Assembly: GCA_021378525.1 (NCBI GenBank)
Contig: JAACJW010000002.1
Span: forward strand, 1 to 64,000
Source: Ureaplasma sp. Hg2
Lineage (GTDB): Bacteria; Bacillota_I; Bacilli_A; Mycoplasmatales; Mycoplasmoidaceae
Length of the DNA: 64,000 nt
Direction: 5' to 3'
Part shown: positions 1 through 64,000 of the stretch, in pieces
Position numbering within the stretch: the first letter of the stretch is position 1
Layout: every line of letters begins with the position of its first letter
Program-made: the position numbers and the translations under genes
Notes under the pieces: generated by a model
Databases searched by the model: none
What the model saw: only the letters and a program-made list of their open reading frames with translations
Told to the model about the DNA's origin: nothing

Positions 1-183
1 CATCCTCAATCCATCCTAGTTGGCGGCGGGGTTGCTGCTAATAGCTTATTACGACAAGAGATTAAAAAATTAAAACAACCAAGCTATTTAGCGGACTTAA
101 AATACACCGGTGATAACGGGGCAATGATTGCTAAATACGCTTATTTAAAATTAATTAACAAGGAGAAAAACAATGCAAAATAA
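1..183 (+). CDS. tsaD: tRNA N6-adenosine threonylcarbamoyltransferase TsaD, C-terminal end (5' truncated by window)
   Basis: Frame 1 reads [24 protein letters not shown]...[17 protein letters not shown].. to TAA 181-183; GGGVAANxxLR and DNGAMIA are TsaD C-terminal motifs. Confidence 0.9.
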
Positions 184-1315
184 AATATTATTAACCAGTG
201 AATCAGTTGGGGCAGGACACCCAGATAAAATATGTGACCAAATTAGTGACGCTATTCTTGATGAGTGCTTGAGAAAAGATAAATATTCGCGGGTTGCTTG
301 TGAAGTTTTAGCTAGTAATCGCTTAATCGTTATTGCTGGTGAAATCAAAACAACCGGCTATGTTGATGTTGTTCAAAAGGCGTGAGAGGTACTTCGCCCT
401 TTAGGTTATAATGAAAATGATTTTACAATCATTAGTAATGTTAACAGTCAATCAGCCGATATCAGTCAAGGGGTCTTTCATGAAGATGGTTCAATCGGGG
501 CCGGTGATCAAGGCATAGTTTTTGGTTTTGCTTGTGATGAAACAATTCGCTTGATGCCACTACCGATTACAATGGCCCATGAATTAGTTAAACAAGCAGA
601 ACAATTACGCCGTGCTAATAAATTTAAGTGAGCAAAGGCAGATATGAAGAGTCAGGTAACAATTGATTACACTGACCTTAAACATCCAAGAATCGATACA
701 ATGTTAATGAGTGTACAACATGATGAAGCTTTTGTAGCTGATGAATTTTATCAATTTATTAACGACCAAATTATGCTTAAAGTAGCGAAAATGTTTAAAT
801 TGAATACCGATTATAAAGCAATTATTAACCCTTCCCATAAATTTGTAATTGGTGGACCGATTGGTGATACTGGTTTAACCGGACGTAAAATTATCGTCGA
901 TACTTACGGTGGAGTAGGACGACACGGCGGCGGCGCCTTTAGTGGTAAAGATGCTTCTAAAGTTGATCGAACCGGTGCTTATGCAGCCCGATGAATCGCT
1001 AAAAATATTGTGGCAGCTAAACTAGCAACACGCTGTGAAGTGCAGTTAGCATTTGGAATTGGTTTGAGTAAACCAATCGCAATGTTCATCAACTGCTTTG
1101 AAACCAACACAGTTGAAAATAATCTAATCTTTGAAGCTGTCAAACACACTTTCGATTTAGAAGTGAGCTCTTTAATCAAAGAATTGCACCTTCGTGAACC
1201 AATTTTTCAACAAACTGCGACTTATGGTCATTTTGGCCGTGATGACATTAAGGTTCTATGAGAAAGCACAAACAAAGCCGATGAATTACTTAAATTCATA
1301 AAAGCACAAAAATAA
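173..1315 (+). CDS. metK: S-adenosylmethionine synthase
   Basis: [30 protein letters not shown]..., [59 protein letters not shown]; in-frame TGA=Trp joins the track ORFs. Confidence 0.97.
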
Positions 1316-1405
1316 AACATATAGATTATAAGAAAATCTGCAAACTTAATATATAATTAATATTAGGTATATAATTTTCTTTTTTATTATAAAAATACAT
1401 GGAAA

Positions 1406-4400
1406 ATGAATTTATCATTATCTAAGGGGCAAGGAATGAAAGATTTTTCAGAATTAAACAAACAAAGTGTACATCGTTCGAACGGGCAAGTTCAACGATC
1501 AATCAAAATCGATCAAAATTTTGATGAAAGGGCAAGTAATATTCAACAAATGCTTAAATCCGAAAATGAAAAATTAGGATTTAATATTTTGGAATATAAA
1601 GATACATTAGATGGGATTGTTGTTGATCCAGTCGGTGATATGGATATTAAAACCAAAACTTGAAGAAAAAAACAAAACGAAAAATTTGAAAACGAGCAAA
1701 AATCTAATTGGGCTGAAATCGAAAGAAGTGCGCGACGCCGCGCTGAACATCTTGAAGAAGCTAAGAAATATGAATATCGGATTAACAATCCAATTCGGAT
1801 TCAACCTAAAGATAAAATGAAAACAAGTAAAAGAAAGTTTGTTGCAGGGCTTGAAATAGTTGAAGGTGAAACACCTGAAGTAACACCACAAGAACCTCAA
1901 ATTTTAACGTTTGCTGAATGAGATCAAATTATGTCTGGCGGTATTAATTTATTTGTTAATGATCCTGATTTTATAGTTGAAGATGTTAATACTAAACGAA
2001 ATGTTATTAACGTCGATTATTTATTAATATACGACCGTAACAATGAAAACAATCAAGAAAAAGTTGATGAAGCAACAATTAAAGAAGTGCAAGCCCGTCA
2101 TCAAATCCCTAATCCTTTTAATAGTTTAACAGTAACTCGTGAACAATATTTTGAATTAGTTGCACTTAAACCAGACATGGAAAAAGAAGAAGGAAGTCGC
2201 TCGCGAGTGATTGAACAAATTCTTCACAAAACATCGGAAACTAATGTTAAACAAGAAAAGGTTGAAGTTGTTAGTAAACAAGATGGAACTAGTGAGACAA
2301 CAAGCAAAAAAGATAAGAATTCCATTGAACCAATCATTGTTAAACAATTCGACCCATTGTACGTTGTTGGAAATCCAAGTGTTGATCCTAAAAGCCAAAC
2401 TGAAATTAAAGAAATTTTGGCTAGTCAAGCAAACCAAAACACGACATCGTGAGATGCTAAAAACGTTGATGCCAATGAATATCAAAATAACGTTAAAAAT
2501 GCTTTATTAAGTAAACGTGCTCAAAAATATAATAGAGATAATCCAAATCATCAAGTGACAATGCCAAAAGCAAATGTTAAAAATAATGATGCTAAAAAAG
2601 AAACCAAAGCATCAGTTCACGTTCATAAGTGAAATAAAAGCCGCCAAACAGTTGTTGACGATGCGATTAAATCAATGGATGGTAACGGCAATAATAAGCA
2701 ACAACCAAATAACCAAGACACTGTTCTTTCTACCACTACAACAACTACCACAAGTAGTCAAACACAAGATGTAAGTAGCACTAATCAAGTGTCTACTAGT
2801 AACGTTCCTGCTAAAAACAAAATTACAGCAAATGAGGCTCTTGTTAATAGCAAGATCATAACAAAGACTACACCAATTACAAAAGAAGTTCCAGCTCCAG
2901 TTGAAGAGGTTCTAGCGAGCGAAGGTTCAAACAATGTTAGTCATAATTTTGTTATTGGATTCTTCCAATGATTTATCGGTTTATTTTCTAGTATGTCTAA
3001 AAATGAAGAAGCTTTAGAAGGCGAAAACTTAAATGAAGAATTAACTAAGCAAGCAACCGAAAGTAAAGGGCATAAATCTGAACGAAAAGTTCAAAAGGAA
3101 ATCGCCCAAAACCAACAAATTGAAGTAACGAGCATTCTAAAAGGTGAATCACAAAACGCAAAACAACTACGAGTTTTTAAACCAACACCTAATGCTGATC
3201 AAAATAAAATCGTAGAAGTTGGTGATAAACCTGCACCTAAAGTAAATGATAAAATTATTATTCAACCATTAACCGCTAAAGAAAGTAAACGCCAATTAAA
3301 GGAAGATCGTCGTCACCGTCGAATTGCCACTAAAGAAGATTTAAAAAATGATAATGAATCTCAAACTATTAACGAGCAAACCCAAGCAACTAATGTAACA
3401 ACAAGATCTAGAGCAAGCATCAAAGCTGATGGAATTAAAAATCGTGCTCTTAATAATGCCAATGGTGGCGGACAAATTAGACAATCTATTAAATTGAATA
3501 ATTTTAAAACGCAGCCTAGTCAAACACAATCAAGTGTTAATCCAAATGCTCAACAAAAACCAAACACGTTAGCTACCAACACAACTATATCGGTAAATAA
3601 TGTTAATGAAATTAAAGGTGAAAATTCAATTGAAACTAACAATCAATCTGAGGTTGGTGTAGTTAGAACGAGTCGCCGCCGATCAATGTGACGTCAAAAT
3701 AAAGTGGCAACAATTGATGGGAACGCTAGTCAAAATAGTAATCTTGCAGCAAGCCAACAAAATCTTGAAGCAACACAACAAAATCTTGCGACAACTCAGC
3801 AAAATCTTGAAGCGTCTCAAAAAAATATAAATCAACGAAACGCAGCTTCACAAGATACAACGAGCCCAGCGCCACTTCAAAGTAAAAATGGCATTGAATA
3901 TAGTGATAAGAAAGTGGGCGGTATTCGCTTATCAAAAGTAGCTACCCAATCATATGACGTTGATGAAACTGTTGCAAACAAAGCACAATCAACTTCAACA
4001 TCAAATGTTAAAATTCATAACCAATTATTTGATAATACAAAACCCAATAACAAATTACCAACGAATTCTATTTTCAATGTAGATAATTCAACAGAATCAA
4101 ATTATTCTCAAGAACATCAACAAGCCGCTAGCAATACCGGAATGGGAATTAAATTATCAGAAGTCGGAACCCACCAACAAGAAGCACGTTCTTATAAAGA
4201 TGTTAGTTTATCGCGTCAACGCCCTTTAACACTAAGACGAGGTGTGTACGGCACCGCTCCAGTAGTTACACAAGGCGAAGCAAGACTTCATCATCAAAAT
4301 AATTACAATAGTCAAAAGATATTTAAATCAGCAGCAAGCAATAACAATGCGCTAGCCCACATGGATCGAGTAACGCAAGAGGTTGCTAAGTTAGATCGAT

Positions 4401-4744
4401 TAAGTACAGGAGAATTAATTGCGCGAGCGCCTTTCAATCAAATTAATCGAAAACTTAATCGAATTGAAAATGATATATTAATGAATAATTCAGGACCAGT
4501 TCAACATGGGCAATTTAATTTAGGGATGGCGAGTTTATTGGTGCGAACTGATTACAATAATGCCGACGTTATTAGTCGTAAGATGATTGATAATAATATC
4601 CTTCAAAACGCTCCTAAACCAATTCAGGAAGCAGTTTATTCTGCTCCGGCAAATGTTGCTCTAGAAGCGCCACAAGGTAGCGTTGACAATCATGTTATCA
4701 AGAAAAGCTCAAGTAGCAGATTCTTAAGATTAATGAATAAATAG
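1406..4744 (+). CDS. Large (~1112 aa) Q/N/K-rich, probably disordered/coiled-coil protein of unknown function
   Basis: Track ORFs 1406, 1931, 2675, 2993 and 3704 share one frame and are separated only by TGA (Trp) codons; one short hydrophobic patch (NFVIGFFQWFIGLFSSM). Confidence 0.85.
3740..3823 (+). repeat. 21-bp tandem repeat x4 encoding heptads NL(A/E)(A/T)(S/T)QQ
   Basis: Protein reads NLAASQQ NLEATQQ NLATTQQ NLEASQK; DNA aatcttgnagcaacncaacaa repeated. Confidence 0.9.
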
Positions 4745-4758
4745 TTTATAGTAAAAAT

Positions 4759-4780
4759 AAAAATACCACCCGGTATTTTT
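4759..4780. terminator. Bidirectional intrinsic terminator between convergent genes
   Basis: AAAAATACC-ACCC-GGTATTTTT perfect 9-bp stem followed by a T-rich tract. Confidence 0.85.
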
Positions 4781-4801
4781 ATTTTTTTAGATATGTAATT
4801 T

Positions 4802-5311
4802 TTATTCTTTTACTTCACGGTAATCATATGAATGTTTCAAAATAATTTTACCGATTGCTTCTACTTTAGGGAAATCAATTTTATGATAATCAATTTTTAG
4901 ATAATTATCTTTATCTTCTAATTTTTTAATCCCACCAACATATAGTTGTTTAAGATATTTGTTTAAAGATTTTTCATCAAGTTGAGCTAATAGTCGCAAG
5001 GCATTAACTGTTAAACGGTTGTGTTCGTGAAACCAAGATTCTGATTCCAAATCATAAGTTTTAATCGCTTCAATTTCTCTAATAAGAATTGATGCTTGTT
5101 GCTTATCGACAAATCAAACATTCAAAAACTTAATTATTTTTGCATGCGAAACATGCGCTACAGCTCCAAATCGTGAGCAAACTAAATAATTTAAATAATC
5201 AATTTGTTTATTTGATGCCGCCTTTAAATCAAAAGCTTCAATTTTTTCAACGTCTGATTCGTATTCACTGAAGTGACGTGAATAAGTAAAATTTGCTAAA
5301 CTACATTTCAT
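4802..5311 (-). CDS. Hypothetical protein (~169 aa)
   Basis: Track ORFs 5114-5311 and 4802-5050 are in the same frame, joined by TGA=Trp: MKCSLANFTYSRHFSEYESDVEKIEAF... Confidence 0.75.
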
Positions 5312-5439
5312 ATCATCACTCCTTATAATTTAATTATAAATCTTATTAGTATTATGTCTACGAATAGGGTGCTATTTATAATAATAAATCCAATCATTTA
5401 GTGTATTATTAGATAATTACGGTTTATAAGGAGAATGAA

Positions 5440-6384
5440 ATGAACCAAAACTTATTAGCGAAGGAAATGTTAGGCCTTAGAATTGGTAGTTGTATTGAAT
5501 TTGTTTTAGTTTGTGCAACAATAACTTTTGCTATTTTAACTCATTCCACTTCAATCCTTTTTGATGCCACCTATACTTTTATTATTTTCGCTAGCACATT
5601 AATTGGGATTTTTGTTGTGCGGATGACAAGTAAAGGCAAGGATAACAAATATCCCTATGGCAAATATGGGTATGAAAATATCTTCGCCTTATTTAAATCG
5701 TTACTATTGGTATGCATTAGTATTTACTTTTTTATTATTGCTTTAACAGCGATGATTACCGCACAAGCTTCACTTGGTGATATTTGATATCCTAATTCTG
5801 AAATATTTATTATTTATACTGTTGTGATGTCAGTTCTATGTTTAGCTAATATGTTAAGTTATTATTTTATTAATAAATCAATCAACTTTGAATCGACTGT
5901 TTTAAAGGTCCAATTTAGAGCGGCCTTAATGGATTTACTATATGATGTTGTTGTAGGACTTGGTTTACTTTTAGGGGCACTTTTTTTAAAAGATCAAAGT
6001 GATCAAACAATGGTTTATCGATTATATATAGATAAAGGTTTATTAATAACAATGGTCTTTATTGCAACGCCCCAACCATTGTTTTTATTAATCAATCAAA
6101 TCTTCGTCTTTACCAATAAACGATTACTGAAAGAACAAGAAATTTTAATTAGTGATTTAATTGAACATGATAATCAAGGCAAGTATAAGATTGATGATAT
6201 CTTCATCCAAAAGTTCGGGAAACATTATACCATCGTGATTTACTATAAACTCGAATCAAACATTAGTTCCAAGGAATTGATGCAGCACCAAAAACACGTT
6301 AAAGCACATGTCGCTAAACAATATAATCAGGCCAATGTGATGGTTTTATATAATGACTCTGATTATGAAAGTTATAACGATTAA
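5440..6384 (+). CDS. Divergent cation diffusion facilitator (CDF)-like membrane protein
   Basis: Multiple TM segments, CDF-like layout (LFDATYTFIIF..., KYPYGKYGYENIFALFKSLLL) and a C-terminal cytoplasmic domain. Confidence 0.65.
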
Positions 6385-6565
6385 TGGCATCCTACAATTC
6401 ATATAATGATAATGAAATCACAGCTATCAAGCATTCATTTAATGCCGGTAATTATTAATTAATCATAAATGTTGTTTTTATAATAAAATAGCATATAATA
6501 AAGAAATACAAATTTATATCATAGTTTCATGGAGGGGGAGGAGAAATTATGAGGTATTTTATAAT

Positions 6566-7597
6566 ATGGAAGAAAAACAATTGTCTTCTACACTTCAACA
6601 AAAATCTAAAACTGCATTAGCATTCAACGCTAACAAAGCTTTAGTGATATTAATCAACAAGAAATTTTGGCAGGGGATTTCAGGCCCAATTTTTGCCTAT
6701 GCTTTTAGCGCCGTCTTCGTTGGGATATTCGGCTACATCATGTTAGCCAGCGGTAACGTTGTTACCTTTAAACAATCACTTGCTGGTGTTATTGCATTGC
6801 AAGTGATGAGCGTTGGGATTAACTCCACACCACAAGCTTTAAATGAATTTAAAACATCAGTTCTATTAAAGCGGATTGGGGCCACCCCAATCAAACCCTG
6901 GATGTTCGTTGTAACCACAGCACTTTATTATGCGTTCATTATGTTCACTGTAGCATTATGAATGTTGCTATGAATTGTGATCTGATTTGGTGCTTATAAG
7001 GTAAGTAAGGAAAATGGGATGGGATGAGAAGGAGCTCTAGGCACAGTGCCAACCGGGCCTGCAACTCAAATTTATCATAACCTTTTTCAAGTTATCTTTA
7101 ATAGTCATAATGATATTTATTCATTGCCGATGCCTAATCATCAACCGAATATTGGTGTTGGCAATCCAACAATAGCATGAGGCGGATTCTTTTTATCAAT
7201 TATTTATACTGACATCGTTGCCATCTTTATTGGTGTTGCAGTCGTCTCACTGACTAAAAGTGCGGGACGCGTTCAAGCAATTAGTATGCCAATCTTCTTT
7301 TTATCAATGTTTTTAAGTGGGCAATTATTTCCCATGTCAACCATTTGTCAAAACGAAGTTTTAAATGGGATATCATATATCACGCCGTTTAGATACACGA
7401 CTGGTTTAATCCAAATGTCATGGTCAGGATCAAACATCTTTGATATGACCCAAGCTTTTAGCCAGCACGTCGCATCTGGGGCGATGGTAACGGTTTATAA
7501 AATAGCTGATTTATGATTGAATTTCTTTATGCCATTCTTATTTGTTGGTTTATCAATATTCACATCAATTAAATTCTTTAAATGGAATGCTAGATAG
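6566..7597 (+). CDS. ABC transporter permease (ABC-2 type)
   Basis: Hydrophobic protein with PIFFLSMFLSGQLFPMS...ITPFRYTTGLIQMSW near the C-terminus; immediately followed by an ABC ATPase gene. Confidence 0.85.
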
Positions 7598-7606
7598 GAG
7601 CAAATT

Positions 7607-8488
7607 ATGAAAGAAACAACTACAACTTCAAACACAACTAAAAAACCCAAAATTGCTATTTTTAAAAAAATGATAAGCGACGATCAATTGCCACCAAAAG
7701 CAACTATTAAAATGCGGTTAGCGCAATCAGAAGAAAAATTAAATCTACCAACTCATTTTAGTGATCCTCGTGAAGGTAAGACTGCAATGATTAAAATTGA
7801 ACACTTAACTAAAGGGTTCGGTAAAGGTAAGAAACATTTTCTAGCTGTTGATGATTTAAACTTAATAATTAATCAAGGTGAAAATTTAGCCTTTTTAGGT
7901 GCTAATGGCGCTGGTAAAACAACAACCGTCGAAATTGTTGCTGGGATTAGTAAACCCGATAAAGGAACAATTGAATATTTATATGAATATCGAAATAGTT
8001 TCCACGAAGGATTAGGAATCCAATTCCAAGATTCTTCATACCCGTCAGGTTTAAAAGTTAAGAACGTTATTGATTTTATGCTTAACGTTTATGATGTAAA
8101 AATGACTGAAGCTGAAAAAATTGATATTGTTGAAGCTTTTGATTTAAAAGAGTTATACAACCGTAGCGCTAATAGCTTATCGGGCGGCCAACAACAACGT
8201 TTAAATGTTTTGTTAGCTTTGATTCATAAGCCAAAGATAATCTTCTTAGATGAGTTATCTACCGGTTTAGATATCAGTGTTCGAGCCGAAATCAAAACAT
8301 TCATTAAAGAATATACAAAAGCGAATAACATTACAATCGTTTTAGTTAGTCATGATATTGAAGAAGTCGCATTATTATGTGACCGAATTGTCATCATGCA
8401 AAAAGGTGTTAAAAAAATTGACCTTTATAATGACGATGCTATCAAACAATTTGGCAGTATTCAAAAGTTAATTGAAACTTATATTTAA
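7607..8488 (+). CDS. ABC transporter ATP-binding protein
   Basis: Walker A GANGAGKTT, signature LSGGQQQRLNVLLAL, Walker B IIFLDELSTGLD. Confidence 0.97.
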   Translation: MKETTTTSNTTKKPKIAIFKKMISDDQLPPKATIKMRLAQSEEKLNLPTHFSDPREGKTAMIKIEHLTKGFGKGKKHFLAVDDLNLIINQGENLAFLGANGAGKTTTVEIVAGISKPDKGTIEYLYEYRNSFHEGLGIQFQDSSYPSGLKVKNVIDFMLNVYDVKMTEAEKIDIVEAFDLKELYNRSANSLSGGQQQRLNVLLALIHKPKIIFLDELSTGLDISVRAEIKTFIKEYTKANNITIVLVSHDIEEVALLCDRIVIMQKGVKKIDLYNDDAIKQFGSIQKLIETYI

Positions 8489-8505
8489 AACAAAATTTTA
8501 ATATT

Positions 8506-8555
8506 AACCATTCCCTTATTAGTAGACTAGAAGATCTATTAATAAGGGGATGGTT
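8506..8555 (+). terminator. Long-stem intrinsic terminator
   Basis: AACCATTCCCTTATTA...TAATAAGGGGATGGTT followed by TTTTT; related diverged copies near 8967-9017 and 10538-10587. Confidence 0.75.
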
Positions 8556-9043
8556 TTTTATTTTATGTTTTCTAGTTTCTTTTATAAGTTGCTAGTGGTC
8601 ACATTATTAATAATTCTAAAAGTTGGTATTGGTGTTTTTTTTGACCCTTAATTCAATAAGCTTTTTAAGTGACTTTTCAATTTTTTTGATTTCAATATAT
8701 TTTTAACTTCCAGTGTCAAGTTTAATTTTGCCATATCAAACTTCGTCATTTTCATTAATTTATGATGGGATAATATTATTAAGGATTGCTCGTCCCTGCC
8801 AAAAAAGGTTCTAAGTAAGGATTGTTATTTGGTTTATTTAACCGATGCTGTATATATTATTGATGGTACCTTATATTTATGATCTTGATTAACCTATCCG
8901 TATATTAATTAATAAATATATAAAAACTAAGGCTTAATTATTTTTTGAATTTTTATATAAGGACTTGAATATTCTATCGCTAGTGGACTAGAGGACCTAT
9001 TATTAAGGAGTAGTAGTTTTTATGTTAAAATTAAAAATAAAAT

Positions 9044-9335
9044 AAGTTATTCAACCTATGCAAAAGACTTGAAGGTTAGTAAATACGAGAATATCATACA
9101 TATGTACATATAATTATTTATATGTATTGAAAATGATTCGCGATTTCTACAAAAACCTTAATTTTGCTAAACCGAGATTAGTCACGCTGTTGCGAATGAC
9201 GATTTATTTGATGTTAATTTAAAAAATTATTATCAAATTTAATGAACGAAGATTAAAAAAAGAATTACTAAAAGCAATTGCTATATTTCTCGTTTATCAT
9301 ATTTATAATCAACCATTATTTGATCGTCGTGTTGT
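9044..9335 (+). repeat. Upstream region duplicated at 10672-10965 (copy 1)
   Basis: aataagttattcaacctatgcaaaagacttgaag...tttatcatatttataatcaaccattatttgatcgtcg closely matches copy 2 by eye. Confidence 0.9.
9069..9097 (+). promoter_or_regulatory. Predicted sigma-70-type promoter of lipoprotein gene 1
   Basis: TTGAAG-17 bp-TATCAT; same arrangement before all three paralogs. Confidence 0.55.
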
Positions 9336-9382
9336 AGAAATTTAAATCTTATTAAATAAAAACTTCAAAAGAGGAAAACAAA

Positions 9383-10381
9383 ATGAAAACAAAAAAACAA
9401 AAATTAATCATGAAATTATTTCTTATGGGCGCTGCCTTATCGTTCGTAGGAATCCCGACAGTCGCTGTTTTGACTTCTTGTAGTAATGGCGATTCAAAAC
9501 CTGTCCCAAAAGTTACTTTCACCACAACTTTAACATATGATGCGAATGCATTAAATGGTGATTCACAAACAGGTAAAGGAGCTTATATTGTTCCTTTAAC
9601 CGATCAAGCTAAAATAGCTAGTTGTGATGAATTAACTATAGCTGGACCAACAGCTGAAACACTTGGAAATAATACTCCAATATTCCAAGCACCTAATTGG
9701 TTGCAACAAGATGACAAAGGTAAAGCAGTCGATACATATAAACAAATTACAAAAATCACTTTAGACCTAGGAGCAATAACTAGCGTATGAAATACAAATA
9801 AAGATTTAGGTATGGGAGTAATTTCTATACCTTCAGGTGTCTCTCAAGTGACAGTTAAAACAAAGAAATTAGAATTCCTTATTATTTATGGTGCCAAAAC
9901 TAATGCCAAATTAAAAGTCGATTTAACACAAGCGCTTTTAATGCATGGATTTGGAGTAGATGACTGTCCTAATTATGTCGGAACAAATACAACTTTAAAT
10001 ACTGAGATATGAGCTTTAGATGTGAATGGTGGAACTTTTGAAACGTGAGATGTATCCAAGAATACTAAATTGCAGGAATTAAGTTTTAAAAACTGTCCAA
10101 ACTTACAATCATTAGACTTGACAAAAAATGTCGATCTAGTTAGTATGTCTCTAGATAAATCAACTAGTTTAAAAAGCTTAACCTTACCATCAATTCCTGC
10201 CACGACTGACGTCACTTTAGATGTAAGCGGTTGCAGTAGTTTGACGGAGATAACAAATATAAAGCATATCACTGTACCAAGTGATAGCACATTAACAATT
10301 ACTTACGACAGTAATACATCGCAATCGCTTGATACAACAACAAATTACGGCAATAATATCACATTCGTGAAAGCTTCGTAA
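9383..10381 (+). CDS. LRR-like (BspA-type) lipoprotein, paralog 1
   Basis: Lipobox ...AVLTSC; repeats LQELSFKNCPNLQSLDLTKNVDLVSMSLDKSTSLKSLTLPS; TGA=Trp joins track ORFs. Confidence 0.85.
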
Positions 10382-10671
10382 TCACAATAAGGTTGCTTAC
10401 AAACTAAATTATAAATGTAATCAAAGGACATATCGAGATTAATAATATAGCTAAATCAAATATATTTAGCCAATTTATTTTACCAGATGTGATTCAAAAC
10501 TAATTGAATTTTATACTTAAAACAAATTTCAATAATTAACCACTCCCATACCTGTAGACTAGATGATCTATTGATAAAGGGAATGGTTTTTTTATATTTA
10601 AAAATTATTAAGAAATAAATTCTCAATAAGATATTATTTGTATGATTTTGTTAATCATAATCAATATCAAA

Positions 10672-10965
10672 ATAAGTTATTCAATCTATGCAAAAGACTT
10701 GAAGATTAGCGAGTGCGAGAATATTATATATAGGTATATATAAATTAATTATATGTATTAAAATGATTCCCGATTTTTATACAAACCTTAATTTTGCTAA
10801 ACCGAGATTAGTCATGCTGTTGCAAATGACGATTTATTTGATGTTAATTGAAAAAATTATTATCAATTTTAATGAACGAAGATTAGAAAAAGAATTGCTA
10901 AAAGCAATTGTTATATTTCTCGTTTATCATATTTATAATCAACCATTATTTGATCATCGTTATAA
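10672..10965 (+). repeat. Upstream region duplicated from 9044-9335 (copy 2)
   Basis: See copy 1; contains small ORF 10763-10984. Confidence 0.9.
10699..10727 (+). promoter_or_regulatory. Predicted promoter of lipoprotein gene 2
   Basis: TTGAAG-17 bp-TATTAT. Confidence 0.55.
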
Positions 10966-11003
10966 AATCTCATTAATTAAATGATTCAAAAGAGGAAAAC
11001 AAA

Positions 11004-12062
11004 ATGAAAACAAACAAAAAATTAATCCTTAAATTATGTCTTATAGGCGCCACCTTATCGTTCATAAGTATTCCAACAGTTGCTATTTTAACTTCTTGTA
11101 GTTCGAAGCCCGCACCCAAACCAGCACCTAAACCTATTCCAAAAGTTACTTTTACGACAACTTTGATATATAACAAGGATGCAATAAATGATCCGGCAGG
11201 AGATAAAGGGGCTTATATTGTTCCTTTAGCTGATAAAACTAAAATTGCTAATTGTGATGAATTAACTATCGCTGGACCAACGGTTAAAACGGTTGGACAA
11301 AATCTAATATTCCAAGCACCCAATTGATTGCAACAGGATGCAACTGGTAAGAAAGTTGATACATACAAAAGAATTACAAAAATAAATTTAAATTTCGGGG
11401 CAATAAGCTCCATATGAAATACACTGAAGGACGTCGGTGGTCCTGGGGCACTTTTTATACCTTCTGGTGTTTCTCAAATGATAGTTAAAACAAAAAAAAT
11501 TGACTGACTATTTATCAATGGTAGCGGAACTAAGGCTAAGTTAAAAATTGATTTAAAACAAGCGCTTTCAATTGGAACATTTGCTGTAAATGGCTCTCCT
11601 AATTATTGTGGAACAGATACTACTTTAAATACTAATATAGATAGAATACTAGTGATTGGTGGAACTTTTAAAACGTGAAATGTATCTAAGAATCTTCAAC
11701 TAGAACATTTAGCTTTGATAAAAAATACAAATTTACAAATCTTAAACTTAACAAAAAATATTAATATGGCTAATTTTCAAGCTACCGATGACCCAGCTCT
11801 TAAAACATTAGATTTTATAAATTGTGCCCTTGTAAATGATATCGATTTAAATAATTCAACCAGCTTGAATAGTATAATTTTACCATTGAAAGATACTAGT
11901 CCAAATCCTACTTTAGATATATCAGGCTGTAGTAGTTTGAAGACTATAAAAAATATAAACAAAATTCAAACTGTTGGTAAATTACATATTACTTATAACG
12001 AAAATTCTGTATTTGATCGCAACACTGTTACTAACACGAATATTAAATGAGAGCCGGCGTAA
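11004..12062 (+). CDS. LRR-like lipoprotein, paralog 2
   Basis: MKTNKKLILKLCLIGATLSFISIPTVAILTSCSSKP...; same architecture as 9383-10381; TGA=Trp read-through to TAA at 12060. Confidence 0.85.
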
Positions 12063-12312
12063 TAAAACTGCATACAAACTAAATTACAAATTGTAATCAA
12101 AGAAATATCTAGATTAATAATAAGTCTTACATATTGTTTTGGTTAGTCATTCATCATTGGTTCTATTCGATTGTGTCATTAATATTTAGATATTAAAAAA
12201 GTTGCTTTGTTTGTCTTAAAAATAAACCAAATCCCGTACTTGTTATTCTTTGTTAGAAAACTATTTTAGGATTATGTTTTTTTAGATATATTCTTTAACT
12301 AATGCTAAAGAC

Positions 12313-12341
12313 TTGAATCAATGATTATATGGAATTATAAT
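12313..12341 (+). promoter_or_regulatory. Predicted promoter of lipoprotein gene 3
   Basis: TTGAAT-17 bp-TATAAT. Confidence 0.65.
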
Positions 12342-12430
12342 ATATAAATATATTATAATTCATGTATTTAAAATAAATTCAAAAATTTAAATGCATTAAT
12401 AGTTTGGTATATGTAAAAGAGGAAACTAAA

Positions 12431-13456
12431 ATGAAAAAATTTAATAAAAAATTAATTACTAAGATATGTCTCGCTAGTGCCGCATTATCTTTAGTCAGCA
12501 TTCCAACGATTGCTGTGCTAACTTCTTGTAGCAGCATTGATCCCGAACTAATTCCCTACACTACAACTTTAACATACGATAAAGATGCGGTTTATGATTC
12601 GTTCGGTCATAAAGGAGCGTACGTTATTCCTTCAGAAGATAAAGCTAAAATAGCTAATTGTAATGACTTGAATATTGTTGGACCAACTACTGAAGTTAAA
12701 GGAAACAATTTAGTATTTCAAACTCCAGATTGATTGGCAATGGATAATAACTCCAAAAGAGTAAGTACATACAATGGGATTAAAAAAATTACCTTAGATT
12801 ATGGACTGATAAGTAGTACGTGAAGTACAACAAAGATGGGAATTGCTAATTGATTTTATATACCTACCGGAGTTAAGCAAGTAATTGTTAAATCAAATAC
12901 ACTTAAAGCTCTTACGATTAACGGTCTTGGGACACTGGCTAAATTGAAGGTTGACGTCTCACAAGCATTATCCTTAGAAACTTTTGGAGTATTATTTTGC
13001 CTTGATTACCAACCAACGGATTTATCATTAAATACAAAATTAACTAAAATATTAATCACAGGTACCATAGGATCATTTGACTCTTGAGATTTATCAAATA
13101 ATATAAATTTAAAAGATTTGAAATTATTAGGTTGTACAAATTTGAAATCAATTGATTTGTCTAAAAATACTAATTTAACTACCTTTGCAGCCAGCGGTGA
13201 TATATTAATTAAATCTTTGGATTTTACAAATAACAATAAAATTAATGTGATTTTTTTAGATAAATCCATTAGTTTAAGTAGCGTCACTTTACCGTCAACA
13301 CTACCTAAACCAGCCTTGCTTTTATCGATTGGTGGTTGTAAAAGTTTAAAAGATATAAAAAACATCAAGTATGCTATCGTGATAGCATACGATGTAAATA
13401 GTGCTTTCAATCCTTCAACCACAAGCAATAAAAATATTACATGATCCAAGGACTAA
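12431..13456 (+). CDS. LRR-like lipoprotein, paralog 3
   Basis: MKKFNKKLITKICLASAALSLVSIPTIAVLTSCSS...; LKLLGCTNLKSIDLSKNTNLTTF; TGA=Trp. Confidence 0.85.
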
Positions 13457-13678
13457 GTTAATATCATTGATACATGATGATTAACCTTAAAAGATAAAAT
13501 CAGGAAGCATTGCATTTAGTTAATTAAAATAGTCGTTTTTAGGCTTTCTTAGCAATATATTTTGGGTCTAATTATGTAATGGAAGTGATTTATTACTAAA
13601 TTATGGCTTTTTTTTCTATAATATATATATAATTTGATAAACCTTAATATAACAAATAAGGTATACGAAAGGAACAGT

Positions 13679-15040
13679 ATGCAAACAATTGATACAAAAC
13701 AATTATGAGAAGAATATGAAAAACTATCAGGGGATGTTTGTCTGGTAGGTTGAATTAGATCAAACCGGGATAGTGGAACAATTGGTTTTATATCATTTAA
13801 CGATGGTTCATCTTTAAAACCAATTCAGATTGTTTATAAAAGCCAAACTACAAAAGGTTTTGATGAAGCTAAAAGTGCTCGCACGAGCGCCGCTGTGTTA
13901 ATCATTGGGGAATTAAAACTTACCCCAAAGGGGAAGCAACCATTTGAAATCGCAGCTAAGCAAATTAAGCTACTAAAACAATCTGATGAAAATTATCCAT
14001 TACAAAAGAAAAAACATAGTAATGAATACTTAAGAACGATAAGTCACTTAAGACCACGAACGAATTTATTTTCAGCAACAATGAAAGTCCGTAGTCAATT
14101 AGCATTCGCAGTTCATCAATTTTTTAATGAAAATAACTTTGTTTGAGTATCGACACCAATCCTAACAGGCAACGATGCTGAAGGTGCTGGAGAAAACTTT
14201 AAGTTGGCTAAAATGAATGATACTGAATTCTTTAATAAACCAACATCATTAACCGTGACTGGTCAATTACATGCTGAAGCATATGCACAAGCATTTAAGA
14301 AGGTATATACATTTGGACCAACCTTTAGAGCTGAAAAAAGTCATACTAACCGTCACATGGCAGAATTTTGAATGATTGAACCGGAAATTGCGTTTGCTGA
14401 CATTAACCAAATTATGTCAATCATGGAAGTAATGTTAAAAGCAATTATTGAAAATTATTTTGAACATTGTAAAGAAGAGATTGATTTTTTTAATACTTGA
14501 ATCGATAAAGAAAGTAAAGCGCGAATTGAAGCGTTGCTTAAAGCTAATTTCCAAAGAATGGAATATCGTGATGCCATCGTTAAATTAACTGAGGTTGTTA
14601 AGAAAGGTCACAAGTTTGAAGATAACAATATTAAATTCGGAATGGATTTAGCATCAGAACATGAACGTTATTTATGTGAAGAAGTTGTCAAGGGTCCTTT
14701 ATTCTTATATAATTATCCTAAGGATATTAAAGCTTTTTATATGAAAGCAAACAGTGATGGCGAAACGGTTGCAGCAGTCGATTTGTTAGTTCCAGGGGTT
14801 GGCGAATTAGCCGGCGGAAGTCAACGGGAAGAAAGTTATGAAAAACTATTGAAACGTTGTCAGGAATTAGATATTGATACTGAACAATTAGCTTGATATA
14901 TAGATTTACGAAAGTATGGCTATTATCAATCATCAGGTTTCGGCTTAGGGTTTGAACGTTTAATTATGTACATTACGGGAATAACTAACATTAGAGATGT
15001 TATTCCTTTCCCAAGAAATCATGGAAATCTATTATTTTAG
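13679..15040 (+). CDS. asnS: Asparaginyl-tRNA synthetase
   Basis: Class II motifs: [70 protein letters not shown]. Confidence 0.95.
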
Positions 15041-15049
15041 GAGTTAACA

Positions 15050-15829
15050 ATGGAATCAAGTAATTATAAAAAAAATCAACGCGACGAGAAAAAAGCAGTT
15101 AGTAAAATTGCAACTTTAAATCGTAAAAAAACAAATAATGCGATGGCAAATATACCAAACGCTTTAACAATTGCAAGAATCATTATGGTACCACTTGTGG
15201 TTATTTTAATGTTAGTTCAATTTGATATCGGTAACGCTAGTGTTGGCCAAATTCAATATTTATATCGGTTTACAATCAGTAGCAATATAATTGTGACTGT
15301 TCATTTCAATATGCTATTAGCCGCCATTTTTTTCATCATCGCATGTTTCACAGATTTGATTGATGGAATAATCGCCAGAAAATATGACTGTGTAACTGAG
15401 TTTGGTAAAATTTGAGATCCAATTGCTGATAAAGCATTAATTAATTCAGTTTTAATCGTGATGGCAACCGGCCCACTAAATGCTAATAATGGTGCTTTCT
15501 TACCACCGTGAATTCCGATTCTATTTATCTTAAGAGATATTATGGTTAACGCTTCAAGAATGAGTGCTGCAAAACAAAATATCGATGTCTCAGCAAATGT
15601 TTGAGGCAAAATTAAAACAGTTTTAGAAATGATAGGCATCATCGTTATTTTCTTTGTTGGTGCACCTTATGTTATTGAAGGAAACATGTCACCAGTTTGT
15701 TCGGCATACTATTGATATGGAATTCAAGAGATTGTTCTATACTTCGCTTTAATCGCTTCTTTCTGATCAGCTATTAGATATATGGTTGATATGAAATATC
15801 AAATCGTTAACCGTGACCAAAGATATTAA
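15050..15829 (+). CDS. pgsA: CDP-diacylglycerol-glycerol-3-phosphate 3-phosphatidyltransferase
   Basis: NIPNALTIARIIMVPLVV and [27 protein letters not shown] (CDP-alcohol phosphotransferase motif). Confidence 0.93.
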
Positions 15830-15844
15830 TCAAGGTAAGAAAAT

Positions 15845-16828
15845 ATGTATAATTCTAAATTAGACATTAAACATACTCAAGTTGCAATTAAAAAAGTTAA
15901 GGATTGTTTTCAAGAAACCTTGGCTAATGAATTAAAACTAATGCGAGTTTCTTCACCGCTTTTTGTTGAGAGTAGTTCGGGTTTAAATGATTCTTTGAAC
16001 GGAATTGAAAGACCGATTATTTTCAATCCTAAAACTTATAATAAGGAATTGCAAATCATTCATTCTTTAGCTAAATGAAAACGTTTTGCTTTAAGCAAAT
16101 ACGAGATTCATGAAGGGGTTGGAATATACGCTGATATGAATGCAATCCGTCGTGATGAAATCTTAGATGCAACCCATTCAATTTACGTTGACCAATGAGA
16201 TTGAGAAGTTGCCATCAACAATAGTGAAAGAAATTTAAACTACCTTCACGAAATAGTTAAAAAAATATATATGACCTTTCGTGTTACTGAAAAGTATATT
16301 AATACTTTTTATAACAACTTAAATCAAAAATTACCAGCTAATGTTTATTTTATTAGCAGTCAAGAATTAGAAGACATGTATCCTGAGTTGGATGCACCAA
16401 GCCGTGAACTAGCAATTGTTAAAGATAAGAAAGCTGTTTTCATTAGTGGGATTGGTCATAATTTAAAATCAGGTCAACCACACGATGGCCGGGCGCCAGA
16501 TTATGATGATTGAAATTTGAATGGAGATTTAATCTTTTATCATCAACCATTAGATTGTGCGCTTGAAATGTCTTCAATGGGAATCAGGGTAAATCAAGAA
16601 TCATTATTAAAACAACTAGCGATTAAAAAAATAGCTAAAAAGGATTTTTCACCTTATCATCAATCTATTATCAATGATGAACTACCTTTAAGTATTGGTG
16701 GCGGGATTGGACAAAGCAGAATTTGTATGTTCTTTTTAGAAAAGAAACATATTGGCGAAGTTCAAAGTAGTGTTTGATCAGATGAAGAATTAGCATCGTC
16801 TAAAAAAGAAAACATCTACTTATTATAG
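15845..16828 (+). CDS. asnA: Aspartate-ammonia ligase (asparagine synthetase A)
   Basis: [90 protein letters not shown]. Confidence 0.95.
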
Positions 16829-16834
16829 AAAATT

Positions 16835-16884
16835 AAAAACTAACAACAAACCACTGCAATTAGCGTCTTGTTGTTAGTTTTTTT
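16835..16884 (+). terminator. Intrinsic terminator after asnA (shared with convergent ldh)
   Basis: AAAAACTAACAACAA ... TTGTTGTTAGTTTTTTT. Confidence 0.85.
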
Positions 16885-16893
16885 ATCGATGCT

Positions 16894-17850
16894 TTATTTA
16901 ATTGCTTCCTTTGCAATTTTTAAAGCTTCACTTAATATTTCGAACGAATTATTAAATTCTTTTTGTTCACTTGGTGTTAAAGGAATTTCAATGATTTGAT
17001 TAATCCCATCAATACCAATTGTTACTGGTACGCCCATGTAAATGTCGTTTACCTTAAATTGGTGATCTAAATATGCTGAAACCACATAGACTGCATTTGT
17101 ATTTCGAAGCACTGCTTCAGTAATTTGGGCGCACGCTTCACCGATTCCATAATATGTTGAACCTTGCGCTTTCAAAATTTCATAACCACGCATGTGAACA
17201 TCCTTAACCATTTGCTTGATATCATCATTTGTTAATTTCTTTTCTTTAATGTAATCAGTTAATGGTTTACCAGCAATATTAGCTGTGCTCAAGGGAAACA
17301 TTGAACTGTCCCCGTGTTCACCGAGCATTTGCGCATTAATTGATTCTGGCGCAATATTTAATTTATCAGATAACATTCGGGTTAAACGACCCGTGTCAAT
17401 TGCGGTTCCTGAACCGATTACAAGGTTCTTATCAAACCCAGTTACCTTTTGATAAACGTAACTTAAAACATCAACTGGATTAGAAGCGATGATCGTTACC
17501 CCACTAAAACCAGATGCCTTAACTTGTTTGGCAATACCCGCAATAATTTGCGCATTTTGGCCAACTCTTTTTAATCTTGTTTCACCAACTTTTTGTGATG
17601 TTCCAGCGGTGATTGTGATAACGTCATAATTTTTTAAGTCACCATATTTAATTTTATTGATATGAAATGGGAAAGTGTTAGCTTGACTTCCGTCTTGATA
17701 ATCCATCACCCGGCCATCCACTAATGTTTCGTTTAAATCAATCATTCCATACTGTGATGCTAGATTATGGTTAATGGCAGCATACATATAAGCGGCCCCA
17801 ACAGCTCCTGCGCCAATTAAGGCAATGCTGCGTTCTTTTAGTTTGTTCAT
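16894..17850 (-). CDS. ldh: L-lactate dehydrogenase
   Basis: IALIGAGAVGAAYMYAAINH, ITAGTSQKVGETRL, ASNPVDVLSYV, GSGTAIDTGRLTRMLSDKL, LGEHGDSSM. Confidence 0.95.
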   Translation of the reverse strand: MNKLKERSIALIGAGAVGAAYMYAAINHNLASQYGMIDLNETLVDGRVMDYQDGSQANTFPFHINKIKYGDLKNYDVITITAGTSQKVGETRLKRVGQNAQIIAGIAKQVKASGFSGVTIIASNPVDVLSYVYQKVTGFDKNLVIGSGTAIDTGRLTRMLSDKLNIAPESINAQMLGEHGDSSMFPLSTANIAGKPLTDYIKEKKLTNDDIKQMVKDVHMRGYEILKAQGSTYYGIGEACAQITEAVLRNTNAVYVVSAYLDHQFKVNDIYMGVPVTIGIDGINQIIEIPLTPSEQKEFNNSFEILSEALKIAKEAIK

Positions 17851-17945
17851 AAAATATCTCCTTAAATAAACTATTAAATGTTTGCTAAATATTATGATGC
17901 ATTATTTTTCAAACCACTAATGGCAAGCATTTATATTTTAGATTA

Positions 17946-17972
17946 TAGCACTACATCAATTTGGTAGTGCTA
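17946..17972. promoter_or_regulatory. Inverted repeat between divergent ldh and gapN
   Basis: TAGCACTAC-N9-GTAGTGCTA perfect; second repeat CACCAT-ttagcg-ATGGTG at 17978-17995. Confidence 0.5.
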
Positions 17973-18149
17973 ATCCACACCATTTAGCGATGGTGCATTC
18001 ATAATTGACTTCTTATGATTAATAAATTAGTCAAGATTAAGTTTAATTTACATTAAATTCACTAATTAAATTAATGGCTTGCTCAAAATCAATATATAAT
18101 TATAACTAATTATAATGATTTAAACATTAACCTAAAAAGGAGAATTGAA

Positions 18150-19571
18150 ATGTATAAATTTAAAGCATATATTAATGGCTCGTTTATTGACAAACCAGAA
18201 ACCATCACCATTAATAACCCAACGACTAATAAACCAGCGGGAACGATTCCAGCATTAAAAGCGGTCGATATTGACAAAGCTTTTCAAGCCGCTCGCATAG
18301 CGTTTTCTGGCTGAGCAGATATGGACTATAAAAAACGAATTAAGTATATTGAAAAGTTTCGAGATCTTGTTTTAAAAAATCAAAATGAATTAGCAAAAAT
18401 TATTATGACTGAAATTGCTAAGAATGAAATCGAATCAGTTTCAGAAGTACTTCGGAGTGTTGATTATATTAATGGCACCATTAAAGCCTACCGAGAAATG
18501 ATGCATAACCCAATTGTCTATGATTCAAGTTATCATGGTGCTGAAGGCAAAGTGGCGACTTATTTAAGAGTTCCACTAGGTGTTGTTTTAGCGATTTCAC
18601 CTTTTAATTATCCAATCAATTTATTATTAACCAAAATTGTGCCAGCTTTAATCGTTGGTAATAGTGTGGTTTATAAATCAGCGACGCAAGGGTCATTGTT
18701 AGGCGGCCGCATTGCTGAACTATTAAATGAAGCAAACTTACCCAACGGAGTAATTAATTATGTGACAGGCCGGGGTCGCGACATCGGCGATATATTAGTG
18801 GCCCATGAAAATATTTCAATGATCACCTTTACTGGTGGTACAACCGTTGGTGAAAACATCTCTAAAAATAGTAAGATGATTCCATTGGTTTTAGAGCTAG
18901 GCGGTAAAGATCCAGCTTTAGTTTTAAGCGATTGTGATTTAAAACTAACAGCGCAACGGATTACCAAGGGGGCCTTTGGCTTCAATGGGCAACGTTGTAC
19001 AGCGATTAAACGAGTTATTGTGCAAGATGACATTGCTAATGAATTAGTCGCTTTAATCACTAAAGATGTAAAAGCTTTAACAGTTGGTAAACCAAGTGAT
19101 AACGCTAACATTACACCATTGATTGATATTAAGACAAAAGATTATAATTTAGCTCTAACTAAAGATGCGATGGATAAAGGGGCTGTTTTAACGACCCAAA
19201 TTAAATCACAAGACAATTTGTTGTGACCGATTGTTTTAGATTATGTAACGACCGCCATGGACGTGGCATGAGAAGAACCGTTTGGTCCAATCCTGCCAAT
19301 CATCCGTTTTAAGGAAATTGATGAAGCGATCAGCATTATTAATGATTCTCAATATGGATTACAAGCAAGCATCTTCAGTGAAAACATCAATTATGCAAGA
19401 ACGTTAGCAACAAAAATTGAAGCAGGAACCATTAATATTAACCGCGCACCAAGCCGGGGACCAGATATTTTGCCCTTTTTAGGTGTTAAATCTTCTGGTT
19501 TTGGAACCCAAGGAATTAAGGATGCAATCTATTCAATGACTACACTTCGCGGGATTATTACCAACCAATAG
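18150..19571 (+). CDS. gapN: NADP-dependent (non-phosphorylating) glyceraldehyde-3-phosphate dehydrogenase
   Basis: ALDH motifs: ISPFNYPINLLLTKIVPAL, FTGGTTVGENIS, LELGGKDPALVLSDCDL, GFNGQRCTAIKRV, EEPFGPILPI. Confidence 0.88.
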
Positions 19572-19739
19572 ATAACATTAATTAGGCGTCAAAATTAAAT
19601 AAATATAAATTTTATGACAAAAAGCATTGTTTATCATATAATAAGATTGATAGTTTTACTAAATCTTTTTAATTAATGATAATATTTATATCTCATAATA
19701 ATTTTTTAGTACAATATCTTTATAACCTTAGGAGGCAAT

Positions 19740-21419
19740 ATGTCAAAAATTAATTTTCTACCTTTGGGTGGAATGGATGAAAGAGGAAAAAATTGTTACG
19801 TCTTAGAAGTAGATAATAATATCTATATCTTTAATGCCGGTGTAACAACTCCGCCATCAGTATTATTAGGGATTAAGCAAGCAGTCGCTGACTTTTCATA
19901 CCTAGAAAAAAACAAATCAAAAATTCAAGGAATTTTTATTGGTGAACCATCATTCATGAATATCGGTGGGCTACACTTTTTATTAACTAAAATTGGAACA
20001 CATACACCAATTTTTACTAGTTTAGTTGGAAAGGTAATAATCGAAACTTACTTTGAAAAAAGATTTCGTAACATTAACATCAAACCAAATCTTGTAATCT
20101 TAAAAGAATTAGAAAAAAGTAAAATCGGTAATTTTGAAATTACTCCTTTTAAAATCTTTAACTCGTTACCATCTAGTTTCGGATGAGTTGTGCACACCCC
20201 GGATGGCGGCATTGTTTATGCTGATAACTTCATTGTAAGTTATGATCGTAACAAAACATTTGAATCACAACTTCATTTAGTCAATCAAATCACAAATAAT
20301 AAAACCTTATTATTACTAGCGCCAGCTGGTCAAGCTGGTAATGTTCATGGTTACACAGCGCCCCAACATAAAAGTAAAGACTTTTATGAACGCATGATTT
20401 CTAACAGCGATGGTCGAATCATTATCGCATGTTATGATTATGATGCTTATACCATTCTAACTTTAGCGCAAGTCGCTAAACAACACCAACGCCCTTTTAT
20501 TATCTATAGCAATACTTTTATTAACACTTTCACTTTATTGAACCGTAATAAAATGTTCAGTAATAAGAATTTAATCACTTTACCATTAAGTGAAATTAGT
20601 AAATCTAAAAATGCAATCGTGATTATCACCGGTACCAAAGATCAATTATTTCATAAAGTTCAACGAATTGTTGATGGTGAAGATGATAAAGTCCAATTTA
20701 GACAAGGTGATACATTTATTCTAGGAACTACTTTAGTGCCTGGTTATGAAGGTTATGCTGCTCGTCTACTTGATGGCGTTAGCCGTCATGACGTTCGCTT
20801 AGAAAAATTGCCAAAAACAATTTTACCTCTAATCCCTAGTGCTGAAGATTTAAAAATGTTCGTGGGAACAGTTAATCCTAAATATGTTATTCCAACATCA
20901 GGTTTATATAAAGCATTAATCCAATCAGAAGATGCAATGATTCAAGCTAACATTCGTAAATCACAAATCATGGTCTTAGGAAATGGTGAAATGATCACCA
21001 TTAATAATGGTGAAATGAATAAAAAACCAATTACAATAAAATTAGATGAAAAATACATCGGGGCACAAGGTGCTTTAGATGTTGGTGCTTCAATTTTATA
21101 TGAACGTAATCAAATGGCTGAAAGTGGAATTGTTACTTTAACAGTTTTATATAACCCAAAGGAAAGAAAATTCTATAATTTTAAAATCAATAAAATTGGT
21201 GTTATTAATGATAACGAACAAAATCCAAAATTAACATCTAACATCATCGAACGTTTAGAAAACGAATTAGCCGATTTAGCTGTCTATGATAGCAAAAAGA
21301 ATCGTTTAGACATTCGTGAAACTAAAATCATCGTTAAAAAAATGATCGCTAAATATTTTGAAAAATCGACTGGTAAACGACCTTTAGTTTTACCGACAAT
21401 TGTAGAGATTAGAAATTAA
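19740..21419 (+). CDS. RNase J family protein (catalytic motifs degenerate)
   Basis: MSKINFLPLGGMDERGKNCYVLEVDNNIYIFNAGV..., GRIIIACYDYDAYTILTLAQVAKQHQRPFIIYSN, RQGDTFILGTTLVPGYE: RNase J layout with the metal-binding motifs replaced. Confidence 0.85.
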
Positions 21420-21437
21420 TTTTAAAAGGAGTTATAT

Positions 21438-23495
21438 ATGCCGTTCGGATGAATTAAAAAAGAAGACACTAAAGAGCAAATAATTACCGAGCAAACGGTT
21501 ACTAAGAAATTAGATTTAGCAGCTTCAGGAGTTGGGATTGAACCACCAATTGTCAAACAGAAATCTTTTAAAAATAGCTTTAAAAAGAATTATAATATTT
21601 ATTACATGATTGGAATTTCGATTGTTTTTTTATTTCTAATTCTTTCGTTAGCTCGCGTTCCGCATTTTGGTGATTATATCGATTCGACAATCTTTGACTT
21701 TATTTTTGGATGAACTAAATTTATTATTTACGCATTCCTTCTATTTGCTTGCATCTTGTATTTTATTCCTAAATTAAGAATGTTTTTATGAACTAAAAGA
21801 AAACTATTCGGAGCGATTTTCTTAACCTTAGGCTTTTCTTGAATTCTAGGAGCTAGCTTTGGGATTGATCATTATGGGATTGGTAGTACCGATTTTATGG
21901 CTTATTTAAATGATTATTTTAACCACTTCAAAGAAGTTATGTGACCCGCAACATGTGAGCATTATAATTATATTGACGTTCGGATTGATGGTGGTTTTAT
22001 TGGAATTTTAGGAATCGCGATTTTTTCAGCCTTTACTTTACCTTTAATCATTATTGTTGGTGCAATAGTAATGATCATAGCAGTTTCATTGTATATTCGT
22101 AAATCACGAAATGCAAAAACAACCGCTTGATTCAAAGCTAAATTAATTCATCTATTAGGTGGGATTACTAGCCTTGAAGAGCGAGACATTAAAGAAGAAT
22201 CAATTACGGTTCAAGGTGAACGCGATGTTCATCAACCGAGCATTAGAGAAATGACCCGTGCTGTTATGGGACATCAACAACATAATTTTAAATTTAAAAA
22301 TTATTATCACTATCTAGAAAAGTATGACTTTGAAAATAAGGATAACTTCCCGCACTTAAATGCTTTAAGTAATGAATCGAGCGATATTATTTTTGAAAGC
22401 AAGAAAACCTTAGACTCACTAAAATTTAGTTTAAACAACTTCTTTAAGTACATTCACGTTGATGCTGAATATAAGAAATCAGAAATCCTTTTTTCTTCGA
22501 TTAGTATTAGTTATGAATTAAAGGATGATGAAGCTTACAGTTTGATTAATCAAGACCAAGCTTCATTAGCTAATTGTTTAAATAGTAAAAAGTTCCATGC
22601 AAAATATAAGAACCGTTTATTGTACTTAGAAATCCCCACTGAACACGCCGCTAAAATTAGTTTACGCGATGTACTACAAGATATTGGATATGATAACCCG
22701 TTATCACTAGCGATTGGTAAAACAATTGATCGAATTCCAATCTTCCTTAATATGGTTAGTAGTAAAAATGTGATGATTCAAGGGGGCGCAGGGTCTGGTC
22801 GAATTATGTTATTAAGTGTTTTAACAGTTTCAGCTTTATTCTTAAATAGTCCTGAACATTTAAAACTATATATGTTTGATACCACCAACCGAAGCTTATC
22901 GAAATTTTTTGAAACCAAGCACTCTGTTGTTAGAAGACGTTTAAACCGTGGCGAAATCATTGATCAACTAAAACAATTGGCCAGCGAGTTAGATGCTGAA
23001 ACAATTAAATTGAAAAACACTAATTGTAAAACAATCTATGATTACAACACTAAAGTTGCAAACCCAAAACATATTCCAACACGATTAATTGTTATTAATG
23101 ACATTAATGATTTATTAGAAGAAAATAATGATGAATTTACAGCGTTAATAGAAAATCTATTACATCGTAGTGGTAGCAATGGTTTATGTGTTGTCTTAAG
23201 TTCAGCAACAACCAATGTCGCAACCATTAAGTTTAATAGCATGATGAACAACGTTATTGCTTTAAAGGTTGCTACCAATGCTGATAGTAAGTTATTGTTC
23301 AATCAGTCAGGCGCTGAATGATTGAACGGTAACGGAGATATGTATATTCAAAATGCAAAAGTTAAAGGTAATTTAATTAGAGCTCATTGTCCTTTCACAA
23401 GTAATAACGAAATAAGTCATATCATTGACATTATCAACGAAGCTAGCTTTAAAGTAGCAGAAGGTTCAGACTCATATGAAAACAATTTCAATTAA
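21438..23495 (+). CDS. FtsK/SpoIIIE-like membrane protein with degenerate Walker A
   Basis: N-terminal TM segments, then FtsK-like region: IPIFLNMVSSKNVMIQGGAGSGRIMLLSVLTVSALFL, RLIVINDINDLLEENNDEFTALIENLLHRSGSNGLCVVLSSATT. Confidence 0.75.
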
Positions 23496-23802
23496 GGAAT
23501 TAGAACAATTAGTTAAGACAACTAAAAAACCGTTGTTTGTTAAATTCTACACGCCATGATGTGGCGTTTGTAAAGCTAACGCTCCGATGTTAGCTCCGCT
23601 ATTAGACAAATATAGTAAACAAATTGATATGTATCAAATTGACGTTGATCAAGAATCATTATGATCTGAAGACGGCAATCAAAAATATGCCATCAAATTG
23701 GTACCAACTTATCAAATATATAATAATCAAGAAATCGTTTTTAACCATAACAATTTCTTAGCTAATGAAATTTTAGAAGTAGCCTTTAAAAAGGTAATTT
23801 AA
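23476..23802 (+). CDS. trxA: Thioredoxin
   Basis: FVKFYTPWCGVCKANAPMLAPLLDKY (active site CGVC), LVPTYQIY; overlaps the upstream gene by 20 bp. Confidence 0.9.
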
Positions 23803-23814
23803 CCACTCATTATA

Positions 23815-23854
23815 AATAAAAGTAACGAATTTAAATTCGTTACTTTTATTTATA
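23815..23854. terminator. Bidirectional terminator between trxA and coaX
   Basis: AAATAAAAGTAACGAATTTAAATTCGTTACTTTTATTT near-perfect palindrome. Confidence 0.8.
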
Positions 23855-23863
23855 ATATTTAAT

Positions 23864-24616
23864 TTAACTGACGCTTTTATTTAAATCATAGATTTTTTTA
23901 TAACCCAATAAAATCGCATCATAATTCAATTCAACATTAGGAATTTTTACTAATTCCCCATCACCGCCTGAAACAACAACCTTATGAATGGTTTTTGTTT
24001 CATTGATGTGGTTATAGATGTTTTTGACATAACCATCAATAATATGGTGGTACCCAGCGGTAATGGCATCATTAGTGTTCTTGCCATAATTAATTGCTTG
24101 GTAAGATTTATCTCACGATTTTAATTGATTAGCATTATTAACCAGTTGTTGGAATCCAAAGTTAGCTCCTGGCGCAATACTAACGCCGACTAACGCATTT
24201 CCTTCAATAAACATGCCAACCATTGCGGTTCCTAAAGAGAACGCTAAGACGTTCTTATTTTTTTGATAACTATAAGAACTTAAAGCAATGATGTCGGTTC
24301 CTACCTTTTCAGGGTATTGAGTTTTAATTTCGATTGGTAATCTAACCTTACTAGTGATTAAAAAAACCTTCATCTCAAAAATCCATTCAAGCACATGGAT
24401 CATTAAATCATTTAAATCAGGAACAACTGAACCTAAAGCGATACCATCAATTTTATCAATCCCTAATTTACTATTAATTAAAATTTTAAGCTCACGATCA
24501 AGATAATTTAATTTGGTTTTAATTTTAATTTTTTTAAGAACTTGATTACCTTGAATATAAGCCATCTTAATAAATGTGTTGCCTACATCGACAACAAGAA
24601 TAATGTTATTTTTCAT
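23864..24616 (-). CDS. coaX: Type III pantothenate kinase
   Basis: ILVVDVGNTFIKMAYIQG, YPEKVGTDIIAL, FSLGTAMVGMFIEGNALVGVSIAPG; TGA=Trp joins the C-terminal part. Confidence 0.88.
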
Positions 24617-25715
24617 GAATATGTTTTGCTATCAGAATAGCTAACTCCTCTTTTTGACAAGTAAATGGAATATCTGAATCATTTGTAATTAGATAACCAC
24701 TCGTAGTATCGCTTGCTAATGATGTTTGATTATTAGCAACCAATAAATCAACGTTCTTGTTTTGCTTTTTAGCTTTAGCGTTTGTTAAAAGATTATTACT
24801 TTCAAGTGCAAAACCAACATAAAATTTACTTGGATATTGAATGGTCAACATTTTTAAGATGTCAATTCCTTGATGATATTCAAACTGATGTTTAATATCT
24901 TTTTTAATTTTACCATTTATTTTTTCAAATATGAAATCACTGACCGCAATTGCTGAAATAAAGATATCGTTATTCACGATTTCTCTGATTACTAATGTTT
25001 CGTATTCTTTGACAGTACTACAAGGCAGCACTTTTATATTATAGTTATTGGTTAATGGGATATTAGCTGAAATCACAGTAACGTCATATATAAACTGCAA
25101 AGCCTTAATTAAAGCAATCCCCATTTTACCGCTACTATTAGCTTCGACATATCTCACATCATCAAGGTAAACCCTAGTTTTACCCATCGCTAATAACAAT
25201 TTAGTTTTATGGTTTTTATTAAGATAAAACGTAACATCATCAGGTTCAATAATATGCCCGATCCCTTTTGTCTTACAATAAAGATTGCCCTCTATAGGTC
25301 CGAGGAATCTTACACCTAGTTTTTGAAGTGAAATAATGTTGGCTTGATTAATCGGATTTAAATACATGGCTGAATTCATCGCAGGGCAAACAATTACTTT
25401 GTGTTGTAGAGCAACACTTAGAACTGTCGTAACTAAATCATCGGCGATACCATTTATGTATTTACCGATGACGTTGTATGTTGCTGGATAGATTAAAATT
25501 TGATCAGCTCAATTATTTAATTGAATATGAATTGGTTCTAGATCACTTGTAATTAGAGCGTTAGAAATGATATGTAAATCCTTAATAAGATTCATTTCAT
25601 TTGCTTGCTTGGTTAAAATTATTTTAATATTATAAATTGAAGATAACTGATCAATTAACTTAGGTAGCCGCTTTAGAGCGATGCTACTGCTAGCTAATAT
25701 TAATAGGTTTTTCAT
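24606..25715 (-). CDS. coaBC: Phosphopantothenoylcysteine decarboxylase / phosphopantothenate-cysteine ligase
   Basis: VCPAMNSAMYLNP (PxMNxxM), RFLGPIEGNLYCKTKGIGHIIEP, LLAMGKTRVYLDDVRYVEANSSGKMGIALIKAL. Confidence 0.9.
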
Positions 25716-27188
25716 TTAGTTTGTTGTTTCGTTTGTTGCTTCGTTGTAGTATAAATTAATGTTTTTAAATTTAAGTCTACTGCCATCAATTTTCATTACA
25801 TTAGTTGTTCTTATAGAAGGTTGGTGAACGTTTTTATATCTTCATGCTACATTGCTATCATCAACTGTTGAACTTCAGTTAGTTGTTCCACCTGAGTTAT
25901 ATTGAGTTGCTCTTGCTTGATGTTGGCTAATGTATTCTTGTTGGTCGAAGAATCGGTTGTGTCGTTCTAATAATTGACATAAACGAAGAAAATCATGATC
26001 TTTAATTAAAGGGTTTTGTTCTCCCATTTCGGCTAGGAAACCGGTAATGAAATGACTGATTTTAACTAATGTTTTTAATCGTTTTGATTGTTCATTAATT
26101 TTTTGTAAGATTTTATTTAACTCAACTTTTTCTAAACTAGTTTGTTGGATTGCATTTCTAGCTTCTTCAAGTTTAGAATTTGCATTATTAACATTTGCTC
26201 CATTTGTTGCTTCTGATAATGCCGCTTCTAATTCCTTAACATGTTGTCTTAAATTATTTAAATCTTCTTGATTAATTACAGATTTGTTTGCTAATTGAGT
26301 TTGTAATTCCGCAACTTGTTTTTTTAATTTATTTATTTCTTCGTTCTCATTTTGATTATCTTCATTCTCATATTGATTATCTTCGGGGCGATTATTAAGC
26401 ATGTCAGTTAATTCATCGTTTGTTGTTTTAAGTGTAACGATTTCACCTTCTAATTTTTCAATCGCAGAATTATCTTTTCTGTTTTCTGTTTCCATTGCTA
26501 ATTGATATTCTAAATCAGCGATTGTTTTAGTTAATTTTTCAACTTCGTTTTTATCGGTCTTAGACAATAAAAGTTTTTCTAATTCAGCAATTTTAAGTTT
26601 TAAGGCAGCAATGATATTCTTATTTTCTAATGATTCACCTTCAACTTGTTTGATTTTTTCATTGATTTCAGTAACAAGTTCTGGTGAAAAATCACGTTCT
26701 GTTCAATCAATCATACCACGGATAATGGTTGTGTTTTGAGGTATTTTACTACGATCAACATTATGCAAAAGATCTAGTTTTTTAAATGAAGTTTTGATCT
26801 TCTTTTTTTGTCCTGAATTTAAATTACCCGATTTAATTTCTTTTAATTCAGTCTCAACAGAATTAATCTCGTCCCTAATTCTAATACCTGATTCAGAAAT
26901 TGGTTTGTGTTGTAATTTACGAGCAATCACCCTTCCACCGTTATCTTTTTTCATATTAGTGACGTCATTTATTCTAGAGATTTGCTCTGTCATAAGCTCG
27001 TTTAGTTTAGCTATATCGATTGAACCATCAGATTTAGTAGCTTCCTCAAAAGCGTTTTCTTTAGCTTCTAAAATTCAATTTAGCGCTTTATCACTAACGA
27101 CTTGATACTTTACTTTTTTTTGATTTTCATCGTTTCCTTCCTGATCGATAATTTTGTTATTTTCGAATTTATTTTTTTCATCTGCCAT
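25716..27188 (-). CDS. Coiled-coil protein of unknown function (~490 aa)
   Basis: MADEKNKFENNKIIDQEGNDENQKKVKYQVVSDKALNW... plus long heptad-rich stretches (EEINKLKKQVAELQTQLANK); one frame joined across TGA. Confidence 0.85.
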
Positions 27189-27284
27189 GCTTGAATGTTC
27201 TCCTAATATAATGTGAATGTTTATAATAATATTATACTATGTAAGATAAAAGTACTTTGATAAAAAGGCAAGAATAAGCCAAAT

Positions 27285-27515
27285 TTATTAAAAACACCTA
27301 TTAAATCGGGTGAAACAAAAAAATATCAACCAATTTTTAATTTTTTATACAGAATATTGAAACCTTTTTAAATTTACTAAAAACACTATTAAATCATTCG
27401 AAAACGAATTTTATTTGTAGTTTAGATATAAGAAAAATAATAATTTGAAAAATTATTAGTAAAATATCAAATTATTGTTAAAAATACCTATTAAATCGGG
27501 CGAAAACGACTTATA
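27285..27515. repeat. Three spaced copies of ttAAAAACACCTATTAAATCGGGYGAAAAC
   Basis: Copies ending near 27317, 27405 and 27508, about 90-100 bp apart, in the divergent intergenic region. Confidence 0.75.
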
Positions 27516-27702
27516 ATCACTTTCGAATAAGCATTAAATTAGATTTTAAAAGCAATTAATTTCTATAGTTACGCTCTAAAAATACATTAAATATTTTTTA
27601 CTATACAATTATTTATATATAAGTGTTGCGCATGAAGGAACTAAAATTTTGCTATTCAAAGCACATTACTTAAGCTATTTATAAAATTTGCGGGGTATCC
27701 AT

Positions 27703-28572
27703 ATGACTGTGTTATGTATTAGCGGTAAAGCTAGTGGAAGTGAAGCTGAATTATTTCAGAATAATAAAAGTGTTTCAAAATTTTCTTTTGGGCAAGTTAA
27801 TCTAATTAATGATTACTATTTGTCACAAATCAATATTGATAAAGTTTTAGATGAATACAAAAATTACGATATTGATTTAATTATTTTAGGGATTGAAGGA
27901 ATTCATACGATTGTTAATCGTGGGACATCGCTATCGACCCACCTTGCTAAATTGCATGATGTAAAACATATTATTACATCACCGATTTGTTTGGCCCACA
28001 TTGCTCATTTTGGGTTTGAAGATGGTTTGGTTGTTGAATTAACGGATTCAAGTATTAGAGCGACACATGAAAAAAATAAAATAAGGTTATATTCAGCCTA
28101 TAACCGGATTGGGAGAAACTATTTAAGTTTTAATCGTTTAGGTTTTTTAACCTTAGATATCGCAACCTATTATGATGATTTCCAACCCAACCACCCCCTT
28201 TGCGTACAATTAGCAAAAAAATATAAATGTTCTCACCTACAAGGTGTGATGCATAAAATATACCGAGAAGCACCAGATATATTATCTGATATTGGGCGAT
28301 GGGCAATGCAGCACTTAGAATTTGAAGAGTTAAAGAAAATTCTAGTTGATCAAGTTAAGTTATTTTGTGCTGATGTTAATCAACACGAAGAAAAGGATGT
28401 TACTTTTGTCGGCGAACTAAGTCGCGATAAAATAGTTCAAGAATTAATTTTAAAAGAACTTCCAAATAAGAATGTTAAATTTAGTTCAATTCACAACACT
28501 AAAGCTGGTTTGCAAGTTGAAAATCCTAAATTTGAACTTGAAAAATGAAATAAAATTTATAAACCCAAATAG
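27703..28572 (+). CDS. BadF/BadG-type (N-acetylglucosamine kinase-like) ASKHA-fold protein
   Basis: MTVLCISGKASGSEAELFQ..., LIILGIEGIHTIVNRG, DGLVVELTDSSIRA; family assignment tentative. ATG preceded by gcggggtatcc. Confidence 0.45.
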
Positions 28573-28627
28573 TAATTAATTTTTATTAGTCAATGCTTCA
28601 TTGCTGTTACTATCTAAAATAATTATA

Positions 28628-28665
28628 ATGAAAAAAACTAGGTTCATCCCCTAGTTTTTTTCATT
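28628..28665. terminator. Bidirectional terminator
   Basis: AATGAAAAAAACTAGG-ttcatc-CCCTAGTTTTTTTCATT. Confidence 0.85.
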
Positions 28666-28683
28666 ATTTTATAGCTTCAAATT

Positions 28684-28989
28684 CTAATGATATGTTATCA
28701 ACTTATGCTTTTTATTTTTCTTATATTCCTTATAAATGAGTTTGGGATTTTTGGTTTTTAAAAAACTTGATAAGTTTCTAGAGTTACGACGTGTTTTCTC
28801 TAAATACTCAAACGTTAATTTAGCATCACTATAATTAACAATGTCCATCCCCTCACCACGTGAAGGCATTCGGTGCGATGTCTTCTTTTTATTGTAGTCA
28901 CTAATTCAAACTCTTTTAGGGTTAGGATTTTTAATCCATTCACCTTCAATTTTAAAAAAATAATTTGATCCTTCTTTTCTAACTTCCAT
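28684..28989 (-). CDS. Hypothetical protein (~101 aa)
   Basis: MEVRKEGSNYFFKIEGEWIKNPNPKRVWISDYNKKKTSHRMPSRGEG...; overlaps the 3' end of the hydrolase gene. Confidence 0.6.
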
Positions 28990-29827
28990 ATTCCATATTC
29001 CCATTCTTTAGTAAATGATTAACAAACCCCAATACTAAGGTGTTGTAAGTTTCAAAGTCTTCAATCATACTGCAATGTCCCGCCCCTTCAATTGTGGCGA
29101 TAGTTAATTTCTTATTATGACGAATAATATCTTGGTAATATTTTTTAGACAAATGGTAAGGAAAGATAGTGTCGTTGGTGCTGATGATAGCCAAAACCGG
29201 AATATCTATATTATCAAGGATATACTTGAGTTTAACATATAATTTAGGCTCAGCGATTGTTGCTCCAATTTTAATGTAGATTGACTTCCGTTCGAAGTAG
29301 CGATTAAATTCACTAATTATTTCGTCGCGGAGGGGACTCGTGTCTAAAACATGTTGATAATCATGGTAATTAGCATTTCCTAATTCGTTACTATCTTTAG
29401 TAAAGCCTAATTTAAAATATTTCAATAATTTATAGTTTAAGAAAATTGATGGATTAATACCATTTAATAAAATTATGCCGCGGACACGCCCCTTCAATTT
29501 TTTTGCAACCATAGTCGCCAAACCCGCTCCCATTGAATGGCCGACGATAACGATATCTTTGAAATCATATTTCAAAATAAAATCAATTATCTCATTCATA
29601 AAAAATTTAAAAGATTTTTTATGAATGTAATATGTTTCATCGAAATCACGATGATAACGAATGTTGAAACCGCAATAATTATAATCATCAAAATTATTTC
29701 TAGTGGCAAATAAATTATTGGCGCGATATGAAGAAGTGAAACCGTGTAAGTATAAAATTGTGGCTTTAGGTTCATTTTTTGATCACCGGATATACTCCAT
29801 TCCATTATCTATATTATCAAGCTTCAC
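28979..29827 (-). CDS. Alpha/beta hydrolase
   Basis: From GTG 29827: VKLDNIDNGMEYIRWSKNEPKATILYLHGFTSSYRANN..., IVIVGHSMGAGLATMVAKKL (GxSxG), IEGAGHCSMIED (His); RBS AAGGTGG. Confidence 0.85.
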
Positions 29828-29959
29828 AATATCACCACCTTCTTTTTTATCTTATAATATTATAAACCTTAATTGATTTCACTTTTCAATTAAGCACTAA
29901 ATGAATTATCTTTTAGGATATAATATAACAAATTAGATTTACTAAATTAAAGGATTAAC

Positions 29960-32900
29960 ATGAAATTACGTCATCATAAAGAATTGAAGCAAGAAACCAA
30001 AGAACTAATCGAAGTATCGAAAGCTGACCAAACCGATGTAGTTAAACCAACTAAAAAAGCAATTGAACAAAAAATGCTTAATTTAATTCAGGCTGATAGT
30101 CGTGACTATTGTGTTTTAACAAAATTAAATAAAAATCACATTGATCTATTCAAGTATACGAATGATGATAATTTGGATTTGTTTTTCAACGGTAGTAGTA
30201 AAGAGCTGAAGCTAACTTTCAATATTAATCAAAAGGATTTAAAAGATAAACTACAAGCAGCGACTGATGCCGCTGACTTTGAAAACATCGTTGATGAATT
30301 ACCTGTCAAAATAACGAAGGTAGATTTGAAATTATTATTAAAAAATTTTGAAGCAAATCATCAAGAAGTAGTTAATAAGATTTTAAACAACATTGAAAAT
30401 CTAGGTAAGTTTTTTCAACAACTTAATAAAAAAGCACGAACCATTGAAAACGATTGTGGGATTTGGCCATTATATATCGGCCGTTATTTTCTAAAAGGGA
30501 AACTAGTCAATGACTTAAAAATTAAAGCGCCTTTAATAATGTATCCGGTAGAAATTACTAAAAAACATGGTCAGTTAAGTTTGATTAAATTAGAATATGA
30601 ACCATCTATTAATGAAAAGATATTTGTTTTATTGAAACGGGAATTTCAATTTAGTGATTTTGATATCACTAATTTGCCACATTCTAATGACTTAGAAGCC
30701 ATCGTGAAAATGATTGAAGATAATATCAATAGTAAGATTGATTATGAAAGTGGCTTTGGCACTATTTTTAGAGAACCTAAAAATGATTTAAATGCGGAAA
30801 ACGAGGAGCCTGGATTTTCAATTGAAAATAGTAGTGTCCTAGGTATTTTTAGTCCCCGCGGTGGCGCTTTAAAATTAGATCTAGAACAAATTATTAAAAA
30901 GGGTGTCGAACCCTTTGATGGCCCAATGCCACATGATAAAAAATATTATTGCGACGAAGAAGCGGAATTAAGTGAGAACTTAATTGAAATTTCTAATCCC
31001 TTAAATATCTTTCAAAAGTATGCGGTACGTTCGGCCTTGCACCAAAATACCGTTATTCATGGACCACCAGGAACCGGTAAATCTGAAGTAATTGCCAATA
31101 TTATTGTTAATGCGATGATCGATCAAAAGCAAATTTTAATGGTATCTGAAAAGAAAGCGGCCCTTGATGTTCTTCAAGAACGTTTACAGCACCTTAATAA
31201 GTATTCGATTTCAATTTACGATACAACTAAAAATAAAGCATCTTTTTATAACAAAATAAAACACTTAGGTGAAATCTTGGGTAATTCGTGATATCCATTG
31301 GATGAATTAAGTAGCGTTTCTTTAAAAGAGGAAATAACAACTAACGATGAAATTCAAGCAAACTATGAAAATCAATTCGCATTAAGAAAACATATTAGTG
31401 AAATTATTAAGCTTTATGATATGAAAGATAAACATAACCATAGTTTTAAAGATTATTTAAAAATTAAAAGCTCTTTTAATCAAGATGTTTTTACCTCTAA
31501 GAGTGTTGATATTATCGATGTTGTTAACAATATCATGGATGATTATAGTTTTGCTGATATTGAAACTTTAATGATTGCAAAAAATAAAGTAAAAGATTTT
31601 CTTAATATTTATAATTTGACATACGATCGCATTGATGAATTAAAAACCGAACGAAATCTTTTAATTAAATATGATCGTCTTTATCAAATCATTGGAGAAT
31701 TAAGAAAAGGTGTTACTAAAACTAAACTAAAGCATAAAGAAACAAAGGAAGTTTTTGAGCAATATAATATTGTTAGTGATAACGAACTACTTGAATGTTT
31801 AGATGATGACTTAAATGTTTTAAATACAGCCCCTAATAAATATCGAGAATTCTTAGATGAGTTTAGTGAAATTTTAGATGATGAATTCTTAAAATTCCTT
31901 AGCCGAAATCGTAAGCATCATAAAAGTTTTTTAGCGGCCCATAGTAATGCTGATAATAAACATCAGGATTTTATTTTAAATAAATATCTAACTAAAAATG
32001 TTATCGTAACTGAAAAACCAATGTTTACATCAGCTAAAATAAAGGATTTGGATGTTAGCTTTTATGAAAAGCTTAATGCTATCAGAATGTATAGTGAAAT
32101 CCCTTTAACTAATAAAAAATATTTTCAACAGCTAGTTACTGAGAATGTCTTTATTGATGAAATCGGAGTTTTAATTTATTTTAATAATTGATTGTTAAAA
32201 CCATATATTAAAGAATTAGAAAAACTTCAATTAGATTTCATTGATAGCAAATCATATAATGTTATCGCCGATATCAATCTAGTCAGCGGTGATCTTGAAA
32301 AACTATATCAAATTGATTCTTATGAAAAAGATGTCATCAACCGAAATAAAGGATTGATGAATAAATTATTTTCACAACGAATTACTAATAGTTTAGAAGG
32401 TGAAAAACGTTATGCTGAAAAAACAATTGATATCATTGATGAAATCTACCTTCATTATTTAAGAAATCGTTTAAGTCAATTAGAAGATTTTGAAAAAAAT
32501 GAAATTAAGGACATTTTTCGTTTAGCTAATTTAAAGAACCATCATGCGCCAAGTAAGTTTATTAATCGTTATGAATGAGGCCTAAGAATTTTATTTCCAA
32601 TTTGAATCGCTAAACCAGAAACGGTCGCAGAATCGTTCCCACTAAATCCAAAAATGTTTGATTATGGGATTTATGATGAAGCTAGTCAAATGTTTTTAGA
32701 ACGTGCTTATCCTTTGGTTTACCGTTGTAAAATCAACATTGTCTCAGGTGATGAAAAGCAATTAAAGCCTTCTAGCTTTTTTGAAGCAAGAAGTAACTAC
32801 GAAGATGAGGACTATGAATTGAATGATACTGATATTGTTGATTCGTTATTAGAAAAGGCTCAAACTAGTTATTGAAATGAATTTCATTTAAAAAATCATT

Positions 32901-33853
32901 ATCGATCAATCCGTCAGGATTTGATTAATTTTAGCAACCGTTACATCTATGATAATAGTTTGGAATTTGCAACTATCAATGGAACTGCTGATAATGGGAT
33001 TAAAACCATTAATGTAACAGGCCTTTGAAATGAAGTGAATGAACAGGAGGCTGATGAAGTGATTGCTCAAATTGATAAAAATTATAGTAAGTACGATAAA
33101 ATATTAGTTATTACATTTGGCAGCAAACAAGCTGAATACATTGAGAATAAACTTTATAACTCCTTAAAAGGGAATGATAAACTATTAAAAAAATTAGAAA
33201 ACAACAAACTTGTTATAACTAATTTAGAAAACGTCCAAGGTAACGAAGGCGATTTAGTTATTTTATCAGTGTCTTATGGGCCACGTTCGCTCGGTGAGCG
33301 AGTAAAGAGTCAATTTGGACCATTGATAACCGATGGTGGTAAAAATCGTTTAAACGTGGCGATTACAAGAGCACGGAAGCATATGATTGTTGTTAAAAGT
33401 CTTTACGCTGATCAAATTACTTTAAATTTAGACAATGAGAATTTATTAGCCTTTAGAAACTTTATTAATTATGTTGATGACATCGAAGATAATTCAACGC
33501 GGAAAACAAACTATTTAAAGAAGAAACAATTTAATAGCAAGTTTGAAAGCTCTTTTCATGAAAAGTTATTAGAGATTATTCCTGATGATAAATACCGAGT
33601 TCTTTTAGACTATGATGTTGGTAGTCAAATAATGCAGTTTGCTATTAGAGCAAAGAACCAACAAAAAATTAGTTTGTTCTTTATTTTGGACTATAGTGGA
33701 AAACATAAAAATGTAGCTCAAATGTTAGAGAACATCGATAAGCAAAAATTCTTAAATAGTAGAGGTTATAACGTCATGAGAATTGAAGAATTTGAGTGAG
33801 AACTAAAACAAGGTGAATTGATTAATCAAATAAAGAATAAACTTAATATTTAA
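29960..33853 (+). CDS. Large SF1 DNA/RNA helicase (DUF4011-type) with C-terminal Vsr/REase-like domain
   Basis: TVIHGPPGTGKSEVIANIIVNAM, YDEASQM, SGDEKQLKPSSFF, NVQGNEGDLVILSVSYGP, RLNVAITRARKHMIVV; C-terminus ...FLNSRGYNVMRIEEFEW; five track ORFs in one frame. Confidence 0.88.
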
Positions 33854-33865
33854 TAGAATTTAATT

Positions 33866-35990
33866 TCCATTCGCAATATAAAACAATCGAAATATTAATT
33901 AACTGTAAAAGGGATTTATCGCTTTAAAGGAGATTAATATTTTTTTTACTTTAATTCACTGATATGTTCTAAAAATTTAATTACCATAAGATCATTTTAA
34001 GTTCGATATTAGACTAGTTGGGTCAAAAATTATAACTTTATAGGTGAGTACGCAAATGAAAGAGATAGTTATTAAGCAACCTAAATTATTATAAACATAA
34101 TAGTATTTATAATAATTTGATTTAGTGATATTTTTAAGTGGTGTCCATACGGGCTATCGAATTATACAATCGTAGCAATTGTTATGTATATGATCCTTAA
34201 ATAAATAATTACAAGTTTTAAACTAGATATTTAATAAGGGTAATCCAAGTGTTAAGTAGTTTTTGTTAAACTTCTATCTAGTAATATAATTTAAATAACC
34301 ATTATGTAAGAATCATTTACATGCGTGCTAAAACCGTTCGATACTACCACGCAACATATTTCAATCAAACCAATCACAATAAAACTTTGTAGGTAATAGC
34401 ATAATAGATAGATATCGGGTAATTTATAATAATTATCCAGTAAGATATATAATTTAGATTATAATTTATGCAATAATGATTTAAATAGCATGTAAAATTA
34501 TTAAAAATGTTGCATCAACATAATCCCTGAATGCAGGTTGAGGCGTTATAAGCTTCATTTGAACGAAATAAAGATACGTGCAAGTGTTATTTGATCAGAT
34601 ATTTACTGAATAGAAGTTGATTCATGCTATTAATAAAAAATAATAGCCATGATTTTCCCAATATCATAGTACTATAAATGGCTATTTATGGGAGTTATTT
34701 TGATAATATCCATTAAGTTACATAATTTACATGAACACTTTACTAAGAATGTTAAATTTCTAGCAAAAAATTGCTTAATACTTACATATATAATATGATC
34801 CAAACGGAAGTTAACACTTTGTAAGCGTTGTTTAGATGCGCTAGAGTAGCTAACTGAGACTAATATCGTGCTGAATAATAAGTATTTAGATGATTTGTTA
34901 ACATAGTAACCCCCTAATTAACCCATTTTATCGTAAATTATCCACTATGTTATATATTTTAAACATAAATTTATGTAGATTCAGTTTAAGAATAATCTAA
35001 AGGTTATTGAATATAGATATATAACTATGATCTAATCAAGTGTTTAACTCACAGTGAACCTACTTAAATTGGCTGGTGTCACTAATTTTCATTGTTCCTT
35101 CGGATATTTAATAAAACATACACAATCATATCATACTAACCTTAATAATCACGGTTGGAGGAATATATTTACGTTACATAAGACGTATTTATAGGAGTTT
35201 TATTAGAAATATCCACTATGTTACATAATTTAAGTAAATATTTTATCAATACCTGCAAAAAACGTATTATAAAAGCTATTAAATGTGCGCATCGGATATG
35301 ATCGAACCTAAGGATAATTCTTATAAAGGGTTGTTTAAATACACGATTCAGCTATTTTATTGTAGCTAATTAACTAGTTATTGAATTATAGTAATTTAAT
35401 ATCAATAAAATGTAAAAAAAAATAGTTATTTATTCAAGTTAGATTCGGTTTTATCGATGTTTTTTACTAAATTTCCATTAAGTTATATAATTTTGAATAA
35501 AATTTTTACAATAATAGCTTAAATACTTTCTAACGGACATTAAATATAAACACATTGGTATGATCTGATTACAATTTTAACTCCCTATATGCTTTGCTAA
35601 ATGCACCATAGTAACTAATTTGTACAAGAACTTCCTTTGCTTACTAAATTATCAGTGATTAATATTGATAATAGACATAATAAGACTATTACGGAATAAT
35701 ATACTTTAATTATAATTACGATATATTCGGGTTATTTATTACTAATTTCCATTATGCTACATAATTTTAAAGAGTATTTCATTAATAATGTTTAAGGGGC
35801 ATCTGAAAACTATTAAATATAAATACATTGATACGATCTAGCTGTAGGTTAATTTACTAAAGAGTGCAGTTTAAATGTCTAGAGTAACGGATGTAAAATT
35901 TATGCAAATTAGTTCATATTACATTTGATGTATACTTAGCGACACATACTAAGTAAACATATCATACTCTCGTACGCACGATGTGTGTTT
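33866..35990. repeat. Diverged tandem repeat array, ~230-290 bp period, non-coding
   Basis: Anchor TCCAYTAWGTTACATAATTT at 34436, 34709, 34941, 35212, 35474, 35748 (weaker at 33866, 34144); second conserved motif TATGATC about 85 bp later in several units. Confidence 0.75.
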
Positions 35991-36117
35991 GTGAAAGCAC
36001 ATTAACACACACATACATAAAAGATGGAAAAACGATCACTTTTATAACAGTTTTAAGTTATATTTTAGTAAAAATACATAAAAAACGTACATATTAAAAT
36101 TACAATATTAAAAAAAC

Positions 36118-36140
36118 TAATTATATATTATATATAATTA
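36118..36140. repeat. Perfect AT palindrome
   Basis: TAATTATATA-TTA-TATATAATTA. Confidence 0.85.
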
Positions 36141-36466
36141 CTTTCAAGTTAATGATTTTTTTGTAGACTAAACGCGCGTTATAAAGCACGCACGCACTCA
36201 TATAAAAAAACCAAAATTGCAGAGATTTGAGAATAATTAAACCGTTTTTAAGGGACGTAAGCAGCACGATCTTATAATGTTTAGCAAAATAGGTTTATAA
36301 AGCCCTAATACTACTTAAAATGTCTTGTAGGGGGTAATTTAGTAATGTTTTAGCTCGCAATAATGTTATTTTTGTACTTTATTCTGAAATAATATCTTTT
36401 AAAGAATACTATTTGCTTAAAAAGATTAGATTATAAGATCTGTAATATCTTGTTGAATTAGAATGT

Positions 36467-36492
36467 CTAATTATATATAAATATATAATTAG
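36467..36492. repeat. Perfect AT palindrome sharing its core with 36118-36140
   Basis: CTAATTATATAT-AA-ATATATAATTAG. Confidence 0.85.
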
Positions 36493-36841
36493 TGATATCT
36501 ATAATGTTTAATATTTTGATAATATAGAGCATAAAGATGTAACTAAAAGTTGATTAAATAGCAGTAATTTGGGTAATTAATAGCTCTTTTTAACATCTAA
36601 AACTACAAAATGATCAGTAGCAAATCAAACCATATACTATAGTATAGCAATACATTTTTAATACTATTGTCTAAGTTTTGCTTTTTTTAAACCAACTTTG
36701 GATTAATTATCATTCGCAAATCATTATTATAAAATCCATTTTTTTGGTATCAAATTATTTTTTAGATTTAAATTATTAACAATTAAAACACTAATGTTTT
36801 AATTTATCTTTTATAATTAAAATAGAAAATTTGAGGCGTAA

Positions 36842-37702
36842 ATGGGACGATATAGAAAAGTTGAACAATTAGCTATCATAATTGTACAAACAATTAGAGA
36901 AACAAATAAGGCTTACCCATGTTATGGGCTTGAATCTTATTGCGAACCTAACGCACTTGACGAACAAAGACTAGAAGATGTCTTAAATATCTCTGGTGAG
37001 TTTTCACAATACGTATATTCCATTTACCATTTGGCTGAGTGCGAAGAAAGTTTGGATTGCTTTGATAAATTACGCGAGCTAGGTCGTGGGGTAGAAGCCA
37101 AAATCAATGGCATGAGTGAAGGTAAACCGATGTTTAGAGGTTTAATCTTTAATTTTGGGATTGTTTGTTATGCAATGTTTTATATTTATTTAAAAAGGAT
37201 CGAATGACAAGAATTTCCAAAGGTAGTAAAAATTTTAGTCCGTGATCTAGAACATGACTTTAAAACAATGAAGAAACTACAACGTCCTGCAACTAATGGT
37301 GAAATGTGTTATTTGCGTGAAAATATTTCAGGCGCTAGAGGAACCGCATTACAGGGCTATGGGATTTTAAATGAAGGCTTAAACTATTATCATCATTTTA
37401 AAATAACTTCTAATTATTATGAGGACATCATTGATTTTTTAATGTTGAATTTTTTCATGAGTAAAATTGATGATACCTCAATTTTACGTAACAACAGCGT
37501 CCATTCTTTAAGATTGATCCAAAACAAAACTAGTTGTTGGATGAAGGAAGTCATTGTCAATGATGATAAAACAGTTAATGAAATGTTACATTGAAATACC
37601 GATTGGCGCCAACTAAAAATTATGCCGAACGGCAGCCGCGACATGGTTATTTGTATGAAATTTCTCTATCGTGCAATTAAGATTCTAGGTTTAGGGAATT
37701 AA
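36842..37702 (+). CDS. CitG/MdcB-like protein (triphosphoribosyl-dephospho-CoA synthase family), divergent
   Basis: Helical protein with GEMCYLRENISGARGTALQGYGILNEGLNYY resembling the CitG THGE..YG..GiRGEA..GF motif; MFRGLIFNFGIVCYAMFYI. Confidence 0.5.
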
Positions 37703-38454
37703 TGATTTTTTTATTTTCGCCCGCTAAAACCCAAACGTGTACAAAATCTACCATGCCACCAACCATGCCGTTATTCATCAAAGAAGCAAACTTTATTAAT
37801 CAAAACTTAAAAGCTTTATCATTAGCTGAAAAGCAAAATATTTTTAAATTAAATGATAAGCTGCTTATTAAAACAAACGCGAGCATTAACAATAATAAAT
37901 TTGATATTAATGGTTGTTGCGCCCTTTATTTTTATGATGGCTTGCAATTTAAAAGTGCACGCTTAAGTCAATTGGATAATTCGAGTAATCACAAATACAT
38001 AATTAATCATGTATTTATTTTGTCAGCTCTTTATGGTATCTTGCGAGCAAGTGATGCCATTTATAGTTATCGTCTGGATTTTAATAATCAATTTAAAATT
38101 AACCATCTCAGCCTTTATTCATTTTGAATCGATCACTTAAATTCATTTTTATCTAACAATGTTACTGATGATCATTTAATAATTAATTTAGCTAGCCAGG
38201 AATATGGCAAAATGATTAATCGTCAAAAATTATCAAAAGACATTCGGGTGATTGATGTTGAATTTAAAATTTATAAAAATAATACATGAATTTCTCAATC
38301 AACCCAAACAAAACAAGCACGTGGTTACTTTCTAACTTTTATTATTGAAAATAAGGTTTCTGATATAAAGCAATTATTGGCTTTTAATTACGACGGATAT
38401 CAATATAACGCTACTTTAAGCGATCCCCAGTTTATAACCTTTACCAAAGAGTAA
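37702..38454 (+). CDS. yaaA: YaaA family protein (peroxide stress / DUF328)
   Basis: MIFLFSPAKTQ..., ALYFYDGLQFKSA, FILSALYGILRASDAIYSYRLDF, IINLASQEYGKMI; start overlaps upstream stop (TAATG). Confidence 0.85.
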
Positions 38455-38615
38455 GTGAATCACAAAAAATTCGGATATTAAAAATAATTCGCTTTTTTCA
38501 TATATAAGTGACCCTAAATTAGTTAATTTAACATTAATTTACTAAAAACAATACATAAATGTAAGGTGCAAATATTTAAAATGCTAAAATTAATTAAAGA
38601 GGTTATGGTCGATTT

Positions 38616-39356
38616 ATGGATTATTATGTTTTAGATTTAGTTATTGCAAATAAAAATATTTCTAAAAGTTTTAATGTTATTTTTTCATTAAACAAGTTTT
38701 CCTACGATGAATCCATTAGCTATCGAATCAATGAGCACTCGCTCATGATAACTAATCATGATGATCGTGAATACCGGATTGTAGCAATACCTCCAGACGA
38801 TGCTGAATTAGTTAAAATTGTTGATAAAACATTCAAAAGATCGAATGCCAAACAAACGATTGAAGGAATTGCTAATATTCTAATTAATGTTGATTTCCCA
38901 GAATTATTTGAGGAATTTTATATGATTATGATTAAGAAATTAAATGATATAAATGCAAAAATCGAGTTGCCAGTTTGGTTGGATATCGTTATTGAACACA
39001 ACAAAATTATTAAATCTTTGAATACGTTAAAACAACACATCGGAGACGTTGAAGCAATTAATATTCAATTTAAAGCTGATAATCTAGAAAATACAAAACA
39101 ATTATTTTTGTTAGATGAAAAACTTAGTCAGCAAAAAAATGATAATCGTTGATATCGCCACTCCCGCAAAAATAAATCACTGATGACAAAAATGTATTGC
39201 AACATGAGCGAAAGTGATAAACTAGAAGAAAAATATAGTCAAAATAGTACTGAGATTAATTCAACCTTGAACCGAATTAATATTTTACAAAAAAAACGTG
39301 ATCAACTAAAAGAAAAAATAACCGACAATTTAATTGCCATTAACTTTATTAAATAA
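38616..39356 (+). CDS. Hypothetical protein with C-terminal coiled coil
   Basis: MDYYVLDLVIANKNISKSFNVIFSLNKF...; TGA=Trp extension ends NRINILQKKRDQLKEKITDNLIAINFIK. Confidence 0.75.
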
Positions 39357-39442
39357 TATTCATTGTTTAATAATTGCCATCTTATTAAAAATTAATAGCA
39401 TATCATGTGTCTATTTTTTTTAAATTATTATAATTATAATAA

Positions 39443-40832
<1,390 letters not shown>

Positions 40833-40852
<20 letters not shown>

Positions 40853-41846
40853 AAACTTTCTTTTTTTTAAAAGTGATTGTAAGAGTCCTTATTACAATCT
40901 AGCTTTAGAAGAGCATCTCTTAAAACATTATGAAAATGATCAACCGATTTTGTTTTTATGACAAAATGATAATACAATCGTGGTCGGCCGAAACCAAAAC
41001 ACTTATGCTGAAATCAACAGTCTATATGTCAAAGAGCATAAGATTAATGTGGTCCGTAGAATGACCGGCGGTGGAGCTGTTTATCAAGATTTAAATAATA
41101 TTTGTTTTACTTTAATTGTTGATAAGGCAAACGTTGATCAATCTTATCAAGCGCTCTTGACTCCGATTATTATCTTCCTAAATCAAATGGGAGTACCAGC
41201 AAGTTTTAAGGGAAGAAACGATATTGTTGTTGAGGATGATAAAAAAATTAGCGGCAATGCAATGTTTATTTATAAAAATAAAATACTAATCCATGGAACA
41301 TTACTATATGACATTGATATTAGTGTGCTTTCACAGGCTTTAAAGGTTGACGAGGATAAGTTGGCTAGTAAAGGGATTAAATCGCACCGAGCACGCATTG
41401 CTAACATTAAGGATTATTTGAGTGATCCAATTAGTTGTCAAACTTTCCTACAACAACTTTGTGACTATTTTATTAATGATTTTCAAGCTGAACAATTAGA
41501 ACTTTCAAATGAAGATTTAAAAGCAATTAAGAAACGAACCAAATTTTATCAAAGTGATGCTTGAAACTATAATAAATCAAGAGACTTTAGTATCCATAAC
41601 AAGCATCGCTATAATGGTGGCACATTGGTCACAAATGTTAACGTTGATAGAGGGATTGTTACTGACATTGAATTTAACGGTGATTATTTAAGTGTTAAGG
41701 AACCAATGCTAGTAACTGAGTCTTTAATCGGCGTTGATTATAATTATGAAGCGGTCAAGCGTATTTTAGAAAGATTGAAAATAGAAGAATATTTTGGATC
41801 AATTAAATTAAGTGAAATTTTAAAAGCCATCTTTCAAAATGATTAG
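40833..41846 (+). CDS. lplA: Lipoate-protein ligase A
   Basis: SPYYNLALEEHLL, IVVGRNQNTYAEIN, VVRRMTGGGAVYQDLNNICFTL, DIVVEDDKKISGNAM, HGTLLYD. Confidence 0.94.
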
Positions 41847-41875
41847 AAAACACGACTCTCGTAAGGTCGTGTTTT
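41847..41875 (+). terminator. Intrinsic terminator after lplA
   Basis: AAAACACGAC-N9-GTCGTGTTTT then ATTTT. Confidence 0.8.
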
Positions 41876-41884
41876 ATTTTAAAA

Positions 41885-41960
41885 TGGCGAAGGTAACAGG
41901 ACTTGAACCCACAACATTCGGTTTTGGAGACCGACGTTCTACCAATTGAACTATACCTTC
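41885..41960 (-). tRNA. tRNA-Trp (anticodon CCA)
   Basis: Minus strand GAAGGTA TA GTTCAATTGGTAGAAC G TCGGT CTCCAAA ACCGA ATGTT GTGGG TTCAAGT CCTGT TACCTTC G CCA folds as a cloverleaf with encoded CCA. Confidence 0.9.
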
Positions 41961-42191
41961 ATCAAAAAAATTATATCCTAAAAAGTTGTGTTCTACCACT
42001 TCATGATAAATTATTTTGTAGCCCGCTAAGAATAAAGATTAAATGTTGACAAACAATAAACTAGGGAAACCAATCTTTAAGAAATAAAATAATTAATGTT
42101 ATTCATTCTATCATAAGACTCAAACATGGTGTTTGTTGCGATTGATGAATTTTTAATATCGGTAAATTTTCAATTATTTTATTAGCAATAA

Positions 42192-45100
42192 TTATCTACG
42201 TTTTCGAGTGCTCTTTTTTGAAGTGTTTCGCTTAGTTCCTTTTTTACTACCTCGGCGGTATTTTGTATTTAGCTGTTTTTTATGTTCTTTTCGAGAAACT
42301 GGTTTTGAATCTGATCAACTAGAGCTTCCATTGTGATGCTCTGATTTAGGATTAATTCTATTAGTGATTCCGCTGTGGCGTTCTGATTTTGAACTTATTT
42401 TACTAGTGGTTCTGTTTTGATGCTCTGATTTAAGATTTACTTCGCTAGTACTTCCGTTATGACGTTCTGATTTCGGACTTATTTTACTAGTGTTTTCACC
42501 TTGGTTTTCTGAATTTGAATTTAGTCGACTAGTGTTTTCGCTTTGATGACTTATTTTTGGACTTAAACGATTTATGTTTTCACTTTGCAGTTTAGCTGTT
42601 TCATGATTTTTATCGAAGCTTGGTTTTAGTTGTTGTGTACGTTCGCTATTAGGGATTGAAAGTCGATTTTCACGCTCAAATTTACTTTCACGGCGATTTC
42701 TTTTTATTCTTTCTTTTTCATGTTCAGCCCTTTCTTTGCGCTGATCGGCTTTACTATTTCAAGAAATTTTTTTCTTTCTTTTTAAAACTAATAAGATGAT
42801 TAAAAAGATAAGCAGGATAACTCCAACACTAATGCCCGTGCCAACATAAACTCAAGTATTATTGGTTTTGGGATTGCCGCTTTGACTAAAACCCGAAACC
42901 TCTAAACTAAATTCGTAAGGGACATCAAGTGCTTTTAATTCGTTATAAGTAACTTTAACAACTAAAACGCCGTGATCATCGTCTGCTTCTAGTGATATTG
43001 TTTCTTGCTTCTTATAATATTTAGTTATTGCTTTACTACGAATTAAATGGTCTTGAACATCACTAACGGTAACAGCTGAAGCAAAACGGTCTTGATCAAT
43101 ACCACTAGTGCTACTAGTGTCCATTGAAATGTGGTAATCACCAAAATTATATAAACCTGAATATTGATGGGCAAAGCTATGAGTTTTACTATTAAGAGTG
43201 TATTCTAAAACAATATTAACGGTTCCATTAGCATCGTTGGGATCACAAATAATGTCAGATGGAGTGGCACCCTTAAGGGCAGTGCTAACACCTATTTGCC
43301 CACTGTTAAGCATGTTTATAACAATTGTCGTTTTATTTGCATTAAAATCGGTCGGGCTCATGTTCTTGTCTGGGATATCGCCTCAACTATTAACTTTAAT
43401 TTCAGTGTTATTATTAAAACCGACGATTGTATAGTTATAGACACTTTGAATATTAACTGGTGGTTTTATAAATTTGATTCCAAATGCTAATTCACCAGTC
43501 TTATCATCTGGTTTTAATTCGATTTCATAAGTTAATCCTAAGCTTGTCATTTGAGTGGACAACACTAATAAAGCATCGATGTCTGCTTTTGTTACATCAG
43601 AAGGCAAACGCTTCTTATTGAAACTAGCTAATTGAACAGGATCTAAACTAAGCGTATATTGCAATGAATTATTAAAACCACTATAAGTATGGAATGGGTG
43701 TAAATTAATTCCGGCGGGTAAACCCTTGTTGGAATAATCATACGATACTTGAATTATTCCAGTGCCATTATTTTTGACTGTTTGCAAGGGTGGTTGCGAA
43801 CTGACGTTGGCAAGCCCCTTTGGTTTGGTGATTACACTAGTAATCGTACTATCTAAAACTTGTGATGGAAGAACATCCTTTTTTGAAATAACGCCCCAGT
43901 CAGCAGGAGCAAATGTATAATCACTTATTTTACTAAACCCGGTGTAAGTTTTAGAATAGGTAATATGAACACTCGGTGGTAAATCATCATAGCTTAAAGT
44001 AATGTTAATTGAGCCATCAGTATCATTTTTAGTGATAACCGGATCTTGATATTTATAATAAGCTAAACTAGATCCAATTGTAACTCAACTTTTAATTGTG
44101 GCATCATCAATGGTTGAAGGCAATTTGAGTTTATCAATTTTTTGATCAGTATTAGACAATCAATTAGCTTGTCAATTAGCGTTATTAAAATCATTAATTA
44201 AAAAACCAGTATAGGTTTCTGATTGATTATAAACAACACCGTCGTCAGCGTAAACGTACATCGTCACGGTCAACGCTCCGGTGGTATCGTTATATGTTTT
44301 AGAAAGTTTAAAGTTATTGGGATTGGTTGTCAAGTTAATTTGCTTAGCCATCTTATCTAGTTGCTGATCAGTTACTTGACTTGGTAGTTGATGTTTGGTT
44401 GTCATTGGAATATTTGCATCATCAACAAACTCAATACCGCGCTTAACTGAATATGTGTGATTGGTTGTATCATATTGAAACATGTCGTCAAGGCTATCAT
44501 AAACCAATAATTTTGATTTAGTTGCATCACCATAAGTGAAACCTTCGATATTAGCATCTTTATCAAAGTGATAATTAGTATCAGCTGCTTTAGTTAAATT
44601 AATATTTGTGTTTGGTGCGTTAGTCGCTATCGTCTTACTTTTATCATATAATTCGTAGTAATGATTGCCATCATGAGTCCCGTCCTGCTCGATGATATGT
44701 TTGGTTGTCGGTGTTGTTGAACCCTTAGATTTTAAATTGTTAAAATTATTATAATCAATCGAATAAGCGCCAAGTGAATCGGTTGCGCCGCCAGCGGCTG
44801 AGTTATAAAAATTAACATTTAATTTGCTTGTGCTAGCTCCCGTTGGCTGATCTGAAATAATATTAAAATTCATTAATATCTTTTTTAAATCCTTGTCGCT
44901 TGATGATTGATTTCAAAATGATTGATCTTCATATAGAGATCCGTTTGAAGCAAAAGCAACTTCATTAGCAGCGTCCAGTGAGAAAGGAATTTTAACTAAT
45001 TGGATGGAATTACCATTGTTTTGATTGTGGCCTCTAAAGAAGATGGTAAGAGCATAAGAATTGGGAGCAGTTGTTGTTATTGCTAAATCACAAGCGCGAG

Positions 45101-45866
45101 AAAAATTGGTTAAATTAATTTGACCAATTTGACTTCAATCAAGAACATCGGCATATTTAGTTTTATTAGCAAGATCATATACAAAATAACTGGTTAAGGC
45201 ATTTCGTGGGACGGCCTGTTGGCCTGCTAAATAATCGTCAAAAATTCCAAATATTTGATCATCAGCTTCGGTTTTTCCCGGAATAACCTTAATCATGTAT
45301 GAGCTATTAACATCATGAGTTAAATTATTTAAAGCTGTTATTTTAGTTAACTTGTTGTTGCTTCAATCCCATTGATAAATACTCGAATAGGAATTAATAG
45401 AAGATTCGACATCAAGGGTTGAAATATAAAGGTAAGTACCTTGACTGGAAGGGGTTACATCCATAATAATTTTAGTGGCATAGCCTTGCTCTGGTGAAAA
45501 TTGAGAACCACTAAAAGAGTTGACAATGGCGCCATTGTCATCATATACAATAAGACCTTGAGCGACATTATTAGCAACACTATAAATTTTATTACTATGA
45601 ACAAAGGGCATCATTGATGGCATGTGATTAAAAAAATCAAATGTTCCAACATCAGCACTTGCAGGCGACCATCTTAATTGAATTTTAGCGTGCACATCAT
45701 TCTTCATTACTCGCGTTGCTGCGGTGGCGTTCAATGTTGTGGTTGCTGTAGCGGCCACTATTTTTGGAGTCTTAATGGGATTGTTTACAACGATTGACAC
45801 CGGCACTATTATGCTACCTACAAAGAGGGTTGCAAGGGCAATTAATTTATAATATTTTTTTTTCAT
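42192..45866 (-). CDS. Large surface protein (~1224 aa): signal peptide, propeller-like N-domain, Lipoprotein_17-like repeats, C-terminal TM, basic Ser-rich cytoplasmic tail
   Basis: Four track ORFs in one frame; MKKKYYKLIALATLFVGSIIVPVSIVV..., repeated DDxxGxLxVxVxY...YSGF modules, TM VYVGTGISVGVILLIFLIILLVL, tail ends STRKRR. Confidence 0.85.
42303..42596 (-). repeat. 42-bp (14-aa) tandem repeat x7 in the predicted cytoplasmic tail
   Basis: SENQGENTSKISPK / SERHNGSTSEVNLK / SEHQNRTTSKISSK / SERHSGITNRINPK / SEHHNGSSSWSDSK etc. Confidence 0.88.
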
Positions 45867-45972
45867 TTTACCCTTCCTTCAAACATTTAGATAATATATC
45901 TATTATCTTAATTTTAGCACAATGAAAATAGCAAGTATTTTTCAAGCGAGCATTTCGGTTTCTAATAACAAA

Positions 45973-46032
45973 AAAATAAACCTTGTTTGCTAACTAGTAG
46001 GAGTGTCCAACATAATTAGGAAGGTTTATTTT
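45973..46032 (-). terminator. Terminator of the 46042-48222 gene
   Basis: AAAATAAACCTT ... AAGGTTTATTTT; T-run on minus strand. Confidence 0.65.
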
Positions 46033-46041
46033 AGTTTGTGA

Positions 46042-48222
46042 TTATCGTCTTCGGCGACTACCTTTTGAAGGTTTCTTTTTATTTTTTTTGTTTTTGTTTT
46101 TGTCCTTTTTACCATTATTAGGGATATTGGCATTCTTAAATCAAGCATTTGCTTTTTTCTTTTCAGACCCTTTAACTACGATGGTGATAATAAGGGATAT
46201 TAAGATAATTCCGCCCAATATTCCAGCTCCAATATAAAGTCAAGAATAATCTGGCGGAGGTATTATTTTCTTTTTAAAGCCAGAATATGTCTTGGTATAA
46301 GTTTGAGAAACCTCAACCGGCAGGTTTGCAAAAGGTAAAGTTATTTTTAATGTGCCCGCTTGATCATCGGGTTTAACAATAACCGGAGTAGCGCCACTAC
46401 TATAATATTTAAAATTAGCTCCAATGGTTACATATGTTAAAGCTTCTGTGGTGCTAATAACCGATGCTAATTGATTTTTATTAATAAATTTATCACCATT
46501 ATCTCTTCAAACGATTTTTCAGGCTTTATCATCATAGTTGGATTTTAATAAACCGGTATATAATCGGGATGCGATATAGGTCGTTCCATCATCAACAACA
46601 ACCCGAATCGTAAGTGTTAATTCTCCAGCGGCATCATTTGGTGATAAATTAACTGTGATATCATTTTTACTAGCGTGAGTTGTAGCGAATTTACAATTAT
46701 ATACACCTTCTAATAATTGATCGTTCAATTGACTTGGTAGCATATGGCTTAAATTAGCTGGCAAATTCTCAAATTCGATACCCCGCATTAAACTATATGT
46801 TTTAAGAATGGTATCATATTGAGTAATCATGCCGTCGGTGTCATAAATCATCATTTTTGTTTTAGCTTCATCAGCCCAACCAAAACCACAAATGGTTTGG
46901 TTATCCTTTGGCAAGTAGAAAGCATTATCAATTTGTCCGCTCAAGTTAATTGTATCAGCATGAGAAGCTAAAATTTTTGATTGATCATTTGCTTGAAGAT
47001 AGTATATGTGGTTAAAATCATTTGAAACATCACCCTCTAAAATTTTGTCATTTATTTTAGTGTTTTTCTTTTGAGAACTAAAATCTGGATACGCCATATT
47101 AGCAAAATGACTTTGCGCGCCACTACTTGGAGCCACTCATCCCGAACCAAAAGTCGCTATGCTAGAATTGTCAATTGTTTTATTTGATAAACTTGGCATC
47201 AATCAATTAACTTTATAATTGCCGGCTTTAATATCTGTTTCAAAAAAATCATACACTTGACCAGGATTGGTACTGTATGTCTCTAAAACCAAGTGATTAT
47301 TAGAAGCGACAGTAAATTTAACACTGTAATAATTTACATTGTTAACATCGTGATGTAAAAGACGTGCTCTGGTGTACAGACCTAATTGATAACTCCCGTC
47401 ACTATTAGTTGTTATTTCAGTGTCCATAATTCTAAAGGCATCAGCATTTAAAGAGGATGAATCAATATATCCGGTTCCAATTGTATAGGGAGAAGAAGTA
47501 TTTAAAATCAAGTATTTGTTTTGAGTGGTAGAACCGCTTGCAACATAACGATCAATAAAAACTAAAAGTTTGTCATCGGCTTCAGTTTCACCGGGAATTA
47601 TATCAATGTTATAGCTTGAAGAAATTTGATTATCATGACCTGTTAAATCCTTGATATTAGTTAATTCTCCACTATTATAATTTCATTTTCAAATAACACC
47701 ATCTTTATTATGACCACCGTCACTTTCACTATATAACGCTGAAATATATAAATAATTTCCATCGCTTGATGCTTCAACATCTTGAATCATATAGAAACCA
47801 TAACTTGAGCTATTCTTTTTTATATCATCGCTAGTAAAAGAATTAACGTAGGTTCCATCGCTTTGATAAACCGATAGACCCTTAGCTGCGTTATTGATAA
47901 CATTAAAAATAATATCATCACCACTCTTTTTACCGGGTACTTTGAATGTCAAAACACTATTCATGTGATTAAAAATATTATAGTTGTGGTTATTAATGTT
48001 TAAACTACCAGAAGGTGATTTAGCAAAGACTTGAGGACCAGCGACACTGCCAAGGGAAGCGTTGTTGTCCACTTCATTTGTAGCATTATTTGAATTTAAA
48101 TTAGTTGCTTGGTTTAAGCTAGAAGCTGCATCAACCGTTGGAGATAAAAAAGTACTAAGTCCAATGACAAGAGAAGTTGTCATTAAAAACCCCATGATAT
48201 TAATAATTTTCTTCAATTTCAA
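46042..48222 (-). CDS. Surface protein paralog (~726 aa) with C-terminal TM and Lys/Arg-rich tail
   Basis: MKLKKIINIMGFLMTTSLVIGLSTFLSP..., FNHMNSVLTF..., NQTICGFGWADEAKTKMMIYDTDGMITQYD..., TM WLYIGAGILGGIILISLIITIVV, tail GKKDKNKNKKNKKKPSKGSRRRR. Confidence 0.85.
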
Positions 48223-48446
48223 TTACTCCTATCTAATGTCTCTAATTTACAAACGATAACCCTTTAAAATAACATATAAATCAATTTTTATTATTAATTG
48301 ATTTCATAGTATGAATAATTTATTATATCTAAAATATTCTCAATGTAGTTGCTATACGTAAGATAAATAGATAAATATAGTAAAATTAATTAATAAGGGT
48401 CTTTAATATTTATTTTTTTTAAAGACTTCATTTGAAGGAGAATCAT

Positions 48447-50366
48447 ATGAAAAAAATAATTAAGTGTATCGGAACTGTTTTTGCTTTAGTAATTCCGTTT
48501 GGTTGTGTTGCACCTTTGGTGATCCAAAATAATAATAATCTTGATCATAATGATTCTAAAACAAAACTGGCAACAACGTCGAGTGCAGCAGCAAAATATG
48601 AGTTTGGCGCTAGTAACTGAAACGAGGCCACAATCACCGCGGCTTTCCCCGACCATTTTGCTTCAGACCTTAAAGCGAACCCCAAGGAATTGAAACAATT
48701 GAAAAGCGATATCATAATTCCTAATGGTTTTAGTGCTTTCACTCCGGTCATTACAACGATTGCAGAGGATGCCGGCGACGCTTTCAATAAAGCAGGAACA
48801 CTTTATGTTAGGTATGATTATAGCGCTGTTGTAAGCCAACTTCCTAGCGATGCCAAAGCGTTTGTTGTGCAAAGCCACGTTTACAATAGTTTTAATTATT
48901 TACCAGATTACACATGAAGTATTGATGTTTCAAACTTAAATCGCAACCAACTTGCTTCGCAAGCTGATCTTAGCAAAGTTAAGGTTATTGAATCAACCAA
49001 AATGCAAAGATACCACCACACCGTTACGCACAGTGGGATTGACGATGGTGATGGGACTATAACGATTGATGTTGATTATGCAAATTTACCCAATGCGCTA
49101 ACAAGTCACAAACAAGTTACAATTACTAATTTTTATAATAATAGTGATTTTAAAATTAGCGACTGGGGTGACTTAAAAGATGCTGCACCATCTAAAATAA
49201 CCAAGCAAAATATTATTGATATGATGACAAACCAAACGATCGTTTTAGGTGACGGACTAAAGGGGTTAACTCCAACAATAACTTTGAACCCTGATAATAT
49301 TCAAGGTAGTCTGGGTGTAACGTTAACTTATGTTGACCCATTAGTTATTAGTGGTAAAGTTGTGTTGCACCATGATTATAAAGATTTGTATAACGTCAGC
49401 AATTATAGTGCTGTAATTGATCTGTCGGTATTAGATCAAAACAAATTGCCAAGTAAGGTTACTGTAGCAGAAATTACAAAAGCAATCAAACCGTCACCTG
49501 CAATAATGAAATATGGTGGAAGCCTTCAAAACGTCGTGATTCAAAGTACTAATGATGCCACTGGAAATTTAACGATTATTTATGAATATCCAGACTTAAA
49601 AGCAATTGTACCAGGCTATAAATTTGGTCAATTGGTTGAGGGTTATAATATGTTGCCAAAAATAAACATGGATACTGATTTACCAAGCGCTTTAAAAAAT
49701 GTTGTTCCCTCAAACGTTGCAACTAAAGCAAATAACGACTACATTGATTTCGTTGATTGAAACAAAGGTGACACCGGATTACAAAAATATGTTTATTCTA
49801 AAACGAATCCGACTGGAGTCAAACCAACGATAATAAATGTTAATGATGAAGTTGGTACATTTACTGTAAAATATGATTTTAGCAAAACAGCTGGTTGACC
49901 ACCGATAATAGCTAAAACATATAGCCATGATTACACTTCGATATCAATTGAAGAAGTTGTTACTAATAATCCGCCGCAAAAAAATAACCAAGCTGACTAC
50001 AATGTTGATTCCAAAGATGTGACCGCCGCTAATATTGCTAATTACATTACAATCGATCCGACGACAGCACAGTTAATGAAAAAGGATGGTTATGCAACAA
50101 AATATAAAATAACCTATAATAATGGAAAAGTCGCCATCATAGTAGTTTATTCTAAAACGGGTGAGAAGGATATTGAAACTTCGCCAATCGAATTAGACGG
50201 ATTTCTTGATAGTCCTGAGAATGAGAGCTGAATTAAGCAAAATTGATATATTATTTTAATAATTGTTGCGATTATTTGTTTCTTCTTGCTTTTCTTAATT
50301 TTAATCTATAAACGACACAAGCGTGAAACGTTATTAAAACAAATTAACGATAACCGATATAAATAA
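48447..50366 (+). CDS. Surface protein with tandem Lipoprotein_17-like domains and C-terminal TM (~639 aa)
   Basis: MKKIIKCIGTVFALVIPFGCVAPLV...; repeats DDGDGTITIDVDYANLP, DNIQGSLGVTLTYVDPL, NDATGNLTIIYEYPDLK; TM YIILIIVAIICFFLLFLILIY. Confidence 0.85.
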
Positions 50367-50397
50367 TTATTCTCATTTAAATTGAACGAATCATTTA

Positions 50398-50434
50398 CAA
50401 AAAAATAACTTCATTTCAAGTGAAGTTATTTTTT
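50398..50434. terminator. Terminator between convergent genes
   Basis: AAAAATAACTTCA-N7-TGAAGTTATTTTT. Confidence 0.8.
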
Positions 50435-50467
50435 ATCTAATATTTTAAGATGCAACCTTACGGTTAT

Positions 50468-50785
50468 TTAATACCACCGTTTTTTAGTGTATTTTGTTTT
50501 CCGTGGTAATTTAACCGCACCCTGGTTTTCAGTTGAGTTAATAACATCGACATGAGTTGCTTTGGGATCGGCCTTAGTAGGGCGCATCATTGGTTCGTGG
50601 GCACCGTTAAAATCATAACGTAATTTGATGGTTGGAGGTTCAAAGTCAGGTGGTAATGCTTCTACCTTAGGTTTTTTCTTGCCCCAACTAATATCAAAAA
50701 GTCGGGCGTTTTCAAACTCGTTAAAAGGGTTTTCGACACCTTCAATTGATTTTTCTTTTTTAGTTGTTGTTTTACTCGCTGCCAT
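50468..50785 (-). CDS. Hypothetical Pro/Lys-rich protein (105 aa)
   Basis: MAASKTTTKKEKSIEGVENPFNEFENARLFDISWGKKKPKVEALPPDFEPP... Confidence 0.65.
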   Translation of the reverse strand: MAASKTTTKKEKSIEGVENPFNEFENARLFDISWGKKKPKVEALPPDFEPPTIKLRYDFNGAHEPMMRPTKADPKATHVDVINSTENQGAVKLPRKTKYTKKRWY

Positions 50786-50941
50786 AATGTACTCCTAATA
50801 TAAAGATTATAAAGCAAAAACTAAAATTACGACGTCCTTTAATAGTTGTTAGCTAAAAAGCACCTAGAAATGTATTTTAATTAAACCTAAAAATTTCTCG
50901 CTTTACATTTAATGTATAATATTTATATTGTAAGGATTTCC

Positions 50942-53900
50942 ATGAATAAAAATTTTATCTCCTATTTATCGCTTAGTGTTTTAATAACCGGTTCTATATT
51001 ATTCATTGCACCAATCGTTAATTCGACTGAAAAATCAAATCCAATTCATGCAACAACCGCTTTAAAAACAACAGCCACTAGCGATAACACGATGAAAAGT
51101 GAAATAACTTACCATAACGTTAATAACAAAGGTACCTTTGATAATTTTAATCACATGCCAGCAATGCTTCCGTTTGAGAATAACAATCAAATATTCAGTG
51201 TTGTTAATAATACAACGGGCGGCTTGATTGTTTATGATCAACAAGGTTCAATAATCAATTCTTTTGGTGGCTCAAAATTTATTGCTAACACTGGCTTTAG
51301 TTTTAGTTTGATTGAAGATGTTGCGCCCTCAAGTCGGGGTAACTTTTTGTATCTTTCAACCTTGTTTAATAGCACCTCAAATCATGATAGTTATGGGGCT
51401 ATTTTTAAATGAGATTGACAAAACAACATTATTAGTTTGGTGGTTAATTTAAAGAGTGGCACCAATATAACTGATAGTTACAATATCGAAGTTATTCCTG
51501 GAAAAACTGAAAATGACGACTTAATATTAGGTTTGTATGCTGATTACTATTTCAAAACAATTTATATGTCACCAACTGTTAATTATTTTTTAATTGATAC
51601 TGTAAGCAAAACTTTTACTAATGGTAATTTTAATCCGCATTCATATGGCTCAACGCGATCATTCTATTTCACTCCTTTAGAAATGAAAGTTTTTCAAGAC
51701 GGAAATGGTTACCAATTAACTATTTTTTCACGGTCTGAAGACGGACGAGACTCAAACCGAAGTGAGCTATACACCATCCCCTTTACAATTGATAGCAATC
51801 ATAAATTAGTTTTATCAAAAGGTTATGTAAGCAACCCAAGCCCTTTTATCTATTGAAATTATGCTTACTATCAAAACACATTATTCAACGTTAATATAAC
51901 CAACAATACAGTATCACAAAAAATAACACCAGATTCTAAAATATCATTAAATTTATTAAATTCATATTGTTATACAAATACTAGCACACCATCAACTGAT
52001 TTATGAGGTCAATTTACGCTTGATTATCCTAAATTAGATCAAAATAAAAAGCATGATTATGGTGAAAAAACAAGCCAACATATAATTCAACAAGATACTG
52101 TTTACGATGGTTCTTTCAGTTATGAACTACATACTAATAGTGCTGCTTTAACGCTAAATGGCTCAACCGTGTCCATCAAGTTAACAAATGATTTGGACAC
52201 TGATTATCAATTTGTTAATAATCAACAAGCGATTCAAGGATTTTCATATAGTGATGCCTTAAAAACTAAACTACTACTTTATGATAGCAACGGGATGGTT
52301 AGTCAATATGATTTTAAAAACGAAACCTTCAAATTAGTTCACGGGATTGCTAACATTAAAAATAATAGTCAAACACTCAAAGTGCTTGCATCTAAGAAAA
52401 CAGCTGGCGATGTTGATGCTAATGATATTGAGACATTATTTGATATCAAGGGTTTAAGTATTGAGCCATCCAAAACATCCTTTGTTGCTGATGATAACAA
52501 AGGAACTTTAACTGTCACTGTTTATGCAACTGATAAGCAAGGCAAAGAATATACATCGAGTGAAACCTTAAGGGGTTTTCAAACATATTACACTGCCCCT
52601 GCTTGAAGCTTAGGTTGAACTAATGATAATGTCATTGATAAAAAACGTGGTCCAAGTGACATTAGCGACGCTGAAATTGATAGTTGAGCAATAGCGGGCG
52701 ATGACATCGCAACTCATATTGCTAATGAAACAATAGTTCGTGACGATGGTCAGGGTACGATTGATGTTACGGTTGTTTTTGATAATTCGTTCCCAAAAAC
52801 CTTCGATACTAAGGATTTAAAACTGAGTAAAAGCTATGGTGGTTTTTTAACGTTCTCATCAGATCCAAAATGAAAAATTAGTTGAAAAGACAATAATGAA
52901 ATTGATAAAAACCGTGGCGTTGCAGAAAACAGTATTTCTAATAGCGAGGTTAGATCATGAGTAAAAATAGGGTCAAACTTACCTAAAATAACTGACCAAG
53001 ATATAATAATAGGAAGGGATACCACTAATAATACAATTAAGATTTCAATTAATATTGATAAGTCAAAATTACCATTAAATTATCCAACAAACAACTTAAA
53101 ACTGGAAATGACATATGGTGGTTTTGGACTTTCTTATAGTAATAAAAATAATTTATACATTTACATCGGTGTCGGCATCGGTGTTGTATTATTATTGATT
53201 ATATTAATAATAATCGCGATTAGCATTAAACGTAAATGCTCTAAAAATGAAAAGCAATACTTTAGAAAGCAATATAAAAAATTAAATAAATCCTTAGGAA
53301 ATTCTAATCAACCCGAAGCTAATAATTCCTTACTTCATCAACCTCGAGAATTTAGTCATCGTCCAATTCCTTCGGGCACTGTTCTTTCGCCATCAAATCG
53401 TTCGGGTGGCTTATATTCGTCAGCATCCTTATTAGAAAAACAAGACCCATCAACAAATGAGCCAAACAAAGATCTTTTGCTTTTAAGTCAATCAAGTGAA
53501 AACGATCAATCTACAAGTCAAACAAATGAACCGGATTTATTAAAAAGTCAGCCGGATGAAACAGCCACATTACAAAGCCAACCAAAAGAAATAGTTTCAA
53601 CCAAACGCCAATCAAGAAAAATGAGTCTAGTGTCAAAAACCACAAATGAGGCAGAATCAATAGCAATTCAACCAGATGAAATAGATTCATTAGACCTTGA
53701 GCCAAAAGAAGTGACCCTAGCATTAAGCCAACCTATTGGAGTAGTTTTATCGCAACACCAATCTAGAAAAGTGCGCTCATCATCAAGACGATCAAGTGAA
53801 AACCAGTCATATGAGATTGATTTAACAAAACCTCAATCAAGAAGAGAAGTTTCATCATCGGAACTATCTAGCGAAAACATATTGGCGCACCAACAAAATG

Positions 53901-54994
53901 AAACAGACTCATTATCAAGACGGTCAACAGAAAAGAACTCGCCGTCAAATCGATCAAGACGATTAGCCGAAACTAAATCGTTCTCAAAACAATCGAGCAA
54001 AAAGAAACCTGCAATAAGTCAACTTGATGAAATAGATTCAACACCAAGTCAAACAACTAAAAAAGATTCGCTATCAAGACGATCGACAAAAAAGAACTCG
54101 CTTGCAAATCGTTCAAGACAACCAATTAAAACTAGTGCACCAACAAAGCAATCAAGCAAAATAGAATCATCGATAAGTCAACCCGATGAAATAAATTCAA
54201 CACCAAGTCAAACAACTAAAAAAGATTCGCCATCAAGACGATCGAGTAAAATGAGTTCGCCTGCAAATCGCTCAAGACAATCAATTGAAACTAATTCATT
54301 ATCAAGACGATTTAGTGAAATTGATTCGTTGCCAAGCCAATCAAACGAAATAAATCAAGCGCCACCTCAATTAAATGAAATAACTTCGTTGCAAAGTCGT
54401 TCGAATGCGATCGATTCAACGCAACGACGATTAAGAAAAATACTTTGATTATCAAAGCAGTCGAGTGAAGTTGATTCATTGTCGAGCCAATCAGATGAAA
54501 CAAATGAAGCGCCACTTAGACCAAGGGAAACGGATTTGCCACCTCAATTGAGCGAAATAGATTCGTTGCAAAATCGTTCAAATGAAATCGGTTCAACGCA
54601 ACGTCGATTAAGAGAAATACTTTCATCATCAAAACAGTCAATTGAAACAGATTTAACACCTAATCTAGCAAATGAGGTTGATTCATCACAACTTCGATCA
54701 AGGGTAATGGCTCCGTTACCAAAACAATCTAACGAAACTGATTCGTTAATGAATCAGTCATATGAAATAAATCAAGCGCCACGTAGACCAAGAAGAACTT
54801 ACACCCCGCCACAACCGCAAGAAATAAATTCATCACAAAACCAACTAAGTGAGGTTGATTCATCACGACCGCTATCAAGAAAAAAGCGTTCAGCAGCAAA
54901 ACATCCTAGTGAAACTAATGTATCATCAGATCAACCGAGCGAAACAAACCAAACACGACGTAGACCAAGGAGAACGTATATCCCACCGAAATAA
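50942..54994 (+). CDS. Very large surface protein (~1350 aa): signal, propeller-like N-domain, extracellular modules, TM, ~560-aa Ser/Gln-rich cytoplasmic decapeptide-repeat tail
   Basis: Track ORFs 50912, 51437, 52169, 53108 and 54479 share a frame; TM NNLYIYIGVGIGVVLLLIILIIIAISIKRKC; tail (S/N)E(I/T)DSLxxxS repeats. Confidence 0.87.
53487..54990 (+). repeat. 30-bp (10-aa) degenerate tandem repeats
   Basis: DEIDSTPSQT TKKDSLSRRS TKKNSLANRS ... SEIDSLPSQS NEINQAPPQL NEITSLQSRS NAIDSTQRRL etc. Confidence 0.85.
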
Positions 54995-55199
54995 ACAAAT
55001 AAAATAGATCTTATAAATGAAACTACTAAAAATTCATTGTTGAAATCAGTAAAAAAATAATTACCTTCACTATTTAATGGCGAACTATAATAGGTATTTC
55101 ATTACAACATATTGGATTGCTAAAAGGTTGATAATAATTTTCTAATAAATTTATATAAAAAATATCAACATTATTTTTTTATTCTTGCTATAATATTTT

Positions 55200-55335
55200 A
55201 GTATAAAGAAAGTAGTTCCAAACTCACCTGAAGACCCTTTGATGTGGTTTTAGGTTAAATAGCTTAATAATATTGTATTATTGTTAAATAGTTATGCACT
55301 ACTCTTTTATGTAGTACATAACTTTTTCTTTATAC
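55200..55335 (+). promoter_or_regulatory. infC-rpmI-rplT leader with terminator-like hairpin (candidate attenuator)
   Basis: AGTTATGCACTAC-tcttttat-GTAGTACATAACT at 55290-55323 followed by TTTTTCTTT upstream of infC. Confidence 0.6.
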
Positions 55336-55361
55336 CAATTAAACGAAGCGGAGATGAATGA

Positions 55362-55943
55362 ATGGGTTCAAACAAAAATAAGGTTTATACTAATGAAATG
55401 ATTCGATCACAAAATATGTTAGTGATTGACGAAACAGGTAATAAATTAGGTGTTATTTCTCGGAAGGAAGCATTAGCTTTAGCTGAGAGTAAAAATTTAG
55501 ATTTAGTTCAAATAGCTCAACAAAAGGGTTCAACCATTTGTAAGTTAATGGATTATGGTAAATTTAAATACGAACAAAAACGTAAATTAAAAGAAAACAA
55601 AAAACACCAAACTATTGTAAAAACAAAAGAATTAAAAATCAAACCATTAATTGGTGATCATGATTTACAAGTTCGTGTCGATAGCGCAAAACGATGATTA
55701 AAAGAAGGCAACCGTGTCCAATTTGTTATCGAAGCACGTGGTCGAATGTGTACCAAACCTGAATATGTAACACTTGTTTATAAGAAATTTATTGATATGT
55801 TAGGCGAAGCTGGAACAATCCAACAAGCTAAAAAACAAGTTAATAATTTCCGTTATGAAACATTAATCGTTCCAAACAAAAAACAACCAAAGGAGTCAAC
55901 CAATGGCAAAGATCAAACAAAAGACCAAAAGAGCAGTAGCTAA
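55362..55943 (+). CDS. infC: Translation initiation factor IF-3
   Basis: NEMIRSQNMLVIDETGNKLGVISRKEALALAESKNLDLVQIAQQ, CKLMDYGKFKYEQKRK, KELKIKPLIGDHDLQVRVDSAKRWLKEGNRVQFVIEARGR. Confidence 0.96.
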
Positions 55944-56103
55944 ACGTTTTAGCATTACTAAAAATGGTGAATTAAAAAGAAAACACGCTTATCGTTCGCA
56001 TTTAGCAACAGGACGATCAACAAAATCTAAAAGACATCTAAAGAAAGATGGATTGGTACATGTATCTGACAAAAAACGATACGACCAATTATTATCAAAA
56101 TAA
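55903..56103 (+). CDS. rpmI: 50S ribosomal protein L35
   Basis: MAKIKQKTKRAVAKRFSITKNGELKRKHAYRSHLATGRSTKSKRHLKK. Confidence 0.95.
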   Translation: MAKIKQKTKRAVAKRFSITKNGELKRKHAYRSHLATGRSTKSKRHLKKDGLVHVSDKKRYDQLLSK

Positions 56104-56121
56104 GGAAAGTAGGCAAAATAC

Positions 56122-56466
56122 ATGAGAGTAAAAACTGGAAAAGTAACCCGTCAAAGACATAAAAAATGAATCGAACTAGCTGAAGGTTCATATGGCTCAA
56201 GACATCGACAATTTAAAGTTGCAAAACAAACTGCTATTCGAGCAAGTCAATATGCATACCGTGACCGTCGTAATAAAAAACGAGATTTTCGTAAATTATG
56301 AATCGCAAGAATTAACGCTGCAGTTCGTGAACAAGGCTATACTTATTCACAATTCATCCACCAATTAGATGTACATAAAATCGATATCAATCGTAAAATG
56401 TTATCTGAGATGGCAATTGATAACCGCAAAGAATTCAACGCATTAGTTGAAAAAGCAATGAAATAA
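56122..56466 (+). CDS. rplT: 50S ribosomal protein L20
   Basis: [67 protein letters not shown]. Confidence 0.96.
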
Positions 56467-56471
56467 TAATT

Positions 56472-56498
56472 AAGGAACCTTTCGAGGTTTCTTTTTTT
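56472..56498 (+). terminator. Intrinsic terminator after rplT
   Basis: AGGAACCT-TTCG-AGGTTTCTTTTTTT. Confidence 0.8.
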
Positions 56499-56643
56499 AT
56501 TCCTTATCTTAAATAATTTATAAAAGCGAATTGGTAATAGAATTAAAGGTTTTTTGATTTCAACTCAAATCGTAACGACTGGGATTAATTAAGGTTTTAA
56601 ATATATGCTATAATAGATATAAATATAATAGATGGAGAATGCT

Positions 56644-57789
56644 ATGAATAAAAGTGAAGTTATCCTAAAGTGAGGGTTACATCAAGACGCAACTAGAAAT
56701 GAATTTAATTTTAATTATATTAAAAAGGTATTAAAAATTATTAATACTATTCAATTGCGCACAACCAACGATCGAAAACAAGCGATGATTGATAAAGCAG
56801 CCAATCCAATTAACCCAGATGTTTTTAGCGAACTAAATTTGGATGCAACCAAAAGTATTGTTGCTAGTATTCCGAACACCGTTGATAATATCAATAAAAT
56901 TAAGCAATGACAGCGAAAATCATTGATGCTACTTTATCGTGAATACGTGGTTTTAATTAACAAAAAAAAGAAAGACACTTCACAAGTTAATAAAGTTCTT
57001 AAAGAAGATGAAATCTTTGGTTTTATGATTGGTTCAATCATGGATGCAAGTGAACGTTTGCGACCTAACTTTTATAAACACGATAAAATTGAAACAATTT
57101 ATTTTCCTGAAATCATGCGGCTATGTGATCAATATTTAAACTACGATGAAATCTTAAAGTTATTCACGCGAATCAATGAAAAGTTTACAGTTGTTAAACC
57201 ATACGAAAAGAATCCAAAATTCACTCCACCACGTTCTAAAACTTTTACTGAAGTAGAACCAGAAATTCTATTTTCAATTATTGTTAATTTTGTTAACAAC
57301 GTACAATTACCAATTGATTACTTTAAAAGTAGAATGCAAAGGGACGCTTCTAAAACGGCAAAATTAAATGACGAATCAAAAAACCACCACAAGGACCATC
57401 TAAAGGCCATCTTGGCAAGTCGACTATTATATTCATCGAGTATCTTTTGAATCAACTCACACATCATTATTAACCGCCCATTAAACATTGCTAATTATTA
57501 TCAATTCAACTTATACGAATTACAAGAGTGACAAGAATCAAACGACATTATTAAAGGTGTTTTTGATATGGCAACCAATATGGTACGATATCTTCTAAAT
57601 GATTATTTATTAACAGCAGACAATCCCATTGTTATTAAGATGAATCAGCAAATTAGATTTATCTTTACACAAGTTGATGCGGCTTATTTATTAAGCAAAA
57701 TTGATCCTCAACAAAAAACAACAACCGTGCGGATTGAAGATAAGGAACTAAAACATGAGCCAACCAAAAAACCAACCAAAAACCATTAA
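56644..57789 (+). CDS. Hypothetical protein (~381 aa)
   Basis: MNKSEVILKWGLHQDATRNEFNFNYIKKVLKII...; track ORFs 56923 and 57568 in the same frame. Confidence 0.8.
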
Positions 57790-58108
57790 TATCCACGATA
57801 TCATTGCTGCTATTAAAGAACATTTAGCTAAGATTAGTGCTCTAGAATTTAATGGTTTATATAACAATAATTTAAAAAAATTACAGAAAAAATCAATTGC
57901 TTTAGACGAAACTCCAGTGACTGAAAATTGTGATGATTATCACGAAATATATGAGGTTTTAGATCATTTAGAAACATTTGTTGTGGGGATGGAATTGGAT
58001 CAAAATATGATGTTAGAAATGATTGATGACACCATTTATTGTGTCATCGATTGCATCGCTAAAACGAATGATAAAACTTACAAAATGATTATTAAAAGCT
58101 TAATATAA
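57755..58108 (+). CDS. Hypothetical protein (117 aa), overlapping the upstream gene
   Basis: MSQPKNQPKTINIHDIIAAIKEHLAKISALEFNG... Confidence 0.65.
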   Translation: MSQPKNQPKTINIHDIIAAIKEHLAKISALEFNGLYNNNLKKLQKKSIALDETPVTENCDDYHEIYEVLDHLETFVVGMELDQNMMLEMIDDTIYCVIDCIAKTNDKTYKMIIKSLI

Positions 58109-58341
58109 AGCTAATTATTTAGGTTAAATATAAATTTATAAGGAGGCCATTTACAGGTCTCTTTTTATATTACTTAATCAAAAACTATTTGATAAATTAC
58201 GATATTTTAGTTAGTTCACAAGTCATTCAAGGACTTGGCTTAAAGTTTTTAGCAACTAACGATATTGATTTATCTAATATTAATCTTTACTTTTAGTTTA
58301 TATTTATATAAAATTAAGTGCATGCAACGTTAGGAGTACAC

Positions 58342-60141
58342 ATGGATAAGAAACAAATAAGAAATTTTAGCATTATAGCTCATATTGATCACGGGAAATC
58401 AACCTTAAGTGATCGGATCATCGAATTCACCAATACGTTGTCAAAACGTGAGATGCATGATCAAATTCTTGATTCCATGGATATTGAACGTGAACGTGGT
58501 ATTACCATTAAATTAAATGCAGTGCAAATTAAATATATTGCTAAAAATAAAGAAGAGTATTTGTTCCATCTAATCGATACCCCAGGACACGTTGATTTTA
58601 CGTATGAAGTATCACGAAGCTTAGCTGCTTGTGAAGGGGCCTTGTTAGTGGTTGATGCTGCTCAAGGGATCGAAGCTCAAACATTATCAAACGTTTATTT
58701 AGCGCTTGAAAACAACTTAGAAATAATTCCTGTCATTAACAAGATCGATTTACCATCAGCTGATGTTGAAAAAGTAAAGCAAGATATTGAAGAAATCATT
58801 GGCCTTGATTGTAGTGAAGCACCTTTAATTTCTGCTAAAAGCGGACTTAACATCGAAGATGTAATGGAAGCTATTATCAAACATATTCCACCGCCATTAG
58901 ATGGTCATGATGATGCTCCTTTACAAGCATTGATTTTTGATTCGTTTTATGACTCATACAAGGGTGTTGTATGTTTTATTAGAATTAAAAATGGAACCGT
59001 TAAAATCGGCGATAAAATTAAAATGATGAGCAACAACAAGGAATTTACAATTTCGGAGTTAGGTGTAAGAACACCTAAAATCATTAATAAGGATATCTTA
59101 GTTGCTGGTGAAGTCGGATGAATTGCAGCGGCTATTAAAACCGTTAAGGATATTAATGTTGGTGATACAATCACTCATGTTAACCGACCTGCAGCCGAAG
59201 CGTTAGCTGGCTATAAGAAAATTTTACCAATGGTTTATTGTGGTTTGTATCCACTTGATACTAGTCAGTATGAAGACTTAAAAGAAGCGATGGAAAAAAT
59301 TAGTTTATCTGATGCTTCATTAACTTATGAATTTGAAACATCACAAGCCTTAGGGTTCGGGGTACGTTGTGGCTTCTTAGGTTTATTACACATGGATGTA
59401 ATTCGTGAACGAATTGCGCGCGAATATAACATTGAATTAATCATGACAGCACCGTCAGTTATTTATAAGATTCAAAAAACGAATGGAACATCAGTTGAAA
59501 TTGATAACCCTAGTGATTTTCCCGACCGAACTGTAATCGATAAAGTAACTGAACCATTTGTTAAACTTGTTGTGATTACACCTGATATCTATTTAGGTTC
59601 AATTATGGAATTATGTCAATCCTTTCGAGGCACTTATATGGACCTTGAATACCTTGATGACACACGGCGTCGTTTGATTTATAAAATGCCCCTAGCTGAA
59701 ATTATGTACAACTTCTTTGATCGTTTAAAATCAGCGTCAAAGGGTTATGCGACTATGGATTATGATCTAATTGGTTATGAAGCTGGTCGTTTAGTTAAGG
59801 TTGATATTTTATTGAACGGGGAGCGAGTTGATGCTTTAAGTTTGATTTGTCACAAAGACTTTGCTTACAGTAAATCAAAATTTATTTGTGAACGTTTAAA
59901 ACAAGTAATTCCACGTCATCAATTTGAGGTTCCGATACAAGCGGCTATTGGTGGTAAAATTATCGCTCGTGAAACTATCAAAGCGATGCGAAAAAACGTT
60001 TTAGCTAAATGTTATGGGGGCGATATCACCCGTAAGAAAAAATTATTAGAACAACAAAAAAAGGGTAAGAAGAAATTAAAAGCAATCGGTAGCGTGCAAG
60101 TGCCACAAGATGCTTTTGTAAAAGTATTAAGCGAGGAGTAG
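58342..60141 (+). CDS. lepA: Elongation factor 4
   Basis: [80 protein letters not shown]-type motif, [30 protein letters not shown]. Confidence 0.97.
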
Positions 60142-60147
60142 ATTAAG

Positions 60148-61506
60148 CTGTTTATCTTAAATACATGAAGTCCGTCGGCCACAAGTATTACGGTTAATTT
60201 GATTATATTCTTGATTATAATTGTTGGTTCAATCGTTATTATTAGTCGTCTTAAATTTGTTAATAAGGGATATAAATATCTCTTTATTTTTTACACGATC
60301 TTTTGAATCCCGTTAATGTTAACAAGACCTTATCGTGGCACAATGCAAAAGAGTCTTGACCTCGATTTTCTTTGATTAGCTTTAGCGGCTTATGGTTTTG
60401 TTGGAATCTTTATGCGGTTATTCGCTGATTACTTTGCTTACAATTTTCAAAGCCGAAAAGCTTTTTTATACTTAGCGATTATCATTGAATTTGCAACCTT
60501 TATCCCAGTTATTATTGATCCAAGTACAACAACGAATGTGATTCAAGCTTTAGGAGTTGGAGTCGGCGCTAGTTGTATTGGTTCGTTTGAATTACTCTTT
60601 AAAGAGCAATATGGTAAATCCAAGGTTTATCTAACGGTATCGATTCTTTCGATCCCGCCTTTATTGGCTAACTTTTTAACAGCCCCAATTCAGTCAGTTG
60701 TGAGTAGCGCTTCAATGATCGATGGGAGTCGTGATGTTGACATCCTTAAGTATTTATGATTGATTGGTTTATGTTTTATTGTGATTGCTTTTTTGATGTT
60801 ATTTTTTGTTAAAGAGAATCAATATTACTTTGGTCTAGTTAATCAAACAAAACGAGTTAGTAGTCCCAAACAAAAGTGGCAATATTTAATAATTGCCTTA
60901 ATTGGTTTTATGATTATGTTCGTTAAATTCAGTAATTCGGGGAGTGTTGGTTTATTACATTTGCAAATGTTAGGGCAACTATCAAATGAAGCGACCAGTG
61001 CTTATGAAGGATATTTATCGGTCATCTTTAGTTTGGCCCAATTGGTTGCTGGGATTCTGATGGGGACCTATTTAATTAAAAAGTGAAGCATTCACCAGAT
61101 CTTTAGTTTGGGTGTCGGGTTATGAATTTTATATCATATCGTGGTTATCTTTAATCCGAGTCCGTATGCTTATATGGTAATCCATTCACTTAATGGGTTT
61201 AGCTATGGTATCCTTTATAATTTAATTTTAGCAATTGTTTTATCTTATAGTTTTAATACCAAAAAGATCACCCCGATGGGGATGTACCAATCAATCCTTT
61301 CAATTGGAATTACCGTCAGCGCTTTGTTTACTGGTTGATTAAAAGGCGATGTTTTAAACATCAATCAATCGTTAATATCTTACATGCATATTAATGGGAT
61401 CTTGAACATTGTTTTAATTGCCGCTTGTGTGGTGATGGCCGGTTTGTATTATTTGCTATATCGTTCAAATGATACCAATAAACCAGACCAAAGATGGTAT
61501 CTCTAA
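60148..61506 (+). CDS. MFS-type transporter (probable non-AUG start)
   Basis: Polytopic membrane protein in one TGA=Trp frame: ...SPSATSITVNLIIFLIIIVGSIVII...FIPVIIDPSTTTNVIQALGVGVGASCIGSFELLFKEQYG...; RBS-like GAGGAG just before the lepA stop. Confidence 0.75.
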
Positions 61507-61538
61507 CATCTAATCAAATGTTATTGAGCCATAAAATT

Positions 61539-61575
61539 AAATAAGTTATTTTGTTATTTGCAATTTAACTTATTT
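61539..61575 (+). terminator. Intrinsic terminator after the transporter gene
   Basis: AAATAAGTTA-N17-TAACTTATTT then TTTATTTTT. Confidence 0.7.
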
Positions 61576-61840
61576 TTTATTTTTAATTATAATGGAGTTT
61601 GTCGCAACATTTATTTTAAACTAAAATTTAATTTATATTTAATAATCAAATGCTAATTATAGAGTGATTTTTTCATTCTCTAAAATTAATAATAAATATT
61701 TTTTTGATTAAAGTTAAATTATAAAAACTATCAATTAAGGGATGGAAATGATAAATATCGCTAAAACCTTATCAAATAACATAAATTATTTATCGTAAAT
61801 ATTATAATTATTATAGATAGTTTAGAGGGTCGAATTAGAT

Positions 61841-64000
61841 ATGCAGATAAATAAAATATTTAAATCAAGTATAGTAATTGCTTTTAGTTTAGCGTTACCT
61901 TTTTCGCTTTTGTGAGGCGCTTCAAGTTTGCCGCGCCCGACAAACACAACAACTTTAAATACTTCAAACAACATTACCACTAATAGTGTCCAAACAATTA
62001 GCGATGCAAAAATAAATACGGTTGGTACTAAATATTGAGGGACTAAGCAATTTAATACACTTAATACAATTCATAAGGATGGCGTGCTTGTTAATTTAGG
62101 CGGAAATAACGAGGGTATGATTACGCTTGTTAGTATGACCGATCCCACAACTTTCATCCCAGATCCTGCTAACCCCAAATCTAACATATACAAGGGCGGC
62201 CCCTATGAGTTCGTTTTGTATGATAGAAGTAACGGCCAAATTAATAGTGAATTTAGTTTAGTTCAAAATGGTAATCCCTTTCAAATCACGGCTAATCAAT
62301 ATTTACTCGATTATTTTATTAACGGACATTACTTCTACGCTATTGTGATGAATGGCTTGCAAAAAGTTGAATTTAATTGCTTTAATTTGAATACCGGTGT
62401 GCGTGATGATTCAAAATCTTTTGAATATGCATTGGATGTGCCATTGAGATACGGGAATACCCGTAGTAATGACACCATCCATGCAAAGACGTTGTTTGTT
62501 GCTAATGGTCAATCGTATGAAAACTCCGATATTTATTTTTTGGCAGCAACAGGAGACTTAAACGGTTCAGAGAAAATTAAGATTTATGCTTTTAATATAG
62601 CTAAACCACTTACCCCGTTAATTGCAGCGAGTGAATATGCTCCTTTACCATTTAATTCTTTACCGAATTCAAATTCGCTTATCCCTTGTGGTTTGGTAGA
62701 ATATAATGGCGAAATTGTTGTTTATTTATACACATGAAATTATTATAATATTTCAACAATAACTTTTGGGTTTGACCCTAAACATTTTAATGCTATAAAT
62801 TATAAAGCTACTTGACGAGATGGCTCTGATCCATCACCAATAAGTATGCAACCAAAAGACCAACAAATAAATTGAGGTTTCTTAAACGACCCTGATAAAT
62901 CATCTAATCAAATAAGAACTTTTATAATTCCGATTAATAAAACAGAATTTTATAGTTTTATGTATTTTGACAATCCAAATGGTAGTCATTCACAGCGTGC
63001 CGATATGCAAACACCAGCAGAAAATTGATTAATTATGACCAAATTAGATTCAACTAGACCAGAAAAATGAAATGGTGATTATGGTGTAGATAACCCTGGT
63101 TATTATCATTGAATTAGTTTGAATGTGTTGCCTGGAGAATCAACCACAGTTACCACTCATAAATATTCAACAATTAGTCATACTGATGATACATTATACA
63201 TTGAAGAAGTTGCGGGCAAAGATAATGGTGGGGCCGATAATTATAAAATATATGAAATTCCGGTAACATCAAAGGGTTCTAAAAATATGACGACACTCGA
63301 TGATATCTTTGCATCTGAATCTGAAATTGCAAATGGAACTAAATACACCATCAATAATTCACCGAAGGATTATTTATATTCGACTGTGGTTCCAATAAGC
63401 GGATCTTTTGAGAATACCGTTGCTAAACCAGAAATGATAGTAACTGACACCGGTGGTGCTATTATATTTGATGTTGATACTGTTGGTTCGAACGTAGTTA
63501 ATGAATATCAAATTGGTAAGACTACTAAAAGTTATCGAAATATAGATGATAATAATAAATACTCTAATTTAGTTGCCACGTTTTATAATTATAAAAATGG
63601 TAATAAAGTTCCAGATTTTGATGATGTCTTGGATGGCGATGTTTTTAATAAAACAATCACATATAATAAATTCAATAAAGAATATAGCCGTAACGGTAAT
63701 TTAACAAAAGTGCAGACAACCTTCCAAAATAGATTGTCTGAAGCCAACGATTCTTTTAAAGATAGTGTTAATGTGAAAATGTCGAATACCAATGTTAAGA
63801 GTAAAGATTTTTTCACTGGCTCTGTAGACTTCTCCTATAAAGTAACCGGAGCAAGTGCTTGAACAAATCGCGGTGTATATGATCAAAAATTAAATTTAAG
63901 CCATAATGTCTTTATGTTCGATTGAGTTGTTACCGGTAGTATAATTGCTGTCGTTGCACTATTAATTATTTTATCGTCATTAACTGGTTTCATTATTCAT
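61841..64000 (+). CDS. Large surface protein (3' truncated by window) with signal peptide and a TM segment at the window edge
   Basis: MQINKIFKSSIVIAFSLALPFSLLWGASS...; track ORFs 62084 and 63119 in frame; ends ...VVTGSIIAVVALLIILSSLTGFIIH. Confidence 0.8.

Follow-up and report, generated by a model that had tools for sequence, protein, structure and literature searches.

The locus and its neighbours

The window, here the whole stretch of 64,000 nucleotides of the Ureaplasma sp. Hg2 genome that was analysed, carries on the forward strand, at 19740..21419, the gene rnjB, encoding a putative RNase J2 (MG423-type) pseudo-nuclease of 559 amino acids. The frame is open solely when TGA is read as Trp (genetic code 4), the code of this genome, and harbours a single in-frame TGA at codon 149 (nt 20184-20186). 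Table 11 apparently splits the gene into 19740-20186 and 20190-21419; across the whole window, many genes appear split under that table. The assembly, 79% complete, spans 46 contigs with a total of 1.18 Mb.

Directly after rnjB lies an FtsK/SpoIIIE-like gene (21438..23495, forward strand), whose product alone exceeds the FtsK-family cut-off in the incomplete Hg2 assembly. Its Walker A motif is degenerate (GGAGSGRI), with Lys exchanged for Arg and Ser for Ile, and ND replaces DE in the Walker B-type strand. Among the clearly alignable FtsK neighbours of rnjB in the window's family (n = 12), the Lys is lost in 9, being replaced by R, I, T or A; loci considered in this connection include L032:6699-8750, L181-L192 and L199. 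L193 and L194, from two further families of the order, and the outgroups L137 and L142 have an FtsK whose Walker A is intact. The gene is under purifying selection, with a dN/dS of 0.052 against the congener Ureaplasma sp. Hg1, and its sequence suggests a maintained pseudo-translocase. Two genes upstream of rnjB, at 16894-17850 on the reverse strand, is a gene for L-lactate dehydrogenase (Ldh). Elsewhere in the window, the reverse-strand frames 25716-27188 (490 aa) and 46042-48222 (726 aa) gave no family match, the former in NCBIfam and the latter in a search of Pfam only.

Family assignment and predicted fold

The rnjB product belongs to the RNase J family by full-length homology, evident from NCBIfam, Pfam and the predicted fold. 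The NCBIfam model TIGR00649 (MG423, RNase J family) scores 392 bits over residues 4-554, slightly missing its cut-off of 400, while the Pfam domains RNase_J_b_CASP and RNase_J_C are matched above cut-off. No metallo-beta-lactamase model matched in the Pfam and NCBIfam profile searches. The nearest sequence with a structure is the RNase J2 of S. epidermidis. AlphaFold2, run with a 50-row alignment, returns an RNase J fold with a mean pLDDT of 89.4 and a pTM of 0.81, and the best PDB matches of this model in Foldseek are both chains of 9a5v, an integrative RNJ2-RNJ1 model (E 7e-48, TM 0.86), followed by RNase J crystal structures. The proposal, made at first reading, that the fold-defining remainder of the protein is intact agrees with this confident prediction.

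An emptied active site

Metal ligands in RNase J1 of B. subtilis and S. epidermidis are H74, H76, D78, H79, H142, D164 and H390, and in an alignment that includes 41 RNase J1 and 29 J2 from outgroups, E69, S71, M73, N74, N141, N163 and S387 stand at these positions in the rnjB product, with none of the seven kept. All of the features that follow were read from this alignment and lie on the forward strand. Motif 2, HxHxDH in J1, is EPSFMN (residues 69-74, 19944..19961), where H74 has become E, H76 S, D78 M and H79 N. Motif 3 reads NSLPSS, with N141 in place of H142 (20160..20162), and in motif 4 D164 is replaced by N163, preceded by D162 where J1 has Gly (20223..20228). The 5'-phosphate pocket is likewise lost, S366 and H368 of J1 corresponding to P363 and I365 (20826..20834), and so is the last metal ligand, H390, now S387 within PTSGLYK as opposed to PIHGEYR (20898..20900). 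This last His is missing from all J2 sequences aligned, those of the outgroup included. The original prediction had given the gene's coordinates, quoted its motifs and claimed the loss of essentially all metal-binding residues, and it was correct on each count. With HxHxDH and the other metal ligands absent, the product is, judged by these residues, a homologue of RNase J and not a catalytic member. The congener Hg1 (MAG), the only genome found in a protein-seeded scan of genome contigs with the rnjB product, encodes a protein 93% identical with the same emptied site.

Conserved positions in J2 lie elsewhere. E337 (20748..20750), a J2 signature residue, is invariant in mycoplasma J2 and present in 27 of 29 outgroup J2, the J1 residue being different, and D370 (20847..20849) is invariant in mycoplasma J2, D or E in outgroup J2 and Glu in J1. 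The invariant residues of the J2 alignment for the order are G11, G34, E337, D370, P380, G416 and G463, with no catalytic residue among them; in the J1 alignment all catalytic residues are invariant. D162, which adjoins the former motif-4 Asp, is invariant in all 33 J2 of the window's family and hints at a repacked pocket there.

Orthology and distribution

In a quick LG+C20 tree search on 86 sequences, the J2 of the order form a single clade (SH-aLRT 100). Support is likewise 100 for the branch dividing J1 from all J2, although several J2 branches are long and the branching order inside J2 is thus uncertain. The window protein groups outside the J1 clade (SH-aLRT 100), together with outgroup J2, in this quick tree with some long branches. 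At many J2 loci, though not in all genomes of the order, rnjB is followed by ftsK/spoIIIE as in the window, and the outgroups sharing this arrangement include L137 and L142, the latter with a J2 that still carries HGHEDH. In B. subtilis, too, rnjB lies close to spoIIIE. Since the protein is placed with J2 in the tree and its ftsK/spoIIIE neighbourhood is common to outgroup J2 loci, the gene is, on phylogeny and synteny, RnjB, the mycoplasma orthologue of RNase J2.

The same genome encodes an ordinary RNase J1 (G000:C23:34910-36550; locus L002) in which every motif is intact (THGHEDHIGG, CHSIPD, TGDFRFD, SSGH and PIHGEYK). A genome search for an intact RNase J, which the original prediction had named as a check, therefore gave a positive answer. 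RNase J1 shares domain order and fold with the window protein but has seven ligands in every genome checked, that is in all 41 aligned sequences, 27 from the Mycoplasmatales/Mollicutes order and 14 from the outgroup. J2 from the order retains 0-2 of the seven in 53 of 53 sequences checked; where a ligand is left, it is mostly the motif-4 Asp (at the D164 position, D in 22 and E in 12). J2 from other families of the class Bacilli (n = 29) has 3-6 ligands and never the last His, and the alignments thus trace a stepwise decay of the metal site along the J2 lineage, with complete loss in the mycoplasma order. An oddity of the Hg2 genome alone is ruled out by comparable loss in every J2 of the order examined; across these sequences, mycoplasma RNase J2 normally has an emptied site.

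Retention of both genes is widespread. An RNase J match is present in 200 of 201 genomes of the order and at least two RNase J homologues in 198, while two are found in almost every one of the 61 nearest genomes. Three genomes of high completeness (G017, G072, G227) gave zero RNase J candidates, which is not taken as true gene absence.

Selection on rnjB

The comparison of dN/dS among relatives, also named as a check in the original prediction, gives 0.042 for rnjB against the congener, with 0.037 for the intact RNase J1 and 0.049-0.14 for six neighbours; these ratios are approximate, as dS is near saturation (about 1), and for rnjB cover 559 codons. The gene is thus maintained, under purifying selection that is strong and matches the selection on RNase J1. 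Given the confident fold, this selection and the order-wide retention, the earlier description of a maintained pseudo-enzyme holds. A pseudogene or frameshift is ruled out by dN/dS and by conservation in relatives, and with a full-length ORF and comparable motif loss in those relatives, the chance that the gene is a decaying pseudogene or a sequencing artefact is negligible.

A probable non-catalytic partner of RNase J1

Because the residues that would hold the two catalytic metals and the 5' phosphate are lost, the rnjB product should have no RNase J chemistry, and it probably serves as a non-catalytic partner subunit of the intact RNase J1 encoded in the same genome. J2 would pair with J1 as it does in other Firmicutes, and would stabilise the J1 oligomer, shape RNA entry and anchor J1 to the decay machinery; by analogy, such pairing and assistance are the most likely arrangement. 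J1-J2 heteromers are known in B. subtilis, E. faecalis, S. mutans and S. aureus. The invariant E337 and D370, specific to J2 and outside the metal site, are counted in favour of a partner role. Over wider genome pairs, however, the rate of change of J2 is about 1.7 times that of J1, so parts of J2 are not tightly held, which counts against it.

Characterised J2 proteins of Bacillus, Staphylococcus and Enterococcus belong to the same orthologous group, by the tree and the rnjB-ftsK/spoIIIE order, and have the same fold, but they bind a single metal and are weakly active. The active site of S. aureus J2 is dispensable, as its mutant has no phenotype while the deletion of J2 has one; J2 is needed for J1 function there and has been proposed to be mainly structural (PMC3937233). 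In E. faecalis, J2 with a mutated catalytic site binds J1 like wild type, with a KD of 74-89 nM, yet J2 activity itself matters for one phenotype, so that J2 is not everywhere just structural (PMC5383250). An active J2 that associates stably with J1 is found in S. mutans (PMC6759994). In vitro, S. epidermidis J2 is largely monomeric, and obligate pairing is thus no given; it has one metal and reduced ligands, and its authors left open the state of other J2 (PMC7864078). Its second metal site is also degraded (D78 to H, H79 to A, D164 to E, H390 to Q), but it keeps the first two His, the motif-3 His and the SxH phosphate pocket, none of which is kept in the mycoplasma protein. The minimal cell Syn3.0 keeps RnjB, and with it both RNase J genes (PMC4993169), and a survey of Mollicutes discusses the possibility that both J1 and J2 are active (PMC4014445). 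The open-access literature searched, to which subscription papers did not belong, yielded no mention of J2 ligand loss in mycoplasmas and nothing on the activity of MG423, MPN621 or MPN280, and the B. subtilis crosslinking papers examined do not name RNase J in their main text. Judged from the alignments, the mycoplasma J2 is an end point of the known J2 range, with the catalytic ligands all gone and the protein kept.

An arrangement of this type has a counterpart in CPSF-100 and IntS9, degenerate beta-CASP partners of CPSF-73 and IntS11 in which an inactive paralogue is paired with an active one. The likeness would be one of working and not of membership, as these proteins are eukaryotic, of a distant family and with an independent loss; complexes of this type appear far down the Foldseek ranking.

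Continued nuclease action of J2, through a different or one-metal site, is very improbable. Its model would be S. epidermidis J2, which works with a single metal held by H76, H78, H80, H144 and E166 (PMC7864078), and an acidic residue does persist at the D164 position in several J2 of the order; however, all of these His ligands are gone from the window protein. That protein has 9 His and 2 Cys, scattered and unconserved, and no conserved cluster that might form a substitute His/Cys metal site was found, as judged from sequence. Beyond the usual RNase J positions, the conserved acidic residues of the family's J2 are D162, E337 and D370 only, which would not suffice to build a catalytic pair in any RNase J geometry known. 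A dead nuclease with a job independent of J1, as an RNA-binding or scaffold protein tied to FtsK (chromosome segregation or division) or to glycolytic enzymes of the degradosome, is unlikely, though it deserves somewhat more weight. The frequent adjacency of rnjB to an FtsK-like gene, itself degenerate in the window's family, would fit such a role, as would the new invariant D162 in the vacated site and the strong co-purification of S. mutans J2 with Ldh, its other strong partner there (PMC6759994); but the gene order is ancestral, being present in L142 with a HGHEDH-bearing J2 and an intact FtsK, and may be mere inheritance, and J1 is co-retained with J2 nearly everywhere. The presence of an Ldh gene near rnjB in the window is probably coincidence. 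More speculative still, and distinctly improbable, is that the J2 pocket was rebuilt in the order into a new functional site, through the recurrent exchange of H79 for N and, in the window's family, D162, and that J2 and the Walker A-dead FtsK of that family would together tie RNA decay to the membrane or nucleoid as a non-enzymatic scaffold.

Implications for the family

TIGR00649, named after MG423, is described as a ribonuclease, and as its mycoplasma J2 members lack the catalytic ligands, the function transferred to them is probably wrong; MG423 was not matched by name among the genomes used. The ribonuclease annotation of mycoplasma rnjB/MG423-family proteins should be revised, as should models in which minimal RNA decay involves two active RNase Js, a possibility raised earlier (PMC4014445). 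What RNase J2 does is poorly understood, and in model Firmicutes its weak activity complicates genetic work. Mycoplasma J2 would amount to a natural separation-of-function mutant, order-wide, strongly selected and with no catalytic site. Its retention indicates that a non-catalytic role alone can suffice for J2 to be kept, and opens that role to testing.
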